Part shown: in pieces, positions 1 through 64,000 of the stretch | How the letters are laid out: every line of letters begins with the position of its first letter | Position numbering within the stretch: the first letter of the stretch is position 1 | Origin: Thermosipho affectus | GTDB lineage: Bacteria; Thermotogota; Thermotogae; Thermotogales; Fervidobacteriaceae | Assembly: GCF_001990485.1 (NCBI RefSeq) | Contig: NZ_LBFC01000018.1 | Coordinates: forward strand, 248,001-312,000 | Direction of reading: 5' to 3' | Length of the DNA: 64,000 nucleotides | Notes under the pieces: generated by a model | Seen by the model: only the letters and a program-made list of their open reading frames with translations | The model's database searches: none | What the model was told of the DNA's origin: nothing | Position numbers and translations under genes: made by a program

Positions 1-47
1 AAGAAGTAGAAGATGCGGAAGGAGGTAGTAACAATGATAATCAATGA
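1..47 (+). CDS. rpsQ: 30S ribosomal protein S17, 3' end only (tentative)
   Basis: Only the last codons are present. The frame beginning at base 3 reads [14 protein letters not shown] and stops at 45-47, overlapping the first codons of rplN. The acidic, glycine-rich tail resembles the C-terminus of Thermotoga S17, and rpsQ is the gene normally found just before rplN in spc operons. A competing frame stops at base 9, so the assignment rests mainly on gene order and a short tail match. Confidence 0.45.
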
Positions 48-402
48 AAGCTACCTCAACGTGGCTGATAACTCAGGTGCAAAACTTTTAAGGGTAATTA
101 GGGTAATGGGTGGTTCCAGAAGGAAATGGGGAACGGTTGGAGATATTGTTGTCTGCAGCGTAAGAGATGCAGTTCCAAATGGAGATTTAAAAAAAGGTGA
201 TGTAGTTAAAGCGGTTATTGTTAGAACGAAAAAAGAAATAAGAAGACCTGATGGTTCATATATTCGTTTTGATGATAATGCTGCTGTTGTGATTGATAAA
301 TATAACGAGCCTAAGGGGACACGTGTTTTTGGACCAGTGGCAAAGGAATTAAGAGAAAAAGGTTTTATGAAAATAGTCTCCTTAGCGCCGGAAGTATTTT
401 AA
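34..402 (+). CDS. rplN: 50S ribosomal protein L14
   Basis: L14 binds 23S rRNA at the subunit interface and helps form bridges to the 30S subunit. The product is 122 residues, exactly the usual L14 length, when started at ATG 34, which sits behind GGAGG at 21-25. An in-frame ATG at 13 would add seven residues and has no comparable ribosome binding site. Conserved text such as NVADNSGAK near the N-terminus and [11 protein letters not shown] near the C-terminus identifies the family. It is part of the spc operon and is followed closely by rplX. Confidence 0.97.
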
Positions 403-415
403 GGGGTGATGTGCA

Positions 416-736
416 GTGGCAAGAAAAATAAGAAAAGGAGATATGGTAAAGGTATTATCTGGAAAGGACAAGGGAAAAACAGGTGAAGTAATTACAGTGA
501 TTCCAAAAGAGGATAAGGTTATAGTCAGAGGGGTAAATATTGTAAAAAGACATCAAAGGCCAAATGCACAGATGAGGCAAGGAGGAATAATTGAGAAAGA
601 GGCTCCTATATATGTTTCAAAGGTTGCATTAGTGTGTCCAAGTTGTGGAAATGCTACAAGAGTTGGATTTAAATTCTTAGAAGACGGTAAAAAAGTAAGG
701 TACTGTAAGAAATGCGGAGAAGTCATAGATAAGTAA
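416..736 (+). CDS. rplX: 50S ribosomal protein L24
   Basis: L24 is an assembly initiator for the 50S subunit and binds the 5' part of 23S rRNA. The 106-residue product starts at GTG 416. It has a KOW motif near residues 6-33 ([16 protein letters not shown]). Its C-terminal half carries two CxxC pairs (CPSCG and CKKCG), so it probably binds zinc, as in some thermophile L24 proteins. It lies between rplN and rplE in the standard spc order. Confidence 0.97.
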
Positions 737-749
737 GGAGGCATAGAGC

Positions 750-1298
750 ATGCAGTACATACCATTAAAGGAAAAATATGAAAAAGAAATTAGAAATGCA
801 ATGATGAAAGAATTTGGCTATAAAAACATTCACCAAGTTCCAAGATTGGAAAAGATAGTTATAAATATGGGAATTGGTGAAGGTTCAAGAAATAAAGATG
901 TTATAGATATCCACGCAAAGGAATTAGCTTTAATTGCAGGTCAAAAACCTGTGGTAACAAGAGCAAAAAAGAGTATATCTAATTTTAAAATAAGAAAAGG
1001 TATGCCAATAGGATTGAAAGTTACTTTAAGAGGAATCAATATGTACAACTTTTTGTATAAGCTCATTAATCTTGTACTGCCAAAAGTTAGAGACTTTAGG
1101 GGATTGAATCCAAATGGTTTTGATGGAAGGGGAAACTACTCATTTGGTTTGACAGAACAATTGGTATTTCCAGAGATTTCTCCTGATCAAGTAAGAAGAG
1201 TACAAGGTATGGATATTGTAATTGTCACAACAGCAAAAACCGATGAGGAAGCTAGGAAGTTACTTGAACTCTTTGGATTTCCTTTTAAAAGACAATAA
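750..1298 (+). CDS. rplE: 50S ribosomal protein L5
   Basis: L5 binds 5S rRNA and contacts the 30S head and P-site tRNA. The protein is 182 residues, the normal bacterial length. Family signatures include [11 protein letters not shown] near residue 35, [13 protein letters not shown] near residue 70 and FPEISPDQV near residue 145. ATG 750 follows GGAGG at 737-741. It is followed after 12 bases by rpsN. Confidence 0.98.
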
Positions 1299-1310
1299 GG
1301 AGGTTTAAAT

Positions 1311-1496
1311 ATGGCAAGAAAAGGTCTTGTAGAAAGATGGAAGAAACCCAAAAAATTTAAAACAAGAGAGTATACAAGATGTAAGATATGTGGACGTGCA
1401 CATTCTGTTTATAGAGAATTTGGTGTATGTAGGGTTTGTTTTAGAAAAATGGCCAACGAGGGAAAACTCCCGGGAGTTAGGAAGGCAACATGGTAA
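1311..1496 (+). CDS. rpsN: 30S ribosomal protein S14, zinc-binding short form
   Basis: S14 sits in the head of the 30S subunit. The product is 61 residues, the length of the short zinc-binding (type Z) class. Four cysteines form the expected CxxC...CxxC pattern (CKIC near residue 24, CRVC near residue 40). ATG 1311 is preceded by GGAGG. Gene order L5-S14-S8 is standard for spc operons. Confidence 0.97.
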
Positions 1497-1511
1497 AAGG
1501 AGGGGAATACA

Positions 1512-1916
1512 ATGTGGAGCGATCCAATAGCTGACATGCTCACTCGAATAAGAAATGCTAACGTTGCATTAAAAGAACAAGTAGATGTTCCAGCATCAAA
1601 TTTAAAGAAAGCAATAGCTGAAATTTTGAAAACAGAAGGATTTATTAAAGATTACACATATATTGAGGATGGGAAACAAGGAATCATCAGAATTCAAATG
1701 AAATACAAAGGTACAAGGAGAAATAGAGAAAGAGTAATTCACGGAATTGTTAGAATTTCAAAGCCAGGAAGAAGGATTTATGTGGATAAAGATCATCTTC
1801 CAAAGGTTAAAAATGGATTAGGAATAGCAATTTTAACAACTTCTAAAGGCGTTATGACTGACAAAATGGCAAGAGAAATTGGAGTTGGCGGAGAAGTAAT
1901 CGCCTATATCTGGTAA
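1512..1916 (+). CDS. rpsH: 30S ribosomal protein S8
   Basis: S8 binds the central domain of 16S rRNA and, in many bacteria, represses the spc operon by binding its mRNA. The 134-residue protein opens with [13 protein letters not shown] and ends with [11 protein letters not shown], both strong S8 signatures. ATG 1512 follows the purine-rich AAAAGGAGGGG. Whether autoregulation is kept here cannot be judged, because the operon start lies outside the window. Confidence 0.98.
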
Positions 1917-1929
1917 GGAGGTGTACTCA

Positions 1930-2484
1930 ATGTCCCGTATAGCAAATAAACCTATAGTGATACCAAATGGCGTAGAAGTTAAGGTTGAAGGAAATGTTTT
2001 TAAGGTTAAAGGTCCAAAAGGTGAGTTGTCGCAAGAATTTTTACCTTATGTTAAAGTCGAGATTAATGAAAATGAAGTTAATGTAAAACCAAACGTTGAA
2101 TTTATGAAAAGAAAGTCAGACTTAAAGAAAATGAAAATGTTTACAGGTACATACTGGAGATTGTTTAATAACATGGTTATTGGTGTTACACAAGGATTTA
2201 AAAAGGAATTAGAAATTGTTGGAATAGGTTACAGAGCACAGTTGCAAGGGAAAAAATTGGTTATGAACCTCGGATATGCGCATCCTGTTGAAATGGAAAT
2301 ACCATCTGATGTTACAGTGGAAGTCCCAAGTCCAAATAAAATAATAGTGAGCGGAATTGATAAACAAAGAGTAGGGCAAGTGGCAGCGGATATAAGAAGG
2401 TGGAGAGAACCTAACGTATATTCAGGAAAAGGTATTAGATACGTAGGAGAAGTAGTAAGATTGAAAGAAGGAAAGAAAGCATAA
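1930..2484 (+). CDS. rplF: 50S ribosomal protein L6
   Basis: L6 binds helix 97 of 23S rRNA near the factor-binding centre. ATG 1930 is chosen because GGAGGTG lies 6-12 bases before it and gives the usual 184 residues; the upstream GTG at 1921 overlaps that ribosome binding site. The protein opens with MSRIANKPI and has the two repeated L6 folds. The C-terminal [16 protein letters not shown] is the family signature. Confidence 0.97.
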
Positions 2485-2499
2485 AGGGGGTACACTGAG

Positions 2500-2868
2500 A
2501 TGATAAAAAGAGAAAATAGAAATTGGAGAAGGAAAAAGAGACACTTAAGTATAAGAAAAAAAATTCACGGTACAGCTGAAAGGCCAAGGTTGTGCGTATA
2601 TAAAAGTGAGAAACACATATATGCACAGGTCATAGATGATGATAAAGGGCATACATTGGTAGCAGCATCAACTTTAGATAAGGAATTGAAGGAAATTTTG
2701 AAAAAGACTTGGAATAAAGAGGCAGCACGTGAAGTTGGAAAGTTAATTGGTAAAAGAGCAATCGAAAAAGGTATCAAGAAAGTGGTTTTTGATAGAGGTG
2801 GATACAGATATCACGGAAGAATTGCAGAACTTGCTGAAGGTGCTAGAGAAGCAGGCTTGGAATTTTAA
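2500..2868 (+). CDS. rplR: 50S ribosomal protein L18
   Basis: L18 carries 5S rRNA into the 50S subunit together with L5. The 122-residue product begins with a very basic arm ([12 protein letters not shown]), as usual for L18. It ends with [18 protein letters not shown] followed by a short tail, the family's C-terminal signature. It lies between L6 and S5, the expected place. Confidence 0.97.
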
Positions 2869-2882
2869 GGGAGGTGCACTGA

Positions 2883-3413
2883 ATGGCAGATATTGCACAG
2901 AAAATAAAGGCAACGGGTGAAGATTTCGAAGAAAGAATAGTGGAAATTAGAAGGACTACAAAAGTTACAAAGGGTGGGAAAAATCTTTCCTTTAGGGTGT
3001 TAGCCGTTGTTGGAAATAGAAATGGAAAAGTAGGAGTTGGCGTTGGAAAAGCAAGAGAAGTACCAGATGCTATAAGAAAAGCTTTATCAGCTGCAAGAAG
3101 AAACGTATTTAAGGTATCAATTCATAACGGTACGATTCCTCATGAAATTGTTGGAAGACAAGATGCAGCGAAAGTTTTGTTAAAACCAGCTGCACCAGGT
3201 ACAGGTATTATCTCAAATGGAACAGTACGTGCTATTGTTGAATTGGCCGGTATTCACAATATATTGACAAAATCAAGTGGTTCAACCAATCCAGTTGTTT
3301 TGGCTCAAGCAACGGTTAATGGTTTGAAAAACCTCCTATCCTTGGAGAAAATAGCTGAATTAAGAGATATAACTCCAAAAGAAGTTATTTATGGTGTAAA
3401 GAAGGAGGGTTAA
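2883..3413 (+). CDS. rpsE: 30S ribosomal protein S5
   Basis: S5 acts in decoding fidelity and mRNA entry. The 176-residue protein has the double-stranded RNA-binding-like N-terminal domain with [21 protein letters not shown] near residue 46. The C-terminal domain contains [22 protein letters not shown] 2883 follows GGGAGGTG. It is separated by one base from rpmD, so the two are probably translationally coupled. Confidence 0.98.
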
Positions 3414-3414
3414 T

Positions 3415-3600
3415 ATGAAAAAGTTAAAAATAACCTTGGTTAAAAGTCCTATTGGATACAAATATGATCAAAAAGATACAGTTAAAAGACTTGGTTTGAG
3501 AAAGTTAAATTCAACGGTGATTAAAGAAGATATTCCTCAAATTAGAGGTATGATTAGAAAGGTAAGACATTTGGTTAAAGTTGAAGAAATAGAGGAATAA
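3415..3600 (+). CDS. rpmD: 50S ribosomal protein L30
   Basis: L30 is a small peripheral 50S protein. The 61-residue product matches the family in length and in [19 protein letters not shown] near the N-terminus. Its ribosome binding site (AAGGAGGG) lies inside the last codons of rpsE. It is followed by rplO after 15 bases. Confidence 0.96.
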
Positions 3601-3615
3601 GGGAGGTAATATAAT

Positions 3616-4059
3616 ATGAGATTATCCGATATAAAACCGACTCCTGGTTCTATGAAAAAAAGAACAAGAGTAGGTAGAGGAATAGGTTCTGGAAAAGGAA
3701 AAACTTCTGGAAAGGGACACAAAGGTCAAAAAGCAAGGGGAAGAGGAAAAGTTCATATTTGGTTTGAGGGTGGTCAGACACCTTTGCACAGAAGATTACC
3801 AAAATTTGGATTTAAAAACTTTGCTAAAAAGATTTACACAGTAGTAAATGTTGAGCAACTTGAGAAGTATTTTGAATCAGGAGAAGAAGTAACACCTGAT
3901 AAATTAATGGAAAAAGGTTTAATTAAGAAAATTAATGATGGAGTAAAAATACTAGGAAATGGTGAAATAACAAAACCATTAACGGTAATTGCCCATGCCT
4001 TTAGTTCAAGTGCCAGGAGGAAGATAGAAGCCGTTGGCGGCAAGGCAGAGGTGATTTAA
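3616..4059 (+). CDS. rplO: 50S ribosomal protein L15
   Basis: L15 is a late-assembly protein with a long unfolded arm that reaches into the 50S core. The 147-residue product shows that glycine- and basic-rich arm near residues 18-45 and then [15 protein letters not shown]. The C-terminal globular part ends with [15 protein letters not shown]. secY begins two bases after the stop, so the two genes are probably coupled. Confidence 0.97.
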
Positions 4060-4061
4060 CA

Positions 4062-5348
4062 ATGTGGAAGGCATTAAAAAACGCTTTTAAAATACCTGAA
4101 CTTAGAGATAGAATAATTTTCACGTTACTAATGCTTATAGTCTTTAGGCTCGGAATTTACATTCCGGTTCCTGGGGTGAACTTGAAGGCATGGGGGGTTG
4201 CGTTTTCTCAAATGGGAACGGGTGCTGCTGGAGGTTTGATGAGTTTTTATGATGTCTTTACAGGTGGAGCATTTAGAAGGTTTTCAATATTTGCAATGAG
4301 TGTTACACCATATATAAACGCATCGATTATTTTGCAACTTCTATCTTCAGTTATTCCTTCTTTAAAAGAGTTATTAAAAGAAGGTGAAGAGGGAAGAAAG
4401 AAATTTCAAAGAATTACTAGAAATTTGACCGTTATACTTGGTGCATTACAGGGATTTGTGGTTTCATTTGGTCTTGCAAGAAGTTTTGAGAATGTGTTAG
4501 TTATTCCTTTATGGACATTTACACTTTTATCTACTATGACATTGCTAGCTGGTACTATGTTCTTATTGTGGATTGGTGATAGGATAACGGAAAAAGGTAT
4601 AGGAAATGGTATTAGTGTTTTGATATTTGCGGGAATTGTTGCAAGATATCCAGCATATTTTAGAACAGCGGTACTTGGCGGATTAAACATATTTGAATGG
4701 ATTTTCTTGCTTGGAGTAATGTTCTTAATGGTTATTGGTATTATATATGTACAACAAGCCGAAAGAAGAATAGTAGTACAATACGCATCCAGAATGGTTG
4801 GAAGAAGGATATATGGTGGGACTTCAACTCACATTCCAATCAAGGTGAATCACAGTGGAGTTATTCCAATTATATTTGGTTGGGCAATAGTTTCTATACC
4901 AGTTGGTATAGCACAATTTACAAGTTCTGAAACTTTAAAATCATTATTTTCAATGACTAGTCCACTTGTGATAACTATTTATGCTGTTTTGATTTTCTTT
5001 TTTACGTATTTCTACAGTGTTGTTGTATTTGATCCAAAAGATATAGCACAAAATATAAAGAGTTATGGTGGATACATACCAGGTATTAGACCGGGAAAAC
5101 CAACTGAGCAATATATTACAAGGGTTTTGAATAGGATAACTTTTGTTGGGGCATTATTCTTAGTTGCAATTGCACTTGTTCCTTACTTGGTTCAAGGTGT
5201 TACGGGAGTTAGCATATGGCTTGGTGGTACGAGTGCATTGATTGCTGTTGGTGTGGCACTTGACATAGCTCAACAAATGGAAGCGCACCTTATTATGAGA
5301 AATTACGAAGGATTTGTTAAAAAAGGAAAACTCCCAGGAAGGAGATGA
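4062..5348 (+). CDS. secY: Preprotein translocase subunit SecY
   Basis: SecY is the channel of the Sec translocon in the inner membrane, where it works with SecE, SecG and SecA. The 428-residue protein has about ten hydrophobic membrane segments and the family texts [11 protein letters not shown] near the N-terminus, [15 protein letters not shown] near residue 80 and a C-terminal MRNYEGF. The adk ribosome binding site overlaps its last codons. Confidence 0.98.
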
Positions 5349-5352
5349 GAAT

Positions 5353-5997
5353 ATGAATATTGTCTTCCTGGGGCCTCCTGGGGCTGGTAAAGGAACTTAT
5401 GCAAAAAAATTGGCAAATATATTAAATATTCCGCATATATCAACTGGAGATATATTTAGAGAAGAGATAGCTTCTAAAAGTGATCTAGGTAAAAAAGTAG
5501 AAGAAATATTAAAACGTGGAGAACTTGTACCAGATGATTTGACAAATACAATTGTAAAAGAAAGGCTTTCAAAATATGATTGTAAAAAAGGATTTATATT
5601 AGACGGATTTCCAAGAACAGTTGCTCAGGCTAAAGCTTTAGATGAAATATTGAAGAAACTTGGAAGGGAACTTGGGTATGCAATATATTTTGAAGCAAGT
5701 GAAGAGGTTGTTGTTGAGAGAATTAGCAATAGAAGAATTTGTAAAAATTGTGGCAAGATTTATAACTTAATAACTCTTCCTCCTAAGGTTAATGGAAAGT
5801 GTGATGTTTGTGGTGGGGAGTTATATCAAAGAGAAGATGACAGAGAAGAAGTTGTAAGAAAAAGATATAAAGTTTATATGGAAAACACATTTCCTGTAAT
5901 AGAATATTATCGAAAAGATAACAAACTTTTTACAGTGGATGGTAGTATGGATGTTGATTCAGTAATAAAAGAAGTATTAAATATTATCAGAAGGTGA
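5353..5997 (+). CDS. adk: Adenylate kinase, zinc-lid form
   Basis: Adenylate kinase interconverts ATP plus AMP with two ADP in the cytoplasm. ATG 5353 is chosen because the product then begins [19 protein letters not shown], with the P-loop GPPGAGKGT directly at the N-terminus, and GGAAGGAG lies just upstream. The product is 214 residues. The LID domain carries four cysteines (CKNCG and CDVCGG), which normally hold a structural zinc in Gram-positive and thermophile enzymes. The secY-adk-map-infA order is widely conserved. Confidence 0.97.
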
Positions 5998-6002
5998 AAG
6001 AA

Positions 6003-6755
6003 TTGATTTACATTAAAAACAAAGAAGAAATTGAAAAGATAAAAGTAGCTTCACAAGCGGTGGCTACAATATTGAAAGAAGCAGAAAAAGTTGCAAAAGT
6101 TGGTGCAACTGCATGGGATTTAGAGGTTTTGGCCGAGAAGATTTTGAAAGAGTTAAAATGTACTCCGGCGTTTAAAGGTTATCACGGTTACCCATATATT
6201 ACTACTGTTTCTGTAAATGATGAAGTTATACATGGATTTCCATTGAAGAAGAAGGTATTTAAAAAAGGTGATATAGTTTCGTTAGATGTAGGTGCAATAT
6301 ACGATGGGTATTATGGTGATGGTGCTTACACGTATATAATAGGTGATACCGATGAAGTTGGGAAGAAGTTAGTTGAGACAACAAGAGAAGCATTGAATAT
6401 AGCAGTTGAAATATTAAGAGCGGGTATAAAACTAGGAGATATTTCTCATGAAATACAAAAATATGTGGAATCTAATGGGTTCAATGTGGTAAGGGATTTT
6501 GTAGGTCACGGGGTTGGAAGGAAGCTCCATGAAGATCCACAGATTCCAAATTACGGAAAAAAAGGAACGGGTGTAATATTAAGAGAGGGTATGACTATTG
6601 CAATAGAACCTATGGTTACTGAAGGCGGCTGGCACGTAGCAATTTTAGAAGATGGGTGGACTGTGGTTACAGTTGATGGAAAAAGAGCAGCTCATTTTGA
6701 ACATACTTTGTTAGTAAAAAAAGACGGATGTGAAGTTTTAACCCAGGTGGGGTGA
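6003..6755 (+). CDS. map: Methionine aminopeptidase type I
   Basis: This enzyme removes the initiator methionine from new proteins using a two-metal site. TTG 6003 is preferred to the in-frame GTG at 5994 because AAGGTGA at 5991-5997 is correctly spaced for it, and the product (250 residues, [10 protein letters not shown]) then matches relatives. Metal-ligand segments are visible: [14 protein letters not shown], the [12 protein letters not shown] histidine loop, [11 protein letters not shown] and HFEHTLLV. The gene sits between adk and infA. Confidence 0.96.
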
Positions 6756-6760
6756 TAAGA

Positions 6761-6985
6761 TTGTCAAATAAGGAAGATATTATAAAGATGGAGGGTACCA
6801 TTGTCGAAGCTTTGCCAAATGCTATGTTCAGAGTAGAATTAGAGAACGGTCATAAGATTTTGGCACATATTAGTGGAAAGATGAGAAGAAATTTTATAAG
6901 ATTAGTACCAGGAGATAAAGTAGTAGTTGAGTTAACAATTTATGATTTAACCAAGGGAAGAATAGTTTACAGGAAAAAGTCATAG
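6761..6985 (+). CDS. infA: Translation initiation factor IF-1
   Basis: IF-1 occupies the ribosomal A site during initiation. TTG 6761 is chosen over the in-frame GTG 6752 because AGGTGGGGTGA lies directly upstream of it and gives the typical 74 residues. The protein is a single S1/OB fold with [18 protein letters not shown] near the N-terminus and RIVYRKKS at the end. Its ribosome binding site overlaps the stop codon of map. Confidence 0.96.
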
Positions 6986-7003
6986 AAGAAAGGAGAGAGT
7001 GCC

Positions 7004-7120
7004 ATGAAAGTACAATCATCTGTAAAGAAAAGATGTGAGCATTGTAAAATAATAAAAAGAAAAGGTAGAGTTTACGTTATTTGTAAGGTGAATCCAAAGC
7101 ACAATCAGAAGCAAGGTTGA
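7004..7120 (+). CDS. rpmJ: 50S ribosomal protein L36
   Basis: This 38-residue gene opens with [16 protein letters not shown]. The zinc ligands follow the L36 pattern: CxxC (CEHC), one later cysteine (VICKV) and a histidine (NPKHNQ). ATG 7004 follows AGGAGAGAG. It lies between infA and rpsM, where L36 is expected in this operon type. Confidence 0.95.
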
Positions 7121-7132
7121 GGAGGGAGATAG

Positions 7133-7501
7133 ATGGCTCGTATTGTTGGTGTTGAAATACCAAATGATAAGAAGGTAGAAATTGCTCTTACTTATATATA
7201 TGGTATTGGTAGGACTAGAGCGAAATTAGTATGTGAAGCAACAAATGTGGATCCAAATAAAAGAGTAAGAGAATTAAATGATGAAGAAATTAGTAAAATA
7301 GCCACATTTATTCAACAGAACTTTAAAGTTGAAGGTGAATTAAGATCAGAAGTAATGCAAAATATAAAGAGGTTAATCGATATAGGATGCTATAGAGGAT
7401 TAAGGCATAAATTGGGGTTACCAGTAAGAGGTCAAAAGACAAAATCTAATGCAAGAACGAGAAAAGGTCCAAGACCAAGTAGAATTAAGAAGAAAAAATA
7501 A
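7133..7501 (+). CDS. rpsM: 30S ribosomal protein S13
   Basis: S13 lies in the 30S head and contacts P-site tRNA and L5. The 122-residue protein opens with [15 protein letters not shown] and has [10 protein letters not shown] near residue 24. It ends in the very basic tail [16 protein letters not shown] plus lysines. ATG 7133 follows GGAGGGAGAT. Confidence 0.98.
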
Positions 7502-7513
7502 GGAGGGACATAA

Positions 7514-7903
7514 ATGGCAAAAAAAACGCGTAGGGTTGTTAAAAGGAAAAAGAAAATATCTGTTGATCGTGGCGTTGTACATATTAAGTCAACATACAAC
7601 AACACTATTATTACCTTAACCGATCCAGATGGAAAAGTAATCACCTGGGGAAGTGGAGGAACTGCAGGATTCCAAGGAACAAGAAAGGGAACGCCTTATG
7701 CAGCGCAACTTGCAGCAGATCAAGTTGCCAAAGAAGCGGTAAAACTTGGTATGAAAAAAGTTGATATTTTGGTTAAAGGACCAGGTTCAGGAAGAGAAGC
7801 TGCAATTAGGACTTTCCAAGCAGCGGGACTTGAAATTGGGATTATTAAAGACGTTACACCTATTCCATTTAATGGCTGTAGGCCAAAGAAGAAAAGAGTT
7901 TAA
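7514..7903 (+). CDS. rpsK: 30S ribosomal protein S11
   Basis: S11 forms part of the 30S platform near the E site and the Shine-Dalgarno helix. The 129-residue product has the basic N-terminus ([12 protein letters not shown]), [15 protein letters not shown], and the family signature [18 protein letters not shown]. It ends in [14 protein letters not shown]. The gene starts 12 bases after rpsM. Confidence 0.98.
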
Positions 7904-7916
7904 GGGAGGGAAATAA

Positions 7917-8546
7917 ATGGCTAGATATACAGGTCCACAATGTAAACTTTGCAGGCGCGAAGGAATGAAGTTGTACCTGAAAGGCGAAAGGTGCTTTACT
8001 GATAAATGTGCGTTTGATAGGAGACCTTTTGCTCCAGGTGATCATGGAAGAGACAAGAAGAAGTTAACGCAATATGGTATACAATTAAGGGCAAAACAAA
8101 CTATGAAAAGGATATATGGGGTACTTGAGGCACAATTTAGAAGATATTATGAGACTGCTGCTAAAAAAACGGGGGATACCCGTGAAAATCTTGTTATACA
8201 GGTGGAAAGAAGACTCGATAACGTAGTGTATAGGTTGGGATTTGCAGTTAATAGAACAACTGCAAGGCAGCTTGTAAATCACGGACATTTTATGGTTAAT
8301 GGAAGAAAAGTAACGATTCCATCTTATCAAGTTAGACCGGGAGATGTGATTGAAGTAAGGGAAAAAAGTAGGGATATTTTGCCAATTAAAAATGCAATAG
8401 AATTGAATAAAGATAAAAATAGAATGCCATGGGTTTCAGTGGATTTTGATAATTATAAAGGGGTTTATGAAAGACATCCAAAACTAGAAGAAGTTATTGA
8501 TCTTCCAGTTGACGTACAAGCAATTATCGAATTGTACTCGAGGTGA
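7917..8546 (+). CDS. rpsD: 30S ribosomal protein S4
   Basis: S4 nucleates assembly of the 30S 5' domain. The 209-residue product has the short zinc-type N-terminus: [18 protein letters not shown] and a following cysteine supply ligands. The S4 RNA-binding domain is near residues 97-160 ([25 protein letters not shown]). In Gram-negative bacteria S4 represses the alpha operon; no such site can be proved here. Confidence 0.98.
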
Positions 8547-8552
8547 TAAATT

Positions 8553-9539
8553 ATGGATTTTATTATGCCTAAAGGTCTTAAAATGGAAGATCATTCGGAA
8601 GCGGATGAACATTATTATGCCCGGTTTGTTCTTTTTCCGCTGGAAAAAGGATACGCTACAACTATAGGGAATACATTAAGAAGGGTTTTGCTTTCTTCCA
8701 TCCCATCACTTGTGATAACGGATGTAAAGTTTGTAAGACCAGAAAAATACCATGAATTTGACACTATAGAAGGGATAAAAGAAGATATAATAGAGATACT
8801 TTTAAATTTAAAGAAAGTACAACTAAAGATGGAAAGTTACATAGAAAGTCCAGTAGAGTTGAGTATTCAGCACAAAGGAGAAGGAGAAATTAAAGCTGGG
8901 GATATTATTGTGCCTGCAGGGGTAACAGTCGCAAATCCAAATCTACACATTGCAACTGCAAATGAAGATGCGGATATTGAAATAAAGATGTATGCAACGA
9001 TAGGTAAAGGTTTTGTGCCAGCTGCAGAAAGAAATGAGAAACCAGATATAGGATGGATTGTTTTGGATGGAGTATACAACCCTGTTCTTAAGGTTAATTG
9101 GAAAGTTGAGAATGTTAGGGTTGGTAAAAAGACTGACTATGATAAATTGATTTTAGAAATCTGGACTAAGAAAAATATAAAACCTATAGAAGCATTAAAA
9201 CAATCTGTTAAGATAATAAATGATCACTTTAAGTTAATTGAAGAAAGTTTTGGTGATATGGAAGATAATGCAATTGTAATTGAAACTACAAACACAGAAG
9301 TGATTGAAGAAATGGTAGATGAAGATGATGTTTTAAGTAGAAAGATAGATGAGCTAGATCTGTCCATGAGAGCATTAAATTGTTTAAAGAGGGATAAAAT
9401 AGAGACAATAGGAGATTTGCTTGAAAGAGGAGAAGATGAATTGTTAAAAATTAAAAACTTCGGACAAAAATCCCTAGATGAGGTAAAAGAAAAGCTGAAG
9501 GAAAAGTTTGGAATAAGCTTTGGAAGGGAGGAAGAATGA
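8553..9539 (+). CDS. rpoA: RNA polymerase alpha subunit
   Basis: Alpha dimerises to start RNA polymerase assembly and contacts promoter DNA and activators. The 328-residue protein has the N-terminal assembly domain, with [20 protein letters not shown] near residue 26. A linker follows, then the C-terminal helix-hairpin-helix domain, with [18 protein letters not shown] near residue 298. ATG 8553 is served by GAGGTGAT overlapping the rpsD stop. The S4-alpha-L17 order is typical. Confidence 0.98.
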
Positions 9540-9540
9540 A

Positions 9541-9924
9541 ATGAGACACAGAATGAAAAAACATAGAATTGGAAGATATGGAAGTCATAGAAGATCCTTG
9601 CTAAGAAATTTATCAAGGGAAATTATAGAACATGGTAGTATAATTACTACCACCAAAAAGGCAAAAGCGGCACAAGAATTTTTTGAAAAATTAATGACAA
9701 AGGCAATAAAGGCGAAAAAGGCAGATAAAAAAGAAAGAGAAGTAGCTTTAAGAAGGGAAATTTTCAAAGCATTAGGTGATAGAAAATTAGTTAATAAACT
9801 CGTTGATGAAATTGCACCAAAATATCTTGATAGGCCAGGTGGATACACGGCTATTTATAAAATAGGTCCAAGAAGAGGCGATGGTGCAGAGATGTCATTG
9901 ATAAAACTTGTAATAGAAGAGTAA
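9541..9924 (+). CDS. rplQ: 50S ribosomal protein L17
   Basis: L17 lies near the exit tunnel of the 50S subunit. ATG 9541 gives 127 residues beginning [17 protein letters not shown], the family's N-terminus. An upstream ATG in the same frame (9520) lies inside rpoA and lacks support. GGGAGGAAG at the rpoA end is the ribosome binding site. The gene closes the long ribosomal operon and is followed at once by a terminator. Confidence 0.97.
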
Positions 9925-9945
9925 GGGGGAAGTCCCCCTTTTTTA
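9923..9945 (+). terminator. Rho-independent terminator of the ribosomal operon
   Basis: A seven-base-pair stem (AAGGGGG with CCCCCTT) closes a four-base loop and runs straight into TTTT. The stem starts within the rplQ stop codon. This is the expected end of the spc/alpha transcript. Confidence 0.9.
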
Positions 9946-9964
9946 CTCTTTGAGGAGGTGTAGT

Positions 9965-11272
9965 ATGGAAATAAAAGAGCTAGGTGTTGATAAAAACATT
10001 GTGACTAAGGAATATATATTTGATGGTACAGATATTAAAACTGCTGAAAGAAGGACTTTAAACGAATTGAATAGAAAATATACTGTGGAGGGGTTTAGAA
10101 AAGGAAAAGTCCCTCTTAGTGTTTTTAAAATGAGATTTGGAAAAGATTTTTATGATTATTTTGTCTTTGAGCAATTGTTGGAAGAGGTTTATAAATCTTT
10201 TAAAGAAGAGACTAACCTCTTGTTAATTCCAGAAATTGTGGAAAAGGAAATAAATTCTGAAAATGGAAGAGTAGTTGTAAATTTCCATAAAAAGCCTGTT
10301 GCAAAAGTTGAAGTTGAAAAAATTAAGGTTAGAATTGCAAATAAGGAACAAGTACTAGATAATTACCTTGATTTGAGATTGAATTCTTTAAAGGAAGAAC
10401 ATGCTGTTTTAGAACCAAAAGAGGGACCTGCAGAATTTGATGATCTAGTTAGAGTTAGAGTTTTTGTGGTTAATAAAGAGACGGGAAAAGTTTTAATAGA
10501 TGGAAAAGAAGATGAATACGTGTTGTATAAAGAGGATGAAAGACCAACCGTTAAAAATGTAGTAGGACATAAAAAAGGGGATGTAGTAGAATTTGATAGA
10601 GAATTTGCAGGAAAAGAAGGGGAAAGTGTTACTTATCACTATAAATTGGAAATCCTAGAAGTTTATAAAAGAAATTTGCCTGAATTAACCGATGAATTTG
10701 TAAAAAATAATTTATCCGAACTACATCTAGAAACTTTGGAAGAACTTAAGAATAAAATAAGAGAAGAAGGTACAAAAATTTACGATGATGAAATTAAGCA
10801 TTCAATAAGGGAACAGATTTTGGCACAACTTCCAGATGTGACTGAATTGTTTATTTCTGAGAAAACTATAGATTATGCTGTAAGGCTTATAGTTAACAAT
10901 ATGAAAGAAGAAAATAAATATGAAGATTACGTGAAAAAATACGAAACTGAAGAAAAGGCTTTAGAATCTTTAAAAGATTACTATGTAACTGAATTAAAGA
11001 AAGAGTCTGCAATTGAAAAGCTTGCAAAAGAGTATAACATTGAAAGAAAAGTATCTGATGAAGAATTGGAAAAATACGCCGAAATTTTGGCACCTTATTG
11101 GGGTATTAGTGTTGAAAGGGCAAAGGTTTTAGCGAAAGAAAAACCAGAGATAAGAGAAGAAATAGAGAATATGATTTTTGTGGATAAAGTTATTGATAAA
11201 GCTGCAGAAAAAGTTCAAAGAGAAATTGTCGATGTGAATAAAGAAGGTGAAGAGAGTGAAGAAAATAATTGA
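9965..11272 (+). CDS. tig: Trigger factor
   Basis: Trigger factor is the ribosome-bound chaperone that meets new chains at the tunnel exit. ATG 9965 is preferred because GAGGAGGTG lies just before it; an in-frame start at 9950 would add five residues. The 435-residue protein shows the ribosome-docking text [13 protein letters not shown] near residue 41, a degraded PPIase region in the middle and a long acidic helical C-terminus. The next gene, clpP, overlaps its end, a common tig-clpP arrangement. Confidence 0.95.
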
Positions 11273-11864
11273 TCAATATGTCCCAATGGTAGTTGAAAAT
11301 ACCGGAAAATATGAAAGGGCTTATGATATTTATTCCAGATTATTAAAGGATAGAATAATCTTTTTGGGCAGTGCCATAGATGATCATGTTGCAAATTTAA
11401 TAGTAGCACAGCTTCTTTTTTTAGAAGCAGAAGATCCAGATAAAGATATACAATTGTATATAAATTCTCCGGGTGGATCTGTAAGTGCTGGGCTTGCCAT
11501 ATACGATACTATGCAATATGTTAAATGTGATGTTGTCACAATATGTATAGGGCAAGCAGCATCTATGGGTGCTGTTTTGCTTGCTGGAGGTGCAAAGGGA
11601 AAGAGGTTTTCGCTGCCTAATAGCAGAATCATGATTCATCAACCATTAGGTGGCGCGGAAGGTCCTGCAAAAGATGTTGAAATTATGACGCGTGAACTTT
11701 TGAGAATAAAGAATAAGATTAACGAAATATTAAGTTTTCACACGGGTCAGCCAATTGAGAGGCTGGAAAAAGATACGGATAGAGACTTTTTCATGACACC
11801 TGAAGAAGCGCTTGAATACGGTTTAATAGACAAGGTTATTAAACCGGAAGATAGGAAAAAATGA
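11256..11864 (+). CDS. clpP: ATP-dependent Clp protease proteolytic subunit
   Basis: ClpP forms the tetradecameric serine protease chamber used with ClpX, ClpA or ClpC. GTG 11256 is preferred because AAGGTGA lies five bases upstream; GTG 11247 is also in frame but has no good ribosome binding site. The product is about 202 residues. The catalytic serine is in [11 protein letters not shown] and the catalytic histidine in [10 protein letters not shown]; the aspartate follows near DRDFF. The gene overlaps the end of tig by 17 bases. Confidence 0.95.
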
Positions 11865-11868
11865 TTTA

Positions 11869-11877
11869 TGGTATAAT
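11869..11877 (+). promoter_or_regulatory. Extended -10 promoter element before the YebC gene
   Basis: TATAAT at 11872-11877 is preceded by TG one base away, giving an extended -10. No good -35 is seen at the proper distance. It lies 36 bases before the YebC-family start, so that gene may be transcribed separately from tig-clpP. Confidence 0.5.
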
Positions 11878-11912
11878 TAATGTGTTAAGGATAATTTGAA
11901 GGAGGTAAAAGA

Positions 11913-12671
11913 ATGTCGGGTCACAACAAATGGGCAAATATTAAACATAGGAAAGCGGCCCAAGATGCAAAAAGATCTAAAATATTTACAAAATTGATTA
12001 GAGAGATTATAGTTGCTGCAAGAGAAGGCGGTGGAGATCCAGAAACAAATCCAAGATTAAGAGCAGTTATAGAAAGAGCAAGAGCGGCAAATATGCCAAA
12101 AGATACAATTGAAAAATCCATAAAAAAGGGTACAGGTGAACTGGAAGGTGTAGATTACCAGGAAATAATATACGAGGCATATGCTCCTGCTGGAGTTGCA
12201 TTGTACATTTATGCTATGACAGATAATAAAAATAGAACAGCTCAAGAATTAAGGCATCTTCTGAGTAAACATGGAGGTTCTCTTGCAGAGAGTGGTTCTG
12301 TTGCGTGGTTGTTTGAAAGGAAAGGAATTATTGAAATTCCGAAAGAAAAAGTTGCAGACTTTGAGGAATTTGCAATGGTAGCAATTGATGCAGGAGCAGA
12401 TGATATTGTTGAAGATGATCCTATACAGGTTATTACAGCTCCAGAAAATATGACTGAGGTAAAAGATAAGTTGGCAGAAAACGGTTTTGAGGGAGAAGCA
12501 AAGGTAACCTTTATCCCAAAAAATACCGTTAAAGTAACGGGTGCAGATGCAGAAAAAGTATTGAAATTGATAAGTATTTTGGAAGATAATGATGATGTGC
12601 AAGAAGTTTATGCAAATTTTGATATAGATGACAAAGAAATGGAAGAAATAATGGCCAAACTTGAAGGATAA
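11913..12671 (+). CDS. YebC/PmpR family DNA-binding or translation-associated regulator
   Basis: Members of this family have been described as transcription regulators and, more recently, as factors that help ribosomes through difficult sequences; which applies here is not known. The 252-residue protein opens with [13 protein letters not shown], the family signature, and has [18 protein letters not shown] near residue 50. It also has the acidic conserved [12 protein letters not shown]. The length is typical. In many genomes this gene sits beside ruvC, but here ruvC is 50 kb away. Confidence 0.93.
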
Positions 12672-12672
12672 A

Positions 12673-13395
12673 ATGAAAAAAATAGTTTTTTTGTTTTTGT
12701 TTTTGCAAATTCTAAGCTTTGCCCAAATATTGGATTTTTGGGTAGATCCTTTTTTCGATACGTACGGTTTTTCTATTACTCAAGACATCGAATTTTGGAA
12801 GGTTAAAGCCCTGCTTCGATATGATATTAATGTTAATTGGGAGCAGGGCTTTCCTGTATTTGAAGCAAATGTTCCAGAAATTTTTTTTGATTTAAATGCA
12901 AAGATCTATTCCGTTGAGTATGGTTTTTTTCACAGAAAAGTTCCATTTTCTGTATTTGTAAATCCATATGAAATGGGTTTGAATGTAAGATATGGTTTTA
13001 CAGGTTTTTATAATGATTATTGTTATTTTTCTGGAAATTTTTTGGATGTATCCTTTAAAGAAGGCTTAATTAATGTTGGACTAAAATACAAAGATTTCAG
13101 AATTTTTTATGAAAAATTTTTAGAAAAGAATATCTTTGGGATTCAAATAGATGATTTGATCTTTTTTTACGATGAATACGGGCTAGAAGCGGCGTTGTAT
13201 TTTCAAGACGAGTATTTTGGACTGTATTTTAATCCTGTAAATAATTTGCTAGGAATGGCTATTTTCAGCAAAAATAATTATTTATTTATAACGCAAGAAG
13301 AAATGTACATGAATGTAAAGTGGGGTGAGATTAATGTCTTTGGAAGATTTCAAAAAGAGAAGAGAAAGTTTGCTTTCGGGTTCAAAATTTGGTGA
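12673..13395 (+). CDS. Secreted beta-rich protein of unknown function
   Basis: No family is recognised. ATG 12673 gives 240 residues with a clear signal peptide (residues 1-18, a hydrophobic stretch rich in F and L ending near SFAQ). The remainder alternates aromatic and polar residues and ends in an aromatic residue (FGFKIW), which would suit an outer-membrane beta-barrel in the toga. It begins one base after the YebC gene stop and overlaps cheR by 62 bases, so it is probably co-transcribed. Function is open. Confidence 0.75.
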
Positions 13396-14188
13396 TACAC
13401 AAGAATTTTCTATGGAGGAATTTCAATGGTTTTTAGAGCAAGTAAAAAAGCAATTTAATTTTGATTTGACAGGTTATAAACCACATAGAGTTAAAAGAAG
13501 AATAGAGATGTTGATTAAAAAATATAGACTTAAATCTTATAAAGATTATTACAATTTGATTTTGAAAGATGAAAAGAAGAAGGAAGAATTTTTTGATAGA
13601 ATGACTATAAATGTTACGGAATTCTTTAGAAATCCAGAGAAGTGGTGGGAACTAAGGGATAAATTTTTACCTCAACTTTTAAAGGAAAGTGGTACAAAGT
13701 TTAAAGCATGGAGTGCGGGATGTTCTACAGGAGAAGAACCGTATTCTCTTGCGATTTTACTTGAAGAATTAAGAGCACCAAGTACAGCAAAAATTCATGC
13801 AACGGATATAGATATAGGTGTTTTAACAAAGGCAAGAATGGGTGAGTATGAAGAAAGATCCTTTGTTAGTACTCCTCCACAATATTTAAAAAAATACTTT
13901 GATTTAACAAGCAAAGGGACTTATAAAGTGAAGGATATAGTAAAAAAAAGAATTTTGTTCAAAAGACATAATTTATTACAAGATCGTTTTGAAACAGGAT
14001 ATGATTTGATTTTGTGTAGAAACGTGGTAATTTATTTTGAATTGGAAACGAAAATGGAGTTGTACGAAAAATTTGCAAAGTCCTTAAGACCAGGTGGTTT
14101 GTTATTTATAGGGAACACTGAGAGAATATTTAATTACAGGCAGTTGGGATTTGAAGTTGCATCACCGTTTATTTACAGAAAGTTGTGA
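13334..14188 (+). CDS. cheR: CheR chemoreceptor methyltransferase
   Basis: CheR methylates glutamates on chemoreceptors using S-adenosylmethionine. ATG 13334 lies behind GGGGTGAGA and gives 284 residues. The N-terminal helical domain carries the basic [16 protein letters not shown]. The SAM-binding domain has [18 protein letters not shown] near residue 134, HATDID near residue 155 and [12 protein letters not shown] near residue 225. No receptor or other chemotaxis gene lies nearby. The first 62 bases overlap the previous reading frame. Confidence 0.93.
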
Positions 14189-14197
14189 GGTGATTTT

Positions 14198-14743
14198 TTG
14201 TTTTGGATAACGTTAGCATTTGTTATCGACCAAATTACTAAATATATTGCTACAAATTATTGGAGGTTTAATCCAACTAAGGTATGGATATTTTATTTCA
14301 CATATGCGACTAATAAAGGTGTGGCATTTGGTCTTTTTTCAAATTCAAAAGAAATAGTTGTTTATTTAACACTTGCAATTACCATCTTTTTGTCTTTGAT
14401 ACCTTTGATCAAAAATTTGGATTTTTTAACGAATATGTTTTTAGGATTTATCATTGGTGGTGCATTGGGAAATATAGTGGATAGAATTAGATTTGGATAT
14501 GTAGTTGATTTTATAACTATGCCTTATTGGCCAACTATATACAATTTGGCGGATTTCTTTATACTTTTGGGTGGTATTGGAATTGCAATATTATCATTGT
14601 GGAGGAGAGATATTGGAAATTCAAGTAACAGCGCGGGAAAAAGGATGGAGATTGGACAAGTTTGTTCAAGAGATAGCTCCAAGTTGGATATCAAGGACGT
14701 ACATACAAAAAGCAATCAAGAGTGGGGAGATAATAGTAAATAA
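14198..14743 (+). CDS. lspA: Lipoprotein signal peptidase (signal peptidase II)
   Basis: LspA is an inner-membrane aspartyl protease that cleaves prolipoprotein signal peptides. TTG 14198 follows GAGGTGAT. The protein has four membrane segments. The catalytic aspartates are in GNIVDRIRFG and NLADFFILLG, and the asparagine motif is NKGVAFG. The body ends near residue 135; the last 40 or so hydrophilic residues are an unusual tail encoded where the next gene begins, giving 181 residues in place of about 150. Confidence 0.93.
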   Translation: MFWITLAFVIDQITKYIATNYWRFNPTKVWIFYFTYATNKGVAFGLFSNSKEIVVYLTLAITIFLSLIPLIKNLDFLTNMFLGFIIGGALGNIVDRIRFGYVVDFITMPYWPTIYNLADFFILLGGIGIAILSLWRRDIGNSSNSAGKRMEIGQVCSRDSSKLDIKDVHTKSNQEWGDNSK

Positions 14744-15527
14744 TGAGATAAAGAAACCAAGCTATAAATTAAAAAAAGGTGATGTGGTTTTTTTTGAGTT
14801 GCCAGAAGAACCCAAAAAAGTGGAAATTGTACCGGAGAATATACCTATAGATGTAATTTATGAGGATAGAGATATAATTGTTATAAATAAAGCTCCAGGT
14901 GTGGTGACTCATCCCACACCTTCCTTTATTTCTGGTACGTTGGTTAACGCTTTGATGTACCATTGTAAAGATTTTCAGGGGATAAGTGGTGAATTAAGAC
15001 CCGGGATAGTACATAGATTAGATAAGGACACAAGTGGAGTTATAGTTGTTGCAAAAAATGATAAAGCTCATCAAAGCTTATCTAGTCAATTTAAGGAGAG
15101 ACTCACAGAAAAGACTTATATTGCAATTACTTCTGGAGTTATAAAAAAAGATTATGGAACAATTGATGTACCACTTGGAAGGAACCCAGTTGTGAGGACA
15201 AAAATGGCCCCTTTAGAATGGGGAAAAAGTGCTTTAACATACTATAAAGTTTTAAAAAGATTTAAAGTTGCTACACTTGTTCTTGCCTTTCCAAAAACGG
15301 GAAGAACCCATCAAATAAGAGTACATATGAAATACATAGGCCATCCTCTTCTTGGAGATGAACTATATGGAAAAGGAAAAAAGGATGAAATATTTGGAGT
15401 TAAGCGACAAATGCTGCACGCTTTAAGACTTTCGATTTTTCATCCTACAACTGGAAAAAAGATGATTTTTGTTGCCCCCCTTCCTTCTGATTTTAAACGG
15501 GTGATAAAGAATCTTTCGGAAATTTAA
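14613..15527 (+). CDS. rluD: RluD/RluA family 23S rRNA pseudouridine synthase
   Basis: The enzyme isomerises uridines in structured RNA, typically in 23S rRNA. TTG 14613 follows GGAGGAGAGA and gives 304 residues that open in the S4 RNA-binding domain (GWRLDKFVQEIAPSWISRT). The catalytic domain has GIVHRLDKDTSGVIVVAKN, with the active-site aspartate after HRL, and later KTGRTHQIRVHM. The specific target position cannot be told from sequence. The gene overlaps lspA by 131 bases. Confidence 0.92.
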   Translation: MEIQVTAREKGWRLDKFVQEIAPSWISRTYIQKAIKSGEIIVNNEIKKPSYKLKKGDVVFFELPEEPKKVEIVPENIPIDVIYEDRDIIVINKAPGVVTHPTPSFISGTLVNALMYHCKDFQGISGELRPGIVHRLDKDTSGVIVVAKNDKAHQSLSSQFKERLTEKTYIAITSGVIKKDYGTIDVPLGRNPVVRTKMAPLEWGKSALTYYKVLKRFKVATLVLAFPKTGRTHQIRVHMKYIGHPLLGDELYGKGKKDEIFGVKRQMLHALRLSIFHPTTGKKMIFVAPLPSDFKRVIKNLSEI

Positions 15528-15545
15528 TAAAAAATCTTGTAAGAG

Positions 15546-15573
15546 TTGATTTTTGCTAAATAAATGATATAAT
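15546..15573 (+). promoter_or_regulatory. Promoter of glnA
   Basis: TTGATT at 15546-15551 and TATAAT at 15568-15573 are separated by 16 bases, and the -10 is extended by TG one base upstream. Transcription would start near base 15580, about 48 bases before glnA. Confidence 0.8.
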
Positions 15574-15580
15574 CATAACA

Positions 15581-15602
15581 AATAAGGCTTATGTGCCTTA
15601 TT
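15581..15602 (+). promoter_or_regulatory. Hairpin at the 5' end of the glnA transcript
   Basis: AATAAGGC and GCCTTATT form a perfect eight-base-pair stem around a six-base loop, followed by a T-rich stretch (ATTTATTTTT). It begins at about the predicted start of transcription, so it could protect the 5' end, act as a weak attenuator, or end transcription coming from the pseudouridine synthase gene. Confidence 0.55.
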
Positions 15603-15627
15603 ATTTATTTTTAGGGGGTGTTTTGTT

Positions 15628-16947
15628 ATGGGGATAGATGAGATTTTTGAGGTTATTGAGAGGGAAAAGATAAAATTTATAAGGTTGCAGTTTACCGACA
15701 TTAACGGGATATTAAAAAATGTCGAAATTCCTTCGAATGATTTAAAAAGGGCGTTTGAAAGGGGGATAATGTTTGATGGTTCATCAATTGAAGGGTTTGT
15801 TAGGATTAATGAATCGGATATGTATTTAAAGCCAGATCCAGCGACTTTTGCAATTCTTCCATGGACACTTGAAGGTCAAAAGAGTGCAAGAATAATTTGT
15901 GATGTTTACAAATATGATGGTACACCTTTTGAAGGGGATCCTAGGTTTAGATTGAGAAAAGTTATGGAAGAGGCAAAGGAATTAGGATTTGTCCCTCACA
16001 CAGGTCCTGAAGTTGAATTTTTCTTGTTGCCAAGAAAAGATAATAAACCTGTATTTGAATTTTTAGATGAAGGTGGATATTTCGATCTTTTGCCTGTAGA
16101 TATTGCAGAACACTTAAGAAGTGAAGTTGCTGTAATGTTAGAAGAGATGGGGATAGATGTTGAAGCTACGCATCATGAAGTTGCTCCATCACAACATGAA
16201 GTAGATTTTAGATACAGTAATGCTCTTTCATCCGCTGATGCCGTTCAAACTGTAAAGTTAGTTATAAAGACGTTAGCGGTAAAGAATAATTTATACGCGA
16301 CATTTATGCCTAAGCCATTTTTTGGAATTAATGGTAGTGGGATGCATGTGCATATGAGTTTGTTAACAAGTGATTTAAGTGAAAATGCGTTTTACGATAA
16401 GGAAAAAGATGATATTTCCGATATAATGAGGTATTTTATAGGAGGTTTAATAAAATTTGCAAGGCCTATAACGGCGATTACAAATCCAACTGTAAATAGT
16501 TATAAAAGGTTAGTTCCAGGATATGAAGCCCCTGTAAATGTCGCTTGGTCTCTTGCAAATAGATCTGCACTTATTAGAGTACCAATGGCAAGAAAAATGG
16601 GGACAAGATTAGAATATAGAGCACCTGATCCTTCATGTAATCCGTATTTAGCTTTTACTGTTTTAATTAAAGCGGGGCTTATTGGTATAAAGGAAAAAAT
16701 AGAACCACCAATGCCAGTTGAGGAAAATATTTATCATATGAAAGAAGAAGAAAAAGGAATTTTTGGGATAAAGTTGTTGCCGGAAAATCTTAGTGAAGCT
16801 ATAAATGAAATGGAAGGTTGCGAAATAATAAAAGAAGCACTTGGTGAGCATATATTTTCCAAATTTATAAAAATGAAAAGAAAAGAATGGAGAGAATATT
16901 CCACATTTGTAAGTGAATGGGAAAGAAGAAAATATGAAATAATATGA
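15628..16947 (+). CDS. glnA: Glutamine synthetase type I
   Basis: Glutamine synthetase joins ammonia to glutamate with ATP and is the main entry of nitrogen. The 439-residue length matches the shorter GSI-alpha class, which is normally not adenylylated. Visible motifs include MFDGSSIEGFVRI near residue 50, GPEVEFFLL near residue 128, the ATP-site FFGINGSGMHVHMS near residue 230 and NRSALIRVP near residue 310. ATG 15628 follows AGGGGGTG. It has its own promoter and a shared terminator, so it is probably monocistronic. Confidence 0.97.
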   Translation: MGIDEIFEVIEREKIKFIRLQFTDINGILKNVEIPSNDLKRAFERGIMFDGSSIEGFVRINESDMYLKPDPATFAILPWTLEGQKSARIICDVYKYDGTPFEGDPRFRLRKVMEEAKELGFVPHTGPEVEFFLLPRKDNKPVFEFLDEGGYFDLLPVDIAEHLRSEVAVMLEEMGIDVEATHHEVAPSQHEVDFRYSNALSSADAVQTVKLVIKTLAVKNNLYATFMPKPFFGINGSGMHVHMSLLTSDLSENAFYDKEKDDISDIMRYFIGGLIKFARPITAITNPTVNSYKRLVPGYEAPVNVAWSLANRSALIRVPMARKMGTRLEYRAPDPSCNPYLAFTVLIKAGLIGIKEKIEPPMPVEENIYHMKEEEKGIFGIKLLPENLSEAINEMEGCEIIKEALGEHIFSKFIKMKRKEWREYSTFVSEWERRKYEII

Positions 16948-16973
16948 GGGCTTAATTGCCCTCATATTTTTTG
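16942..16973. terminator. Bidirectional terminator between glnA and the pel-like operon
   Basis: A ten-base-pair stem (ATATGAGGGC with GCCCTCATAT) closes a six-base TTAATT loop and is followed by a T run on the + strand and preceded by A residues that serve the - strand. It overlaps the glnA stop and lies at the stop of the convergent GH114 gene. Confidence 0.88.
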
Positions 16974-17824
16974 TAGTATTTCAAACCAAGTGATATATCT
17001 TTTAAACGTTGATTTTTATTTGCGGGATATCCATAAAAATGATATTTTTCGCATAAATTAATAAATTCTTTTAAGATATTTTCATTATTTGGTGGGTATA
17101 TATAATCTGTAACAAGAACAAATTTTTCAGAGTTTTGTATTTTGAGTATGTACGTAAGTCTTTTTTCACTTTTTAGTTTTCTATTTTTGTAAAAAAATAG
17201 AGTTTCAATTCCTATTCCATCTATTGATTTTATGTACAAATTATTGAAATCAAAGTCTATAATATCTTCTCCATTTTGAGGTACAATTAAAAGGTTATTT
17301 ACTTTTTCTTTTATTTCGCTTAAAAATCTTATCATTTCATTTGCTGTAAACATTATCTCATAGCCATTTTCTGACCAATATTTATAAGAGTCTATTAAAT
17401 CGAGGTAAAGACCGTCTATATTGTATGACAAAATTTTATCTATTGTTTTGAAAACTATATTTTTCCATTCGCTATACCAATATTTTACTTTGTAATTTCC
17501 CTTCCAATATTTGTTTTCTTTTCCAAGCCATTTTGGTGGATTTTTTTTCCAAGCATCTTTCCAATAATCTCTATAGCTTTCTGCCTCGCCGATGCTTAAG
17601 TATGCAAGGATTTTTGTGCCGTCTTTTTGGAGTTTTTTTAGATAAACTTTGTCTTTATCATTTAAGTAGAAAACATCTATAACCAGAAATTTTGGAGTAT
17701 AAAAGGTATAGATTTTTTGTAAATCTATATTTTGAAGTTGATATATAAACGGTACATTTATCTTTTCAATACTTAGAGTATATATTAAAATCATAAATAT
17801 CAGGAATAAAGTTATATATTTCAT
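16952..17824 (-). CDS. GH114 family (TM1410-like) endo-alpha-1,4-polygalactosaminidase-type hydrolase
   Basis: GH114 enzymes cleave polymers rich in galactosamine, and PelA carries such a domain for trimming Pel polysaccharide. The 290-residue protein has a signal peptide or N-terminal anchor (residues 1-20) and then the TIM-barrel family texts FIYQLQNIDLQKI, AYLSIGEAESYRDYW, IDGLYLDLIDSYKYW and LIVPQNGEDI. The conserved acidic residues in those strands are likely catalytic. It is the last gene of the seven-gene pel-like operon, four bases after the deacetylase-like gene. Confidence 0.85.
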   Translation of the reverse strand: MKYITLFLIFMILIYTLSIEKINVPFIYQLQNIDLQKIYTFYTPKFLVIDVFYLNDKDKVYLKKLQKDGTKILAYLSIGEAESYRDYWKDAWKKNPPKWLGKENKYWKGNYKVKYWYSEWKNIVFKTIDKILSYNIDGLYLDLIDSYKYWSENGYEIMFTANEMIRFLSEIKEKVNNLLIVPQNGEDIIDFDFNNLYIKSIDGIGIETLFFYKNRKLKSEKRLTYILKIQNSEKFVLVTDYIYPPNNENILKEFINLCEKYHFYGYPANKNQRLKDISLGLKYYKKYEGN

Positions 17825-17828
17825 ATTA

Positions 17829-20084
17829 TCACCTTAGAAAAGTTATAACTACTTTTGATGAAGTTGTTTTTAATATGTATATATCGTTTTCGGGATAAAA
17901 TGCCACTATGTCACCTCCCAGTATGCTTCTTATGGGAATTTTTGTGCGTAAAAGAAAATATTTTGGTTTTAAAGCAGATGGTGAAATAATTATTTCCATT
18001 TTATCTTTTTTGATATTGTATTCGTATTTTTGTGTTAAAAAATCAAAAAAATAAGGATATGCCTCTGAAGCAGTTTGATTTTCTAACCATGGAAAAGTTA
18101 TCTTAACTTTGTAGTAGAATGTACTTAAATAAGACAATAGCTCTTCCCATGTTTTGTTTTTAGGATTTCTGTCATTTGAAAAGAAGTCATCTGGGTGTAT
18201 AAAGTGTTGGAAAGAACCAAAATTTGCAAGGGTGTTTATGGAATTTAAAAGGATTTTCTTAAGTGGATAATAACCATATGTGGATCGTGGTATTACAATT
18301 GCAAAGTTGCCGATAATTTTGTATTCTGAAAAATCATCATTAGATGTGTAAGTGGTACCTATTGTTTTTATTTCTGGAAGTGCCTTTAGTAAATTTTTTA
18401 TACCAAATTTATCTATTATATTATTTGGAGCTACATAACTATTTATAAAAATAGGATGTCCTAAAATTAATTGGATAAACTTTTTGGCCGATTTAAGACC
18501 TTCTTGTAGGTTTTTTTCATTTTCCCAATTTCTTTTTAAAAGTGAAAGATGATTATATCCGTGTAATCCAAGTTCATGTTCGGAGTTATCGATTTCAACT
18601 AATGCATTTGAGGGTTTATCTGAAATTAAAAATTCGGAAAAATCAAAAGGTGGATTACTTGCACCATTGTAACTTAAAGGTGTGACTATTGTGTATTTTA
18701 TATTGTAGCTTTTTGAAAAATCTTTCATGTCTTTCCACCATATGTTATAGTAAAAGTTTGTATCATTTATTCCCTTTTTAACAATTTCATACGACGGAAT
18801 TGGAAAATCGTCTATATAAAATATAAAAGAATTTAAAAATCCCATTATGTTAAAATCCTGCATATCAAGGATGCATTGTAAAATTAATCCCCTTGTTTCT
18901 TTTATTATAATTGGTGGATAAATGTATCCAAGGTATCCATTTTTTTCTTTTTTATACCAAATTACTGGAATGTTTTTATCACTTACAAGATAAGATAGAA
19001 TTTTTTCATTATGTAAATCCACATTGAAAGAAATTTCAAAACTTCTTTCAATTCCAATGCCGTTTTTGGTGTTTTTTAAAGGAAATATTTCTTTTTTAAA
19101 GAAAATTTTTTTGACGATATGTTCTTCAGTTTTTATGTTGTTTTTCCAGGGAGTATTATAAATATTTGTTATGTATAAAATTGTACCTCCGTTATTTAGA
19201 AACATCTCTGTATTTTCAGAAGAAATGAACTTTGAATTTGTACACCAAATTATATATTTATATGGTAAAAGATCTATAAATGATTTGTTATAAAAGTCAT
19301 CTATTATTGTTATATCAAAATTTATTTTTGCGTATTCTAAAGTTTTTTTTAGGTCATATTGAATCTTTGTGTAAAAGTTTGAATCATATGTATCTTTTAC
19401 GATTAGTATTTTGTTTTTCATTCCAACTTGTTTTGTCAAAAATACGTCTATTAGCTTTTCAATGTTGAGTACAACCTTTTCGTTGTTTAAAAAGCTATTG
19501 AAAATTGCACATCCACCTCTTGGAGAGATAAATATTAATGGATATTTTGTATCTTTTGATTTTAGATCTAAAATAATTTTTATATCTTTTGCAAAGATTT
19601 TGTATTTTTCAACAGGTTGTGGTAATGTACTTGGTGTTGCTGTAAAAAAATCCTTATCATATGTAATTTCAAAATTTTTTAAGACTTTGTATCCATACAT
19701 ATAATGTATACCTATCTTGTTCAATAGGTTGTTGATTTCCCTTTGTTCAGTTGAAACTCCTAAATTGTTAAAAAAGAAAAATATACCGCCTTCTTCAACA
19801 AATTTAGAAAGTTGTCTTAAGTATACTTCGGGAGTGTTTAGTTTTGTTGAGTAATACCATGAGATTATCCCAGTATAGTGTTTTGATGAGATGTTGTAGT
19901 AATTAAATTTTTCAATGTCTGCTAAATCAAAATTTAGGTTATTTTTTTCAAGGATGGGAATTACGTGATCTTTTAGCATGTATTCTCCGTATTCTTCAGA
20001 GCCTTTGTAGAGAAGTAAGATCTTTTTTTGAGAAAATGATAGGATGCTTAAGATTAGAAAAATTGTTAATAATATTTTTTTCAT
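17829..20084 (-). CDS. Secreted DUF2194-type, polysaccharide deacetylase-like protein (PelA-like part)
   Basis: The 751-residue protein starts with a signal peptide (1-18). Residues to about 400 resemble glutamine-amidotransferase-like folds without a clear active site. The C-terminal half has deacetylase features: FYIDDFP supplies the paired aspartates, ELGLHGYNHLS gives an HxxxH metal site, and FQHFIHPDDF a late histidine. I infer removal of acetyl groups from an exopolysaccharide, as the PelA deacetylase domain does. It overlaps pelG by four bases. DUF2194 is named from memory of the family, not from a search. Confidence 0.75.
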   Translation of the reverse strand: MKKILLTIFLILSILSFSQKKILLLYKGSEEYGEYMLKDHVIPILEKNNLNFDLADIEKFNYYNISSKHYTGIISWYYSTKLNTPEVYLRQLSKFVEEGGIFFFFNNLGVSTEQREINNLLNKIGIHYMYGYKVLKNFEITYDKDFFTATPSTLPQPVEKYKIFAKDIKIILDLKSKDTKYPLIFISPRGGCAIFNSFLNNEKVVLNIEKLIDVFLTKQVGMKNKILIVKDTYDSNFYTKIQYDLKKTLEYAKINFDITIIDDFYNKSFIDLLPYKYIIWCTNSKFISSENTEMFLNNGGTILYITNIYNTPWKNNIKTEEHIVKKIFFKKEIFPLKNTKNGIGIERSFEISFNVDLHNEKILSYLVSDKNIPVIWYKKEKNGYLGYIYPPIIIKETRGLILQCILDMQDFNIMGFLNSFIFYIDDFPIPSYEIVKKGINDTNFYYNIWWKDMKDFSKSYNIKYTIVTPLSYNGASNPPFDFSEFLISDKPSNALVEIDNSEHELGLHGYNHLSLLKRNWENEKNLQEGLKSAKKFIQLILGHPIFINSYVAPNNIIDKFGIKNLLKALPEIKTIGTTYTSNDDFSEYKIIGNFAIVIPRSTYGYYPLKKILLNSINTLANFGSFQHFIHPDDFFSNDRNPKNKTWEELLSYLSTFYYKVKITFPWLENQTASEAYPYFFDFLTQKYEYNIKKDKMEIIISPSALKPKYFLLRTKIPIRSILGGDIVAFYPENDIYILKTTSSKVVITFLR

Positions 20085-21472
20085 CTTTTCACTCCTCTAA
20101 TTAATTTTCCTTCTGGAAGAGAAGGATTTTGTCTGAAAAATTCGATTTTAATTATATCTTTTATTTTCTTTTTAAGTAATGTATATGAAACCATAGTTCC
20201 TATTAAAAATGAAAGGGCATATCCTGCACCAAGGGATGCATAACCTATCTTTGAGACTAAAATGTGGCTTAAGAAAATGTTCAAAAATAATACTGCTATA
20301 TTCAAACTAAACGCCAAATTTCTAAAATCGAAGTATAAAATTAATAATATTACCATGAGGTAAAAACCGTTGAGCATTGCCCCTATTAGTCCCAGTCTTA
20401 AAATAGGTTTTGAAAGTTCATTTGATATAGGGAGAAGTTTTAATTCATTTAGTATAAAAAATAACGTGGTAATTAATATTTGAATCTTTATGGTAAGTGA
20501 AATACTTTGTAAAAGTTCTTTTTCCATTTCATCTTTTATAGTTAATATCTCGGAATATACGTATCCTTCCTTTAGTGAAGTGTAAAAATGTTTATATTTT
20601 TTATAAAACCTTGTTTCAAGTACCAATATAAACATGGTAATTGTGGGAATTATAGTTAGATAACAAAAAAACATGGGACTATCGTATATAAATGAAAATT
20701 TAAATCCGTCTATTAATTCCTCTCCAAAGTTTGGATTATTCCACACTATAAAATCATCAACCCATATAGCAAGATAATACGAAACCCCTATTAACATAAG
20801 TTGCCAATATTTTTTTATTTCTTTTAACCATTCGAAGGAAATTTTTTGATTATTATTTCCAAATGTATTATATACTGTTATAAAATTTGTTATTATACCC
20901 ACAGTTATACCTAATGCATAACCATATATTTCCGAAAGGTTGTAGTAGGAAAATAATTTGGAAAAAACAATAGAAGATATACCCATTAATACATATGATG
21001 TAATGTACCAATTAATTTCGTCAGTGGAAATTGCCGCAATTGAAATTAACCATAAGACAAGTAATGAGAGTGTAAGATAGGTAAATGAAATAATAAATTT
21101 AAATGGTTGGGGATTAAATAGAAAAAATAAAACAAGAAAGATAATTAATAAAGTTGCATTTGCTACAATTATTCCCAATGTTTCAGGGAGAATTTTTTCA
21201 TATTCTTTTAAATACATAATATCTGAAATTCTCCTTGAAAGAAACATAGAAAAAATCCCTGATATTATTATAGAAAAAATAAATCCATATATGATCGCAG
21301 TATTAAAGTAAATGTTAAATATATTTAAATAGTTAAGTATTATCCACAAAGATAAAGTGGTAATAATCCATGGACCTGAAGCGGTCAATATAGAATAAAG
21401 TATGGCAAGTGCATCTGTCGAAACTCTATTTTGAAAGAATAATTTATTTAATTTAAATCCGACTCCCGCCAA
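20081..21472 (-). CDS. pelG: PelG-like polysaccharide flippase
   Basis: PelG is an inner-membrane protein of the polysaccharide-transport/MATE-like superfamily, thought to move Pel polymer across the membrane. The 463-residue product has about twelve membrane segments and opens with MAGVGFKLNKLF followed by SGPWIITTLSL, wording typical of PelG. It follows pelF after one base and overlaps the next gene by four bases, which supports a shared job. Confidence 0.87.
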   Translation of the reverse strand: MAGVGFKLNKLFFQNRVSTDALAILYSILTASGPWIITTLSLWIILNYLNIFNIYFNTAIIYGFIFSIIISGIFSMFLSRRISDIMYLKEYEKILPETLGIIVANATLLIIFLVLFFLFNPQPFKFIISFTYLTLSLLVLWLISIAAISTDEINWYITSYVLMGISSIVFSKLFSYYNLSEIYGYALGITVGIITNFITVYNTFGNNNQKISFEWLKEIKKYWQLMLIGVSYYLAIWVDDFIVWNNPNFGEELIDGFKFSFIYDSPMFFCYLTIIPTITMFILVLETRFYKKYKHFYTSLKEGYVYSEILTIKDEMEKELLQSISLTIKIQILITTLFFILNELKLLPISNELSKPILRLGLIGAMLNGFYLMVILLILYFDFRNLAFSLNIAVLFLNIFLSHILVSKIGYASLGAGYALSFLIGTMVSYTLLKKKIKDIIKIEFFRQNPSLPEGKLIRGVKR

Positions 21473-21473
21473 G

Positions 21474-22889
21474 TTATTCCACCACCGAATAGTATAGTTT
21501 TTTGTAGTTTCCCACCATTTGATCTAACCTATATCTTAACATTACCCTTTTTTTTCCTATTTCTGATGCTCTTTTTCTAAAAGAATCGTCTTTGTACAAA
21601 GTGATAATTGCATTTGCCATGGCTTTAAAATCTTTGGGCTTTACGACAATGCCAGCAGGACCTATAATGTCTTCTTTACTACCGTATATTAATTCTCTAC
21701 ATGCCCCAACGTTTGTTGCAACTACTGGAATACCTATTGATAATGCTTCAAGTATAACTAGTGGTTGACCTTCACTTATACTTGAAATTAGAAGGATATT
21801 TAATTTATCGTAATATTCTTTTACGTCAACCATTCCAGTAAATTCAACCGTGTCTTTTAAGTTGAATATTTCTACCATTTCGTAACATTCTTTAAAGTAA
21901 TCAGGTTCCTCATCGGTAGGACCAATTATGTATAACTTGAAAGATTTTATTTCATCTTTTGCTATTCTTGCAGCTTTTATTGCTGTCTTTATATCTTTTA
22001 TTTCTACAACTCGTCCTACAATTCCAATGGTAAATGGTTGTTTTTCTTTTCTGTATTGTATGTCTTTGAATCTTTCTACATCAATACCATTTGGTATTAC
22101 AAGCATTTTTGAGTGTTCACTGCAGAGTTCTTTTTCAAATTTTTGGTTGTCTTCAAATAATGTTGTTATTTTCTTTGCACCTTTGTATACAATTGAGCTT
22201 ATTGTGTTAAAAAGTTTTATCCACCCTGTTTTGAATTCTTCTTTAATCCAATCCGAACGTAGTATTTCAAGTTGTCTTTCTCTGTGATATATACCATGTT
22301 CAGTAAGAATCACGGGTTTGTTGTATTTTAACCCATTTAAAATAGCTGAAATTCCTGCATATCCTGTGGTGATTGTATGGTATATATCGCATTTTGGAAG
22401 ATCAATAGCCATAGAATTTAAAAAGGGTATCATCATAGAATATAATGTCCAGTAGTAATTTGGAAAATTCTCAAAAGGCAAGTATTTTTCATAGAATTTT
22501 AGTATTGAACTCCAATAGAACTCAGATTTTAGGAAACTTGTAAAATCGAAATTGAGATTTTTCTTAAATAGATAATATAAATCCTTTCCCATTTTATTTT
22601 CATTAAATGGATAGGTTATAATTTTTCCTAGAGAATTGGTAAATTTTTTTGTTACTTTTCTTTTATTTTTAAATTTGTATTTTGCAAAGAGGTAGAATTC
22701 AAAATAATCTGTTACGTTTTCGGGAAACACGTATTTTTGCTTTCTTTCTCTTGGAGTATCACCCACATGAATAACGCAAAATTCAATATCTTTCATGTTT
22801 TTTATTAAAGAATGTCCCCAGTTTGATACGCCTCCCACCACGTAAGGATAAGTACCTTCAAAAAGTAGACCTACTTTCAGATTAATCAC
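21474..22889 (-). CDS. pelF: PelF-like GT4 glycosyltransferase
   Basis: PelF is the cytosolic glycosyltransferase that polymerises Pel from UDP-sugar. The 471-residue protein has the PelF N-terminal signature LLFEGTYPYVVGGVSNWGHS at residues 8-27, ILTEHGIYHRERQ near residue 195, then a GT-B C-terminal domain with IPNGIDVERF, GIVGRVVEIKDI and the EX7E-type EGQPLVILEA. ATG 22889 lies inside the preceding small gene (eight-base overlap), and pelG follows after one base. Donor specificity cannot be read from sequence. Confidence 0.9.
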   Translation of the reverse strand: MINLKVGLLFEGTYPYVVGGVSNWGHSLIKNMKDIEFCVIHVGDTPRERKQKYVFPENVTDYFEFYLFAKYKFKNKRKVTKKFTNSLGKIITYPFNENKMGKDLYYLFKKNLNFDFTSFLKSEFYWSSILKFYEKYLPFENFPNYYWTLYSMMIPFLNSMAIDLPKCDIYHTITTGYAGISAILNGLKYNKPVILTEHGIYHRERQLEILRSDWIKEEFKTGWIKLFNTISSIVYKGAKKITTLFEDNQKFEKELCSEHSKMLVIPNGIDVERFKDIQYRKEKQPFTIGIVGRVVEIKDIKTAIKAARIAKDEIKSFKLYIIGPTDEEPDYFKECYEMVEIFNLKDTVEFTGMVDVKEYYDKLNILLISSISEGQPLVILEALSIGIPVVATNVGACRELIYGSKEDIIGPAGIVVKPKDFKAMANAIITLYKDDSFRKRASEIGKKRVMLRYRLDQMVGNYKKLYYSVVE

Positions 22890-23274
22890 CTTCCAAGATT
22901 TTTTTTAGTTTTTTTTCCGATGGATTGTTTTTAATTATATAAAGTCCTATTTTTTGTGTATATGATAAATTTAATTTTTCAAGTTCTTTGATTAGTAAAT
23001 TAAATTTTAAACTTTCGGCAAATTTGTATTTGTTAAAATCCTTTAGTGTTGAAGAAATTAAGATGAGGTATTCTACTTTAGATAAGTCTTCAATACCAAG
23101 TTCTTTTTTATGGTACAATTCGTTAAATGTTTCGTTCATTTTTATGTATAAACTTCTTTTATTCCAAGGCAGTTTTTTTAGTTCATACGGTGATTCAATC
23201 ACCGCTTGATTGTAGTTTATTACAATTATTAAAATTATTAAAATGAAAGTTATAATAAAAAGGATTTTATCCAT
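22882..23274 (-). CDS. Small membrane-anchored protein of the pel-like operon
   Basis: The 130-residue product has one membrane segment (residues 4-21) and then a lysine- and glutamate-rich helical region that would be cytosolic or periplasmic. I recognise no family. It sits between the PelE-like gene and pelF with a one-base gap and an eight-base overlap, so it is almost certainly co-translated. It could be a second piece of PelE or an assembly partner for PelF. Confidence 0.75.
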   Translation of the reverse strand: MDKILFIITFILIILIIVINYNQAVIESPYELKKLPWNKRSLYIKMNETFNELYHKKELGIEDLSKVEYLILISSTLKDFNKYKFAESLKFNLLIKELEKLNLSYTQKIGLYIIKNNPSEKKLKKILEGD

Positions 23275-23275
23275 G

Positions 23276-24133
23276 TTATCCCTCCAAGAGTATTTTTAGT
23301 GCTTCGTTTTTAAATGAAAAGTTATAAGAGTAGAAAACGTTTAATAGTTCTTTGACCTCTTTGATATTACGTTGTTTTAGATAATATAACATTGCTTTTT
23401 CAAATAGAGGTTGAAATTTTAGTTTTTTTAGTTTTTCATCTAATATTTTTTCAATCAAGGTATTTTCTCCTAATTCTTGTAATACATCTAATAACAAAAG
23501 GATTGCTTCTATATTAAGAGGATATTTTTCTAAGAATTGTAGAAGTGTTTTTTTTGTAGAGATAAGTATATCTGTTTTTTGATTTTCGGTAAGAAATGGA
23601 GAAAGTGCATAATAGAATGAATACCTTGCGTATTCTACTTTATTATTGATTTTTGAAAGTTTTTCTAAAAGTAAATTTTCAATATTGTTTATTGCTTCAG
23701 TTGTGTATAAAATTACATCTTGGTTTGTTTCTACTTTTATGACTAAATAAAGTAGACGAAGACCTTCCAAAAAGTCTATTTGTTCTTTTTTTAGTAGTTC
23801 GAATAACAAACGTATAGCTTCCTTTTTTTGTGAAACACTTCCGTGTTTTATGATTATGTTAAATGGTGCAAGATCAACACTTTTAAAGTTTGGGTTGAAT
23901 GTTTCAATGTTTTTTTCTTTAAATTCTATAGGGATATATTTTGGTTTTTTTTGGGTTATTAATAATGTTTTTATTATTGGATAATACGGGAAAAATATAA
24001 TAGATCCAATAAGATCTGATACTTTTAGATCTATTAAGTTTAGTATTAGATATAGAAAGAAGAAGAATATATTTAATTTTATTAAAGAAAGAATTCCAAA
24101 AATAAGTGATACAAATATAATTATTTTTTTCAT
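23276..24133 (-). CDS. pelE: PelE-like membrane protein with helical repeats
   Basis: In known Pel systems PelE is an inner-membrane protein with a helical repeat domain that helps PelD, PelF and PelG form the synthase complex. This 285-residue protein has two hydrophobic stretches (about residues 3-35 and 40-62) and then an all-helical region with TPR- or HEAT-like spacing, e.g. GSVSQKKEAIRLLFELL and PLNIEAILLLLDVLQELG. Identification rests mainly on topology and position between pelD and pelF; sequence similarity was not tested. It overlaps pelD by four bases. Confidence 0.65.
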   Translation of the reverse strand: MKKIIIFVSLIFGILSLIKLNIFFFFLYLILNLIDLKVSDLIGSIIFFPYYPIIKTLLITQKKPKYIPIEFKEKNIETFNPNFKSVDLAPFNIIIKHGSVSQKKEAIRLLFELLKKEQIDFLEGLRLLYLVIKVETNQDVILYTTEAINNIENLLLEKLSKINNKVEYARYSFYYALSPFLTENQKTDILISTKKTLLQFLEKYPLNIEAILLLLDVLQELGENTLIEKILDEKLKKLKFQPLFEKAMLYYLKQRNIKEVKELLNVFYSYNFSFKNEALKILLEG

Positions 24134-25326
24134 TCTTTTGTATAAGCCTCCAGTATGTTTAGTTTCCTTTCGGTTTTAATTTTGTTTAACACGCGATTTA
24201 GTCCTTGGGAATTGCAAGAAGTTAAGAGAATACTTAGCTTGTTTTGTAACGGATTGTAAAAAACAAAATCAGTTTCTCTGATATATTTTTTTATCTTGCT
24301 AATATCAAAATCTTTAGTAATAGAAGCTTCGATAAGTGAGTATGGAATTTTAAACCTTTTAAATCTTTCATCTATCTTTTCAAATACGGCTTTAAATTTT
24401 TCTATATCTGTAGTTATAGTCTGCTTTTCAAGTTCAATTGAAACATATAGAAGGTTTGATAGCCAATCTGATAAAAGTTTAAGATATGTTTCCGTATTTT
24501 TGTTTATTTTCTCAGGGTCCATGTTTTCAATTAGGACAAAACCTATTGTTTTATTTCTTTGAGAAATTTTTGTAGCCATTATAGGTTCCATAGAAAAGTC
24601 TACATTTTCATCTGAAATGTACAAAACACTTACAGATGCAAATCCTAAATCATTGGCCATTGAAATTATCTTTGATTTTTCTATTGGAAATGAATTTGGA
24701 AGGATTTGTGGACCTTTTCTAACTTTTAATCGTAAAAAGTTGTTCTTACTTAGAGTATATATGGAAACAGTTATGGCGCTTACAAAGTCGTATATTAGTT
24801 CCACTGCTTCATTAAATATGTCTTCAGGATTATTAAATTCTATTTCTTTTAATCTATCCACAAACAAAGAAACTCCTTTATTTTCAAGGAGTAGCTTGTT
24901 TTGAAGGTCATTAGTCAAAAGTTTATATTTTTCTATAGTTTTTTCAAGTGCTTTTATTTTTTCATTTAAAAGATTAATTTGTGTTTTTTGTTCATTTATT
25001 TTTTGTACATAGCTATCTCTAAAAAATCCGGTTATGAACCCCATAGATAGAAGTACTATCGGAAATCTTAGAACGGGCCAAGTAAAGATAACGGTAAAAA
25101 TATTTATATTGTAGTGGATGTATAAAGATAAAAAATAGAAAAATAAACTAAATGTGGATGAGAAAAAAAACATATCTAAGCCATGTCTTATAGATATATA
25201 TATGTTTAATATGCAATATGGATTTGGATAAGATAAAACGTATCCGTAGTATTTGAAAATAATATCAAATGTAAAAAGAAGAGAATTAAGGAGAATAATT
25301 TCTATATAGTTGGAGTATTTTTTCAT
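24130..25326 (-). CDS. pelD: PelD-like c-di-GMP receptor (membrane, GAF, degenerate GGDEF)
   Basis: PelD senses c-di-GMP and switches on Pel polymer synthesis. The 398-residue protein has about four membrane segments in residues 8-105, a coiled coil at 105-150, a GAF-like domain near 155-300 and a C-terminal GGDEF-like domain. In the last, IRETDFVF holds RxxD at 350-353, the place of the c-di-GMP inhibitory site, while PLQNK at 359-363 stands where GG(D/E)EF would be. It should therefore bind but not make c-di-GMP. It is the first gene of the seven-gene operon. Confidence 0.82.
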   Translation of the reverse strand: MKKYSNYIEIILLNSLLFTFDIIFKYYGYVLSYPNPYCILNIYISIRHGLDMFFFSSTFSLFFYFLSLYIHYNINIFTVIFTWPVLRFPIVLLSMGFITGFFRDSYVQKINEQKTQINLLNEKIKALEKTIEKYKLLTNDLQNKLLLENKGVSLFVDRLKEIEFNNPEDIFNEAVELIYDFVSAITVSIYTLSKNNFLRLKVRKGPQILPNSFPIEKSKIISMANDLGFASVSVLYISDENVDFSMEPIMATKISQRNKTIGFVLIENMDPEKINKNTETYLKLLSDWLSNLLYVSIELEKQTITTDIEKFKAVFEKIDERFKRFKIPYSLIEASITKDFDISKIKKYIRETDFVFYNPLQNKLSILLTSCNSQGLNRVLNKIKTERKLNILEAYTKE

Positions 25327-25348
25327 CCTTTTTCACCATCCTTACTAT

Positions 25349-25378
25349 ATTATAACAAATTTTAAGAGTTTGTTATAA
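25349..25378 (-). promoter_or_regulatory. Promoter of the pel-like operon with overlapping inverted repeat
   Basis: On the - strand TATAAT lies at 25354-25349 and is extended by TG one base upstream. A perfect inverted repeat, TTATAACAAA (25350-25359) and TTTGTTATAA (25369-25378) with a nine-base spacer, covers the -10 and the region up to about -36. The start of transcription would be near 25342, 16 bases before pelD. This is the layout of a repressor operator. Confidence 0.7.
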
Positions 25379-25597
25379 GCTGTTTTTTAGATTGAATTTA
25401 ATATTAATTTTATTACAAATTTGATTATGTTTTTTCAAGAAAATATTTTAAAATAATTACGAAAAAAATAAAGAAATAGTTGGAAAAATCCATTAGTTTA
25501 TTGACGATTGTGTGAATTTTTTAATTAATATAGAAATATTTAATATTGTGATAATATTGAGTTTTGAAGCTAATGATTTAGGAGGAGGGGAGAAGGT
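25379..25597. other. AT-rich divergent intergenic region
   Basis: This stretch separates the pel-like operon from the peptide/HD-GYP operon and holds no gene I can support. TTGACG at 25501-25506 with TTAATA 18 bases on, and GATAAT at 25550-25555 with an upstream TG, are possible + strand promoters for the peptide gene, both weak. AGGAGGAGGGG just before 25598 is a very strong ribosome binding site. Confidence 0.5.
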
Positions 25598-25705
25598 ATG
25601 AAGAAGATGTGGAAGAAAATTATTGTTTTCGCACTTATTGCTTTGCCATTTGTAATTGCTACTGTGGGAAACCTTACTCTTTGGCCATCAAAAGGAGGAA
25701 AGTAA
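25598..25705 (+). CDS. 35-residue membrane or signal-like peptide
   Basis: A short frame starts at ATG 25598 behind AGGAGGAGGGGAGAAGG. It encodes 35 residues: a basic start (MKKMWKKI), a hydrophobic core of about 17 residues, then the polar tail NLTLWPSKGGK. It lies 26 bases before the polytopic HD-GYP gene and in the same direction. The strong ribosome binding site argues that it is translated. It could be a secreted signal precursor, a small membrane regulator of the HD-GYP protein, or a leader peptide. I recognise no family. Confidence 0.6.
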   Translation: MKKMWKKIIVFALIALPFVIATVGNLTLWPSKGGK

Positions 25706-25731
25706 GTTAGAGAGAAAAAGCAGGTGATACG

Positions 25732-27033
25732 ATGGGGAATTTTTTGAAGAATTTAGATTTGAAAAAGAATAGGTTATTTATATATGTATGTTTTTTAGGA
25801 GCATTATATGCGCTCCTTCTTTTTCTTTCTATAAGAAAAAATGGCTTTGACCTTTTTGACATAAATTTTTACCTAATGATTGCTTTTTATATTGCATTTG
25901 AACTTGTGCTTGTAAACCTTCAGACGTTTATTGAGAAGAAATTTGAAGAAAAAGAAAAAAAGTTTGATTTGATATTGAGTGCTGGAATGATTATTTCTAT
26001 TATTTCTGCTGGTATTCTCAATATTTCAAATGCAATGCTTTTACCTTTGATTTCTTTTCTTTTTTTAAAACCAAAGGTTTTGTTTTCTAAGAATTATCAT
26101 TTTTTTGTTTTTAATACTTCAATGATAGGTCTTTTGATTTTTATTGTATCTAAGTTATTTCATTGGGGTTCTTTTATCATGAAAAATATCCTTTTATCTT
26201 CCATTTATGTTGTTGTTCTTTCTGTTTTTTATACTTTTTTTAATTTTTCTTTTGTATTTTTGTTTTTATATTTTTTCTACAATGGTTCATTTAAGGCTTG
26301 TGTAAGACAAGTATTTGGTGAAGGAAGGTTTTTTAATAGTATTTTTACATCTTTGAATATCTTTGTGGTTTATTTTTTGTACAGGTTGGTTGGTGTTTCC
26401 GCAATTCCTATTACATTTTTTACAATTGTTAGTGTACAGCTTGGAAATTATTATGCTACAAAATACAGAAATGCAAAGGTTGATTTTTTAACGGTACTTA
26501 CCAAAAGTTTAGAAGAAAAGGATAGTTATACTTTTGGACATGGAGAAAATGTTTCAAAACTTGCCGTAAAAGTGGCAAAAGAGCTAGGGTTTCCCGATAA
26601 AGATTTAAAGTTAATTGAGATTGCGGGAGTATTACATGATGTGGGAAAAATAGGAATTCCAGATATAATTCTTTTGAAAACAGATAAGTTGTCTTTTGAG
26701 GAGTACGAAATAATGAAAGAACATTCTAAAAAGGGATATGAAATATTAAAAAATATAACAGAGTATAAAGATACTATAGCAAAATGGGTGTTGCATCATC
26801 ACGAAAGATGGGATGGAAAAGGTTACCCAGATGGGTTGTCAAAAGAAGATATTCCAGTTGTTTCTAGAATATTAACTATATGTGATGTTTTTGATGCACT
26901 TACAAGTGACAGGACGTATCGAAAGGCATGGAAGAAAGAAAGGGCAATATTATTTATAGAGGAAAATTCGGGAGTGATTTTTGATCCTAAAATCGTTAAA
27001 ATATTTTTAAGTTTGGTAAGGAGTGAGTATTAA
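25732..27033 (+). CDS. Polytopic membrane HD-GYP c-di-GMP phosphodiesterase
   Basis: HD-GYP domains hydrolyse c-di-GMP using a metal centre. This 433-residue protein has about six membrane segments in residues 14-240, then an intact HD-GYP domain: HGENVSKLA at 270, HDVGKIGIPD with HD at 302-303, HHHERWDGKGYPDGL with HHE at 356-358 and GYP at 364-366, and DALTSDRTYRKA near 388. ATG 25732 follows a CAGGTGAT site. Its N-terminal membrane domain may be a sensor. The next gene overlaps its stop by one base. Confidence 0.9.
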   Translation: MGNFLKNLDLKKNRLFIYVCFLGALYALLLFLSIRKNGFDLFDINFYLMIAFYIAFELVLVNLQTFIEKKFEEKEKKFDLILSAGMIISIISAGILNISNAMLLPLISFLFLKPKVLFSKNYHFFVFNTSMIGLLIFIVSKLFHWGSFIMKNILLSSIYVVVLSVFYTFFNFSFVFLFLYFFYNGSFKACVRQVFGEGRFFNSIFTSLNIFVVYFLYRLVGVSAIPITFFTIVSVQLGNYYATKYRNAKVDFLTVLTKSLEEKDSYTFGHGENVSKLAVKVAKELGFPDKDLKLIEIAGVLHDVGKIGIPDIILLKTDKLSFEEYEIMKEHSKKGYEILKNITEYKDTIAKWVLHHHERWDGKGYPDGLSKEDIPVVSRILTICDVFDALTSDRTYRKAWKKERAILFIEENSGVIFDPKIVKIFLSLVRSEY

Positions 27034-27515
27034 TGATAGTATATATCTTTTTAATCTCTTTTTTTACTTCTATATTAACTAAAAGAATAAAATTTGTAGT
27101 AGAGAGAAGGTATAGGTATTTTTATTTGTTTCCAATACCTTTAGTTCTTCAGGTTATACCGTATTATAGGGAGATTTTAATGCCACTTTCTTTTTCTATA
27201 TTAATAGTGCTCTTGTTATTAAACAAACATATTCCGGGGTTTTCTTTGATAACAATTGGAACAGTTTTAAATTCATTCGTTATGATGATAAATGGTTGGA
27301 AAATGCCAGTTTTAAAAAGTCTTGTAAAAAAATTTGCGCTTCCTATAGGTATGAGGCATGTAGTTGTTGACACGTTTAGTTGGAAAATATTCCTCGGTGA
27401 TTGGATACCTGTTATTTTGCCGTGGAAAGAATATTATATAATAAGTGTGGGTGATATTTTCGTGTATATTGGTGTTTTTTTGTTTTTGTTAAAGATAAAG
27501 AAGCGGGATAGATAA
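27033..27515 (+). CDS. DUF5317-type membrane protein
   Basis: The 160-residue product has about five membrane segments. The conserved-looking NSFVMMINGWKMPV near residue 80 and the layout match what I know as DUF5317, a family without assigned function. ATG 27033 overlaps the stop of the HD-GYP gene and a terminator follows, so the peptide, HD-GYP and DUF5317 genes form one transcript. A job in membrane sensing with the phosphodiesterase is an inference from this arrangement. Confidence 0.75.
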   Translation: MIVYIFLISFFTSILTKRIKFVVERRYRYFYLFPIPLVLQVIPYYREILMPLSFSILIVLLLLNKHIPGFSLITIGTVLNSFVMMINGWKMPVLKSLVKKFALPIGMRHVVVDTFSWKIFLGDWIPVILPWKEYYIISVGDIFVYIGVFLFLLKIKKRDR

Positions 27516-27533
27516 ATATCCTGCTTTTTTTTA
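27501..27533 (+). terminator. Rho-independent terminator after the HD-GYP/DUF5317 operon
   Basis: AAGCGGGATA pairs with TATCCTGCTT (one G-U pair) around a six-base loop that contains the DUF5317 stop codon, then runs into eight T residues. A weak extended -10 (TG at 27534-27535, TAAAAT at 27537-27542) follows and could start the tsaB transcript. Confidence 0.85.
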
Positions 27534-27564
27534 TGATAAAATTGAAAGAAAGGAGGTATAATTG

Positions 27565-28206
27565 ATGAAAGTTTTTGCAATTGATACATCAACACCACAA
27601 CTTGTAGTGTATTATAGAGATGAAAATAGGATTATTACTCAAACTTTAATGGCAAAAGATAAACATACGAAAAATTTAAGTATTTTGATGGAAATACTCA
27701 AAGAATTTGAAATAGATTTTGATGGATTAGATGTAGTTGGTATAGGAATTGGTCCGGGAAGTTTAACGGGGTTAAGAATTGGTATATCATTTGCCTTAGG
27801 ACTTTCTATAGATAAAAAGATAGTTACAGTTCCATCGACAAAGATAATAGCGGCAAATCTGTTGTATTGTGGTAAAGATATTGTAGTTGTACGTAAGGCA
27901 AGAAGTGGATATATATATGGTGCAATATACGATGATAAATTATCCGTAAAAGTTTCTCCATTTGTCGAAGAAATTGAAAAATTTAAAGAGAGGTTAAATG
28001 GAGATTTTAGCGTTATAGGTGATGCTGCAGAATTTTTCGGGAAAAAATTTCCTGAATTTTTTGACTATCCCCAACCTGAGAGATTGGGAATGCTTGTGGA
28101 AAAAGAAATAGAAAATGGAAATTTTGTAGATAAAGTTGATCCGCTTTACATACAAAAATCTATTGCGGAGATTAATTTTGAGAAAAGACACAGAAAGGAT
28201 GGTTGA
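27565..28206 (+). CDS. tsaB: tRNA threonylcarbamoyladenosine biosynthesis protein TsaB
   Basis: TsaB is the inactive ASKHA partner that activates TsaD in making t6A37 of tRNA. ATG 27565 follows AAAGGAGGT and is preferred to TTG 27562. The 213-residue protein opens with MKVFAIDTSTPQLVVYY and has GIGPGSLTGLRIGISFALG near residue 70, both typical. mutS begins at the stop codon. Confidence 0.92.
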   Translation: MKVFAIDTSTPQLVVYYRDENRIITQTLMAKDKHTKNLSILMEILKEFEIDFDGLDVVGIGIGPGSLTGLRIGISFALGLSIDKKIVTVPSTKIIAANLLYCGKDIVVVRKARSGYIYGAIYDDKLSVKVSPFVEEIEKFKERLNGDFSVIGDAAEFFGKKFPEFFDYPQPERLGMLVEKEIENGNFVDKVDPLYIQKSIAEINFEKRHRKDG

Positions 28207-28207
28207 C

Positions 28208-30658
28208 TTGGAAAAGTTAACGCCCATGATGAAACAGTATATGGGAATTAAATCAAAGTATAAGGACGCAATATTGTTATTTAGACTTGGAGATTTCTAT
28301 GAAGCGTTTTTTGAGGACGCTGAGGTAATTTCTAAAGTTTTAAATATAGTGTTGACAAAAAGACAAAGTGCTCCAATGGCGGGAATACCATACCATGCAC
28401 TTGAAAATTACTTGAAAAAGTTGGTGGAAAGTGGTTACAAAGTGGCTATTTGCGAGCAAATGGAAGATGCATCTCGAGCAAAAGGAATTGTTAAAAGAGA
28501 AGTTACCCGTGTTATTACCCCTGGAACAATAATTGAGGACGAACTTCTCTCAAGTGATAACAATTATTTGATGTCGGTTATTTTTGAAGAAAATTATGTT
28601 TCAGCCTTCATTGATGTATCTACAGGTGAGTTATTTTTAAAAATTTTTGAAAAATTAGATGAATTAATTGATTATGTGAAAATTTCAAATATTTCTCAAA
28701 TAATCTGTGATGAAAAGTTGTATGAAGATTTAAAAAGAGAATTACCAGATATTTTTGTTGAGAAATTGGATGAATGGTATTTTCAAGGGTATGATGAAAA
28801 AATAAAAGAGACGTATAAATTGGCATCTGTTGATCATTTTGAATTATTAGAATCTGAAAAAAAGGTTTTGGGAGGACTTTTAAAGTACTTAGAGTACACT
28901 TTAATGGATAGCAAGGTACCACAAAAACCCAAGAAATTAGAAAAAACAAAGTATATGGTCCTTGATTCAAAAACAGTGGATAATTTATCTCTTATTCCCG
29001 GGGAAAAAGGTAAGAATCTTTTTGATGTGTTGAATCAGACCAAAACTTCAATGGGGGCAAGATTATTAAAAAAGTGGATTTTACAACCTTTAAAAGATAA
29101 AAATGAAATATTAGAAAGACAGGGGTTAGTAGAGGCTTTTTATAATGATCAATTACTTTTAAATGAGATAAGGGAGTATTTAAGCGGAGTTTATGATATT
29201 GAAAGAATTTTAACAAGGCTTAGCTATGGAAAGGTTTCACCAAAAGATTTGATATCTTTGAAAAACAGTCTTTTGTTGATTCCACATATTAAAGAAGCTT
29301 TGAGCACAAATAAAAAATTGGAAGATTTTGCAAGTAACTTAGATGAATTTAGGGAAGTGGTGGTGTTTCTTGAAAGAGCATTATATGACGAACCATCAAA
29401 CTCACCTGGTGATGGAAATGTAATTAAAGAGGGATATTCTGTTGAGTTAGATGATTACAGGAATTTATTGTTTCATTCTGAAGAAAGACTGAAAAAATTT
29501 CAAGAATTAGAAAGGCAAAGAACTGGTATTCAAAAGTTGAAAGTAGGATTTAATCAAGTGTTTGGATATTATATTGAAGTACCAAAAGGACAGATAAAGA
29601 ACGTTCCAGAAGATTATATAAGAAAGCAAACGTTGGTAAATTCAGAAAGATACATAACGCAGGAATTAAAAGAATTTGAGGAAAAAATAATGTCTGCACG
29701 CGAGAAAGTAGAGCTTATAGAAAAAAGTTTATTTGAAGAAATACGTGTGAAACTTTTAGATTATGTGGAAAATTTAAGAGTACTTGCACAAAAACTTGCA
29801 CAGCTAGATGTTGTAAGCAATTTCGCAATGGTGTCTAGACTGTATGGTTATACAAAGCCAGAATTTACAAATAGTGAATTTAGTGTAAAAAATGCAAGGC
29901 ATGCTGTAGTTGAGAGATACATTTCAGATTTTATTCCCAATGATATTTACATGGATAAAAAAAGAAGAATGTATATTATTACGGGACCAAATATGAGTGG
30001 TAAGAGCACTTATATAAGGCAAGTTGGATTAATTGCCGTAATGGCTCAAATTGGATGTTTTGTACCAGGAGAAAATGTTAAACTTCCCATTTTTGATAGA
30101 GTATTTACGAGAATGGGTGCAAGAGATGACATCTCAACTGGCAAAAGCACTTTTTTAGTTGAAATGAGTGAGGTAGCTTTGATTTTGGATAAAGCGACAA
30201 GAGAGAGTTTAGTGCTTTTGGATGAAGTGGGGAGAGGTACAAGTACATTTGATGGAATAAGTATTGCCTGGGCGATGAGTGAATACATATATAACGAAAT
30301 TGGGTGTAAAACAATATTTGCAACACATTTTACCGAATTAACGGAGCTTTCAGATGTGTATGAAGGAATAAAAAATTTAACAATAGCAGTAAAAGAAACA
30401 AACAATGGTGTGATATTTTTACATAAGGTTATTGAAGGAGTTGCAGATAGAAGTTATGGTATAGAGGTAGCACAAATTGCAGGTATTCCTGAAGGTGTTG
30501 TAGAGAGAGCACGTGAAATATTAGATGTAATCTCAAAGAAAAGTGAATTGGAAAAAAAAGTAAGTGTGTTAAAACAAGGACAACTAAAGAAAATAAAAAG
30601 TAAGAAAAAAATACCAAATGGACAACTTTCACTATTTGAGGGAGGTGTTAATGGTTGA
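28208..30658 (+). CDS. mutS: DNA mismatch repair protein MutS
   Basis: MutS binds mismatches and starts repair with MutL. TTG 28208 is chosen because AAGGATGG sits five bases upstream and the product (about 816 residues) then opens [11 protein letters not shown] like relatives; ATG 28199 is in frame but too close to that site. The mismatch-contact text [11 protein letters not shown] is near residue 32. The ATPase domain has [15 protein letters not shown] (Walker A) and [13 protein letters not shown] (Walker B). The next gene overlaps its stop. Confidence 0.96.
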
Positions 30659-32337
30659 AGTTTAAGGATCTTCTTTTTAAAAGTTATATAAAAATCATTG
30701 TTTTTGGATTGATTATTTTGTTTTTAGTACTTTCTTTATTTTATCTTTTTGTAAATTTTCGTATAAATAAACAGATTGAAGATATGTCCGTATCCTTTGT
30801 CAAAAATACCATGGAGATTTTTGAAAGAACTTTAAAGAGTTTTAATTGGTATTTGGATAAAGAGTTAGAATCATCTATTTCATATTTGGAAATGAATCCA
30901 GATGAAGGAGAAAGAGTTTTAACTTTACTATTTTCAAAGGCCCCTTTCTATTTTAAACATGCATATATGGATATTTTAGATTTTAATGATTTAGATAAAA
31001 AGTTGAGAGGAAAACTCAGTAAATCTGTAGATTATTATATTAAAAAAAATATCGTTAATGGAATTTTCAAAAATAATCTGTATATTAGGATAAATGATAA
31101 AATATATGTTTTGAGAATGAGTTTGCCACTTGAGTTTCTAAAGGATACTTTTAGTGAGATAAATGATATGAGTAAAAATTTTAAATTTATATCTTCAGTT
31201 AACGTTTGTGATTCTTCTGGAATGCCCATTTCAAAAAGATTTCTTAAAACAGATTTAAGTGAAAAGGACTTAAAAAGAGTTTTTAGTGATAGTATTTTGC
31301 ATATAAAAAAACAAAGAGGAATTTATACAATATATTATCCATGGAAATTTGAAAGTGAAAAAGAAGTTTTTGGACCTTTACTTTTAAGTGTGTCATTTGA
31401 CTTTTCGTATATATATAAAGTCCTTTTTTATATGTCGTTAATAATTGGCGGTGCAGTTTTAATAGGTATTTTGTTTTCTATAAAGCTTTCAAAGAAGATT
31501 TCTAGAAGATTATCTAGTTATTTTGAAAAATTGATTTCCAATATGAGAGAGTATAGAAAGACAAAGATATTTGATGTGAATAATTTTGAAGATTGTGAGA
31601 TAGATGAAGTTAATGAATTAATACGTGAATATGAATATATGATAGAAGAAATGTCTGCAACATTTCAAGAATTAACTGCCATGAATGAAGAATTAGAAAA
31701 TAGTTACAAAGAAATAGAACGTGTAAATGATGAGTTAGAATCGGCATATTTGGATTTTAGTATAAAACTTTCAAAAGTTGCAGAAGGATACGATGAAAAT
31801 ACAGGGAATCATATAGATAGAGTGGGGATTTTGTCGGCGTTTATAGCAGGAAAGATGGGGTTTTCAAGGGAAATGGTTTATAAGATAAGACATTATGCAC
31901 CATTGCATGATATTGGCAAGATTTTTGTTGATAGAAATATTTTAACGAAAAATGGAAAATTGACAGAAGAGGAATGGGAAGAGATGAAAAAACACACGAT
32001 ATACGGTGCACGTTTAATTGGTGATAAACCACATTTTGAAGTTGCAAGGAATATAGCACTATATCATCATGAAAACTGGGATGGAAGTGGATATCCATAC
32101 GGCTTAAAGGGAGAGGAAATTCCTATTGAAGCTGCTATAGTTCATCTTGTAGATGTTTACGATGCACTTAGATCGGAAAGGCCGTATAAGAAGGCATTTA
32201 CACATGAAGAAGCTATGAAAATAATAATGGAAGGCGACAGAAGGACAAAACCAAAACACTTTTCTCCAAAAGTATTGGAGGTTTTTGTAAGGTGCGAAAA
32301 GACAATTAAGAAACTTTGGAAAAAGATTTATCAGTGA
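30655..32337 (+). CDS. Membrane sensor HD-GYP phosphodiesterase
   Basis: The 560-residue protein starts at TTG 30655, overlapping the mutS stop, behind GGGAGGTG. A membrane segment at 11-34, an extracytoplasmic sensor region of about 215 residues, and a second membrane segment at 254-278 lead into a HAMP-like and coiled-coil linker (280-365). The HD-GYP domain is intact: HD at 418-419, [14 protein letters not shown] with HHE at 471-473 and GYP at 479-481. It should degrade c-di-GMP in response to an outside signal. Coupling to mutS is probably only transcriptional. Confidence 0.9.
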
Positions 32338-32849
32338 TATCTTTGTACTGTGAATTTATATATTTCGAAATTTTCTGAATATATACCTGCTTTTAGTTTT
32401 GCAATTCTTATTTGTTCATCTGTTGAATTAACACCTTCTATATTTGGAAGTAGAAGCCCTCTTCTGTTCCCTTGTTTTACTATTATTCCATATTTTTTTG
32501 GATCAAGTTCTTTAATTGAGTTTACTTTTTCTATTTCACTTAGCACATCTACAGATACAATAATTGAACCAAGTTCTTTTTTTGAAAGTGGTAAAAACCT
32601 TGGGTCTTGTGTTGCAGCAGCGATTGCATTATTTCTTATTTCTAGAGCAAGATTTTCTTGAGTAGGTTTAAACGTTCCTATACAACCCCTTAAATTTCCA
32701 TCTGTAGTATGTAGAGTTACAAAACAGCCCGCTTTTTTTTCGAATAATTCTTTTGGCAATGAGTTGTCCGGATTTATTATCTTTGAATATAAAACATAAT
32801 TTTCTATTACCTTTATTGCCCATTTTACATATGGATGTTCTCCAATCAT
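32331..32849 (-). CDS. AMMECR1 domain protein
   Basis: The 172-residue protein matches the AMMECR1 family, often found with Memo and a radical SAM protein, with no settled biochemical role. The signature [12 protein letters not shown] is near residue 53, preceded by [12 protein letters not shown]. It overlaps the convergent HD-GYP gene by seven bases and its start overlaps the next upstream gene by four bases. No Memo partner lies in the window. Confidence 0.9.
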
Positions 32850-33355
32850 AGTTGTCCACCTTTCGAGCGGAGAAATAAATCTATTATAAGTCTAACTTCG
32901 CCGATACCTATACCAAATTTTTTAGCAATTTCTGCTTCACTAGTACCGTTGTTGTAAAGTTCGATTATTTTTTCTTCCATTGTTTTTTCTGTTTTTGGTT
33001 CTTTTTTTATTTCATTTTTTTCTTCTAGAATTATTTTTTCTTCTTTGATTATATTTTCCTGTGTTTTTTGTCTATTTTTTTCTTTTAATTGAGACATATC
33101 CAAAAGTACCTTTGAATAAAGGTCGTTAATTTCAGAAATTAAATCGTTGACTTCTTTCATTTTTTGTTCTAATATTTCCAACTTTGAATCAACAAAAGTT
33201 TTTACCCGTCCCATTAACTGGATGAGACGTTCTTCATCTTCTTTCAACTTTTCGGGTTGATTTTTGGTAGAATACAGATGCACAAGGTATGTTCCCCATG
33301 CAAACGAAACACTAAAGATAGTTGATAATAGCACTAGCCATTCAACAAAACTCAT
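32846..33355 (-). CDS. Membrane-anchored coiled-coil protein with C-terminal helix-turn-helix (SwrB/DUF6115-like)
   Basis: The 169-residue protein has one N-terminal membrane segment (residues 5-27), a coiled coil at about 35-100, a Lys/Glu-rich linker and a small C-terminal helical domain with GTSEAEIAKKFGIGIGEVRL, which reads like a helix-turn-helix. This layout is that of SwrB-type proteins linked to flagellar assembly in Bacillus. The link is by layout only. It overlaps both neighbours by four bases. Confidence 0.65.
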   Translation of the reverse strand: MSFVEWLVLLSTIFSVSFAWGTYLVHLYSTKNQPEKLKEDEERLIQLMGRVKTFVDSKLEILEQKMKEVNDLISEINDLYSKVLLDMSQLKEKNRQKTQENIIKEEKIILEEKNEIKKEPKTEKTMEEKIIELYNNGTSEAEIAKKFGIGIGEVRLIIDLFLRSKGGQL

Positions 33356-33927
33356 CTTTTCCCTCCATAGATTACCGTTGGAAAATTTTTAAGTGTATTT
33401 CCAGACCAATAGAGTTTGTTTTTAATTATACTAGTTGGGGTAGGTTGAGCAGATATCAGAACACTTTCTTTTGGGATATATACTATAAATGAAGAATTTT
33501 CATTTGGATTTATTTGTATGTTGCCTAAACTTAATGTGTATTTGTTGTTGCCTATTGTGACTAGGTTTTCTATTACGGCAATTTCTTGTATTTCTAAGAT
33601 TCCTGCCCTTTCTGAGGCAGAGTTTTTGTACATTTTTACACTCATGTTTTTTCCGATTTCTTCTGATATCTTTTTGAAATAATCAAGAAAGGTAGCAGAT
33701 GAATTTTGTGTATAACTTACTTTGTAGTTTTCCATTTCCTTTGGATCGTTAAAAGAAAGCCCTGCAATGGTTGTTATAGTTGCAGCGTTTGAATAATCAG
33801 TTTCAATGATAGTTTGATAATATGTGATATCGAATTTTGGTTTTCGATTAAATATTGTGAAAAAATCAAATATTAAAAATGCTACTATCATGAAAAGTAA
33901 TATGTAAAACAAAGTTTTGTTTTGCAA
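33352..33927 (-). CDS. Membrane-anchored protein of unknown function
   Basis: The 191-residue product has one N-terminal membrane segment (residues 6-24) and a presumed extracytoplasmic domain rich in beta strands and Asn/Ser/Thr. I recognise no family. It overlaps the SwrB-like gene by four bases and follows ttuA after five bases, so it is expressed with them. Confidence 0.7.
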   Translation of the reverse strand: MQNKTLFYILLFMIVAFLIFDFFTIFNRKPKFDITYYQTIIETDYSNAATITTIAGLSFNDPKEMENYKVSYTQNSSATFLDYFKKISEEIGKNMSVKMYKNSASERAGILEIQEIAVIENLVTIGNNKYTLSLGNIQINPNENSSFIVYIPKESVLISAQPTPTSIIKNKLYWSGNTLKNFPTVIYGGKR

Positions 33928-33932
33928 AAAAA

Positions 33933-34796
33933 TTACCCCCTTATCCTTTCTTTAGTTCTACAAAATTTACATATGTTACTAGTCGTTGGATATCCACATT
34001 TTTCGCAAAATTTTATTTCTATTTTTTCTTCAGGTAAGAATTTTTTCATCTCTAAAATGCTGTATACGATGTTTAATTTTTGATCCCTAGAAAACTCTAT
34101 GTTTGTTTTGAATTTTTTTTGTGTGCTTTTTAGAGAGTTTGGGCAAGCACAACCGATATATGGAAGAGATTTTAGTTTTGTGTATGTTAAAATTTCTTCT
34201 TCTGTTAAAAAGTACAATGGTTTAATCCTTCCAACTAGTTTTTTTTCTTTTATTGTAGGTGTTAAGGGACCTGTTCTTTGAAGTTGTGTTATGTTTTTGT
34301 TGAACATGTTGTTGAATATGAAAAAGACCTCATCATCTAAATTATGACCTAAAACCACATAATCAAAATCATTTTCGAATGCGTATTTGTTTAATATATA
34401 TCTTCTTATCATTCCACAGTATGAGCAAGGTTTATATTTTATATCCATTATTGTAAACCCTTCTTCTTTTTCTAAATCGTATATAGTTAACTTTTCATTT
34501 GTCATCTGTGTGATTTTTAGTGCTATTTCTTCGGATTTTTCGGTAAATACGGGGATTCCAAGTCGTATAAAAAAGTATTCTATTTTTAAATTGAATTTTT
34601 CTTTTAATTTTGAAAGAATGTAGCTTACTGCTACAGAATCCTTTCCACCTGAAATTGCAACAAGTAATTTTTTATTTTTGATTTTGTATTTATCCAAAAA
34701 TTTTCCTATTTTTCTTTCAAAGTATTCCACAAAATGGTCTTCGCAAAGTCTTGGTGATTTGAAAATAGCTTTTTTCTTACAATGTTGACATTTCAT
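33933..34796 (-). CDS. ttuA: TtuA-type tRNA 2-thiouridine/2-thioribothymidine synthetase
   Basis: TtuA puts sulfur on U54/T54 of tRNA, a heat-stabilising change in thermophiles. ATG 34796 follows AGGGAGGT and gives 287 residues starting MKCQHCKKKAIF. The parts are an N-terminal zinc finger, the PP-loop LVAISGGKDSVAVSYIL near residue 44, cysteines in CSYCG and GCACPN that can hold an iron-sulfur cluster, and a C-terminal zinc finger (CEKCG and CKFC). It lies 13 bases downstream of a cysteine desulfidase gene. Confidence 0.9.
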   Translation of the reverse strand: MKCQHCKKKAIFKSPRLCEDHFVEYFERKIGKFLDKYKIKNKKLLVAISGGKDSVAVSYILSKLKEKFNLKIEYFFIRLGIPVFTEKSEEIALKITQMTNEKLTIYDLEKEEGFTIMDIKYKPCSYCGMIRRYILNKYAFENDFDYVVLGHNLDDEVFFIFNNMFNKNITQLQRTGPLTPTIKEKKLVGRIKPLYFLTEEEILTYTKLKSLPYIGCACPNSLKSTQKKFKTNIEFSRDQKLNIVYSILEMKKFLPEEKIEIKFCEKCGYPTTSNICKFCRTKERIRG

Positions 34797-34809
34797 AAAG
34801 TACCTCCCT

Positions 34810-36003
34810 TTAGCATTTTCCAATGAAATCTAATACATCACGGTCAAATTGTTTAACAGAATTTGTAAGTTTTCCCACTCTTCTTATTGTCTCTTCCACA
34901 TCTTCTGCAACTATTCCATTTCCACATGGAACGTCTATATTGTGTAAAGCTAAGTTGCTTACTTGTAGAGCAGTAAGAGTACCAGTTATAGCTTTAAGTG
35001 CACATCCTCTTTTGGCACCATCACACGTTAATCCAAAGAGTGTACCTAAAGTATCATTTATTGCATTTTTTATTTGTTTTTTATTCCCATTGTTTATATA
35101 AGTTAATCCTGCTGCAGCCCCTGCTGCTGAAATGGTTCCAGCACCGCAGATGGGGGTTAAAAGTCCTGTGTATGCCTTTATATATATTGTAACTAGTATA
35201 CTTAATAGTGTGGCTTTTAATAATTTGTCTTTTGAAACTTTGTCTTTATATAAAGCAAGTGGTAGTATACAGGACAAACCTTGATTTCCACTTCCAGCCA
35301 CCGTCATTACAGGTTTCAAAGCACCACTCATTCTTGCATCTACACCTGCACTTACATACTTTACATACTCATTTATTGCGGCATTTGAGAAGTTTCCTTC
35401 TGTGTTTATTCCAAATTTTGCAATTTCCAGATTCATTTCAATGGCTTTTTCAACGAAGTCTAAGATATCTGTATCTGGATTTTCTATGTAATCTAAAATC
35501 TTATCTATGGAAAAGTTTTTAATTTTTTCTATGCTCGTTTTTTTAGGATTGAATTTTTCATTTTTAATTACTTTGCCATCAATCACTATTTTTGCAATGT
35601 TATCGTGTTTTCCCTCAATAAGTATCTGTACATTGTTATCTGAGATTATAGTTGTATCCACAAAAAGGTAATTTTTTTCGTTAAGAGAGATTTTTACTAA
35701 ATTTTTTATTTTCATAGCACTTTCCAAACATTTTGGATTTATATTTTTTAAAACTTCTAAACCTTTTTTTGCATCTCCACATATGTATCCCAAAGATGCT
35801 GCAAGTTCAAGCCCAAATATATCTGTGCCTGGTATATTTACTACCAAACCATTTTTATACGTATTCTTATCCAAAGATATTTCTATTGCTTTTAATTCAC
35901 CTGTTGAATGCTCTTTTCCAACTGCTGTCGAAAGTGCGATTGCTATAGGTTCTGTGCAACCATATGCAGGTTTAACTTGGTCAAAAAAAATTTCTTTTAG
36001 CAT
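34810..36003 (-). CDS. cyuA: L-cysteine desulfidase (UPF0597/CyuA family)
   Basis: This family breaks L-cysteine into sulfide, ammonia and pyruvate with a 4Fe-4S cluster. The 397-residue product has the family texts QVKPAYGCTEPIAIALSTA near residue 9, MTVAGSGNQG near residue 233, GLLTPICGAGTISAAGAAAG near residue 277 and GAKRGCALKAITG near residue 332. The cysteines in those segments are likely cluster ligands. It is the first gene of an operon with ttuA, so it may supply sulfide for tRNA thiolation. Confidence 0.87.
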   Translation of the reverse strand: MLKEIFFDQVKPAYGCTEPIAIALSTAVGKEHSTGELKAIEISLDKNTYKNGLVVNIPGTDIFGLELAASLGYICGDAKKGLEVLKNINPKCLESAMKIKNLVKISLNEKNYLFVDTTIISDNNVQILIEGKHDNIAKIVIDGKVIKNEKFNPKKTSIEKIKNFSIDKILDYIENPDTDILDFVEKAIEMNLEIAKFGINTEGNFSNAAINEYVKYVSAGVDARMSGALKPVMTVAGSGNQGLSCILPLALYKDKVSKDKLLKATLLSILVTIYIKAYTGLLTPICGAGTISAAGAAAGLTYINNGNKKQIKNAINDTLGTLFGLTCDGAKRGCALKAITGTLTALQVSNLALHNIDVPCGNGIVAEDVEETIRRVGKLTNSVKQFDRDVLDFIGKC

Positions 36004-36024
36004 AAAAATCCCCCTTTCAAAAGA

Positions 36025-36033
36025 ATTATACCA
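36025..36033 (-). promoter_or_regulatory. Extended -10 promoter of the cysteine desulfidase-ttuA operon
   Basis: On the - strand TATAAT lies at 36030-36025 with TG one base upstream (36033-36032). The -35 region is weak. Transcription would begin near 36018, about 15 bases before the start codon. Confidence 0.5.
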
Positions 36034-36069
36034 TATGATAAAATAATATGATAATTAGGAGGTGAAAAC

Positions 36070-37632
36070 ATGAAAAAGTCTATAGTGTGGATGTTTTTGA
36101 TAATTTCTTTAATTTCTATTTCCATGAGTATTTCAGATGCAAAGAAATTACCAGATGGGACAGATGTTTTGATTAGGGGAATTGTAACAGTAGAACCAGG
36201 CCCATTTGATGTTAATATCATATTTGTTCAAGATGAGAGTGCGGGTATTAATGTGTATCTTAAAGGTGGGTATTTTGAGAAAGTTAAGCGTGGGGATTTA
36301 GTTGAGGTTAAAGGTTATTTGTGGACACATAGATTAAATCGGGAAATAGTAGTGAGTAAAAATGGCGTTAAGGTGATTTCAAGTGATAATGAATTGCCAG
36401 AGCCATTAAAAATAAAAACTGTTGATATTAACGATGAATCACTTCAAGGGCTATTCGTTGAAGTTGAAGGAAAAGTTGTGAGTATTGAAAAAGGGGATAC
36501 GCGAAAGATATACATTGATGATGGTAGTGGAAAGGGTATGGTCTTTATAAGGGAAAACACAGGAATATTGACTTCGTATTTTAGAGTTGGAATGAAAATG
36601 AAGGTAAAAGGTGTACTTGGAAGATATCAAGCATTTTTTGAGCTTTGGCCAAGGGGAATGGAAGATATAGAAGCTGGAGATGTTTTTCCACCAGAGGTAG
36701 GATCCGTATTTTTGAAGAATAACAAAGTTTATGTGGTTTTTAATGAACCTGTAGATTCAACAAGTGTGAATGATAATAAAACTGTTAGAATTTCAAATGT
36801 TGAAATTAAAGGACATGAAATGTTCTTTAACAACAGAGTAATAATTTTGGATGCTGGTGTTGAAAAACCTGAAAAGATAATGATAAGATTTATAAGAGAT
36901 ATTAATGGAAATAAAATGGGGTCAAAAATATTATCGATTGATCCAAAAAAAGATATTTTTGAAAATAGAGTTTTATTCGATGAAGGACATGGTCAACAAG
37001 CGGGGAATGCCGATTGGGTAATTAATGGGGCATATTCTAAATTTGCAAACTCTATAGATGGGTATGTAAAAGGTACAAAGGAAAAACTTTCCTTTGAACT
37101 TTTAAGCTTATACAAGGTACTTGTAATTCCAGAACCTAACAAACCATTTGATAAGACAGAAGTACAGGCAATTGTAAAATTTGTGGAAAATGGTGGAGGG
37201 TTATTCCTTATAGCTGACCATGGTGGATCAGATAGAAACCATAACGGGTGGGATTCTCCAAAAATATTTAATCAATTTGTTAAAAAGTTTGGTTTTGTAT
37301 TTTCGGAAGATAATATCCAAGAAGAACCTTTAAGATATATATATGAACATTATATAACAAGTGGTGTAGAAAAAGTAGGTGTATGGGCAGGAAGTACGAT
37401 AAAAATTTTATCAGATAAGGTAAAGGTTTTAATAGCAGATAGATTTAAAAAGCCGTTTTTAGTTGTTTCAACTTTTGGAAAAGGAAAAGTAGTGGCAATT
37501 GGTGATAGCTCACCTTTTGATGATGGTACCGGTGATAGAAATGATATTTTACACAATGGTTGGGATTATGGAGATGATGCAAAACTTGCTATTAACATAG
37601 TTAATTACTTGAAGAATGATAATATAAAGTAA
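36070..37632 (+). CDS. Secreted protein with OB-fold repeats and a C-terminal amidotransferase-like domain
   Basis: The 520-residue protein has a signal peptide (residues 1-20). Two OB-fold-like domains follow (near 25-105 and 110-205), each with the VKRGDLVEVKG or VGMKMKVKGVLG wording seen in secreted nuclease-associated OB domains. Next come a beta-sandwich-like region (210-295) and a C-terminal domain with VENGGGLFLIADHGG and GKVVAIGDSSPFDDGTG, like DUF4350/GATase-like folds. No catalytic triad is certain. ATG 36070 follows TAGGAGGTG. Substrate and role are unknown. Confidence 0.75.
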   Translation: MKKSIVWMFLIISLISISMSISDAKKLPDGTDVLIRGIVTVEPGPFDVNIIFVQDESAGINVYLKGGYFEKVKRGDLVEVKGYLWTHRLNREIVVSKNGVKVISSDNELPEPLKIKTVDINDESLQGLFVEVEGKVVSIEKGDTRKIYIDDGSGKGMVFIRENTGILTSYFRVGMKMKVKGVLGRYQAFFELWPRGMEDIEAGDVFPPEVGSVFLKNNKVYVVFNEPVDSTSVNDNKTVRISNVEIKGHEMFFNNRVIILDAGVEKPEKIMIRFIRDINGNKMGSKILSIDPKKDIFENRVLFDEGHGQQAGNADWVINGAYSKFANSIDGYVKGTKEKLSFELLSLYKVLVIPEPNKPFDKTEVQAIVKFVENGGGLFLIADHGGSDRNHNGWDSPKIFNQFVKKFGFVFSEDNIQEEPLRYIYEHYITSGVEKVGVWAGSTIKILSDKVKVLIADRFKKPFLVVSTFGKGKVVAIGDSSPFDDGTGDRNDILHNGWDYGDDAKLAINIVNYLKNDNIK

Positions 37633-37640
37633 AATTTTTA

Positions 37641-37672
37641 CAATTGGGAGAAGTACTTCTCCCAATTGTTTA
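37641..37672. terminator. Bidirectional terminator, perfect 28-base palindrome
   Basis: CAATTGGGAGAAGT is followed at once by its reverse complement, so two 14-base arms meet at 37654/37655. T-rich sequence follows on the + strand and A-rich sequence precedes it for the - strand. It separates two convergent genes. Confidence 0.88.
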
Positions 37673-37673
37673 T

Positions 37674-39215
37674 TTAGTCTTCAGGATAGTTTGTTATTTT
37701 CTTAATATCTTTGTATACGTTTTTAAGGGAAGAATATACCTTTTTATACGCTTTATTATACAGTTTTTCGTATATTTCTACTTCTCTTTCGTTGGGTTGA
37801 AATATATTTGAGTAATGTACCATTTTTTTTACTACAGTTTTTATATCTGAAAACGCGGCAAATACACATATTGCTGCTCCAAGGCCAGAGGTTTCATGTG
37901 TTTCTGTTTTATATACGGGAAGGTTGAACATATTTGCGGTTATTTGACAGATGCGATTACTTTGTGCACCACCACCTGAAACTGTTAATCTATTTATTTT
38001 AATTTTCCCATTCTTTTCAATCCTTTCTAATCCATCACGGAGCGCATAATTTATTCCCTCTATTATCGCTCTATAAATATGTCCTTTTGTATGTATATCT
38101 CCAAAACCAATTATTGCTCCCTTTGCATTTGGCATATCAAGTCCTGGAGTCCACATGGGATGTAGAATAAGTCCGTGTGATCCTGGGGGAATATTATCGA
38201 GAAATTTGTTTAATATTACTTCGGGGGCTACTTGTAATTTTTCTGCGAGTGATATTTCTTTTTCTCCAAATTCTCTTATAAACCACTTTATTAGCCAATA
38301 TCCCCTGAATATTTCTATTTCTGGGTTGTACATGTTTGGGATAACTGCCGGATACGGAGGAATAAATGGTATAGGTTCAAAGTATTTTTTAGATGTGACT
38401 TGAACCGTTGCAGTTGTCCCAAAGCTTAGACTTGCACAATTTTCGGTTATACAACCTGTTCCCAAAGTTTCACAGCCTTTATCTGAACCAGAGGTTATTA
38501 TATCTATTCCTTCTGGAAGACCTATTTCTTGTGAAACTTTTTTTGATATTTTTCCAATGGAGATACATGGGTCAACTAATTTTGGAAGTTGTTCTCTTGT
38601 GAATCCAAACAACCGCCAACGCCAATTTTTGTCACTTTTAGGCCAATCTTGTTTTTTATAGTCAAATGGTATATGTCCAATTTGAGATGCTTTTGAATCG
38701 ATAAATTTTCCCGTTAGTTTGTACAAGAGATATCCTGATAATAGTAGAATTTTATGAGTTTTTTTCCAAACATCTGGTTCATTTTCCATTACCCAATTTG
38801 GTCTACTTCTTCTATAAATTCTCAATGCTGTTTTTTTCATGCGTATAATTGAAAACCCTATATTTTCAATAAAATTTAGCACATTTTTCTGCGATGCTTT
38901 TCTTTGATCAAGCCATATAATTGCTGGCCTAAGGGGCTTTCCTTCTTTATCTACAAAAACAATAGTATCCCTTTGGGTTGTTATGCTTATACCTAGAACT
39001 TTCGAGAATTTTCCTTTATTTCGCTCTTTTAATCTTTTTACAGAACTTGAAAGAGCATTCCAATAAATTTCTACATCTTGTTCCGCTAAACCCGGTTTTG
39101 TAGAAAAATATGGGACGTATGTTATTTTTTCAATATCATGGAGTTTTCCGTTTTCATCAAATAGAAGTGCTCTCAAACTTTGAGTGCCGCAATCAATACT
39201 TATTGCGTAGTTCAT
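37674..39215 (-). CDS. FGGY family carbohydrate kinase
   Basis: FGGY kinases phosphorylate sugars or polyols with ATP. ATG 39215 follows GGAGTG and gives 513 residues. The N-terminal phosphate-binding motif is ISIDCGTQSLRALLFDENGK, and the second domain has LSFGTTATVQV near residue 275. The acidic IIWLDQRK near residue 105 is also typical. The substrate cannot be told; xylulose-, glycerol- and ribulose-type kinases share these motifs. No sugar transporter lies next to it. Confidence 0.85.
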   Translation of the reverse strand: MNYAISIDCGTQSLRALLFDENGKLHDIEKITYVPYFSTKPGLAEQDVEIYWNALSSSVKRLKERNKGKFSKVLGISITTQRDTIVFVDKEGKPLRPAIIWLDQRKASQKNVLNFIENIGFSIIRMKKTALRIYRRSRPNWVMENEPDVWKKTHKILLLSGYLLYKLTGKFIDSKASQIGHIPFDYKKQDWPKSDKNWRWRLFGFTREQLPKLVDPCISIGKISKKVSQEIGLPEGIDIITSGSDKGCETLGTGCITENCASLSFGTTATVQVTSKKYFEPIPFIPPYPAVIPNMYNPEIEIFRGYWLIKWFIREFGEKEISLAEKLQVAPEVILNKFLDNIPPGSHGLILHPMWTPGLDMPNAKGAIIGFGDIHTKGHIYRAIIEGINYALRDGLERIEKNGKIKINRLTVSGGGAQSNRICQITANMFNLPVYKTETHETSGLGAAICVFAAFSDIKTVVKKMVHYSNIFQPNEREVEIYEKLYNKAYKKVYSSLKNVYKDIKKITNYPED

Positions 39216-39274
39216 TTTTGCACACTCCAAATTTTTAATTTTTTCTATATAATATTATATCTCCAAATGGTATA

Positions 39275-39312
39275 TATAAAAAAACAAGCAACCTTTAAAG
39301 GTTGCTTGTTTT
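39275..39312 (-). terminator. Terminator of the KamA-type gene
   Basis: Two perfect 16-base arms (39281-39296 and 39297-39312) form an inverted repeat around AAAACAAGCAACC...; on the - strand it is followed by a run of T residues. It overlaps the stop codon of the KamA-type gene and precedes the FGGY kinase on the same strand. Confidence 0.88.
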
Positions 39313-40423
39313 AATATATAGGATTTTCAACAATATATTCAGTTACAAGTTCTTTGTAGTCGTCAAACCAGTATGCATTTGGATTTCTTTTGAAAACCAT
39401 AATTTTCCCAGCATTCTTTGGATTGTGAGCTCTTTGATATCTGAATATTATATGTTCATCTGTAAGTGCTGAAACTTCTATCTTTCCGGTTTCATGTGAC
39501 ATAACAAATCTTGCTCTTTTTGCAAGCCCAGATACGTTCATTATTGCTTTTAAGAATATTTGATATCCTTCTTCAACTGGTACCGCAAAAGGTTTATTAC
39601 CGGATACCGGTCTTCCTTGGAAAACGTAATATGGTGGTATTCCGATAAATGATAATTTTTGGAATAGTTCCATTAGGGTTTTCCAATTAGCATTTACCCC
39701 TTTGATTAAAGGTGTTTGGTTTGCAAGAATTGCACCAGCTTTTAAAAGCATATTCACGGCTTTAATAGCTGGTTCTGTTAATTCCCTTGGATGGTTGAAT
39801 TGTGTCATTATGTATATTTTCTTTTCATCAGTTGAATATTTTTTGATAAGCTCAATTAATTCGGGATCCTCTATTATCCTATATGGATTGAAAGCAACCA
39901 TTTTAGAACCTATCCTTATGATTTTTACGTGTTCTATTTCTCTAATTCGAGAAATTATTTTTTCTAATTTTTTGGTGGAAAGTAATAGAGGATCTCCTCC
40001 AGTAAGAAGTACGTTTGTAATTTCTTTATGTGATTTTATATATTCTAAATCTTTTGTTACATCTCTTGCGACTTCTTCGCCGATGTTGATAAATAATCTT
40101 TTTCTAAAGCAAAATCTACAAAAACCCCCACATACATCGTTTACTAACAAAAGAGCGGTGTCTCTGTATTTGTGTTGTAGTCCTTTGCTTATTGTATAGC
40201 TTTTTTCATTTGAAGCATCTAGTCTCCCCCATTCTTCAAGTTCTCCTATTTGAGGAATTATAAGTTTTCTTATAGGATCATTTGGATCTTCCCAATTTAT
40301 GAGATTTAAATAATAATCATTAGTTCGGAATTTGTATTTTTCAGTTACTCTTTTCAATTCTTTTTTTTCTTTATCTGTAAGCTGGTCGACTTTTGAAATG
40401 TCAATAATATACTTTACAGGCAT
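39311..40423 (-). CDS. KamA family radical SAM protein (lysine 2,3-aminomutase-like)
   Basis: KamA enzymes move an amino group on lysine using SAM, a 4Fe-4S cluster and PLP. The 370-residue protein has the cluster motif CGGFCRFCFRKR, with cysteines at 98, 102 and 105. It also has VLLTGGDPLLLS near residue 138 and RIGSKMVAFNP near residue 170. It is shorter than true lysine 2,3-aminomutase (about 416), so the exact substrate, free beta-lysine or a protein lysine as in EpmB, is undecided. It stands alone with its own terminator. Confidence 0.87.
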   Translation of the reverse strand: MPVKYIIDISKVDQLTDKEKKELKRVTEKYKFRTNDYYLNLINWEDPNDPIRKLIIPQIGELEEWGRLDASNEKSYTISKGLQHKYRDTALLLVNDVCGGFCRFCFRKRLFINIGEEVARDVTKDLEYIKSHKEITNVLLTGGDPLLLSTKKLEKIISRIREIEHVKIIRIGSKMVAFNPYRIIEDPELIELIKKYSTDEKKIYIMTQFNHPRELTEPAIKAVNMLLKAGAILANQTPLIKGVNANWKTLMELFQKLSFIGIPPYYVFQGRPVSGNKPFAVPVEEGYQIFLKAIMNVSGLAKRARFVMSHETGKIEVSALTDEHIIFRYQRAHNPKNAGKIMVFKRNPNAYWFDDYKELVTEYIVENPIY

Positions 40424-40692
40424 AATATCCCTCCTTTGTAAAAAATTGGTATGTTTTCAGGAAAGAAAGGAATAGTTTGGTTGGTTTCATTTTAATTCTA
40501 ACAAATATAAGTTAATTTAATATTGTTAGTAAGTAAATATATAATTGCATTTACGTATATTATATATTAAAAGTGTTGTATAAGTTTATGCAGATCAATT
40601 GTTAATTGAATTTATTGCGTAATTAGAAAAAATGTATTTTATGTTAAATATTAATTAAATAAAATAACTTTAGAATATGGGTTGATTTATTT

Positions 40693-40707
40693 TTATGCAT
40701 CGCATAA
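40693..40707. promoter_or_regulatory. Inverted repeat, upstream operator candidate
   Basis: TTATGC and GCATAA form a perfect inverted repeat around a three-base ATC centre. It is centred about 65 bases before the predicted transcription start of the exporter operon and has a near copy at 40757. Confidence 0.5.
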
Positions 40708-40730
40708 TTTTAACATTTTCTGTGTGTTTA

Positions 40731-40758
40731 TTGTAACAAATAAGTGATAGATTATATT
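40731..40758 (+). promoter_or_regulatory. Promoter of the RND exporter operon
   Basis: TTGTAA at 40731-40736 and TATATT at 40753-40758 are 16 bases apart. Transcription would start near 40765, about 23 bases before the TTG start of the exporter gene. Confidence 0.6.
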
Positions 40759-40771
40759 ATGCAACGCAGAA
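40757..40771. promoter_or_regulatory. Inverted repeat, downstream operator candidate
   Basis: TTATGC-AAC-GCAGAA repeats the 40693 element with one mismatch in the right arm. It covers the predicted transcription start of the exporter operon, so a bound protein would block the promoter. Confidence 0.5.
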
Positions 40772-40787
40772 TAAAGGAGGTGTTGTT

Positions 40788-43358
40788 TTGGAAAGGTTGG
40801 GAAGATTTGTTCAAAAGAATGCGCTTTTGATAATTATTGTTACTTTTGTACTTACGGTTTTTTTTCTGGTTCAAATTAAAGATTTAAAGATAAGGGATGA
40901 CATTACAAAATATCCACCAAAAGATGATCCTTTAGTGCAAAAGTATGAATCTCTTGCAGAAGAATTTAACATTAATTCCATGGTCATGGTGGGATTTGAA
41001 ATTGAAAATTCAGAAGATTTAAGAAAGATTGATGAATTAACTACCAAGGTTGAAAAGTTGGAAGGAGTAGAACATGTTACTTCGATAACAAATATTCCAC
41101 TTGTTGTAAACACGAAAAATGGTATTGAGGTTTCTACAGTTTCTGAAATGCTTAAATCAGGAGAGGTAGAACCAACGTCTCTTTTGAAATATAAAACGCT
41201 AAGGAGTAAGTTTATTTCTGACAATGGGAAATCTGGATTGATGTTAGTTTCTCTTGAAAGTGGGAAGGAATCTGAAGCATTTGAAGCGTTAAAAGATTTA
41301 GCAGAAAACAACTATTATAAAGGTGTTCATTTTTACGGAGTTTCTGCTATGAATCAGGCTGTTAAAGAGATAACTTTTAGAAATCTAATGAAACTTGTTC
41401 CCATATCGCTTTTAATAGTGGTTGTAATTTTGACAGTTACATTTAGAAGATTTACAGGTGCTTTTTTGCCAATTTTAGGGGTAATTATTAGTGTTATTTG
41501 GACTATGGGATTAATAGTAGTTTTTGGATTCGACATTACAATAGCAAATTCCATTATACCTGTTGCTTTGATATCTATTGGTACGGCTTATTCTATACAC
41601 GTTGTGAATAAGTACTATGAAGAAAAGGGAAATAAGAAAGAAAGGGTAATTTACACGTTAAGAGATGTGGGTATTGCTGTCTTATTAAGTGGTCTTACAA
41701 CCGCAGTGGGATTTTTGTCATTACTTACTGCTGATATAAAACCTGTTTGGATAATGGGGATTTTCTCTAGTATTGGAGTTATGTTGTGTAACTTTATAGC
41801 GCTATTTTTTGTTCCAGCGATGTTGTATTACATAAATCCGCCTACAGTTTTTCATGTGGATGAAAAGAAACATTCAAGGTTGGTTTTAAGGCCCAAACTA
41901 ACACTAACTGTTTTGATTATCCTTGTTATTGCAACGATACCATTTATTTTTAATATAAAAACAGATATGGATATTGTTAATTCTATAAATGATAACGAGA
42001 GAATTATTGTAGATAAACGTTTTATTGAAACAAATTTTGGAGGATCTGATTATTTATTCATAGATGTGAAGGGAGATTTTAAAGATCCTGCTGTTTTAAT
42101 TGCAATGGATGAGATAGAAAGAAGGTTAAATAATTTAGAGGGAGTTGTAAATACATTTTCTATTGTTGATACTTTGTTGGATTTAAGTAGGGCGTTTACT
42201 GGATTTTATTCCATACCGTTCTCAAAAGACGAGTTGTCAAACTTGTGGTTTTTTCTCCAAGGAAATGAAACAATTTATTCCGTCGTTAACAAACAACTAA
42301 ATAGGGGGATTATACAAGTAACAGTCAAAGTTGATAGTGAAAGCAAAACAAGAAAATTAATAAATGATATAGAAAAAATTTTAGAGAGTGTGCCAAAAGG
42401 TTTTGAAGTTTCTCATACTCCCGATTTTAAATATTACGCAAAAGCACTTAATGTAGATGTTAAAAAACTTGAGAAAACATATAATTTAGTGAAGAATATG
42501 CCATTTTCTGAGATTGCAAGATTACATAGAGATGAAATTTTAAAAGCAATTGATGATGTAGAAAAATTATTAGGAGAAAGTGTAGAAGATAAAGAAAGGG
42601 TTGTAGATCAGCTTTTAAGTATGAAGAAGTTTGAAGAAGAAGAATTTGATTCTGATTTTGGCTATCTATTATACAACGAGCTTTATTTGCCTGTAAAAAA
42701 ATGGAAGGCAAGTTATTTTGCAAGGAAATTAGGAATTCCATATAACGAAAATACCGAACAATATTTAAAGATAGTATCCGAAAAAGATATATATATTCCA
42801 AGTTTAAAGCCAAGTTATAGTGCAATACACACAGGTGCACAAGAAATAGCGTTGTACGTGAGTGATTTGTTGTTTAAGAATCAGTATCAATCCATGTTTT
42901 TGACTTTATTTGTAGTTTTTGTACTTTTGCTTTTACAAATGAAGTCTTTTGCAGTGGGAATAATAGGAGTAATTCCGTCGATTTTTACCGTCTTTTTCAA
43001 CTTTGTGCTTATGGGTATGTTGAACATACCGCTTAATACTGCAACAATTTCCATTGCTGCTATTGCAATAGGTGCAGGGGTAGACTATGCTATTCATTTT
43101 ATTTCCAGGTACAAGATCGAAAGTGAAAGGTTGGGTAATAAAAAAGATGCGGTTGTAAAGACTATATTTACAACAGGAAGGGGAATAGTATTTAATGCAT
43201 TGGCTGTTTCATTTGGATTTTTCACATTTGTATTTTCGGATATTAAGATGTTAAGGCAATTCGGGCTTTTAACGGGTATTACTTTGATTTTGAGTGCACT
43301 TTTAACAATATTATTCTTATCTGCGGCATTTTCGATAAAAGGAGGTAGAAAGGCATGA
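40788..43358 (+). CDS. RND superfamily (MMPL) exporter
   Basis: The 856-residue protein has the twelve-segment, two-fold-repeated layout of MMPL/HpnN-type exporters: a membrane helix (13-32), a large outer loop, five to six helices (about 205-345), then the same again (helix near 370, loop, helices near 700-845). GAGVDYAIHFISRYK near residue 768 and SIGTAYSIHVVNKYYEE near residue 263 are the paired family motifs. TTG 40788 follows AAAGGAGGTG. It shares an operon with a LolA-like and an outer-membrane-like protein, suggesting lipid or lipoprotein export. Confidence 0.9.
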   Translation: MERLGRFVQKNALLIIIVTFVLTVFFLVQIKDLKIRDDITKYPPKDDPLVQKYESLAEEFNINSMVMVGFEIENSEDLRKIDELTTKVEKLEGVEHVTSITNIPLVVNTKNGIEVSTVSEMLKSGEVEPTSLLKYKTLRSKFISDNGKSGLMLVSLESGKESEAFEALKDLAENNYYKGVHFYGVSAMNQAVKEITFRNLMKLVPISLLIVVVILTVTFRRFTGAFLPILGVIISVIWTMGLIVVFGFDITIANSIIPVALISIGTAYSIHVVNKYYEEKGNKKERVIYTLRDVGIAVLLSGLTTAVGFLSLLTADIKPVWIMGIFSSIGVMLCNFIALFFVPAMLYYINPPTVFHVDEKKHSRLVLRPKLTLTVLIILVIATIPFIFNIKTDMDIVNSINDNERIIVDKRFIETNFGGSDYLFIDVKGDFKDPAVLIAMDEIERRLNNLEGVVNTFSIVDTLLDLSRAFTGFYSIPFSKDELSNLWFFLQGNETIYSVVNKQLNRGIIQVTVKVDSESKTRKLINDIEKILESVPKGFEVSHTPDFKYYAKALNVDVKKLEKTYNLVKNMPFSEIARLHRDEILKAIDDVEKLLGESVEDKERVVDQLLSMKKFEEEEFDSDFGYLLYNELYLPVKKWKASYFARKLGIPYNENTEQYLKIVSEKDIYIPSLKPSYSAIHTGAQEIALYVSDLLFKNQYQSMFLTLFVVFVLLLLQMKSFAVGIIGVIPSIFTVFFNFVLMGMLNIPLNTATISIAAIAIGAGVDYAIHFISRYKIESERLGNKKDAVVKTIFTTGRGIVFNALAVSFGFFTFVFSDIKMLRQFGLLTGITLILSALLTILFLSAAFSIKGGRKA

Positions 43359-44110
43359 AGAAGTTTTTGACGGTATTTTCACTATTATTTGTTATTTTTG
43401 CATTTTCTATAACAGGTCAAGAGGTTTTGGATAATGTAAAGGATAGTTATCAGAATGTAAAAGACGAGAAGGCACTGTTTGAATTAAAAATGACTGATGA
43501 AAAGGGAAACGTACAACGAAAAGAATTTACTATTTACATGTACAAAAAAAGTGAAGATGTTGTATATGCGATAATTAGATTTAAAAAACCTGCATCTGAT
43601 AGAAATTTAACGTTATTGGTAAGAGGTTCGGACAATATATATTTGTACATGCCGGCATTTAGAACCACAAAGCGTATAAGTGGTGCGGCAAAAAACGATA
43701 GATTTGCAGGTTCAGATTTTACATATAAAGATATTGAGCTTGTTTATAAGGTAAGTGATAGAAATTATAATGCAGAGTTAACTAAAGAGGATGAAAATTA
43801 TTATTATTTACATATTACACATAACGATTCAGAACTTGATTTTAAAAAGTTAAATATGAAAATTGATAAAAAATTACTTTTACCAGTTTACATAGAATTT
43901 TTCAACTGGCAAGGTGAAAAGTATAAAACTATAACGTTTGAAAAAATTCAAAACATAGATGGTTATAACGTCCCAACAAGTATTGTTGCAAGAAACTTAA
44001 AAGAAAATACAGTAACAGAAATTATCCTTAAAGATGTAGAGTTTGATATAGGTATTCCTGAAAAATTCTTTTCGCCGATTACTATATCAAAACCCATTTT
44101 AAGGTATTAA
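43355..44110 (+). CDS. LolA-like outer membrane lipoprotein-sorting protein
   Basis: The 251-residue protein has a signal peptide (residues 1-18) and the fold text of the LolA-like family found next to MMPL exporters: RFKKPASDRNLTLLVRG near residue 70, YLYMPAFRTTKRISG near residue 95 and DRFAGSDFTYKDIE near residue 115. Such proteins are thought to carry a lipid or lipoprotein through the periplasm. It overlaps the exporter gene by four bases, which argues for shared function. Confidence 0.87.
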   Translation: MKKFLTVFSLLFVIFAFSITGQEVLDNVKDSYQNVKDEKALFELKMTDEKGNVQRKEFTIYMYKKSEDVVYAIIRFKKPASDRNLTLLVRGSDNIYLYMPAFRTTKRISGAAKNDRFAGSDFTYKDIELVYKVSDRNYNAELTKEDENYYYLHITHNDSELDFKKLNMKIDKKLLLPVYIEFFNWQGEKYKTITFEKIQNIDGYNVPTSIVARNLKENTVTEIILKDVEFDIGIPEKFFSPITISKPILRY

Positions 44111-44123
44111 GGAGGTGTAGTTT

Positions 44124-45314
44124 ATGAAAAAATTATCTGTATTATTCTTATCAATTTTATTTGTTTACGCATTTTCATTTACTTTGAACTTGGAAAGTGG
44201 GTATCTTTATCTTGATACAAATTTAGTTGATATAGGACAGTATAAAATGTATTTTCCATTAACATTTAGTAGTGATACAAAGTTTGATAGGACTTTTTAT
44301 ACAAAATCAACACTTATTTTTGATCAGGTTTATGATAGTTCTTATATTTATTTTGAAGGAGATTTCTATTCAATTTTATATCCTGCACCATTAACTTTAA
44401 CCACTTTAAAAGAAGCATATGCGGAAGCTTATACAAAATTTGGTGATATAAGGGTTGGAAAATTTATTGAGAGATTGCCTGATTCAGAGATTTTCAAAGT
44501 TTATGACAAAGTTGGAAAATTTTTTGAAAGTGAAAAACTTCCAACAATAGGTGCAAGGTATATGTATAATACTGATTTTGGAAGTATAAGGTTAAATGTT
44601 TTTTCAAATTTTGTCCAATTTGAAAGACCTGCAACTTATACGTATACAGTTAAAACAGACTTACCCGACGATTCACTAATTTTAGCCTTGTTGAACACAC
44701 CTTCAACTCCCGTTTTGGATGGATTAAGGCCCATGTTATCGTATGGAATGGGTTGGTTTGGTAATATTCTTGGTGTGGATTATTCTCTATACCTTACATA
44801 CAAAGGAGCAGATTATTTTGTAGTAGATAAAATTTCAGAAGAAGGGTTAGTTGTTAAAAGACCTTTTGTTTTTACAATTTCAAATAGTTTAGTCTATCAG
44901 ATCCCAAAGACTTCATTTTTGGTACATAACTATTTAGGTTTTGAATCTGGAAATGTTTCAGATTTTGAAATACCTGTTTCAGGTGTTGGAGATGTAAAAA
45001 TTGAAGAGAAAGTACCAAGCTTGTTAGAAAACGTTTCAGGAGTTGAATATCAAATAGGTAGTAATGGATTAGTAGGTGTTGATGGGTATATTAAGTTAGT
45101 AGACCTTAAATACGATAGTTTTTTAGTGGGAATATATGGCAATTACTCAAAAGATAACTTTAATGTAAAAGGTATGGTAAAATATAATTTAGAGGATTTT
45201 GATGTGTTATACGAATTGGGCTACAACTTTGATGATTATACAGGTATTTTCTTAAGAGGTAAATGGAACAAGGATATAACTTTAGTAATGGTTGGACTAA
45301 AGTCAGAAATATAA
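44124..45314 (+). CDS. Secreted, probably outer-membrane beta-barrel protein of the exporter operon
   Basis: The 396-residue product has a signal peptide (residues 1-17, ending VYAFS) and an alternating aromatic/polar pattern through its length, as in beta-barrels or large beta-sandwiches. No family is recognised. It follows the LolA-like gene after 13 bases with AAGGAGGTG and is followed by a terminator. In related operons the third gene is often an outer-membrane protein, which fits this pattern. Confidence 0.75.
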   Translation: MKKLSVLFLSILFVYAFSFTLNLESGYLYLDTNLVDIGQYKMYFPLTFSSDTKFDRTFYTKSTLIFDQVYDSSYIYFEGDFYSILYPAPLTLTTLKEAYAEAYTKFGDIRVGKFIERLPDSEIFKVYDKVGKFFESEKLPTIGARYMYNTDFGSIRLNVFSNFVQFERPATYTYTVKTDLPDDSLILALLNTPSTPVLDGLRPMLSYGMGWFGNILGVDYSLYLTYKGADYFVVDKISEEGLVVKRPFVFTISNSLVYQIPKTSFLVHNYLGFESGNVSDFEIPVSGVGDVKIEEKVPSLLENVSGVEYQIGSNGLVGVDGYIKLVDLKYDSFLVGIYGNYSKDNFNVKGMVKYNLEDFDVLYELGYNFDDYTGIFLRGKWNKDITLVMVGLKSEI

Positions 45315-45330
45315 AACCTGCGGTTTTTTT
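45313..45330 (+). terminator. Short terminator after the exporter operon
   Basis: AAAACC and GGTTTT form a six-base-pair stem with a three-base loop, then T residues. The stem is A/T-rich, so it may be leaky into the PhaR-type gene. Confidence 0.6.
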
Positions 45331-45350
45331 GGTTTACTATGGAGGGAACA

Positions 45351-45839
45351 TTGCGGTTAATAAAAAAATATAAAAATAGGAAGTTATACGATACCTTAGA
45401 TAAGCAATTTATTACATTGGATGATATTGCTAATTTTGTTAGAAATGGTGAAGTTATAAAAGTTGTGGATAGCCTGGGTAATGATATTACCCAGGAAATT
45501 TCTTTAAAAGCGAGAATTAAGGGAAAAGTATTTGGTGGGTTAAAAAGGGAGATTGTTGAAAAATTGATACATGCTTTTATAAGGTTTTTTAATGGAAGTT
45601 CCGATGAATTTGTTGAAATTTTGTTGGATCTTGTTGATCAAGGTGTTTTAACCTCTGAAATGGCAAAGGACATAGGAAATTCGGTTATTAAGCATTTCAA
45701 CGAATTCAATGATAAATTAAAAGCGGATATAATAAGTGTTATAAGTTCTGCAGGTTTTGTTCCAAAGGAAGAGTACGAGAAGTTAAAATTAGAATATGAG
45801 GAATTGAAAAAGAGATGTGGTGAATTAGAAAGGAAGTGA
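45351..45839 (+). CDS. PHA accumulation regulator-type (PhaR N-terminal domain) DNA-binding protein
   Basis: The N-terminal 60 residues match the PHB accumulation regulator DNA-binding domain: RLIKKYKNRKLYDTLDKQFI, ITLDDIANFVRNGE and VVDSLGNDIT. The rest is helical and ends in a coiled coil. TTG 45351 is preferred over ATG 45339 because GGAGGG lies between them; the product is then 162 residues. No polyhydroxyalkanoate synthase or phasin is in the window, so the regulated target is unknown. Confidence 0.85.
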   Translation: MRLIKKYKNRKLYDTLDKQFITLDDIANFVRNGEVIKVVDSLGNDITQEISLKARIKGKVFGGLKREIVEKLIHAFIRFFNGSSDEFVEILLDLVDQGVLTSEMAKDIGNSVIKHFNEFNDKLKADIISVISSAGFVPKEEYEKLKLEYEELKKRCGELERK

Positions 45840-45843
45840 AGAT

Positions 45844-46590
45844 TTGTATATTTCAGATAAGGCAAAAATAGGAAAAAATGTTAAATTGGGGCACAATGTG
45901 GTAATTGAAGATGGTGTCATTATCGAGAACAATGTGCAAATAGGTCACAACGTAGTTATTAGAGAGGGAACTATCATAAGGGAAGGTTCTGTTGTTGGTG
46001 ATAATACAGTCCTTGGAAAGAAGCCATTTAAAGCTAAAGCATCTGCAACAACGGAAGAAAAAGAATTACCATCACTTGTTATTGGAAATTTTGTTACAAT
46101 AGGGGCGTTATGCGTAATCTATAGAGGTGCAATTTTAAGTGATTTTGTTTTTGTAGGTGATCTTGCAAGTATACGCGAAGATGTGAAAATAGGAGAGTAT
46201 ACTATCATTGGTAGAGGGGTAACGGTAGAAAATAAAACACAAATAGGAAAGTATGTAAAAATTGAAACAGAGGCATACATAACTGCAATTTCAAATATTG
46301 AAGATTTTTGTTTTGTTGCTCCTGAAGTAACGTTTACAAACGATAACTTTTTAGGAAGGACAGAAGAGAGAAAAAAATACTTTAAAGGTCCTACTTTAAA
46401 AAAAGGTGCGAGAATTGGTGCAAACGCTACAATTCTTCCAGGAATAGTAATTGGTGAAGATGCATTGGTAGCTGCAGGTGCAGTTGTTACAAAAGATATA
46501 CCTTCTAAAAAAGTTTATGCAGGAGTTCCGGCAAGAGAACTAAAGGATGTGCCTGCAGATGAGTTATTGGAAAATCAAAAAAGAAAGTAG
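45844..46590 (+). CDS. Left-handed beta-helix (hexapeptide repeat) acyltransferase
   Basis: The 248-residue protein is built almost wholly of hexapeptide repeats (e.g. IGKNVKLGHNVVIEDGVII at the start), the mark of trimeric acyl- or acetyltransferases that act on sugars or amino sugars. GARIGANATILPGIVIGEDA near residue 185 and a late VVTKDIPSKKVYAGVPAR are typical of sugar N-acetyltransferases. TTG 45844 follows AGGAAGTGA. The acceptor is unknown. It overlaps the convergent chromate-transporter-like gene by 16 bases. Confidence 0.87.
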   Translation: MYISDKAKIGKNVKLGHNVVIEDGVIIENNVQIGHNVVIREGTIIREGSVVGDNTVLGKKPFKAKASATTEEKELPSLVIGNFVTIGALCVIYRGAILSDFVFVGDLASIREDVKIGEYTIIGRGVTVENKTQIGKYVKIETEAYITAISNIEDFCFVAPEVTFTNDNFLGRTEERKKYFKGPTLKKGARIGANATILPGIVIGEDALVAAGAVVTKDIPSKKVYAGVPARELKDVPADELLENQKRK

Positions 46591-47066
46591 CCAATTATTC
46601 CAGATAGAAGTATAATGTATATCGGATCAATTTTTGTTTTCGTAAATAGTATAAAAGCCAACAATATCAGTATTATTTGAAAGGCATTATCAATACGCAA
46701 AGCAAGAGATTGAATGGTAAGAATTATTAGAAAAATTACTCCAAATTTTAAAGCATTTATAAGCTTGTTGGAAACTTTATTCCTAATTAGGAAAAATATA
46801 GTGGTAAAAGTAATAGGTGCAACAAGGACTGAAAAGGAATTTAATATAGCCCCCTTTATACCGTACATTTTAAGTCCCAAATATGTTGCAAGGTTCAAAA
46901 AAACAGGGCCCGGGGTCATTTGGGCCACTGATAATATTTCTTTAAATTGTTGTGGAGTAAGCCAATTATTAGACAAAACGGTACTTTGAATGATTCCTAT
47001 TATTGACCATCCACCACCAAATGCTAAAAATCCAATTTTTGCAAAGGTCATGAATAGTTTTAACAA
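46575..47066 (-). CDS. Single-domain chromate transporter (ChrA) family protein
   Basis: The 163-residue membrane protein has the ChrA-domain text FLAFGGGWSIIGIIQ near residue 15 and AQMTPGPVFLNLATYLG near residue 48, with about five membrane segments. Short ChrA proteins usually occur as adjacent pairs; only one is seen here. It follows topA after nine bases. Chromate export is the named family activity, but the real substrate here is unknown. Confidence 0.85.
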   Translation of the reverse strand: MLKLFMTFAKIGFLAFGGGWSIIGIIQSTVLSNNWLTPQQFKEILSVAQMTPGPVFLNLATYLGLKMYGIKGAILNSFSVLVAPITFTTIFFLIRNKVSNKLINALKFGVIFLIILTIQSLALRIDNAFQIILILLAFILFTKTKIDPIYIILLSGIIGYFLF

Positions 47067-47075
47067 ATGATCACC

Positions 47076-49166
47076 TCATTTGGGTTCATTCCATGACATA
47101 TAATCACAGTCTGGATTTGCGCATGCCCAATATGTTTTTCCATTTTTGCTTCTTTTCATTACTACTATTGAGTTGCATTTGGGACATTTTCCGCTTGCAA
47201 TTTTATAACCAGATATAGTGAAATCACAAGAATCACATTTAAAGTAATAACCAAATTTTCCTTTTTTTCTTGTAAGATTACCACCGCATTTTGGACATGC
47301 GTTTTCAGAAACTGTTATAGAGATGTGGTTCTCAATTGCTTTGTTAATATAGGCTTTATTTTCTATTATTACTGCATTTATTGTGTTATCAATACTTTTA
47401 TTTTTTTGGCATGATTCACAATTTAAATACAGGCCAAATTTTCCTATTTTCAGTTTATAAGTACCTTCACAGTCTTCGCATTTTAAATCAGTTTCGTAGT
47501 TTACGGTGTAAAATTCTTTTTGTGCTTTTGAAAGGTACTTTGAAAAATCTGAATAAAATTCGTTAAGTACGCTTTTCCACTGCTTTTCACCAGTCTCTAT
47601 TTTATCCAGTTCTGCTTCCATTGTTGCGGTAAAATTTTTGTCTACTATTTCTGGGAATTTTTTTGTTAAAAAGTCTTCTACTACAAAGCCAAGAAGTGTC
47701 GGAAGAAGTTCTTTCTTTTCCTTTATTACATATTTTCTTTGCAAAAGAGTGGAGATTATCGTTGCATAAGTACTTGGTCTTCCTATTCCTTCTGTCTCTA
47801 ATTTTTTTACAAGTGTTGCTTCTGTAAACCTTGAAGGAGGTTTTGTCATGTCTTTTTCGGTGTTTACCTTTGAAACGTTATATGTTTTGCCTACTTTAAG
47901 ATTTAATTCATTTTCTTTTTTTTCCTTTGTATTGTAAATTATCTCAAATCCATCAAATATACGGTGAGATATTGTGGTTCTAAATTCGTATTTTCCACTT
48001 TGAAATATATAAGTTTTGTCTTTATAAATTGCGTGTTTCATTTGCGAAGCAAGAAATCTTTCCCATATAATTTTATATAACTTGTATTCATCTTGATTTA
48101 ATAAGTTTTTGGCAATTTCCGGAGTTATTTCTATGTTTACAGGTCTTATACATTCATGGGCATCCTGAACTTTCTTTTTCTGTTTTTTTGTTTTTTTTCC
48201 GCCTTTATATTCATTTCCAAATTTCTTTTCAATAAAATCTGTTGCCATGTTTTTTGCTTCTTCAGAAACGCGTGTAGAGTCTGTTCTCATGTAAGTAATA
48301 AAGGCAATGTGTTGACCATCTTTTGTATTTACGCCTTCATATAGTGATTGTGCTATTTTCATGGTTTTAGATACGGGGAACCCCAGTCTTGTTGCTGCAT
48401 CTTGTTGAAGTGTACTTGTTATATATGGTGAGGGAGGTGATTTTTTTCGTTCTTTTTCTATAATGTCTTTTAAAATTACTTCTTTAACATTTTCTTTTAT
48501 ATCATTTGCTATTTTTTCCGTTACATTTTCTTGTTTTATCTTTTTTCCAGAGATACTCCACAAGCTTGCTTTAGTTTTTTTTACCTCAATAGAGACCTTG
48601 TAAAACTCTTTTGGTTTAAAAACGAATCTTTCTCTTTCTCTATCGCAAATTATTTTTAAGGCTGCAGATTGAACTCTTCCGGCACTCATTGCACCTTTTA
48701 TAATTTTCCATAATAGAGGACTTATTTTGTAACCAACTATTCTATCTAAAATTCTTCTTGCAAGTTGTGCGTTTACTTTTTTTATATCTATCTCTCTTGG
48801 AGATTGTACGGATTTTTTAATAGTATTTGGTGTAATTTCGGTAAATATTATTCGATTTTTTCCGGAAAGGTTTAATATATTGGAAAGGTGCCATGCGATA
48901 GCTTCACCTTCCCTATCCATATCTGAGGCTATTAAAACTTCTTTTCCTTTTACTTCTCTTTGTATCTGTTCAACAACCTTTTCTTTGCCAGGGATTATTT
49001 CAAATTCAGGTTCGAAATTTTCGAGATTTACTCCAAATTTCTTTTGAGGTAAGTCCCTAACATGTCCTTTTGATGAAATAACTTTGTAATCTTCCCCAAG
49101 TATTTTTTCGATAGTTTTTGCTTTAGCAGGTGATTCTACTATGATTACCTTTTTTTTCTTTCCCAC
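47076..49166 (-). CDS. topA: DNA topoisomerase I
   Basis: Type IA topoisomerase relaxes negative supercoils. The 696-residue protein has the Toprim domain (VIVESPAKAKTIEKILG near residue 8, DREGEAIAWHL near residue 99). The active tyrosine is in AFITYMRTDSTR near residue 290. Three C-terminal zinc ribbons follow (CEDC/CESC, CPKC/CDSC, CPKC/CANPDC). The start and length are typical for a thermophile. Confidence 0.96.
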   Translation of the reverse strand: MGKKKKVIIVESPAKAKTIEKILGEDYKVISSKGHVRDLPQKKFGVNLENFEPEFEIIPGKEKVVEQIQREVKGKEVLIASDMDREGEAIAWHLSNILNLSGKNRIIFTEITPNTIKKSVQSPREIDIKKVNAQLARRILDRIVGYKISPLLWKIIKGAMSAGRVQSAALKIICDRERERFVFKPKEFYKVSIEVKKTKASLWSISGKKIKQENVTEKIANDIKENVKEVILKDIIEKERKKSPPSPYITSTLQQDAATRLGFPVSKTMKIAQSLYEGVNTKDGQHIAFITYMRTDSTRVSEEAKNMATDFIEKKFGNEYKGGKKTKKQKKKVQDAHECIRPVNIEITPEIAKNLLNQDEYKLYKIIWERFLASQMKHAIYKDKTYIFQSGKYEFRTTISHRIFDGFEIIYNTKEKKENELNLKVGKTYNVSKVNTEKDMTKPPSRFTEATLVKKLETEGIGRPSTYATIISTLLQRKYVIKEKKELLPTLLGFVVEDFLTKKFPEIVDKNFTATMEAELDKIETGEKQWKSVLNEFYSDFSKYLSKAQKEFYTVNYETDLKCEDCEGTYKLKIGKFGLYLNCESCQKNKSIDNTINAVIIENKAYINKAIENHISITVSENACPKCGGNLTRKKGKFGYYFKCDSCDFTISGYKIASGKCPKCNSIVVMKRSKNGKTYWACANPDCDYMSWNEPK

Positions 49167-49167
49167 G

Positions 49168-50178
49168 TTATCCCCTCTCAGTGTGTTTTAATAATAATCT
49201 TCTTCCTAAGTTTGGATCAAAATCGCTCCATTTTTTATTTGGATTTGTTTCTAATTCTTTTTCTTTTATATTTTGGATTCTATTTAATTTGGAGTCTAAA
49301 TTTTCAATCATGTGTAATACAAAAGCTTCCGGCGTTTTTGGGAGAATAGGAGAACCCCATTCTAATTCTCCGTGATGTGAAAGGATCATATGGAGAAGTT
49401 TTTCCGAGATTCCTCTTAGGTTTAATTTTTTTATTTTTTCGTTAACTATTTCATATCCCATAACAATATGACCTATTAATTCACCTGTTTGGGTAATTTC
49501 TATACCCTTTGAATTGATCTCATAATCGTAAATTTTTCCTATATCGTGTAAAAGTGCACCGGTTATTAAAAGGTCTCTGTCAAGCCATGGATATATCTTT
49601 GCTACATTATCACACATTTTTGCCACTGTTATGGAATGTTCGGCAAGACCTCCAATATAGTTGTGGTGTACTTTTAATCCCGCCGGTGAATTTTTAAATT
49701 TGTTAAAAAGCTCTTCGTCATTTTTAAATATTTCCTCTAAAAGTTGTTTTAATTCTTTATTTCTTATAGATTCGATAATTTCAAAGAGCTTACTTATAAT
49801 TTCATCTACGGGAATTTTTGATTCAGATACGAATCTTTCATACGAATATTCATTTTCATTTAATACAATTAAATTCGAGTCTTGAGGAATGTTTAATTGA
49901 AGTCTTCCATCGTATAAAACAATTTTGCCGTTTACTCTTACCACATTACCAACATCCACTTTTGAGTTGTTTTTTTCTGCGTTAAACCAGTCAATAGCTC
50001 TTAAAATCCCTGTTTTATCTTCAAAAGTTATTAGTAAATATCTTTTACCATTTTTATTCTCTAGGAGTCTTTTGCTCTTTACTTTTACAATTAATTCAAC
50101 ATCTGAGTTTATATAATTTTCGAGTTCAGATATGAAAGGTTCTTTGGATTTCTCTATCAATTCTTTGGATAATTTCAA
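49168..50178 (-). CDS. YhaM-type 3'-5' exonuclease (OB fold plus HD domain)
   Basis: YhaM-family enzymes degrade RNA or DNA from the 3' end with an HD metal site. The 336-residue protein has an N-terminal OB fold (about residues 25-105) and an HD domain with HHNYIGGLAEHS near residue 168 and ALLHDIGKIYDYE near residue 207. It overlaps the alr end by four bases and precedes topA by one base. Confidence 0.9.
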   Translation of the reverse strand: MKLSKELIEKSKEPFISELENYINSDVELIVKVKSKRLLENKNGKRYLLITFEDKTGILRAIDWFNAEKNNSKVDVGNVVRVNGKIVLYDGRLQLNIPQDSNLIVLNENEYSYERFVSESKIPVDEIISKLFEIIESIRNKELKQLLEEIFKNDEELFNKFKNSPAGLKVHHNYIGGLAEHSITVAKMCDNVAKIYPWLDRDLLITGALLHDIGKIYDYEINSKGIEITQTGELIGHIVMGYEIVNEKIKKLNLRGISEKLLHMILSHHGELEWGSPILPKTPEAFVLHMIENLDSKLNRIQNIKEKELETNPNKKWSDFDPNLGRRLLLKHTERG

Positions 50179-51269
50179 AATTCCACCCCTTTGTATATTT
50201 TTGGGACTCTACTGGATATTCTGCAGGTTACTTCGTAATTTATTGTTCCCACTTTTTCTGCAATTTCTTCTGCACTTATTTTTTCTTTTCCTTGCATACC
50301 TATTAATACTACTTCATCACCTATTTTCACATCATCATCGACTTCTACTACAAATTGATCCATGCAAACCCTGCCCAAGATTCTTCTTCTTTTGCCGTTT
50401 ATCAAGACCTCTCCTTTGTTTGATAAATGCCTCCAATATCCATCTGCATATCCAACGGGAATTGTTGCAATTTTCATTTTTTTTGGTGCTTTAAATGTTC
50501 TACCGTAACTTATTGTTTCTCCTTTTTCAATATATTTTACGTGAGAAACCACACTTTTCCATGAAAGTACAGGTTTGAGATTTTCATCTGTTACTTGTAA
50601 ACTTGGCATAAGACCGTAACTTGCAATTCCAACTCTTATATAGTTTTCCATGGGTACTAGCTTTGAGATTGCACCTGCACTATTGTTTACGTGTTTTATT
50701 TTAACATCTAAATTTGTATTGGCAAATAATCTATATTGCTTTTTTGTAAACTCTATATCTTCTTTATCTTTGGAATCTGCAACGGCAAAGTGAGTGTATG
50801 CACCTTCAACTTCAAAATTATTTTTAATAAGTGCCTTGAAAAACCTTTGAGCTTCATTTGGTTTAATTCCTAGCCTATTCATTCCGGTATTGATGTTTAT
50901 GTGAACTTTTGGTTTTCTTTTTAAGTTTTTGTATAATTGAAGTTGTTCCCAAGAAAACATTGTAATGGTTATATTATTTTTTACGGCAATTTCGACAAAA
51001 TCTTTATCTATGTAGTTAAATACAAGTATATTTGCTTTAATTCCATTTTCTCTTAATGTTAATGCCTCTTCTAAAAAAGCCACGGCAAAATAGTCAATTC
51101 CAATTTTTTCCGCTGCCTTTGCAAGGAAAACAGCACCATGGCCATACCCATCAGCCTTTACTACAGGCATTATTTTTGCAGGAGCACATTCTTTTTCAAA
51201 ATGTTTTAGATTATGTATATAATTTTTAAGATTTATTTCGGCAAAAGTTCTTCTACTTTCCGTAAATAT
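50175..51269 (-). CDS. alr: Alanine racemase, unclear start
   Basis: Alanine racemase is a PLP enzyme making D-alanine for peptidoglycan. The PLP lysine is in VVKADGYGHG; ISYGRTFK, GYADGYWRHL and RVCMDQFVVEV are also family motifs. The first ATG in frame (51170) is too late, because the open frame continues upstream as RRTFAEINLKNYIHN, the normal N-terminus. That frame opens after TAA 51299-51297 and holds no ATG, GTG or TTG. ATA 51269 or ACG 51263, behind a run of six G, are possible starts; the upper limit given is approximate. Confidence 0.85.
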   Translation of the reverse strand: MFTESRRTFAEINLKNYIHNLKHFEKECAPAKIMPVVKADGYGHGAVFLAKAAEKIGIDYFAVAFLEEALTLRENGIKANILVFNYIDKDFVEIAVKNNITITMFSWEQLQLYKNLKRKPKVHININTGMNRLGIKPNEAQRFFKALIKNNFEVEGAYTHFAVADSKDKEDIEFTKKQYRLFANTNLDVKIKHVNNSAGAISKLVPMENYIRVGIASYGLMPSLQVTDENLKPVLSWKSVVSHVKYIEKGETISYGRTFKAPKKMKIATIPVGYADGYWRHLSNKGEVLINGKRRRILGRVCMDQFVVEVDDDVKIGDEVVLIGMQGKEKISAEEIAEKVGTINYEVTCRISSRVPKIYKGVEF

Positions 51270-51571
51270 CCCCCCATTGGTGGAAAAGCATAAGTTTTAC
51301 CTTCAGACCTTATTTTAACACAAAATATAGAATAACGAAAATATTCGATTTTTGATATAGAAATGGATTTTTCGTAAAAGAGAGAACTAATTTCAATGAA
51401 ATCTCTATTGAGATTAACGGAAAAAGTAACGGCTTCCAAAAAGAGGGAAGTTATAGTAAAGTATGAGGAAAAAGTTATCACAAAAACAGGAAAAGAAATG
51501 GGGAATTTTAATATGTAGTATAAAGGATAGTGTGAAGATAAGAAAAATAAAATTACCAATATTTTGTACAT
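51233..51571 (-). CDS. Small membrane protein with a PH-like tail
   Basis: The 112-residue product has two hydrophobic segments (residues 3-20 and 24-50) and then a short beta-rich tail ending YLRKVEELLPK. This is the layout of small bacterial PH-domain membrane proteins. It has no clear ribosome binding site, since its start lies at the foot of the rpmB terminator. Its last 36 bases overlap the open frame of alr in another frame. Real but poorly supported. Confidence 0.5.
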   Translation of the reverse strand: MYKILVILFFLSSHYPLYYILKFPISFPVFVITFSSYFTITSLFLEAVTFSVNLNRDFIEISSLFYEKSISISKIEYFRYSIFCVKIRSEGKTYAFPPMGGYLRKVEELLPK

Positions 51572-51597
51572 AAAAACAAAGCGGGGAATACCCGCTT
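51568..51597 (-). terminator. Terminator after rpmB
   Basis: On the - strand AAGCGGG pairs with CCCGCTT (51579-51585 and 51591-51597) around a five-base loop, followed by TTTGTTTTT. It starts just past the rpmB stop codon. Confidence 0.75.
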
Positions 51598-51598
51598 A

Positions 51599-51808
51599 TT
51601 ACGCCTCCACGCTTTTGCTAACGTATCTTCTAACTTTCCCCGCGCTTAGACAGCTCGTACATACCCACATTCTCTTTACTTTTCCTTCATCTGTTATTAC
51701 TCTTACTTTTTGTAGGTTAGGTTTGAACCATCTATTTGTTTTTCTGTTTGAGTGTGAAACGTTCTTGCCGGTAACGGGTCCTTTACCACAAATTTGACAT
51801 CTTGCCAT
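51599..51808 (-). CDS. rpmB: 50S ribosomal protein L28
   Basis: L28 is a small 50S protein. ATG 51808 is chosen because GGGGAG is eight bases upstream; ATG 51814 is too near that site. The 69-residue product opens [14 protein letters not shown] and has [12 protein letters not shown] and [14 protein letters not shown]. The four cysteines (CQIC and CTSC) should bind zinc. It has its own promoter and terminator. Confidence 0.95.
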
Positions 51809-51870
51809 TTTCATTCTCCCCTTTCTTTTTTATTTTATCTTTATATATTTTCTACTTTAATACAAACTAT

Positions 51871-51899
51871 ATTTTACACTTTTGTTTTCAATGTGTCAA
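51871..51899 (-). promoter_or_regulatory. Promoter of rpmB
   Basis: On the - strand TTGACA (51899-51894) and TAAAAT (51876-51871) are separated by exactly 17 bases. This is among the best promoter matches in the window. Confidence 0.85.
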
Positions 51900-51926
51900 T
51901 TTTAGAAATGTAAAAAGTGTGTTTCA

Positions 51927-54482
51927 TTAATCGAAAACCCTAATTGCTTCTGATGCTTTGATTTTTTGAGCAAGATTTGCAGGATATATGGTAAATATAG
52001 TTGTAATAAGATAAACGCCCAATAGTACTAATGAAATTTGTCCCCAAGGAATTGTTATTTTGAAATTAGGTATTTCAGAAGATATCATTTTAAAAATATC
52101 AAGCGTTATAAAAATATTTGTGAATATTGCCGTGATGATTGCTATCGTGACTATCAAAAAGGTTTCCGTCAAGAAGGATTTGAATATGATTTTTTTATTT
52201 ACACCTATTGCCTTTAGTGCACCGATTATCCTTCTTCTTTCATGTACATTTTTTAAACTTAGTATGGTTAGTCCGGAAAAACCACTAATAAATCCAAAAT
52301 AAAAAAGTTGAATTGCTATATTAACAAAATACTTTATACCGGAAAATATCTTGTTTAATTCTTCTGTTATGTACAAAGGAGAATCAAATTTTTCGTATAC
52401 AATTTTCTTTGCCTTTTCAGCAAATTTTTCTTTTATTATCCCTGCATATCCCGTAAGTGCTCCGGAAATTTTTTTGTCGTAAACAAATATTGCATCAAGT
52501 GGTACAAGTAGTTCTTTTGGATCATATGTATCAACTACGTTAAATGTTTCATTAAATCTTGCACTTATACCAGGTAGTATACCTGTTAGAAGGATGGTAT
52601 TTGTTCCATTTTTAAGTATGTTTTTATTTCCTAATCCATCTTTTAACTTTAATTTTGGGATATCTTTTCCTTTTATCTTTAAACTTTTACATATATTTTC
52701 TGATGCTAGTATTACTACCAGGTGTTTTCCATTTTTCCTTGCGTTGACAAGTTGTATTTTTGAGATATTTTTAAACATAGATTTAAATTCTTCATCATAA
52801 TTTGAAAAGCTAAGGAAACTTTTTAATGGATTTTCGATTATAATAAAATTGTGTCCTAGTATACCAGTGTTTAGCTTTTGGTTGATATATTTAAAAATGC
52901 TTGTGGGTATAATAGCGGTTAGTATGATTACGAGTGTAATGATTGCATAGACAAGGAAAACAACGTAATTTCTTAATTTTTGTTTTTCAATGTATGAAAT
53001 TGAAAGTATAGATGTTATGCTGTGAAATTTTTTTAAGATGCTCTTTAATATATCTAAAATCGAAAAAACTAGATATATACTTGCAATTAAAAATATGATA
53101 GAACGTATTAAATAGTCCAAATTACCCCCAGTTCCTATTTGAAGGAGTGTCAATAATATAGCAGAAATTCCAGAAATTACCAGGATATAGTTTTTTTTAA
53201 TGAATATTGGAAGTGTTAAAATTAAGAATATTAAGAAGTAAAATCTGTTGAAATTTAAAATAGTTAAAAGTCCCACAAATAAAAGGAAATACAAGTATTT
53301 TTTCTTTGGTAAAATTTCTGTATTGGAAAGTAACACAACAGGAGGTAATTTTGAAAAAGAAATTGAACGAAAGATAAGTAGTAATAATGGTACAACTATA
53401 GAAACTGATATTCCCAATAATATGGTTTTTGTAGTTATAAAGAAAGTTATCTTTTCTGGAATCATAGTATTAGATGATAATATTTCCGGTGCTTTATTTA
53501 CTAAGCTTAATAAGTATTTTCCAAAAAGTATTCCCAAAGTAGCCCCTATTAAAGACGAGAAAATTATATATATAGCTCCTTCTAAAAACAACAATCCTCC
53601 AATTTTGTATTTGGAAAATCCCAAAGCCCTTAAGGTACCAAATACCTTTTTTCTGTCTTCGGCTAGTACACCAAAAAAGTTTGAAACAAATAAAAAACTA
53701 CTTAAAAGTGCAAAGCCACTAAATCCTAAAAATAAATAGCCAATAACTTTATTAAGAGGAGAATACCTTAAATTATACTTAGTAGGAGTAGTTCTAAGAT
53801 TTGTAAGTTTTGATATTTCTGCTGAAATTTTAAGATGATTTTTTATAGGACTTTTTAAAGAAATAAATACTGTATTTGGTTCTTTATACGTGTAAATTTT
53901 GAGGTTTAACATAAGATCTTTAGGGAGAAATATGCTTCCATTTGTCATACCAGTTTCGCCTCTAAAATTAAATTCTTCAGCTCCTATTTCGTTTATTTCC
54001 ACAACTTTTTTTCCGTTAAGGGTGATTAAATTTATTTTATCACCTTTTTTTACGTTTAAAGTTTCTGCTAGGTCTTTTGATATTATTACTCCATTAACAA
54101 TTTTTTTGGAAAAATTAAAAAAATTTTTATCGTATCCTATTGCGAATACATCTATAAATTTTTCATCAAATTGTATTCTAGTTGATATAAGATTAACGAA
54201 TGTGTAGTCTTTTATTTTTTCTTTCTCTTTAAGTTTGTCAAGATACTTAGATATCTTTGTGATATTGAGTGTTTTTGGAAAGAAAAATGTATCACTTTTG
54301 TCCTTTGCCACTATGTCTATATTTCCAAAATTGTTTTTAATTTTGTTTGCAAACCAATTATTTACAGAATCATTTAGTGATAGTGCTCCCACCACTAACA
54401 TAGTTGCAATCATACTTCCGAGAATTACCAAAAGGGATTTTTTCCAATTTTTAATTACATTTCGAAAGGGTATTTTAAACAT
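51927..54482 (-). CDS. FtsX/MacB-type ABC transporter permease
   Basis: The 851-residue product opens with FRNVIKNWKKSLLVILGSMIATMLVVG, a typical start of FtsX-like permeases. It has a periplasmic domain, three membrane segments near 250-360, further segments near 400-520, a second outer domain, and three final segments near 720-840 ending LAQKIKASEAIRV. It looks like two FtsX units joined, as in LolC/E-like or antibiotic-export permeases. ATG 54482 follows AGGTGAGAG. No ATPase gene is adjacent. Confidence 0.85.
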   Translation of the reverse strand: MFKIPFRNVIKNWKKSLLVILGSMIATMLVVGALSLNDSVNNWFANKIKNNFGNIDIVAKDKSDTFFFPKTLNITKISKYLDKLKEKEKIKDYTFVNLISTRIQFDEKFIDVFAIGYDKNFFNFSKKIVNGVIISKDLAETLNVKKGDKINLITLNGKKVVEINEIGAEEFNFRGETGMTNGSIFLPKDLMLNLKIYTYKEPNTVFISLKSPIKNHLKISAEISKLTNLRTTPTKYNLRYSPLNKVIGYLFLGFSGFALLSSFLFVSNFFGVLAEDRKKVFGTLRALGFSKYKIGGLLFLEGAIYIIFSSLIGATLGILFGKYLLSLVNKAPEILSSNTMIPEKITFFITTKTILLGISVSIVVPLLLLIFRSISFSKLPPVVLLSNTEILPKKKYLYFLLFVGLLTILNFNRFYFLIFLILTLPIFIKKNYILVISGISAILLTLLQIGTGGNLDYLIRSIIFLIASIYLVFSILDILKSILKKFHSITSILSISYIEKQKLRNYVVFLVYAIITLVIILTAIIPTSIFKYINQKLNTGILGHNFIIIENPLKSFLSFSNYDEEFKSMFKNISKIQLVNARKNGKHLVVILASENICKSLKIKGKDIPKLKLKDGLGNKNILKNGTNTILLTGILPGISARFNETFNVVDTYDPKELLVPLDAIFVYDKKISGALTGYAGIIKEKFAEKAKKIVYEKFDSPLYITEELNKIFSGIKYFVNIAIQLFYFGFISGFSGLTILSLKNVHERRRIIGALKAIGVNKKIIFKSFLTETFLIVTIAIITAIFTNIFITLDIFKMISSEIPNFKITIPWGQISLVLLGVYLITTIFTIYPANLAQKIKASEAIRVFD

Positions 54483-54491
54483 TGCTCTCAC

Positions 54492-55604
54492 CTATGATTC
54501 ATCAGACATTTTAAATAAAAGTTTTAAATATCTGCTTCTAGATGGATGCCTTAATTTTCTAAGGGCCTTGACTTCTATTTGTCTAATTCTTTCACGTGTT
54601 ACGTTAAAGTATTGTCCCACTTCTTCAAGGGTTTTTGATTTTCCATCAATTAAACCATATCGCATCTTTAAGACCAATTTTTCCCTATCATTTAATGTTT
54701 CTAATACTTTTTCCACTTCTTCTCTAATAAGCATTCTCATAGCCTCTTTTCTAGGGGAAGCTATACTTTCGTCTGCAACAAAATCACCTACAGTAGAATC
54801 CTCATCTTCTCCAACAGGAGCTTCAAGTGAGGTTGTTTCTTTAGCAGCTTGGAGTATTTCTTCTACTTTTTCAACTGGTTTCCCAATTTCTTTTGCGATT
54901 TCTTCTAGAGGCATTTCAGTTCCGTGTTTTTGATAATAATCTCTCATTATCTTTTGTACTTTGTTTATAGTTTCAACCATGTGGACAGGGACTCTAATAG
55001 TTCTCGCTTGATCTGCTATAGCCCTTGTTATAGCTTGTCTAATCCACCATGTGGCATATGTTGAAAATTTATATCCTTTTCTCCAGTCGAATTTTTCTAC
55101 TGCTTTTAGTAACCCCACATTTCCTTCTTGGATTAAGTCAAGAAATGACAATCCTTTTCCTATGTATCTTTTTGCAATACTTACAACTAATCTTAAGTTT
55201 GATTCAACTAATTTTTGCTTGGCTCTTTCATCACCTTGTTGGGCGCGTCTTGCAAGTTCTCTTTCCATTGATTGACTGAGAAGAGGTATTTTTCCTATGT
55301 CTTTCAAGTACATTTTTATCAAATCCTTAGTTGCCATGTTATCGTAAAATTTTGGGGATTCTTCTAGAAAATCATCTAATGAAACTTCATCTATTTGTTC
55401 ATGAGGATTTGTTTCGGTTATTAAGATGTTATTTTTTTCTAGTTCTTCGTAGACTTTTTCTAAAATGTTTCCATCAAAATCGTCGGTTTTATCGGGCGGA
55501 AATGTTTTATCAATATCATCGTATGTTACGAAACCTTTTTCTTTTCCGATTTTTACTAGTTTTTCTATTTGTTTATCCACGGAAAACTTTTTGCTTCTTG
55601 CCAT
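54492..55604 (-). CDS. rpoD: RNA polymerase primary sigma factor
   Basis: This is the housekeeping sigma factor. The 370-residue protein has a short region 1, then region 2 ([21 protein letters not shown] near residue 130, [18 protein letters not shown] near residue 173), region 3 with [11 protein letters not shown], and region 4 ending [19 protein letters not shown]. It follows dnaG, the classical dnaG-rpoD order, and precedes the permease gene by nine bases. Confidence 0.96.
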
Positions 55605-55618
55605 CAGGAGATCACCTC

Positions 55619-57208
55619 CTAAATATTTTTGAGCTTTCGAATAAGCTCTATTCTTGTTTGTAGAAGAATTCTTTTTTCATCATCACTTGCGTTCTTTATA
55701 TATTGATCTATTTCCTCTATTCTTTTTTCAATATTTTTTCTTTTGATTTGTTTCTTTATGTTTTTAATAAATTCTTCAGTAATTTCCACATTCTCCATTT
55801 TTTTTAATACGTCTTTTACATATTCTTGCAAATCTTTAGACATGTTTTCAAAGGAAAAGTTTTTTAAATATTTTAAAATTTCTTGTAAACGTTTACTTAA
55901 TATTTTTGGGTTTAAATCCAATTCTATATCTGGATAGTTTATTATGAGATAGATTATCATATCATCTAGTGTTGGGAGGTTTGAATTTTTTTGGATTATT
56001 CTTCTTGTAAAGATGTTGCTTCCGGATATTTCTTTTACTTTATCTTTGAATATTTCTAGTTTTTTTGGAAATTTCTCAAAAATAATCTCCCAATTCCTTA
56101 TTTCACTGATAAATAGTGAAATTGCGTTTGGATTTTCAAGGTTGTAATTTTTACTTAGTGCAATGGGAATAAATTTTTCTGCTGGGATAGATTCTTTTAT
56201 AAAATTATAAAGACCATCTTTTCCGCTCGATTTAAATATTTCATCGGGATCTTTTTTTGAAGATTTATTTGCCACCATTACGTTAAAGTCCATAGTAAGA
56301 AGGATTTTTATGCTTTGCAAAGTAGCCTTTATGCCAGCTTTATCCGTATCAAAAGAAAGTACTACATTTTGTGTAAGTTTTTTTAGTTTGTATGCGTGAA
56401 ATTTTGTAAAGGCAGTGCCGAGTGTTGCAATAGAATTTTTAAGATCTGCTCTATGAAACGCAAGTGCATCGAAATATCCTTCACATACAATTGCAAAATC
56501 TGCATTTTTGATTTTTTCCTTTGCCCTATCTAACAAGAATAAGGTCTTTGATTTTTTGAATAAATCTGTATCAAATGAATTTAAATATTTAGGTTGACCT
56601 TCGCCCAATAATCGGCCGCCAAATGCAATTGTTTTACCGTATTCATCTTTAATAGGGATAATTAATCTTCCTTCGAATAGATCCTTTGAGGTGAATCCAA
56701 ATTTTCTCAAAATTTTTATTCCCAATTGTTGTGATATCTTTAATGGTATGGAGGAATTTAAAGGAGAAAATCCAAATTCGTATTCTAGTATTTCCTCATT
56801 TGAAAACCCTCTATTTTTAAGATAATCTAGTGCAATGGTACTTATTTTCAATTGATTTTTATACTCTTGGTGTACAAGTGAATAGAACTTGTAGTATAAT
56901 CGTTGAAAAGTAGAAATTTTAACGTCTATTTTTACATTTGCTTCTTTTGCTAGTTTTTGAAGAGCCTCGCTAAAGGATATATTTTCTATTTTTTCCAAGA
57001 AGCTAAACACATCCCCTGACGCACCGCAACCAAAGCAGTGGAACGTCCGAAAGGATGGGTTTACGTAAAATGATGGTGTAGTTTCGGTATGGAAAGGACA
57101 GAGCCCACGATAATTATTTCCTACTTTTTGTAGGCTAACATATCTTGAGATAAGTTCAACGATATCAATTTTTGATTTGATTTCCTCAATAATTTGCTTG
57201 GAGTACAT
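55619..57208 (-). CDS. dnaG: DNA primase
   Basis: DnaG makes RNA primers for replication. The 529-residue protein has the CHC2 zinc finger ([13 protein letters not shown] then [15 protein letters not shown] near residue 58), the TOPRIM centre with [14 protein letters not shown] near residue 239 and [15 protein letters not shown] near residue 280, and a helical C-terminal part for helicase contact. It lies after the rpsI terminator and forms an operon with rpoD. Confidence 0.96.
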
Positions 57209-57224
57209 AGACCACCTCTTTATT

Positions 57225-57258
57225 TAAAACAACAAACGTGGCAGCAAAAAGCTGCCAC
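57225..57258 (-). terminator. Terminator of the L21-S9 operon
   Basis: GTGGCAGC and GCTGCCAC form a perfect eight-base-pair stem around five bases. On the - strand the tail GTTTGTTGTTTT follows. It lies between rpsI and dnaG. Confidence 0.82.
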
Positions 57259-57277
57259 AAAGGAAAATGTGGGAATA

Positions 57278-57676
57278 TTAACGTTTGGAGAATTGTGGAG
57301 CGCGTCTTGCTTTTCTAAGGCCGTATTTTTTCCTTTCTACCATTCTCGGGTCTCTGGTTAGCAGACCTTTTTCTTTTAATGTAGATCTTAAATCTGGATT
57401 GTATTGTAAGAGTGCTCTTGCGATTCCCAATCTAATTGCTCCTGCCTGACCTGACTTTCCTCCACCATTTACTCTAATTAACATATCAAAGGAACCTTCT
57501 AGACCAGTCACTTTTAAAGGTTCCATTGCATGAAGGGTCCAGACGGAGTTTTCAAGATAACCATTTAGATCTTCGTACTCTTTATCATTAACTATTACTT
57601 TTCCATTTCCCTCTTTTAAATATACCCTTGCAACTGATGTTTTTCTTCTACCGGTTCCCATGTAGTATTCAGCCAT
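57278..57676 (-). CDS. rpsI: 30S ribosomal protein S9
   Basis: S9 reaches the P-site tRNA with its C-terminal tail. The 132-residue protein opens with [17 protein letters not shown] and has [19 protein letters not shown] near residue 70. It ends in the conserved basic tail [12 protein letters not shown]. It follows rplM, as nearly always. Confidence 0.97.
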
Positions 57677-57694
57677 CTTCCTTTCCCCTCCTTA

Positions 57695-58144
57695 TTAAAA
57701 ACTCAATTCAACTGGTTTTTGAGCTTGATGTGGATGCTCTGAACCTGCGTAAATTTTAAGTCTTTTTAGTGCTCTTCTACCTAGAATTGTTTTTGGGAGC
57801 ATTCTCTTAACTGCAAGTTGAATTAATTTTTCTGGGTTTCTTTGTAAAAGTTGCCTTGCGGTAAACTCCTTAATACCACCAGGATATCCTGTATGTCTGT
57901 AATATTTCTTTTGAGTCCATTTCTTACCTGTAAGTTTTATTTTATCGGCATTAACAACGACTACAAAATTTCCGCAATCTACATGAGGAGTCCAATTTGG
58001 TTTATTTTTTCCCATTAAAACTAGTGCAATTCTTGTTGCAAGTCTTCCAAGTGTTTGTCCTTCGGCATCTATTACATACCAATCTCTCTTGACTTCTTCT
58101 TTCTTTAAAAGTGTTGTTTTCTGTATAGGCAAAAGTCTTGCCAT
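57695..58144 (-). CDS. rplM: 50S ribosomal protein L13
   Basis: L13 is an early 50S assembly protein. The 149-residue protein has [19 protein letters not shown] near residue 22, [14 protein letters not shown] near residue 83 and [19 protein letters not shown] near residue 113. Its start codon is two bases after ribU, so the operon includes the riboflavin transporter. Confidence 0.97.
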
Positions 58145-58146
58145 TG

Positions 58147-58689
58147 TTATTCCTCCCTCCTTATATTTTCGTCAGGTTCTAATATTCCTTTAACTTTTTT
58201 GTGTATTATTGCGTTTACGACCGAGTCTATGAAAAACTTTATTGCGTTAAATCCTATTATCCATGGTAATAATTTAAAAACATCAGATAAAGAAATTTTC
58301 CAATAATATGGTACAACTACTATGTTTAGAAGTGCCATACCACCCGTTGCAGCTGTTATACCAACTATATACCCTAGTATTTCTCTAACTCTCCCCTTAT
58401 TTGCATATATCATGGCTGTTGGAACTATAAAAAGTGTGCCTGCAGCAAAGTTCATTGCAATTCCTACTATATCTCCTGATTTAAATATGAAAAATAATAT
58501 ATCCTTTATTGCAAGTACTATTAATCCTACTGTTGGGGAATATACGAAAGAAACTAATAATGCAAGTATATCACTTGGATCGTATTTTAGAAAATTTACA
58601 GCTGGAAATATGGGAAATTCTATATACATTACAACAAATGAAAGCGCAGCAAAAACCCCGATAATTGCCACTTTTTTGGCATTTTTCAC
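58147..58689 (-). CDS. ribU: ECF transporter S component, riboflavin type
   Basis: RibU is the substrate-binding membrane subunit that brings in riboflavin with the ECF module. The 180-residue protein has about six membrane segments and the RibU text [13 protein letters not shown] near residue 33 with FPIFPAVNF just before it. The location between rpmA and rplM, with gaps of 12 and 2 bases, makes it part of the ribosomal operon. The energising EcfA/EcfT genes are not here. The riboflavin assignment rests on those motifs. Confidence 0.85.
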
Positions 58690-58701
58690 CTTTAATCCCC
58701 C

Positions 58702-58959
58702 TTAATACACGCTAACGTATTTTCTGTTATTTCTTACTTCAAATTTTACTTTCCCATCTTTTAGGGCAAATAACGTGAAATCTCTTCCCATTCCTACGTT
58801 TTTACCTGGCCATATTTTTGTTCCTCTTTGTCTAACTATTATAGTACCTGCGGTTACCACTTGACCATCAGATTTTTTTACACCTAGATATTTTGGATTA
58901 CTGTCACGACCGTTCCTTGCGGTACTACTCTTTGCAAAGAGTTGTATGTTAATCTTCAT
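58702..58959 (-). CDS. rpmA: 50S ribosomal protein L27 with cleavable N-terminus
   Basis: L27 reaches the peptidyl-transferase centre. ATG 58959 is preferred to ATG 58962 because of spacing to GGAGGTGA. The product is 85 residues. It opens [20 protein letters not shown], where the stretch through LFA is the extra N-terminal piece removed by Prp in Firmicutes and Thermotogae. Its start region overlaps the prp end by 11 bases. Confidence 0.95.
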
Positions 58960-59260
58960 CATTGGTCACCTCCATTTTTATAAATTTAGGAAATTGCAAA
59001 GAAAGATCTAAAAGCGTTTCCGTTAGTTCTTTAACAAAAATTTGAGATATCTCGTCGTTTGGAATTTTTTCTACCATTAAGTATCCATCTTTAATAGTTG
59101 CCTTTGCACCTTGTTTTTCTAAAAAACGTGCCGTATGTTGAGAAACAGTACTTACCGCTGCGCAAATTATGTCTTTTCCTTTTTCTTCATACATAGCATG
59201 TCCTGTTATTAAAAAGTTTTCAAATACCCCGTTCTTCTTTGTAAAAATACACTTAATCAT
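58949..59260 (-). CDS. prp: Ribosomal-processing cysteine protease Prp
   Basis: Prp removes the N-terminal extension of L27. The 103-residue protein has the catalytic pair in [20 protein letters not shown]: the histidine in GHA and the cysteine in ICAAVS. The genes around it, rplU before and rpmA after, match the conserved L21-Prp-L27 order. It overlaps rplU by four bases and rpmA by 11 bases. Confidence 0.93.
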
Positions 59261-59577
59261 TTTACCTCTATATTTTCAACCTTTATAGCGGTATACCATT
59301 GTCTGTGACCTTTGATTCTTTTGTAATTTTTCCTTGGTCTGAATTTTCCAACTATAATCTTTCTTGCTCTACCATGTTCAACAATTGTCCCAGTTATTGA
59401 AACATTTTCAAGGTATGGTTTCCCGACTAGAACTTTTCCATCATCGGTTTTTACCATCAATACCTTGTCTAGCGTTATAGAGTCTCCTTCGTTTTTTCCT
59501 AGAACTCTTTCTGTGAAGAATATTTTTCCAGGTTCTACACGAAACTGTTTTCCACCACTTTCAACAATAGCGTACAC
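59257..59577 (-). CDS. rplU: 50S ribosomal protein L21
   Basis: L21 binds 23S rRNA near L20. GTG 59577 is chosen because GAGGAGGTGAAG lies just upstream and the product then begins [17 protein letters not shown] at the usual 106 residues. Translation from the open upstream frame would run through the leader RNA and is not real. The family ending [18 protein letters not shown] is present. Expression is probably controlled by the leader at 59592-59670. Confidence 0.96.
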
Positions 59578-59591
59578 AAACTTCACCTCCT

Positions 59592-59670
59592 CGATATTTT
59601 TGAAATAAACACACGCTGGAACATGTAGCCCTCTTGGCATTTACGACACGTTCCAGGCGTCTACAACCTC
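59592..59670 (-). ncRNA. L21-type ribosomal protein leader
   Basis: On the - strand, bases 59659-59646 (CGCCTGGAACGTGT) pair with 59626-59614 (ACATGTTCCAGCG) with one bulged base and one wobble, closing a 19-base apical part with GCC and GGC. The layout, just before rplU, is that of the L21 leader, thought to bind L21 for feedback control. Confidence 0.75.
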
Positions 59671-59674
59671 AAAT

Positions 59675-59683
59675 ATTTTACCA
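59675..59683 (-). promoter_or_regulatory. Extended -10 promoter of the L21 operon
   Basis: On the - strand TGGTAAAAT occurs at 59683-59675. The -35 region is weak. Transcription would start near 59668, just before the leader hairpin. Confidence 0.55.
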
Positions 59684-59752
59684 CTTTTAACGAATTGAAA
59701 TAAAAAAATTCTGTTAATGTTATTTTTCTAAAAGCTTAACGTTATTCTTTTT

Positions 59753-60406
59753 TCATTTTTTTAGCTGTATATCTTCTAGTTTAAACGTGAATTCTGGGAT
59801 CCCGGAAGAATATGGTGCAATTTCATACTGGTTAAAATATACTACCAAACCTTTGTTTGTGAAATAAAATTGCTCAGAAGGTAATTCATCGAGTAGGGTT
59901 TGAAAATATCTTTTTTTGTCTAATTTAATTTGATTATTTATGTATTTTAACATTTTTTCAATAGAATCACGTGTTACTACATCGTGTAATTTTAATAATT
60001 TCCCTTTGGTTATATCAAAATTGTATGCTTTTCTTTTTGTATTTCCATGAGCACCACCTGTATATTCGTAGTAGTCTATTACCAAACTTATTATATTATC
60101 CTTTAAATATGTGACTTTATAATTTACAACTACATTACCAGGTCTGTATTGTATATCGTACTTTTTTGCATCGTGATACGAATAATTCAAAAAATCGTAT
60201 AAATTCCTTATGTAGTTGTAAATATCATTATAAATCATATCGTTTATGTACTTTTCTACTGCAAAGTTTTCCACGTCGAAGAACATGGGGTATTTTACAT
60301 TTAACCTCCAAATTTCGTTATCAAGTGTGGATGAAAATTCAACATATTGAATGGAAAATAAAAAGAGTGTTTGAAAAATTAATAATAATATAACAAGTTT
60401 TTTCAT
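59753..60406 (-). CDS. Secreted DUF3298-domain protein (RsiV/PdaC-like C-terminus)
   Basis: The 217-residue protein has a signal peptide (1-19). YYEYTGGAHGNTKRKAYNFD near residue 112 is the DUF3298 signature, a domain found in lysozyme-binding RsiV and in PdaC deacetylases. No enzyme domain is present, so it may bind a cell-wall ligand. It stands alone, divergent from the MFS gene. Confidence 0.82.
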   Translation of the reverse strand: MKKLVILLLIFQTLFLFSIQYVEFSSTLDNEIWRLNVKYPMFFDVENFAVEKYINDMIYNDIYNYIRNLYDFLNYSYHDAKKYDIQYRPGNVVVNYKVTYLKDNIISLVIDYYEYTGGAHGNTKRKAYNFDITKGKLLKLHDVVTRDSIEKMLKYINNQIKLDKKRYFQTLLDELPSEQFYFTNKGLVVYFNQYEIAPYSSGIPEFTFKLEDIQLKK

Positions 60407-60440
60407 AAAAACCCTCCTTTGATTAGCTTTGCGAAATATA

Positions 60441-60469
60441 TGGACATGTTAGATTTTCGTTGTTATAAT
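60441..60469 (+). promoter_or_regulatory. Promoter of the MFS-ruvC-polC operon
   Basis: TGGACA (60441-60446) and TATAAT (60464-60469) are 17 bases apart, and the -10 is extended by TG at 60461-60462. Transcription would start near 60476, about 24 bases before the MFS start. Confidence 0.8.
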
Positions 60470-60499
60470 TATTATATCAGAAAAAGGAAGGTGATAAAG

Positions 60500-61600
60500 A
60501 TGGAGTTTGTAACGGCTATTTTTCATTTTTTTGCGGATTTTTTTAATGCTTTTGTCAAACCGCTTGCCCCATATTTTATTGAAAATTTAAATATAGACAA
60601 TAGGACTTTTGCTAGTTTTATGGCACTTTTAGGGGGGCTTACTTCCTTATTTCAAGTATTTTTTGGAATGTATTTTGATGGTAAAAAGAGAGACGGTTTG
60701 TACATAAGCGTTATAGTGTTACTTGAAATCTTCTTTGTTTCATTTTTAGGATTTGTAAACTCTGTGTTTTTATTTTTCTTTCTTGTTGTTATAATAAGGG
60801 TTTTAAATTCTATTTTTCATCCAATTGGTGCTAGTTTTGCTGGAAAGAGTGAAAAGGGAAAACATATTGCCATTTTTTCGGTAGCAGGGACATTGGGTGC
60901 AGGGCTTGCGCCACTTTTTATAACAATTTTTCAGGGATATGTAGGGATAAAAAAATTGTATATTTTAACGTTTAGTGTTTCTATTTTCCTTTTAGTATTA
61001 TCAAGAACCATATTACATTATGAAAAAAAGGCAGTTAGAAAGAATTTGTCTTTTAGGGGTGATATTCTAAAGTTATGGCCTATATTTTTGATAGTGGCTT
61101 CAAGAAGTTTTTCTATGGATATTTTTCATACGTATATACCTATTTATATGAATGAAGTTGGAAAATCTTTGATAATTGGTGGTTCAATACTAACATTTGG
61201 TATGATTCTTGGTGTATTTACCAATTTTTTTGGTACAATTGTGCTTGAGAAGACAAATGATATATTTACAAATACTGTGGGATTTTTGGGAATGGGATTT
61301 TTTGGTTTATTATTTGTACTTGTTCCGAATTTATATCTAAAGATTGTATTTTTCATTCTATTTGATGGTTTTAGCTTTTTTACCATGTCTTCTAACATAG
61401 TTTCTGCTCAAAAACTATTACCCAACAATAAGGCATTGGCTTCTTCAATTTCTATGGGGTTCTCATGGGCAATTGGTAGTTTTTTGTCTAGTGGTTACGC
61501 CGCAATTTTTGGTAATAATACCATGCTTATGTTTTTAAGTGCAAGTGTGTTACCTGTTTTAACAATCTTTGTTTATAATCTTTCATTGCGGAGGGAATAA
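60500..61600 (+). CDS. MFS transporter, fosmidomycin-resistance (Fsr)-like
   Basis: ATG 60500 behind GGAAGGTGAT gives 366 residues with about twelve membrane segments. [19 protein letters not shown] at the start is like Fsr-type exporters of the major facilitator superfamily, and [17 protein letters not shown] near residue 95 is the family's conserved loop. Its substrate is unknown. ruvC begins one base after it. Confidence 0.85.
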
Positions 61601-61601
61601 C

Positions 61602-62075
61602 TTGATAATAATAGGTATTGATCCGGGATATGGTATACTAGGGTATGGAGTTTTGGAAAAAAATAGGAATAAGATTTCTCATGTAGCTCATGGAGTTATT
61701 ACAACAGAAAAAGATATTTCCATGTCAAAGAGACTCCAAATTATATACGAAGAATTTGTTAAATTACTTGAATCTTATTCTCCAGATGCGTGTGCAATCG
61801 AAAGTTTGTTTTTTTATAAAAATGTAAAGACTGCTATCCATGTAGGTGAAGCAAGAGGAGTAATATTACTTGCAACATCTCAAAGAAATTTGCCGTTATA
61901 TGAGTTTACCCCGTATCAAGTAAAAAATAACATTACCGGTTATGGAAGATCTGATAAAAAACAAGTACAAAAAATGGTAAAAATGCTTTTGAGATTGGAT
62001 AAAATTCCGAGACCTGATGATGCAGCTGATGCATTAGCTGTCGCTTGGTGTTTAGCAGTGGAATTAAGGTTGTAA
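61602..62075 (+). CDS. ruvC: Holliday junction resolvase RuvC
   Basis: RuvC cuts Holliday junctions with RuvAB. TTG 61602 behind GGAGGGAAT gives 157 residues beginning [16 protein letters not shown], which holds the first catalytic aspartate. The glutamate in [15 protein letters not shown] and the aspartates in [15 protein letters not shown] complete the acidic site. It shares the operon with the MFS gene and polC. Confidence 0.96.
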
Positions 62076-62086
62076 GGAGGTATGTT

Positions 62087-64000
62087 ATGAAGTACGTTTT
62101 TGATGAACTAAGTTATCCAATTACAAATATAGCTGAATATTTTAATATTGAGATAGATGGTGAAGTTACAAAAGTGATTTACGACCAAAGTAACCGCCTT
62201 TTGATTTTCTATATAAAGAAGGGAGTTGGGGATTTTCAGTTACTTAGGGAAAAGTTAAGGGTTTTTTTTGGAATCGATGTTGAATTTGAATATGAACTTC
62301 TTGAACTAAAAAAAGAGGAAATTTTAGAACTTTTGAATGGAACGGCACCTTACGTAAAAGATGTAGAGGTATTTGAAAATGAGATTTTGGTAAAAACTTT
62401 TAGTGAATTTGCCGTGAAAAAAATAGAGAAAAAGTTAAAGAACATAGAGAAAATTACGGGTAAACCTGTAAAGATTGAATTTGTTAAAGAAAAATTTGAA
62501 CCACCAAGAGTTGTTGAAGAAAAAATAAAAACTTTTACCGATAAAGAGAGATATTATTTTCCATCCAATATACCTTTGAATGCTAAAAAAGTATTTTTAA
62601 GGGGAAAGGTGTTCAAGTTAGAAAAGTCAGATTATTTATCAACTATTTTAGTATATATCACCGATAAAAAGGAGTCTGTTTTGGGAAAGATTTTTGATGA
62701 AAAATTTGAGTCAACACTTAGTGTGGGAAATTGGTATTATTTTAAAGGTTCTATGAATGTCAGCAAAAAAGGAGAATATTATTTTGGGATTTCTGAGATC
62801 TATGAAGATCCAAACCCTATTGAACGACAAGATATTTCGGATATGAAAAGAGTAGAATTACATCTTCATTCAAAAATGAGTGATTTAGATGCTATTATAG
62901 ATATTAAAGAATTGGTAAAAAAAGTAAAAAGATGGGGTTGGAATGCAGTTGCAATTACGGATCACGGTAATGTACAGTCCATTCCTTATTTGTTTGAGGA
63001 AGCGGAAAAAAATGGTATTAAACCTATATTTGGTACGGAAATGTACATATTAAATGAAACAGGGGATATAGTAAAAAATTTATCGGATGATTTTGATTTA
63101 AGTGAGGTTACATATACTGTATTTGACCTTGAAACAACGGGTACGAATGCTAGATTTGATGAAATTATTGAAATAGGTGCGGTAAAGTATAGAAATGGGG
63201 AGATTATCGATAAATTTTCTACTTTTGTAAAACCTACAAAAAAAGTCTCAGATTTTACTCAAAAGCTTACAGGTATTACAAATGAGATGTTAGAAGATGC
63301 AAAGGATATATATGAAGTTTTTCCAAAATTTTTGGAATTTATTGAAGGTACAGTTTTAGTAGCACATAATGCAGATTTTGATTATGGATTTATAAGAGAA
63401 GTTTATAGAAAGTTACACAAAAAAGACTTAGTTCTTCCCTATTTGGATACTTTGAAACTTTCCAAAGAAGTTTTAAGGGGGAAGGTAAAATCTTTTGGAC
63501 TTGGAAGGCTTGTGGAATACTTTAAATTAGGCCCATTTAAACATCATAGGGCTTTTGACGATGCCAGTGTAACTGTAAAGTTGTTTGAAAAATTATTAGA
63601 ACTTGTTATAAGACGCGGTATAAGGACTTTAAAACAAGTAAATAACTTAAAGAGTAGCTCTTATTCTAGTATTAGAACAAAGAGACAATTTAATCATCTG
63701 ACTATACTTGTGAAGAATAAAGTGGGGTTAAAAAATCTATATAAACTTGTATCTGACGCGCATGTAAAATACTTTAAATATGTACCATTTATTCCAAAGA
63801 AAGAGTTGATAAGATACAAAGAAGGGCTTTTATTTGGTACTGGATGTGAAAATGGTGAGATTTTTCAAGCATTAACGGGTTCTTCAACAGATGAAGAAAT
63901 TTTAGAAATGCTAAAAGAGTATGATTTTGTGGAGATTTTTCCGATAGATACCGTAGTAAATGTTGAAAAAGATGTTGCAAAACAGGTGTTTAGAAGGCTA
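62087..64000 (+). CDS. polC: DNA polymerase III alpha subunit PolC, 5' part
   Basis: PolC is the low-GC Gram-positive and Thermotogales replicative polymerase. The first 638 codons are present and the frame is open to the window edge. ATG 62087 follows GGAGG. After an N-terminal and an OB region (to about residue 250) comes the PHP domain (VELHLHSKMSDLDAI near 258). A DEDDh proofreading exonuclease (VFDLETTGTN near 343, HNADFDYGF near 428) is inserted in it, the mark of PolC. The polymerase core lies outside. Confidence 0.95.
   Translation, partial: MKYVFDELSYPITNIAEYFNIEIDGEVTKVIYDQSNRLLIFYIKKGVGDFQLLREKLRVFFGIDVEFEYELLELKKEEILELLNGTAPYVKDVEVFENEILVKTFSEFAVKKIEKKLKNIEKITGKPVKIEFVKEKFEPPRVVEEKIKTFTDKERYYFPSNIPLNAKKVFLRGKVFKLEKSDYLSTILVYITDKKESVLGKIFDEKFESTLSVGNWYYFKGSMNVSKKGEYYFGISEIYEDPNPIERQDISDMKRVELHLHSKMSDLDAIIDIKELVKKVKRWGWNAVAITDHGNVQSIPYLFEEAEKNGIKPIFGTEMYILNETGDIVKNLSDDFDLSEVTYTVFDLETTGTNARFDEIIEIGAVKYRNGEIIDKFSTFVKPTKKVSDFTQKLTGITNEMLEDAKDIYEVFPKFLEFIEGTVLVAHNADFDYGFIREVYRKLHKKDLVLPYLDTLKLSKEVLRGKVKSFGLGRLVEYFKLGPFKHHRAFDDASVTVKLFEKLLELVIRRGIRTLKQVNNLKSSSYSSIRTKRQFNHLTILVKNKVGLKNLYKLVSDAHVKYFKYVPFIPKKELIRYKEGLLFGTGCENGEIFQALTGSSTDEEILEMLKEYDFVEIFPIDTVVNVEKDVAKQVFRRL

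Follow-up and report, generated by a model that had tools for sequence, protein, structure and literature searches.

Thermotogota, the phylum of the source organism Thermosipho affectus, are diderm bacteria with a toga. The analysed DNA, a stretch of 64,000 nucleotides (hereafter the window), carries seven genes with similarity to exopolysaccharide genes of the Pel type, and raises the question how a polymer of this kind would be made and exported behind such an envelope. The sequences argue strongly for an operon of the monoderm pelDEADAFG type, controlled by c-di-GMP and producing a Pel-like polymer by known steps in a diderm thermophile. The preliminary description noted the division of PelA into two chains and regarded a heat-adapted, minimal Pel pathway in a toga-bearing organism as new. 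Novelty is not supported for either. Separate PelADA and PelAH proteins already define the Gram-positive pelDEADAFG operons, which are likewise without PelB or PelC (PMC7112168), so the split is not novel, and Pel operons of Thermotogae were listed, in one sentence, in 2020 (PMC7112194). New are the detailed anatomy of the Thermotogota loci, the position of GH191/TM1410 within pel loci and a side-by-side view of how diderms differ in their outer-membrane modules; a monoderm-type pel set in a diderm phylum looks new as well.

Seven co-directional ORFs run on the minus strand from 25326 to 16952 and their translations in the window correspond, in this order, to PelD, PelE, X130, PelF and PelG, followed by one protein of the DUF2194 family and one that resembles GH114 (Table 1). 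This agrees with the seven-gene operon of the preliminary description in its coordinates and in lying on one strand, and likewise in the gaps of at most four bases or short overlaps. PelD/PelE and PelG/PelADA overlap by 4 bases and X130/PelF by 8, PelE/X130 and PelF/PelG are separated by 1 base each and PelADA/GH191 by 4. Purine-rich, Shine-Dalgarno-like stretches are found upstream of most starts. At the downstream edge a glutamine-synthetase-like ORF (15628-16947) lies tail-to-tail with the operon.

Table 1. Genes of the operon and the neighbouring HD-GYP-type gene, with positions in the window.
Gene	Description	Position	Strand	Basis
pelD-like	hydrophobic N-terminal helices; coiled coil; GAF domain; degenerate GGDEF carrying an RxxD I-site	24130..25326	-	profile, hhalign, AF2/Foldseek
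pelE-like	N-terminal membrane segments, C-terminal soluble region (probably helical)	23276..24133	-	profile and position
X130	130-residue single-pass membrane protein	22882..23274	-	operon-restricted homologues
pelF	GT4 glycosyltransferase, predicted Pel polymerase	21474..22889	-	NF038011, EX7E
pelG	polytopic membrane exporter	20081..21472	-	PF16933
pelADA	DUF2194/CE26-type deacetylase, 751 residues	17829..20084	-	PF09960, PDB 9zau
GH191 (TM1410 family)	endo-galactosaminidase-like protein, predicted counterpart of PelAH in function	16952..17824	-	TIGR01370, TM1410 structures
HD-GYP-type gene	outside the operon, divergent from it	25732..27033	+	motif in translation

The identities of the synthase and the exporter, proposed earlier for checking by HMM searches, are borne out, as both proteins exceed the curated family cut-offs: PelF scores 369.9 bits against the NCBIfam equivalog NF038011 (E 2.4e-110; cut-off 100) and has its EX7E motif at residues 373-381, and PelG scores 365.7 bits against PF16933 (E 4.8e-109; cut-off 29). 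The DUF2194 protein (543.7 bits to PF09960; cut-off 30.4) has a single relative in the PDB, 9zau (E 3.9e-32). This is the structure of Bacillus cereus PelADA, the founding member of CE26 and CBM114, which deacetylates alpha-1,4-GalNAc oligomers and is required for Pel (PMC13254593). D425, D426, H508, H512, P553, R600, H630 and D633 of the window protein correspond to D262, D263, the HxxxH motif, P405, R458, H488 and D491, the reported catalytic residues of the B. cereus enzyme, and across 10 Thermotogota and 2 Fusobacteriota proteins all of them are invariant except P553, which is nearly so. The suggested relationship of DUF2194 to the deacetylase of Pel is therefore confirmed, as is the encoding of deacetylase and hydrolase by two separate ORFs.

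Thermotogota PelADA possess an additional N-terminal domain of ~200 residues. Many of the matches in Spirochaetota extend over this domain, those of Bacillota begin after about residue 200, and the Fusobacteriota proteins are without it. Positions 36-197 of PF09960 match the window protein twice, and hhalign scores the comparison at E 3e-4 (probability 39); on this suggestive evidence the additional domain may be a tandem duplicate of the carbohydrate-binding domain.

The last gene was originally assigned to GH114, and its product does exceed the cut-off of that family (PF03537, 73.4 bits; cut-off 27), but GH191, as the TM1410 family is named in CAZy (PMC12054363), is the better placement. It scores 215.6 bits against TIGR01370 (MJ1477/TM1410; cut-off 181.25), matches the TM1410 structures at E 3.4e-48, and its predicted catalytic pair D142/E207 is aligned with D156/E225 of TmGH191. 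A GH191 protein encoded at another locus of our set (L044) is identical to TM1410 across all 323 residues, and its gene is divergent from and adjoins pelADA-pelG-pelD-pelE. From this neighbourhood Pel is predicted to be the natural substrate of TM1410. The enzyme thereby gains a concrete substrate hypothesis, while its authors saw no activity: in the 2025 study of TmGH191, in which the word "operon" is absent, GAG oligomers were neither bound nor cleaved and the galactosaminidase nature was questioned, and the relative Env-GH191 is the only GH191 shown to act on Pel (PMC12054363).

PelD and PelE individually match no Pfam family above cut-off, and single-sequence searches with PelD against the PDB and Pfam returned noise only. 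A profile of 18 relatives of PelD matches five deposited PelD sequences from crystal structures at E 0.003-0.005. These matches are lost with a larger profile; we consequently regard the sequence-only PDB support as marginal and rely on the fold, the I-site and hhalign. In the latter, 379 columns of PelD align with its Caballeronia counterpart (E 1.2e-5, probability 80.9), and the Thermotogota PelD profile matches PelD of non-Negativicutes Bacillota at E 1e-15 or better. An AF2 model built from 28 relatives (pLDDT 82; an earlier alignment-free model with pLDDT 46 was discarded) retrieves P. aeruginosa PelD in all top 7 Foldseek matches to solved structures (best E 1.8e-8), with TM-scores that are low (0.36-0.38) across the two-domain stretch, probably because the orientation of the domains differs. 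The RxxD I-site is R350-E-T-D353, of which R350 and D353 are invariant in 28 of 28 Thermotogota sequences. The protein combines all features expected of PelD, namely a membrane region, a GAF domain, a degenerate GGDEF domain and the c-di-GMP I-site.

PelE is a weak, putative assignment, made mainly from its position and from weak but correctly placed profile matches. A Thermotogota-only profile finds the gene that occupies the place of pelE in Victivallales (7e-7), Veillonellaceae (2.4e-6) and Tumebacillus (3.5e-4); matches at this position span E 7e-7 to 2e-3, and several Bacillota loci have none. The similarity to Caballeronia PelE is likewise weak (hhalign E 0.0064, probability 5.9). X130, with a hydrophobic segment at residues 1-29, matches none of the families searched. 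Counting the window, 15 loci of the Thermotogota set have it between pelE and pelF, and its homologues are restricted to this type of operon; its role in the pathway is presumptive.

The HD-GYP-type gene begins ~400 bases upstream of the operon and, with the motif HDVGK...HHERWDGKGYP, likely encodes a c-di-GMP phosphodiesterase. Such a gene is located close to pelD in all 4 genomes of the genus (window, L042, L045, L049), and divergently in the window. In the Marinitoga loci (L035:4190-4897 and others) the gene immediately before pelD encodes a PilZ/YcgR-like receptor of c-di-GMP; the family match is shown in L035.

The distribution of the genes was surveyed in 103 Thermotogota genomes, in which PelG (40), PelF (41) and DUF2194 (35) were found above cut-off. 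PelF accompanies PelG in 40 of 40 genomes (Fisher p = 7e-28, with near relatives not independent), DUF2194 never occurs without PelG (35 of 35; Fisher p 2e-22, kinship ignored), and GH191 relatives occur in 33 of 40 genomes with PelG and in 3 of the 63 others. Five PelG genomes are without DUF2194, and two genera possess a D-E-X-F-G or D-E-F-G cluster only. The gene order of the window, D-E-X-F-G-ADA-GH191, occurs in the genus of the window, in a Thermosipho MAG and in Marinitoga, and the seven genes recur in this order in 12 loci from three genera. Thermotoga-like genomes display ADA-G-D-E, frequently with a convergent F, and Fervidobacterium-like genomes two loci, G-D-E and F-ADA. Conservation of order in relatives, which the preliminary description proposed to look for, is real but not phylum-wide, while the set is kept. 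This recurrence, together with the co-occurrence of PelF and PelG, argues that the operon is more than a chance arrangement. Two adjacent pel clusters with duplicated pelG, pelD, pelE and pelF are found in some Thermotoga-like genomes (L048, L061, L064). By this prediction, ~40% of the Thermotogota genomes surveyed would have a c-di-GMP-responsive Pel pathway, and the genome encoding TM1410 would be one of them.

In a quick PelG tree the Thermotogota form one clade (SH-aLRT 100), which groups with Bacillota and Fusobacteriota (97; the fork is drawn open) and is separate from PelG of Proteobacteria and spirochaetes. Within the Thermotogota clade the window-type PelG unites genomes of three families, which suggests transfer inside the phylum.

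The lack of PelB noted in the preliminary description extends from the operon to the genome and the phylum, as the PelB barrel (PF24604) was detected in 0 of 103 Thermotogota genomes with a search that matched the Caballeronia positive control. Caballeronia PelC as query had no match, in a search without a positive control. Clustering of the neighbouring genes revealed no recurrent outer-membrane exporter gene beside Thermotogota pel loci. The Marinitoga genes following pelADA, considered as export candidates, are housekeeping enzymes by sequence. A Poly_export/SLBB protein is encoded by 83 of the 103 genomes, that of the window among them. We reject it as a dedicated Pel exporter, since nearly all Thermotogota have it and its gene is unlinked to pel; it stays a candidate for a general channel. 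The protein at G000:C15:49586-49798 (L215), with ~840 residues, Poly_export and SLBB-like repeats, is such a candidate general outer-membrane polysaccharide channel.

Other diderm phyla display different neighbours. In five loci of Fusobacteriota pelG is directly followed by related genes for a small outer-membrane beta-barrel (L071:12510-13427, L072:12719-13669, L190:8845-9564, L197:9036-10091, L209:7513-8460), candidate replacements of PelB, and PelG of Fusobacteriota has 704-875 residues where complete, compared to ~460. In Spirochaetota loci a TPR protein of 1222-1666 residues is located beside pelG or pelADA (L147:6243-9911, L157:5844-9548, L198:4330-9330). It is unrecognised by the PelB barrel model and probably represents a divergent PelB. 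Thermotogota have neither gene at this place. For Thermotogota we tentatively propose, at somewhat less than even chances, that Pel is made with a monoderm machine and crosses the outer membrane and the toga without PelB, either through a borrowed general exporter, e.g., the SLBB-containing Poly_export protein, or by means of the toga itself. If true, a single ancestral Pel core would have been fitted with a different outer-membrane module in each diderm phylum: a giant TPR protein in Spirochaetota, a small barrel in Fusobacteriota, and in Thermotogota a module that is unlinked or absent.

In the pathway that we infer for the window, c-di-GMP would bind to the I-site of PelD and activate the complex that PelD, PelE and PelG form in the membrane, together with the cytoplasmic synthase PelF. 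PelF would polymerise GalNAc from UDP-GalNAc, which a GalE-type epimerase encoded elsewhere would supply, and PelG would carry the chain over the cytoplasmic membrane. Exported PelADA would then partly deacetylate the polymer and render it cationic, and exported GH191 may cut the deacetylated stretches and so limit or release the matrix. The HD-GYP protein would probably lower local c-di-GMP. The genome contains a GalE equivalog and 15 GGDEF matches, which support a c-di-GMP-controlled GalNAc polymer, and the kinship of the hydrolase to Env-GH191 supports a polymer of the Pel type. The inertness of TmGH191 on GAG oligomers, the marginal homology of PelE to the proteobacterial protein, the five PelG genomes without DUF2194, the reduced clusters of two genera and the absence of a recognised outer-membrane exit, which a diderm needs, count against it.

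Some of the same observations can be read differently. The machinery may instead serve another product, i.e., a PelF-dependent hexosamine polymer of differing composition or a glycan bound to the wall or toga in place of a free biofilm polymer, and the inactive TmGH191 (PMC12054363), the possibility that divergent pel operons do not give identical polymers (PMC7112194) and the absence of a linked outer-membrane exporter would fit this explanation. We nevertheless consider it unlikely, given that PelADA has the catalytic residues of an enzyme whose substrate is alpha-1,4-GalNAc, that a GH191 relative acts on Pel and that the GalE equivalog is present. The giant TPR protein of Spirochaetota, situated beside PelADA and missed by PF24604, indicates that this model can overlook PelB-like proteins, and on these grounds a full P. 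aeruginosa-type system is conceivable whose PelB and PelC genes lie elsewhere and have diverged too far to be recognised. It is very improbable in view of the barrel model's failure to match in any Thermotogota genome despite the positive control, the missing recurrent outer-membrane gene beside the pel loci and the split of PelA, as in monoderms.

We give still less credence to a degenerate or repurposed cluster that has lost polysaccharide synthesis. Two-locus and partial versions in relatives, and a few genomes with what are probably gene fragments, point in that direction, but all seven frames in the window are intact and tightly joined, the catalytic and I-site residues are retained, and the seven-gene set is complete in 4 of 4 genomes of the genus.

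Among known systems, the pelDEADAFG operon of B. cereus (PMC7112168, PMC13254593) shares PelD, PelE, PelADA, PelF, PelG, the separate hydrolase and the absence of PelB and PelC from the operon. The window differs in its order D-E-X130-F-G-ADA-GH191, in the inclusion of the hydrolase in the operon, in the added X130, in the extra N-terminal domain of PelADA and in its diderm host phylum; the order D-E-ADA-F-G, which is typical of this operon type and not defining, does not occur in it. TM1410/TmGH191 (PDB 9eux, 2aam) belongs to the same family as the hydrolase of the window and has the same catalytic pair, whereas the latter closes its operon and is devoid of the lipobox-like ISSC of TM1410. 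With pelABCDEFG of P. aeruginosa the window shares, as far as predicted from sequence, PelD with its RxxD I-site, the position of PelE, PelF, PelG and the deacetylase and hydrolase activities, but neither the fused PelA nor the PelB barrel, and PelC had no match in the uncontrolled search.

Streptococcal PelD has been reported without a GGDEF domain. PelD of Fusobacterium vincentii (L072:5332-6219) likewise is without this domain, and its control is probably independent of c-di-GMP. The pel loci of Fusobacteriota (Cetobacterium, Fusobacterium, Leptotrichiaceae) resemble the window in combining PelADA, GH191 and PelD-E-F-G in a diderm, and differ by the small barrel gene after pelG and the longer PelG. 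The coupling of one inner-membrane Pel core to differing envelopes can be compared across Thermotogota, Fusobacteriota and Spirochaetota.
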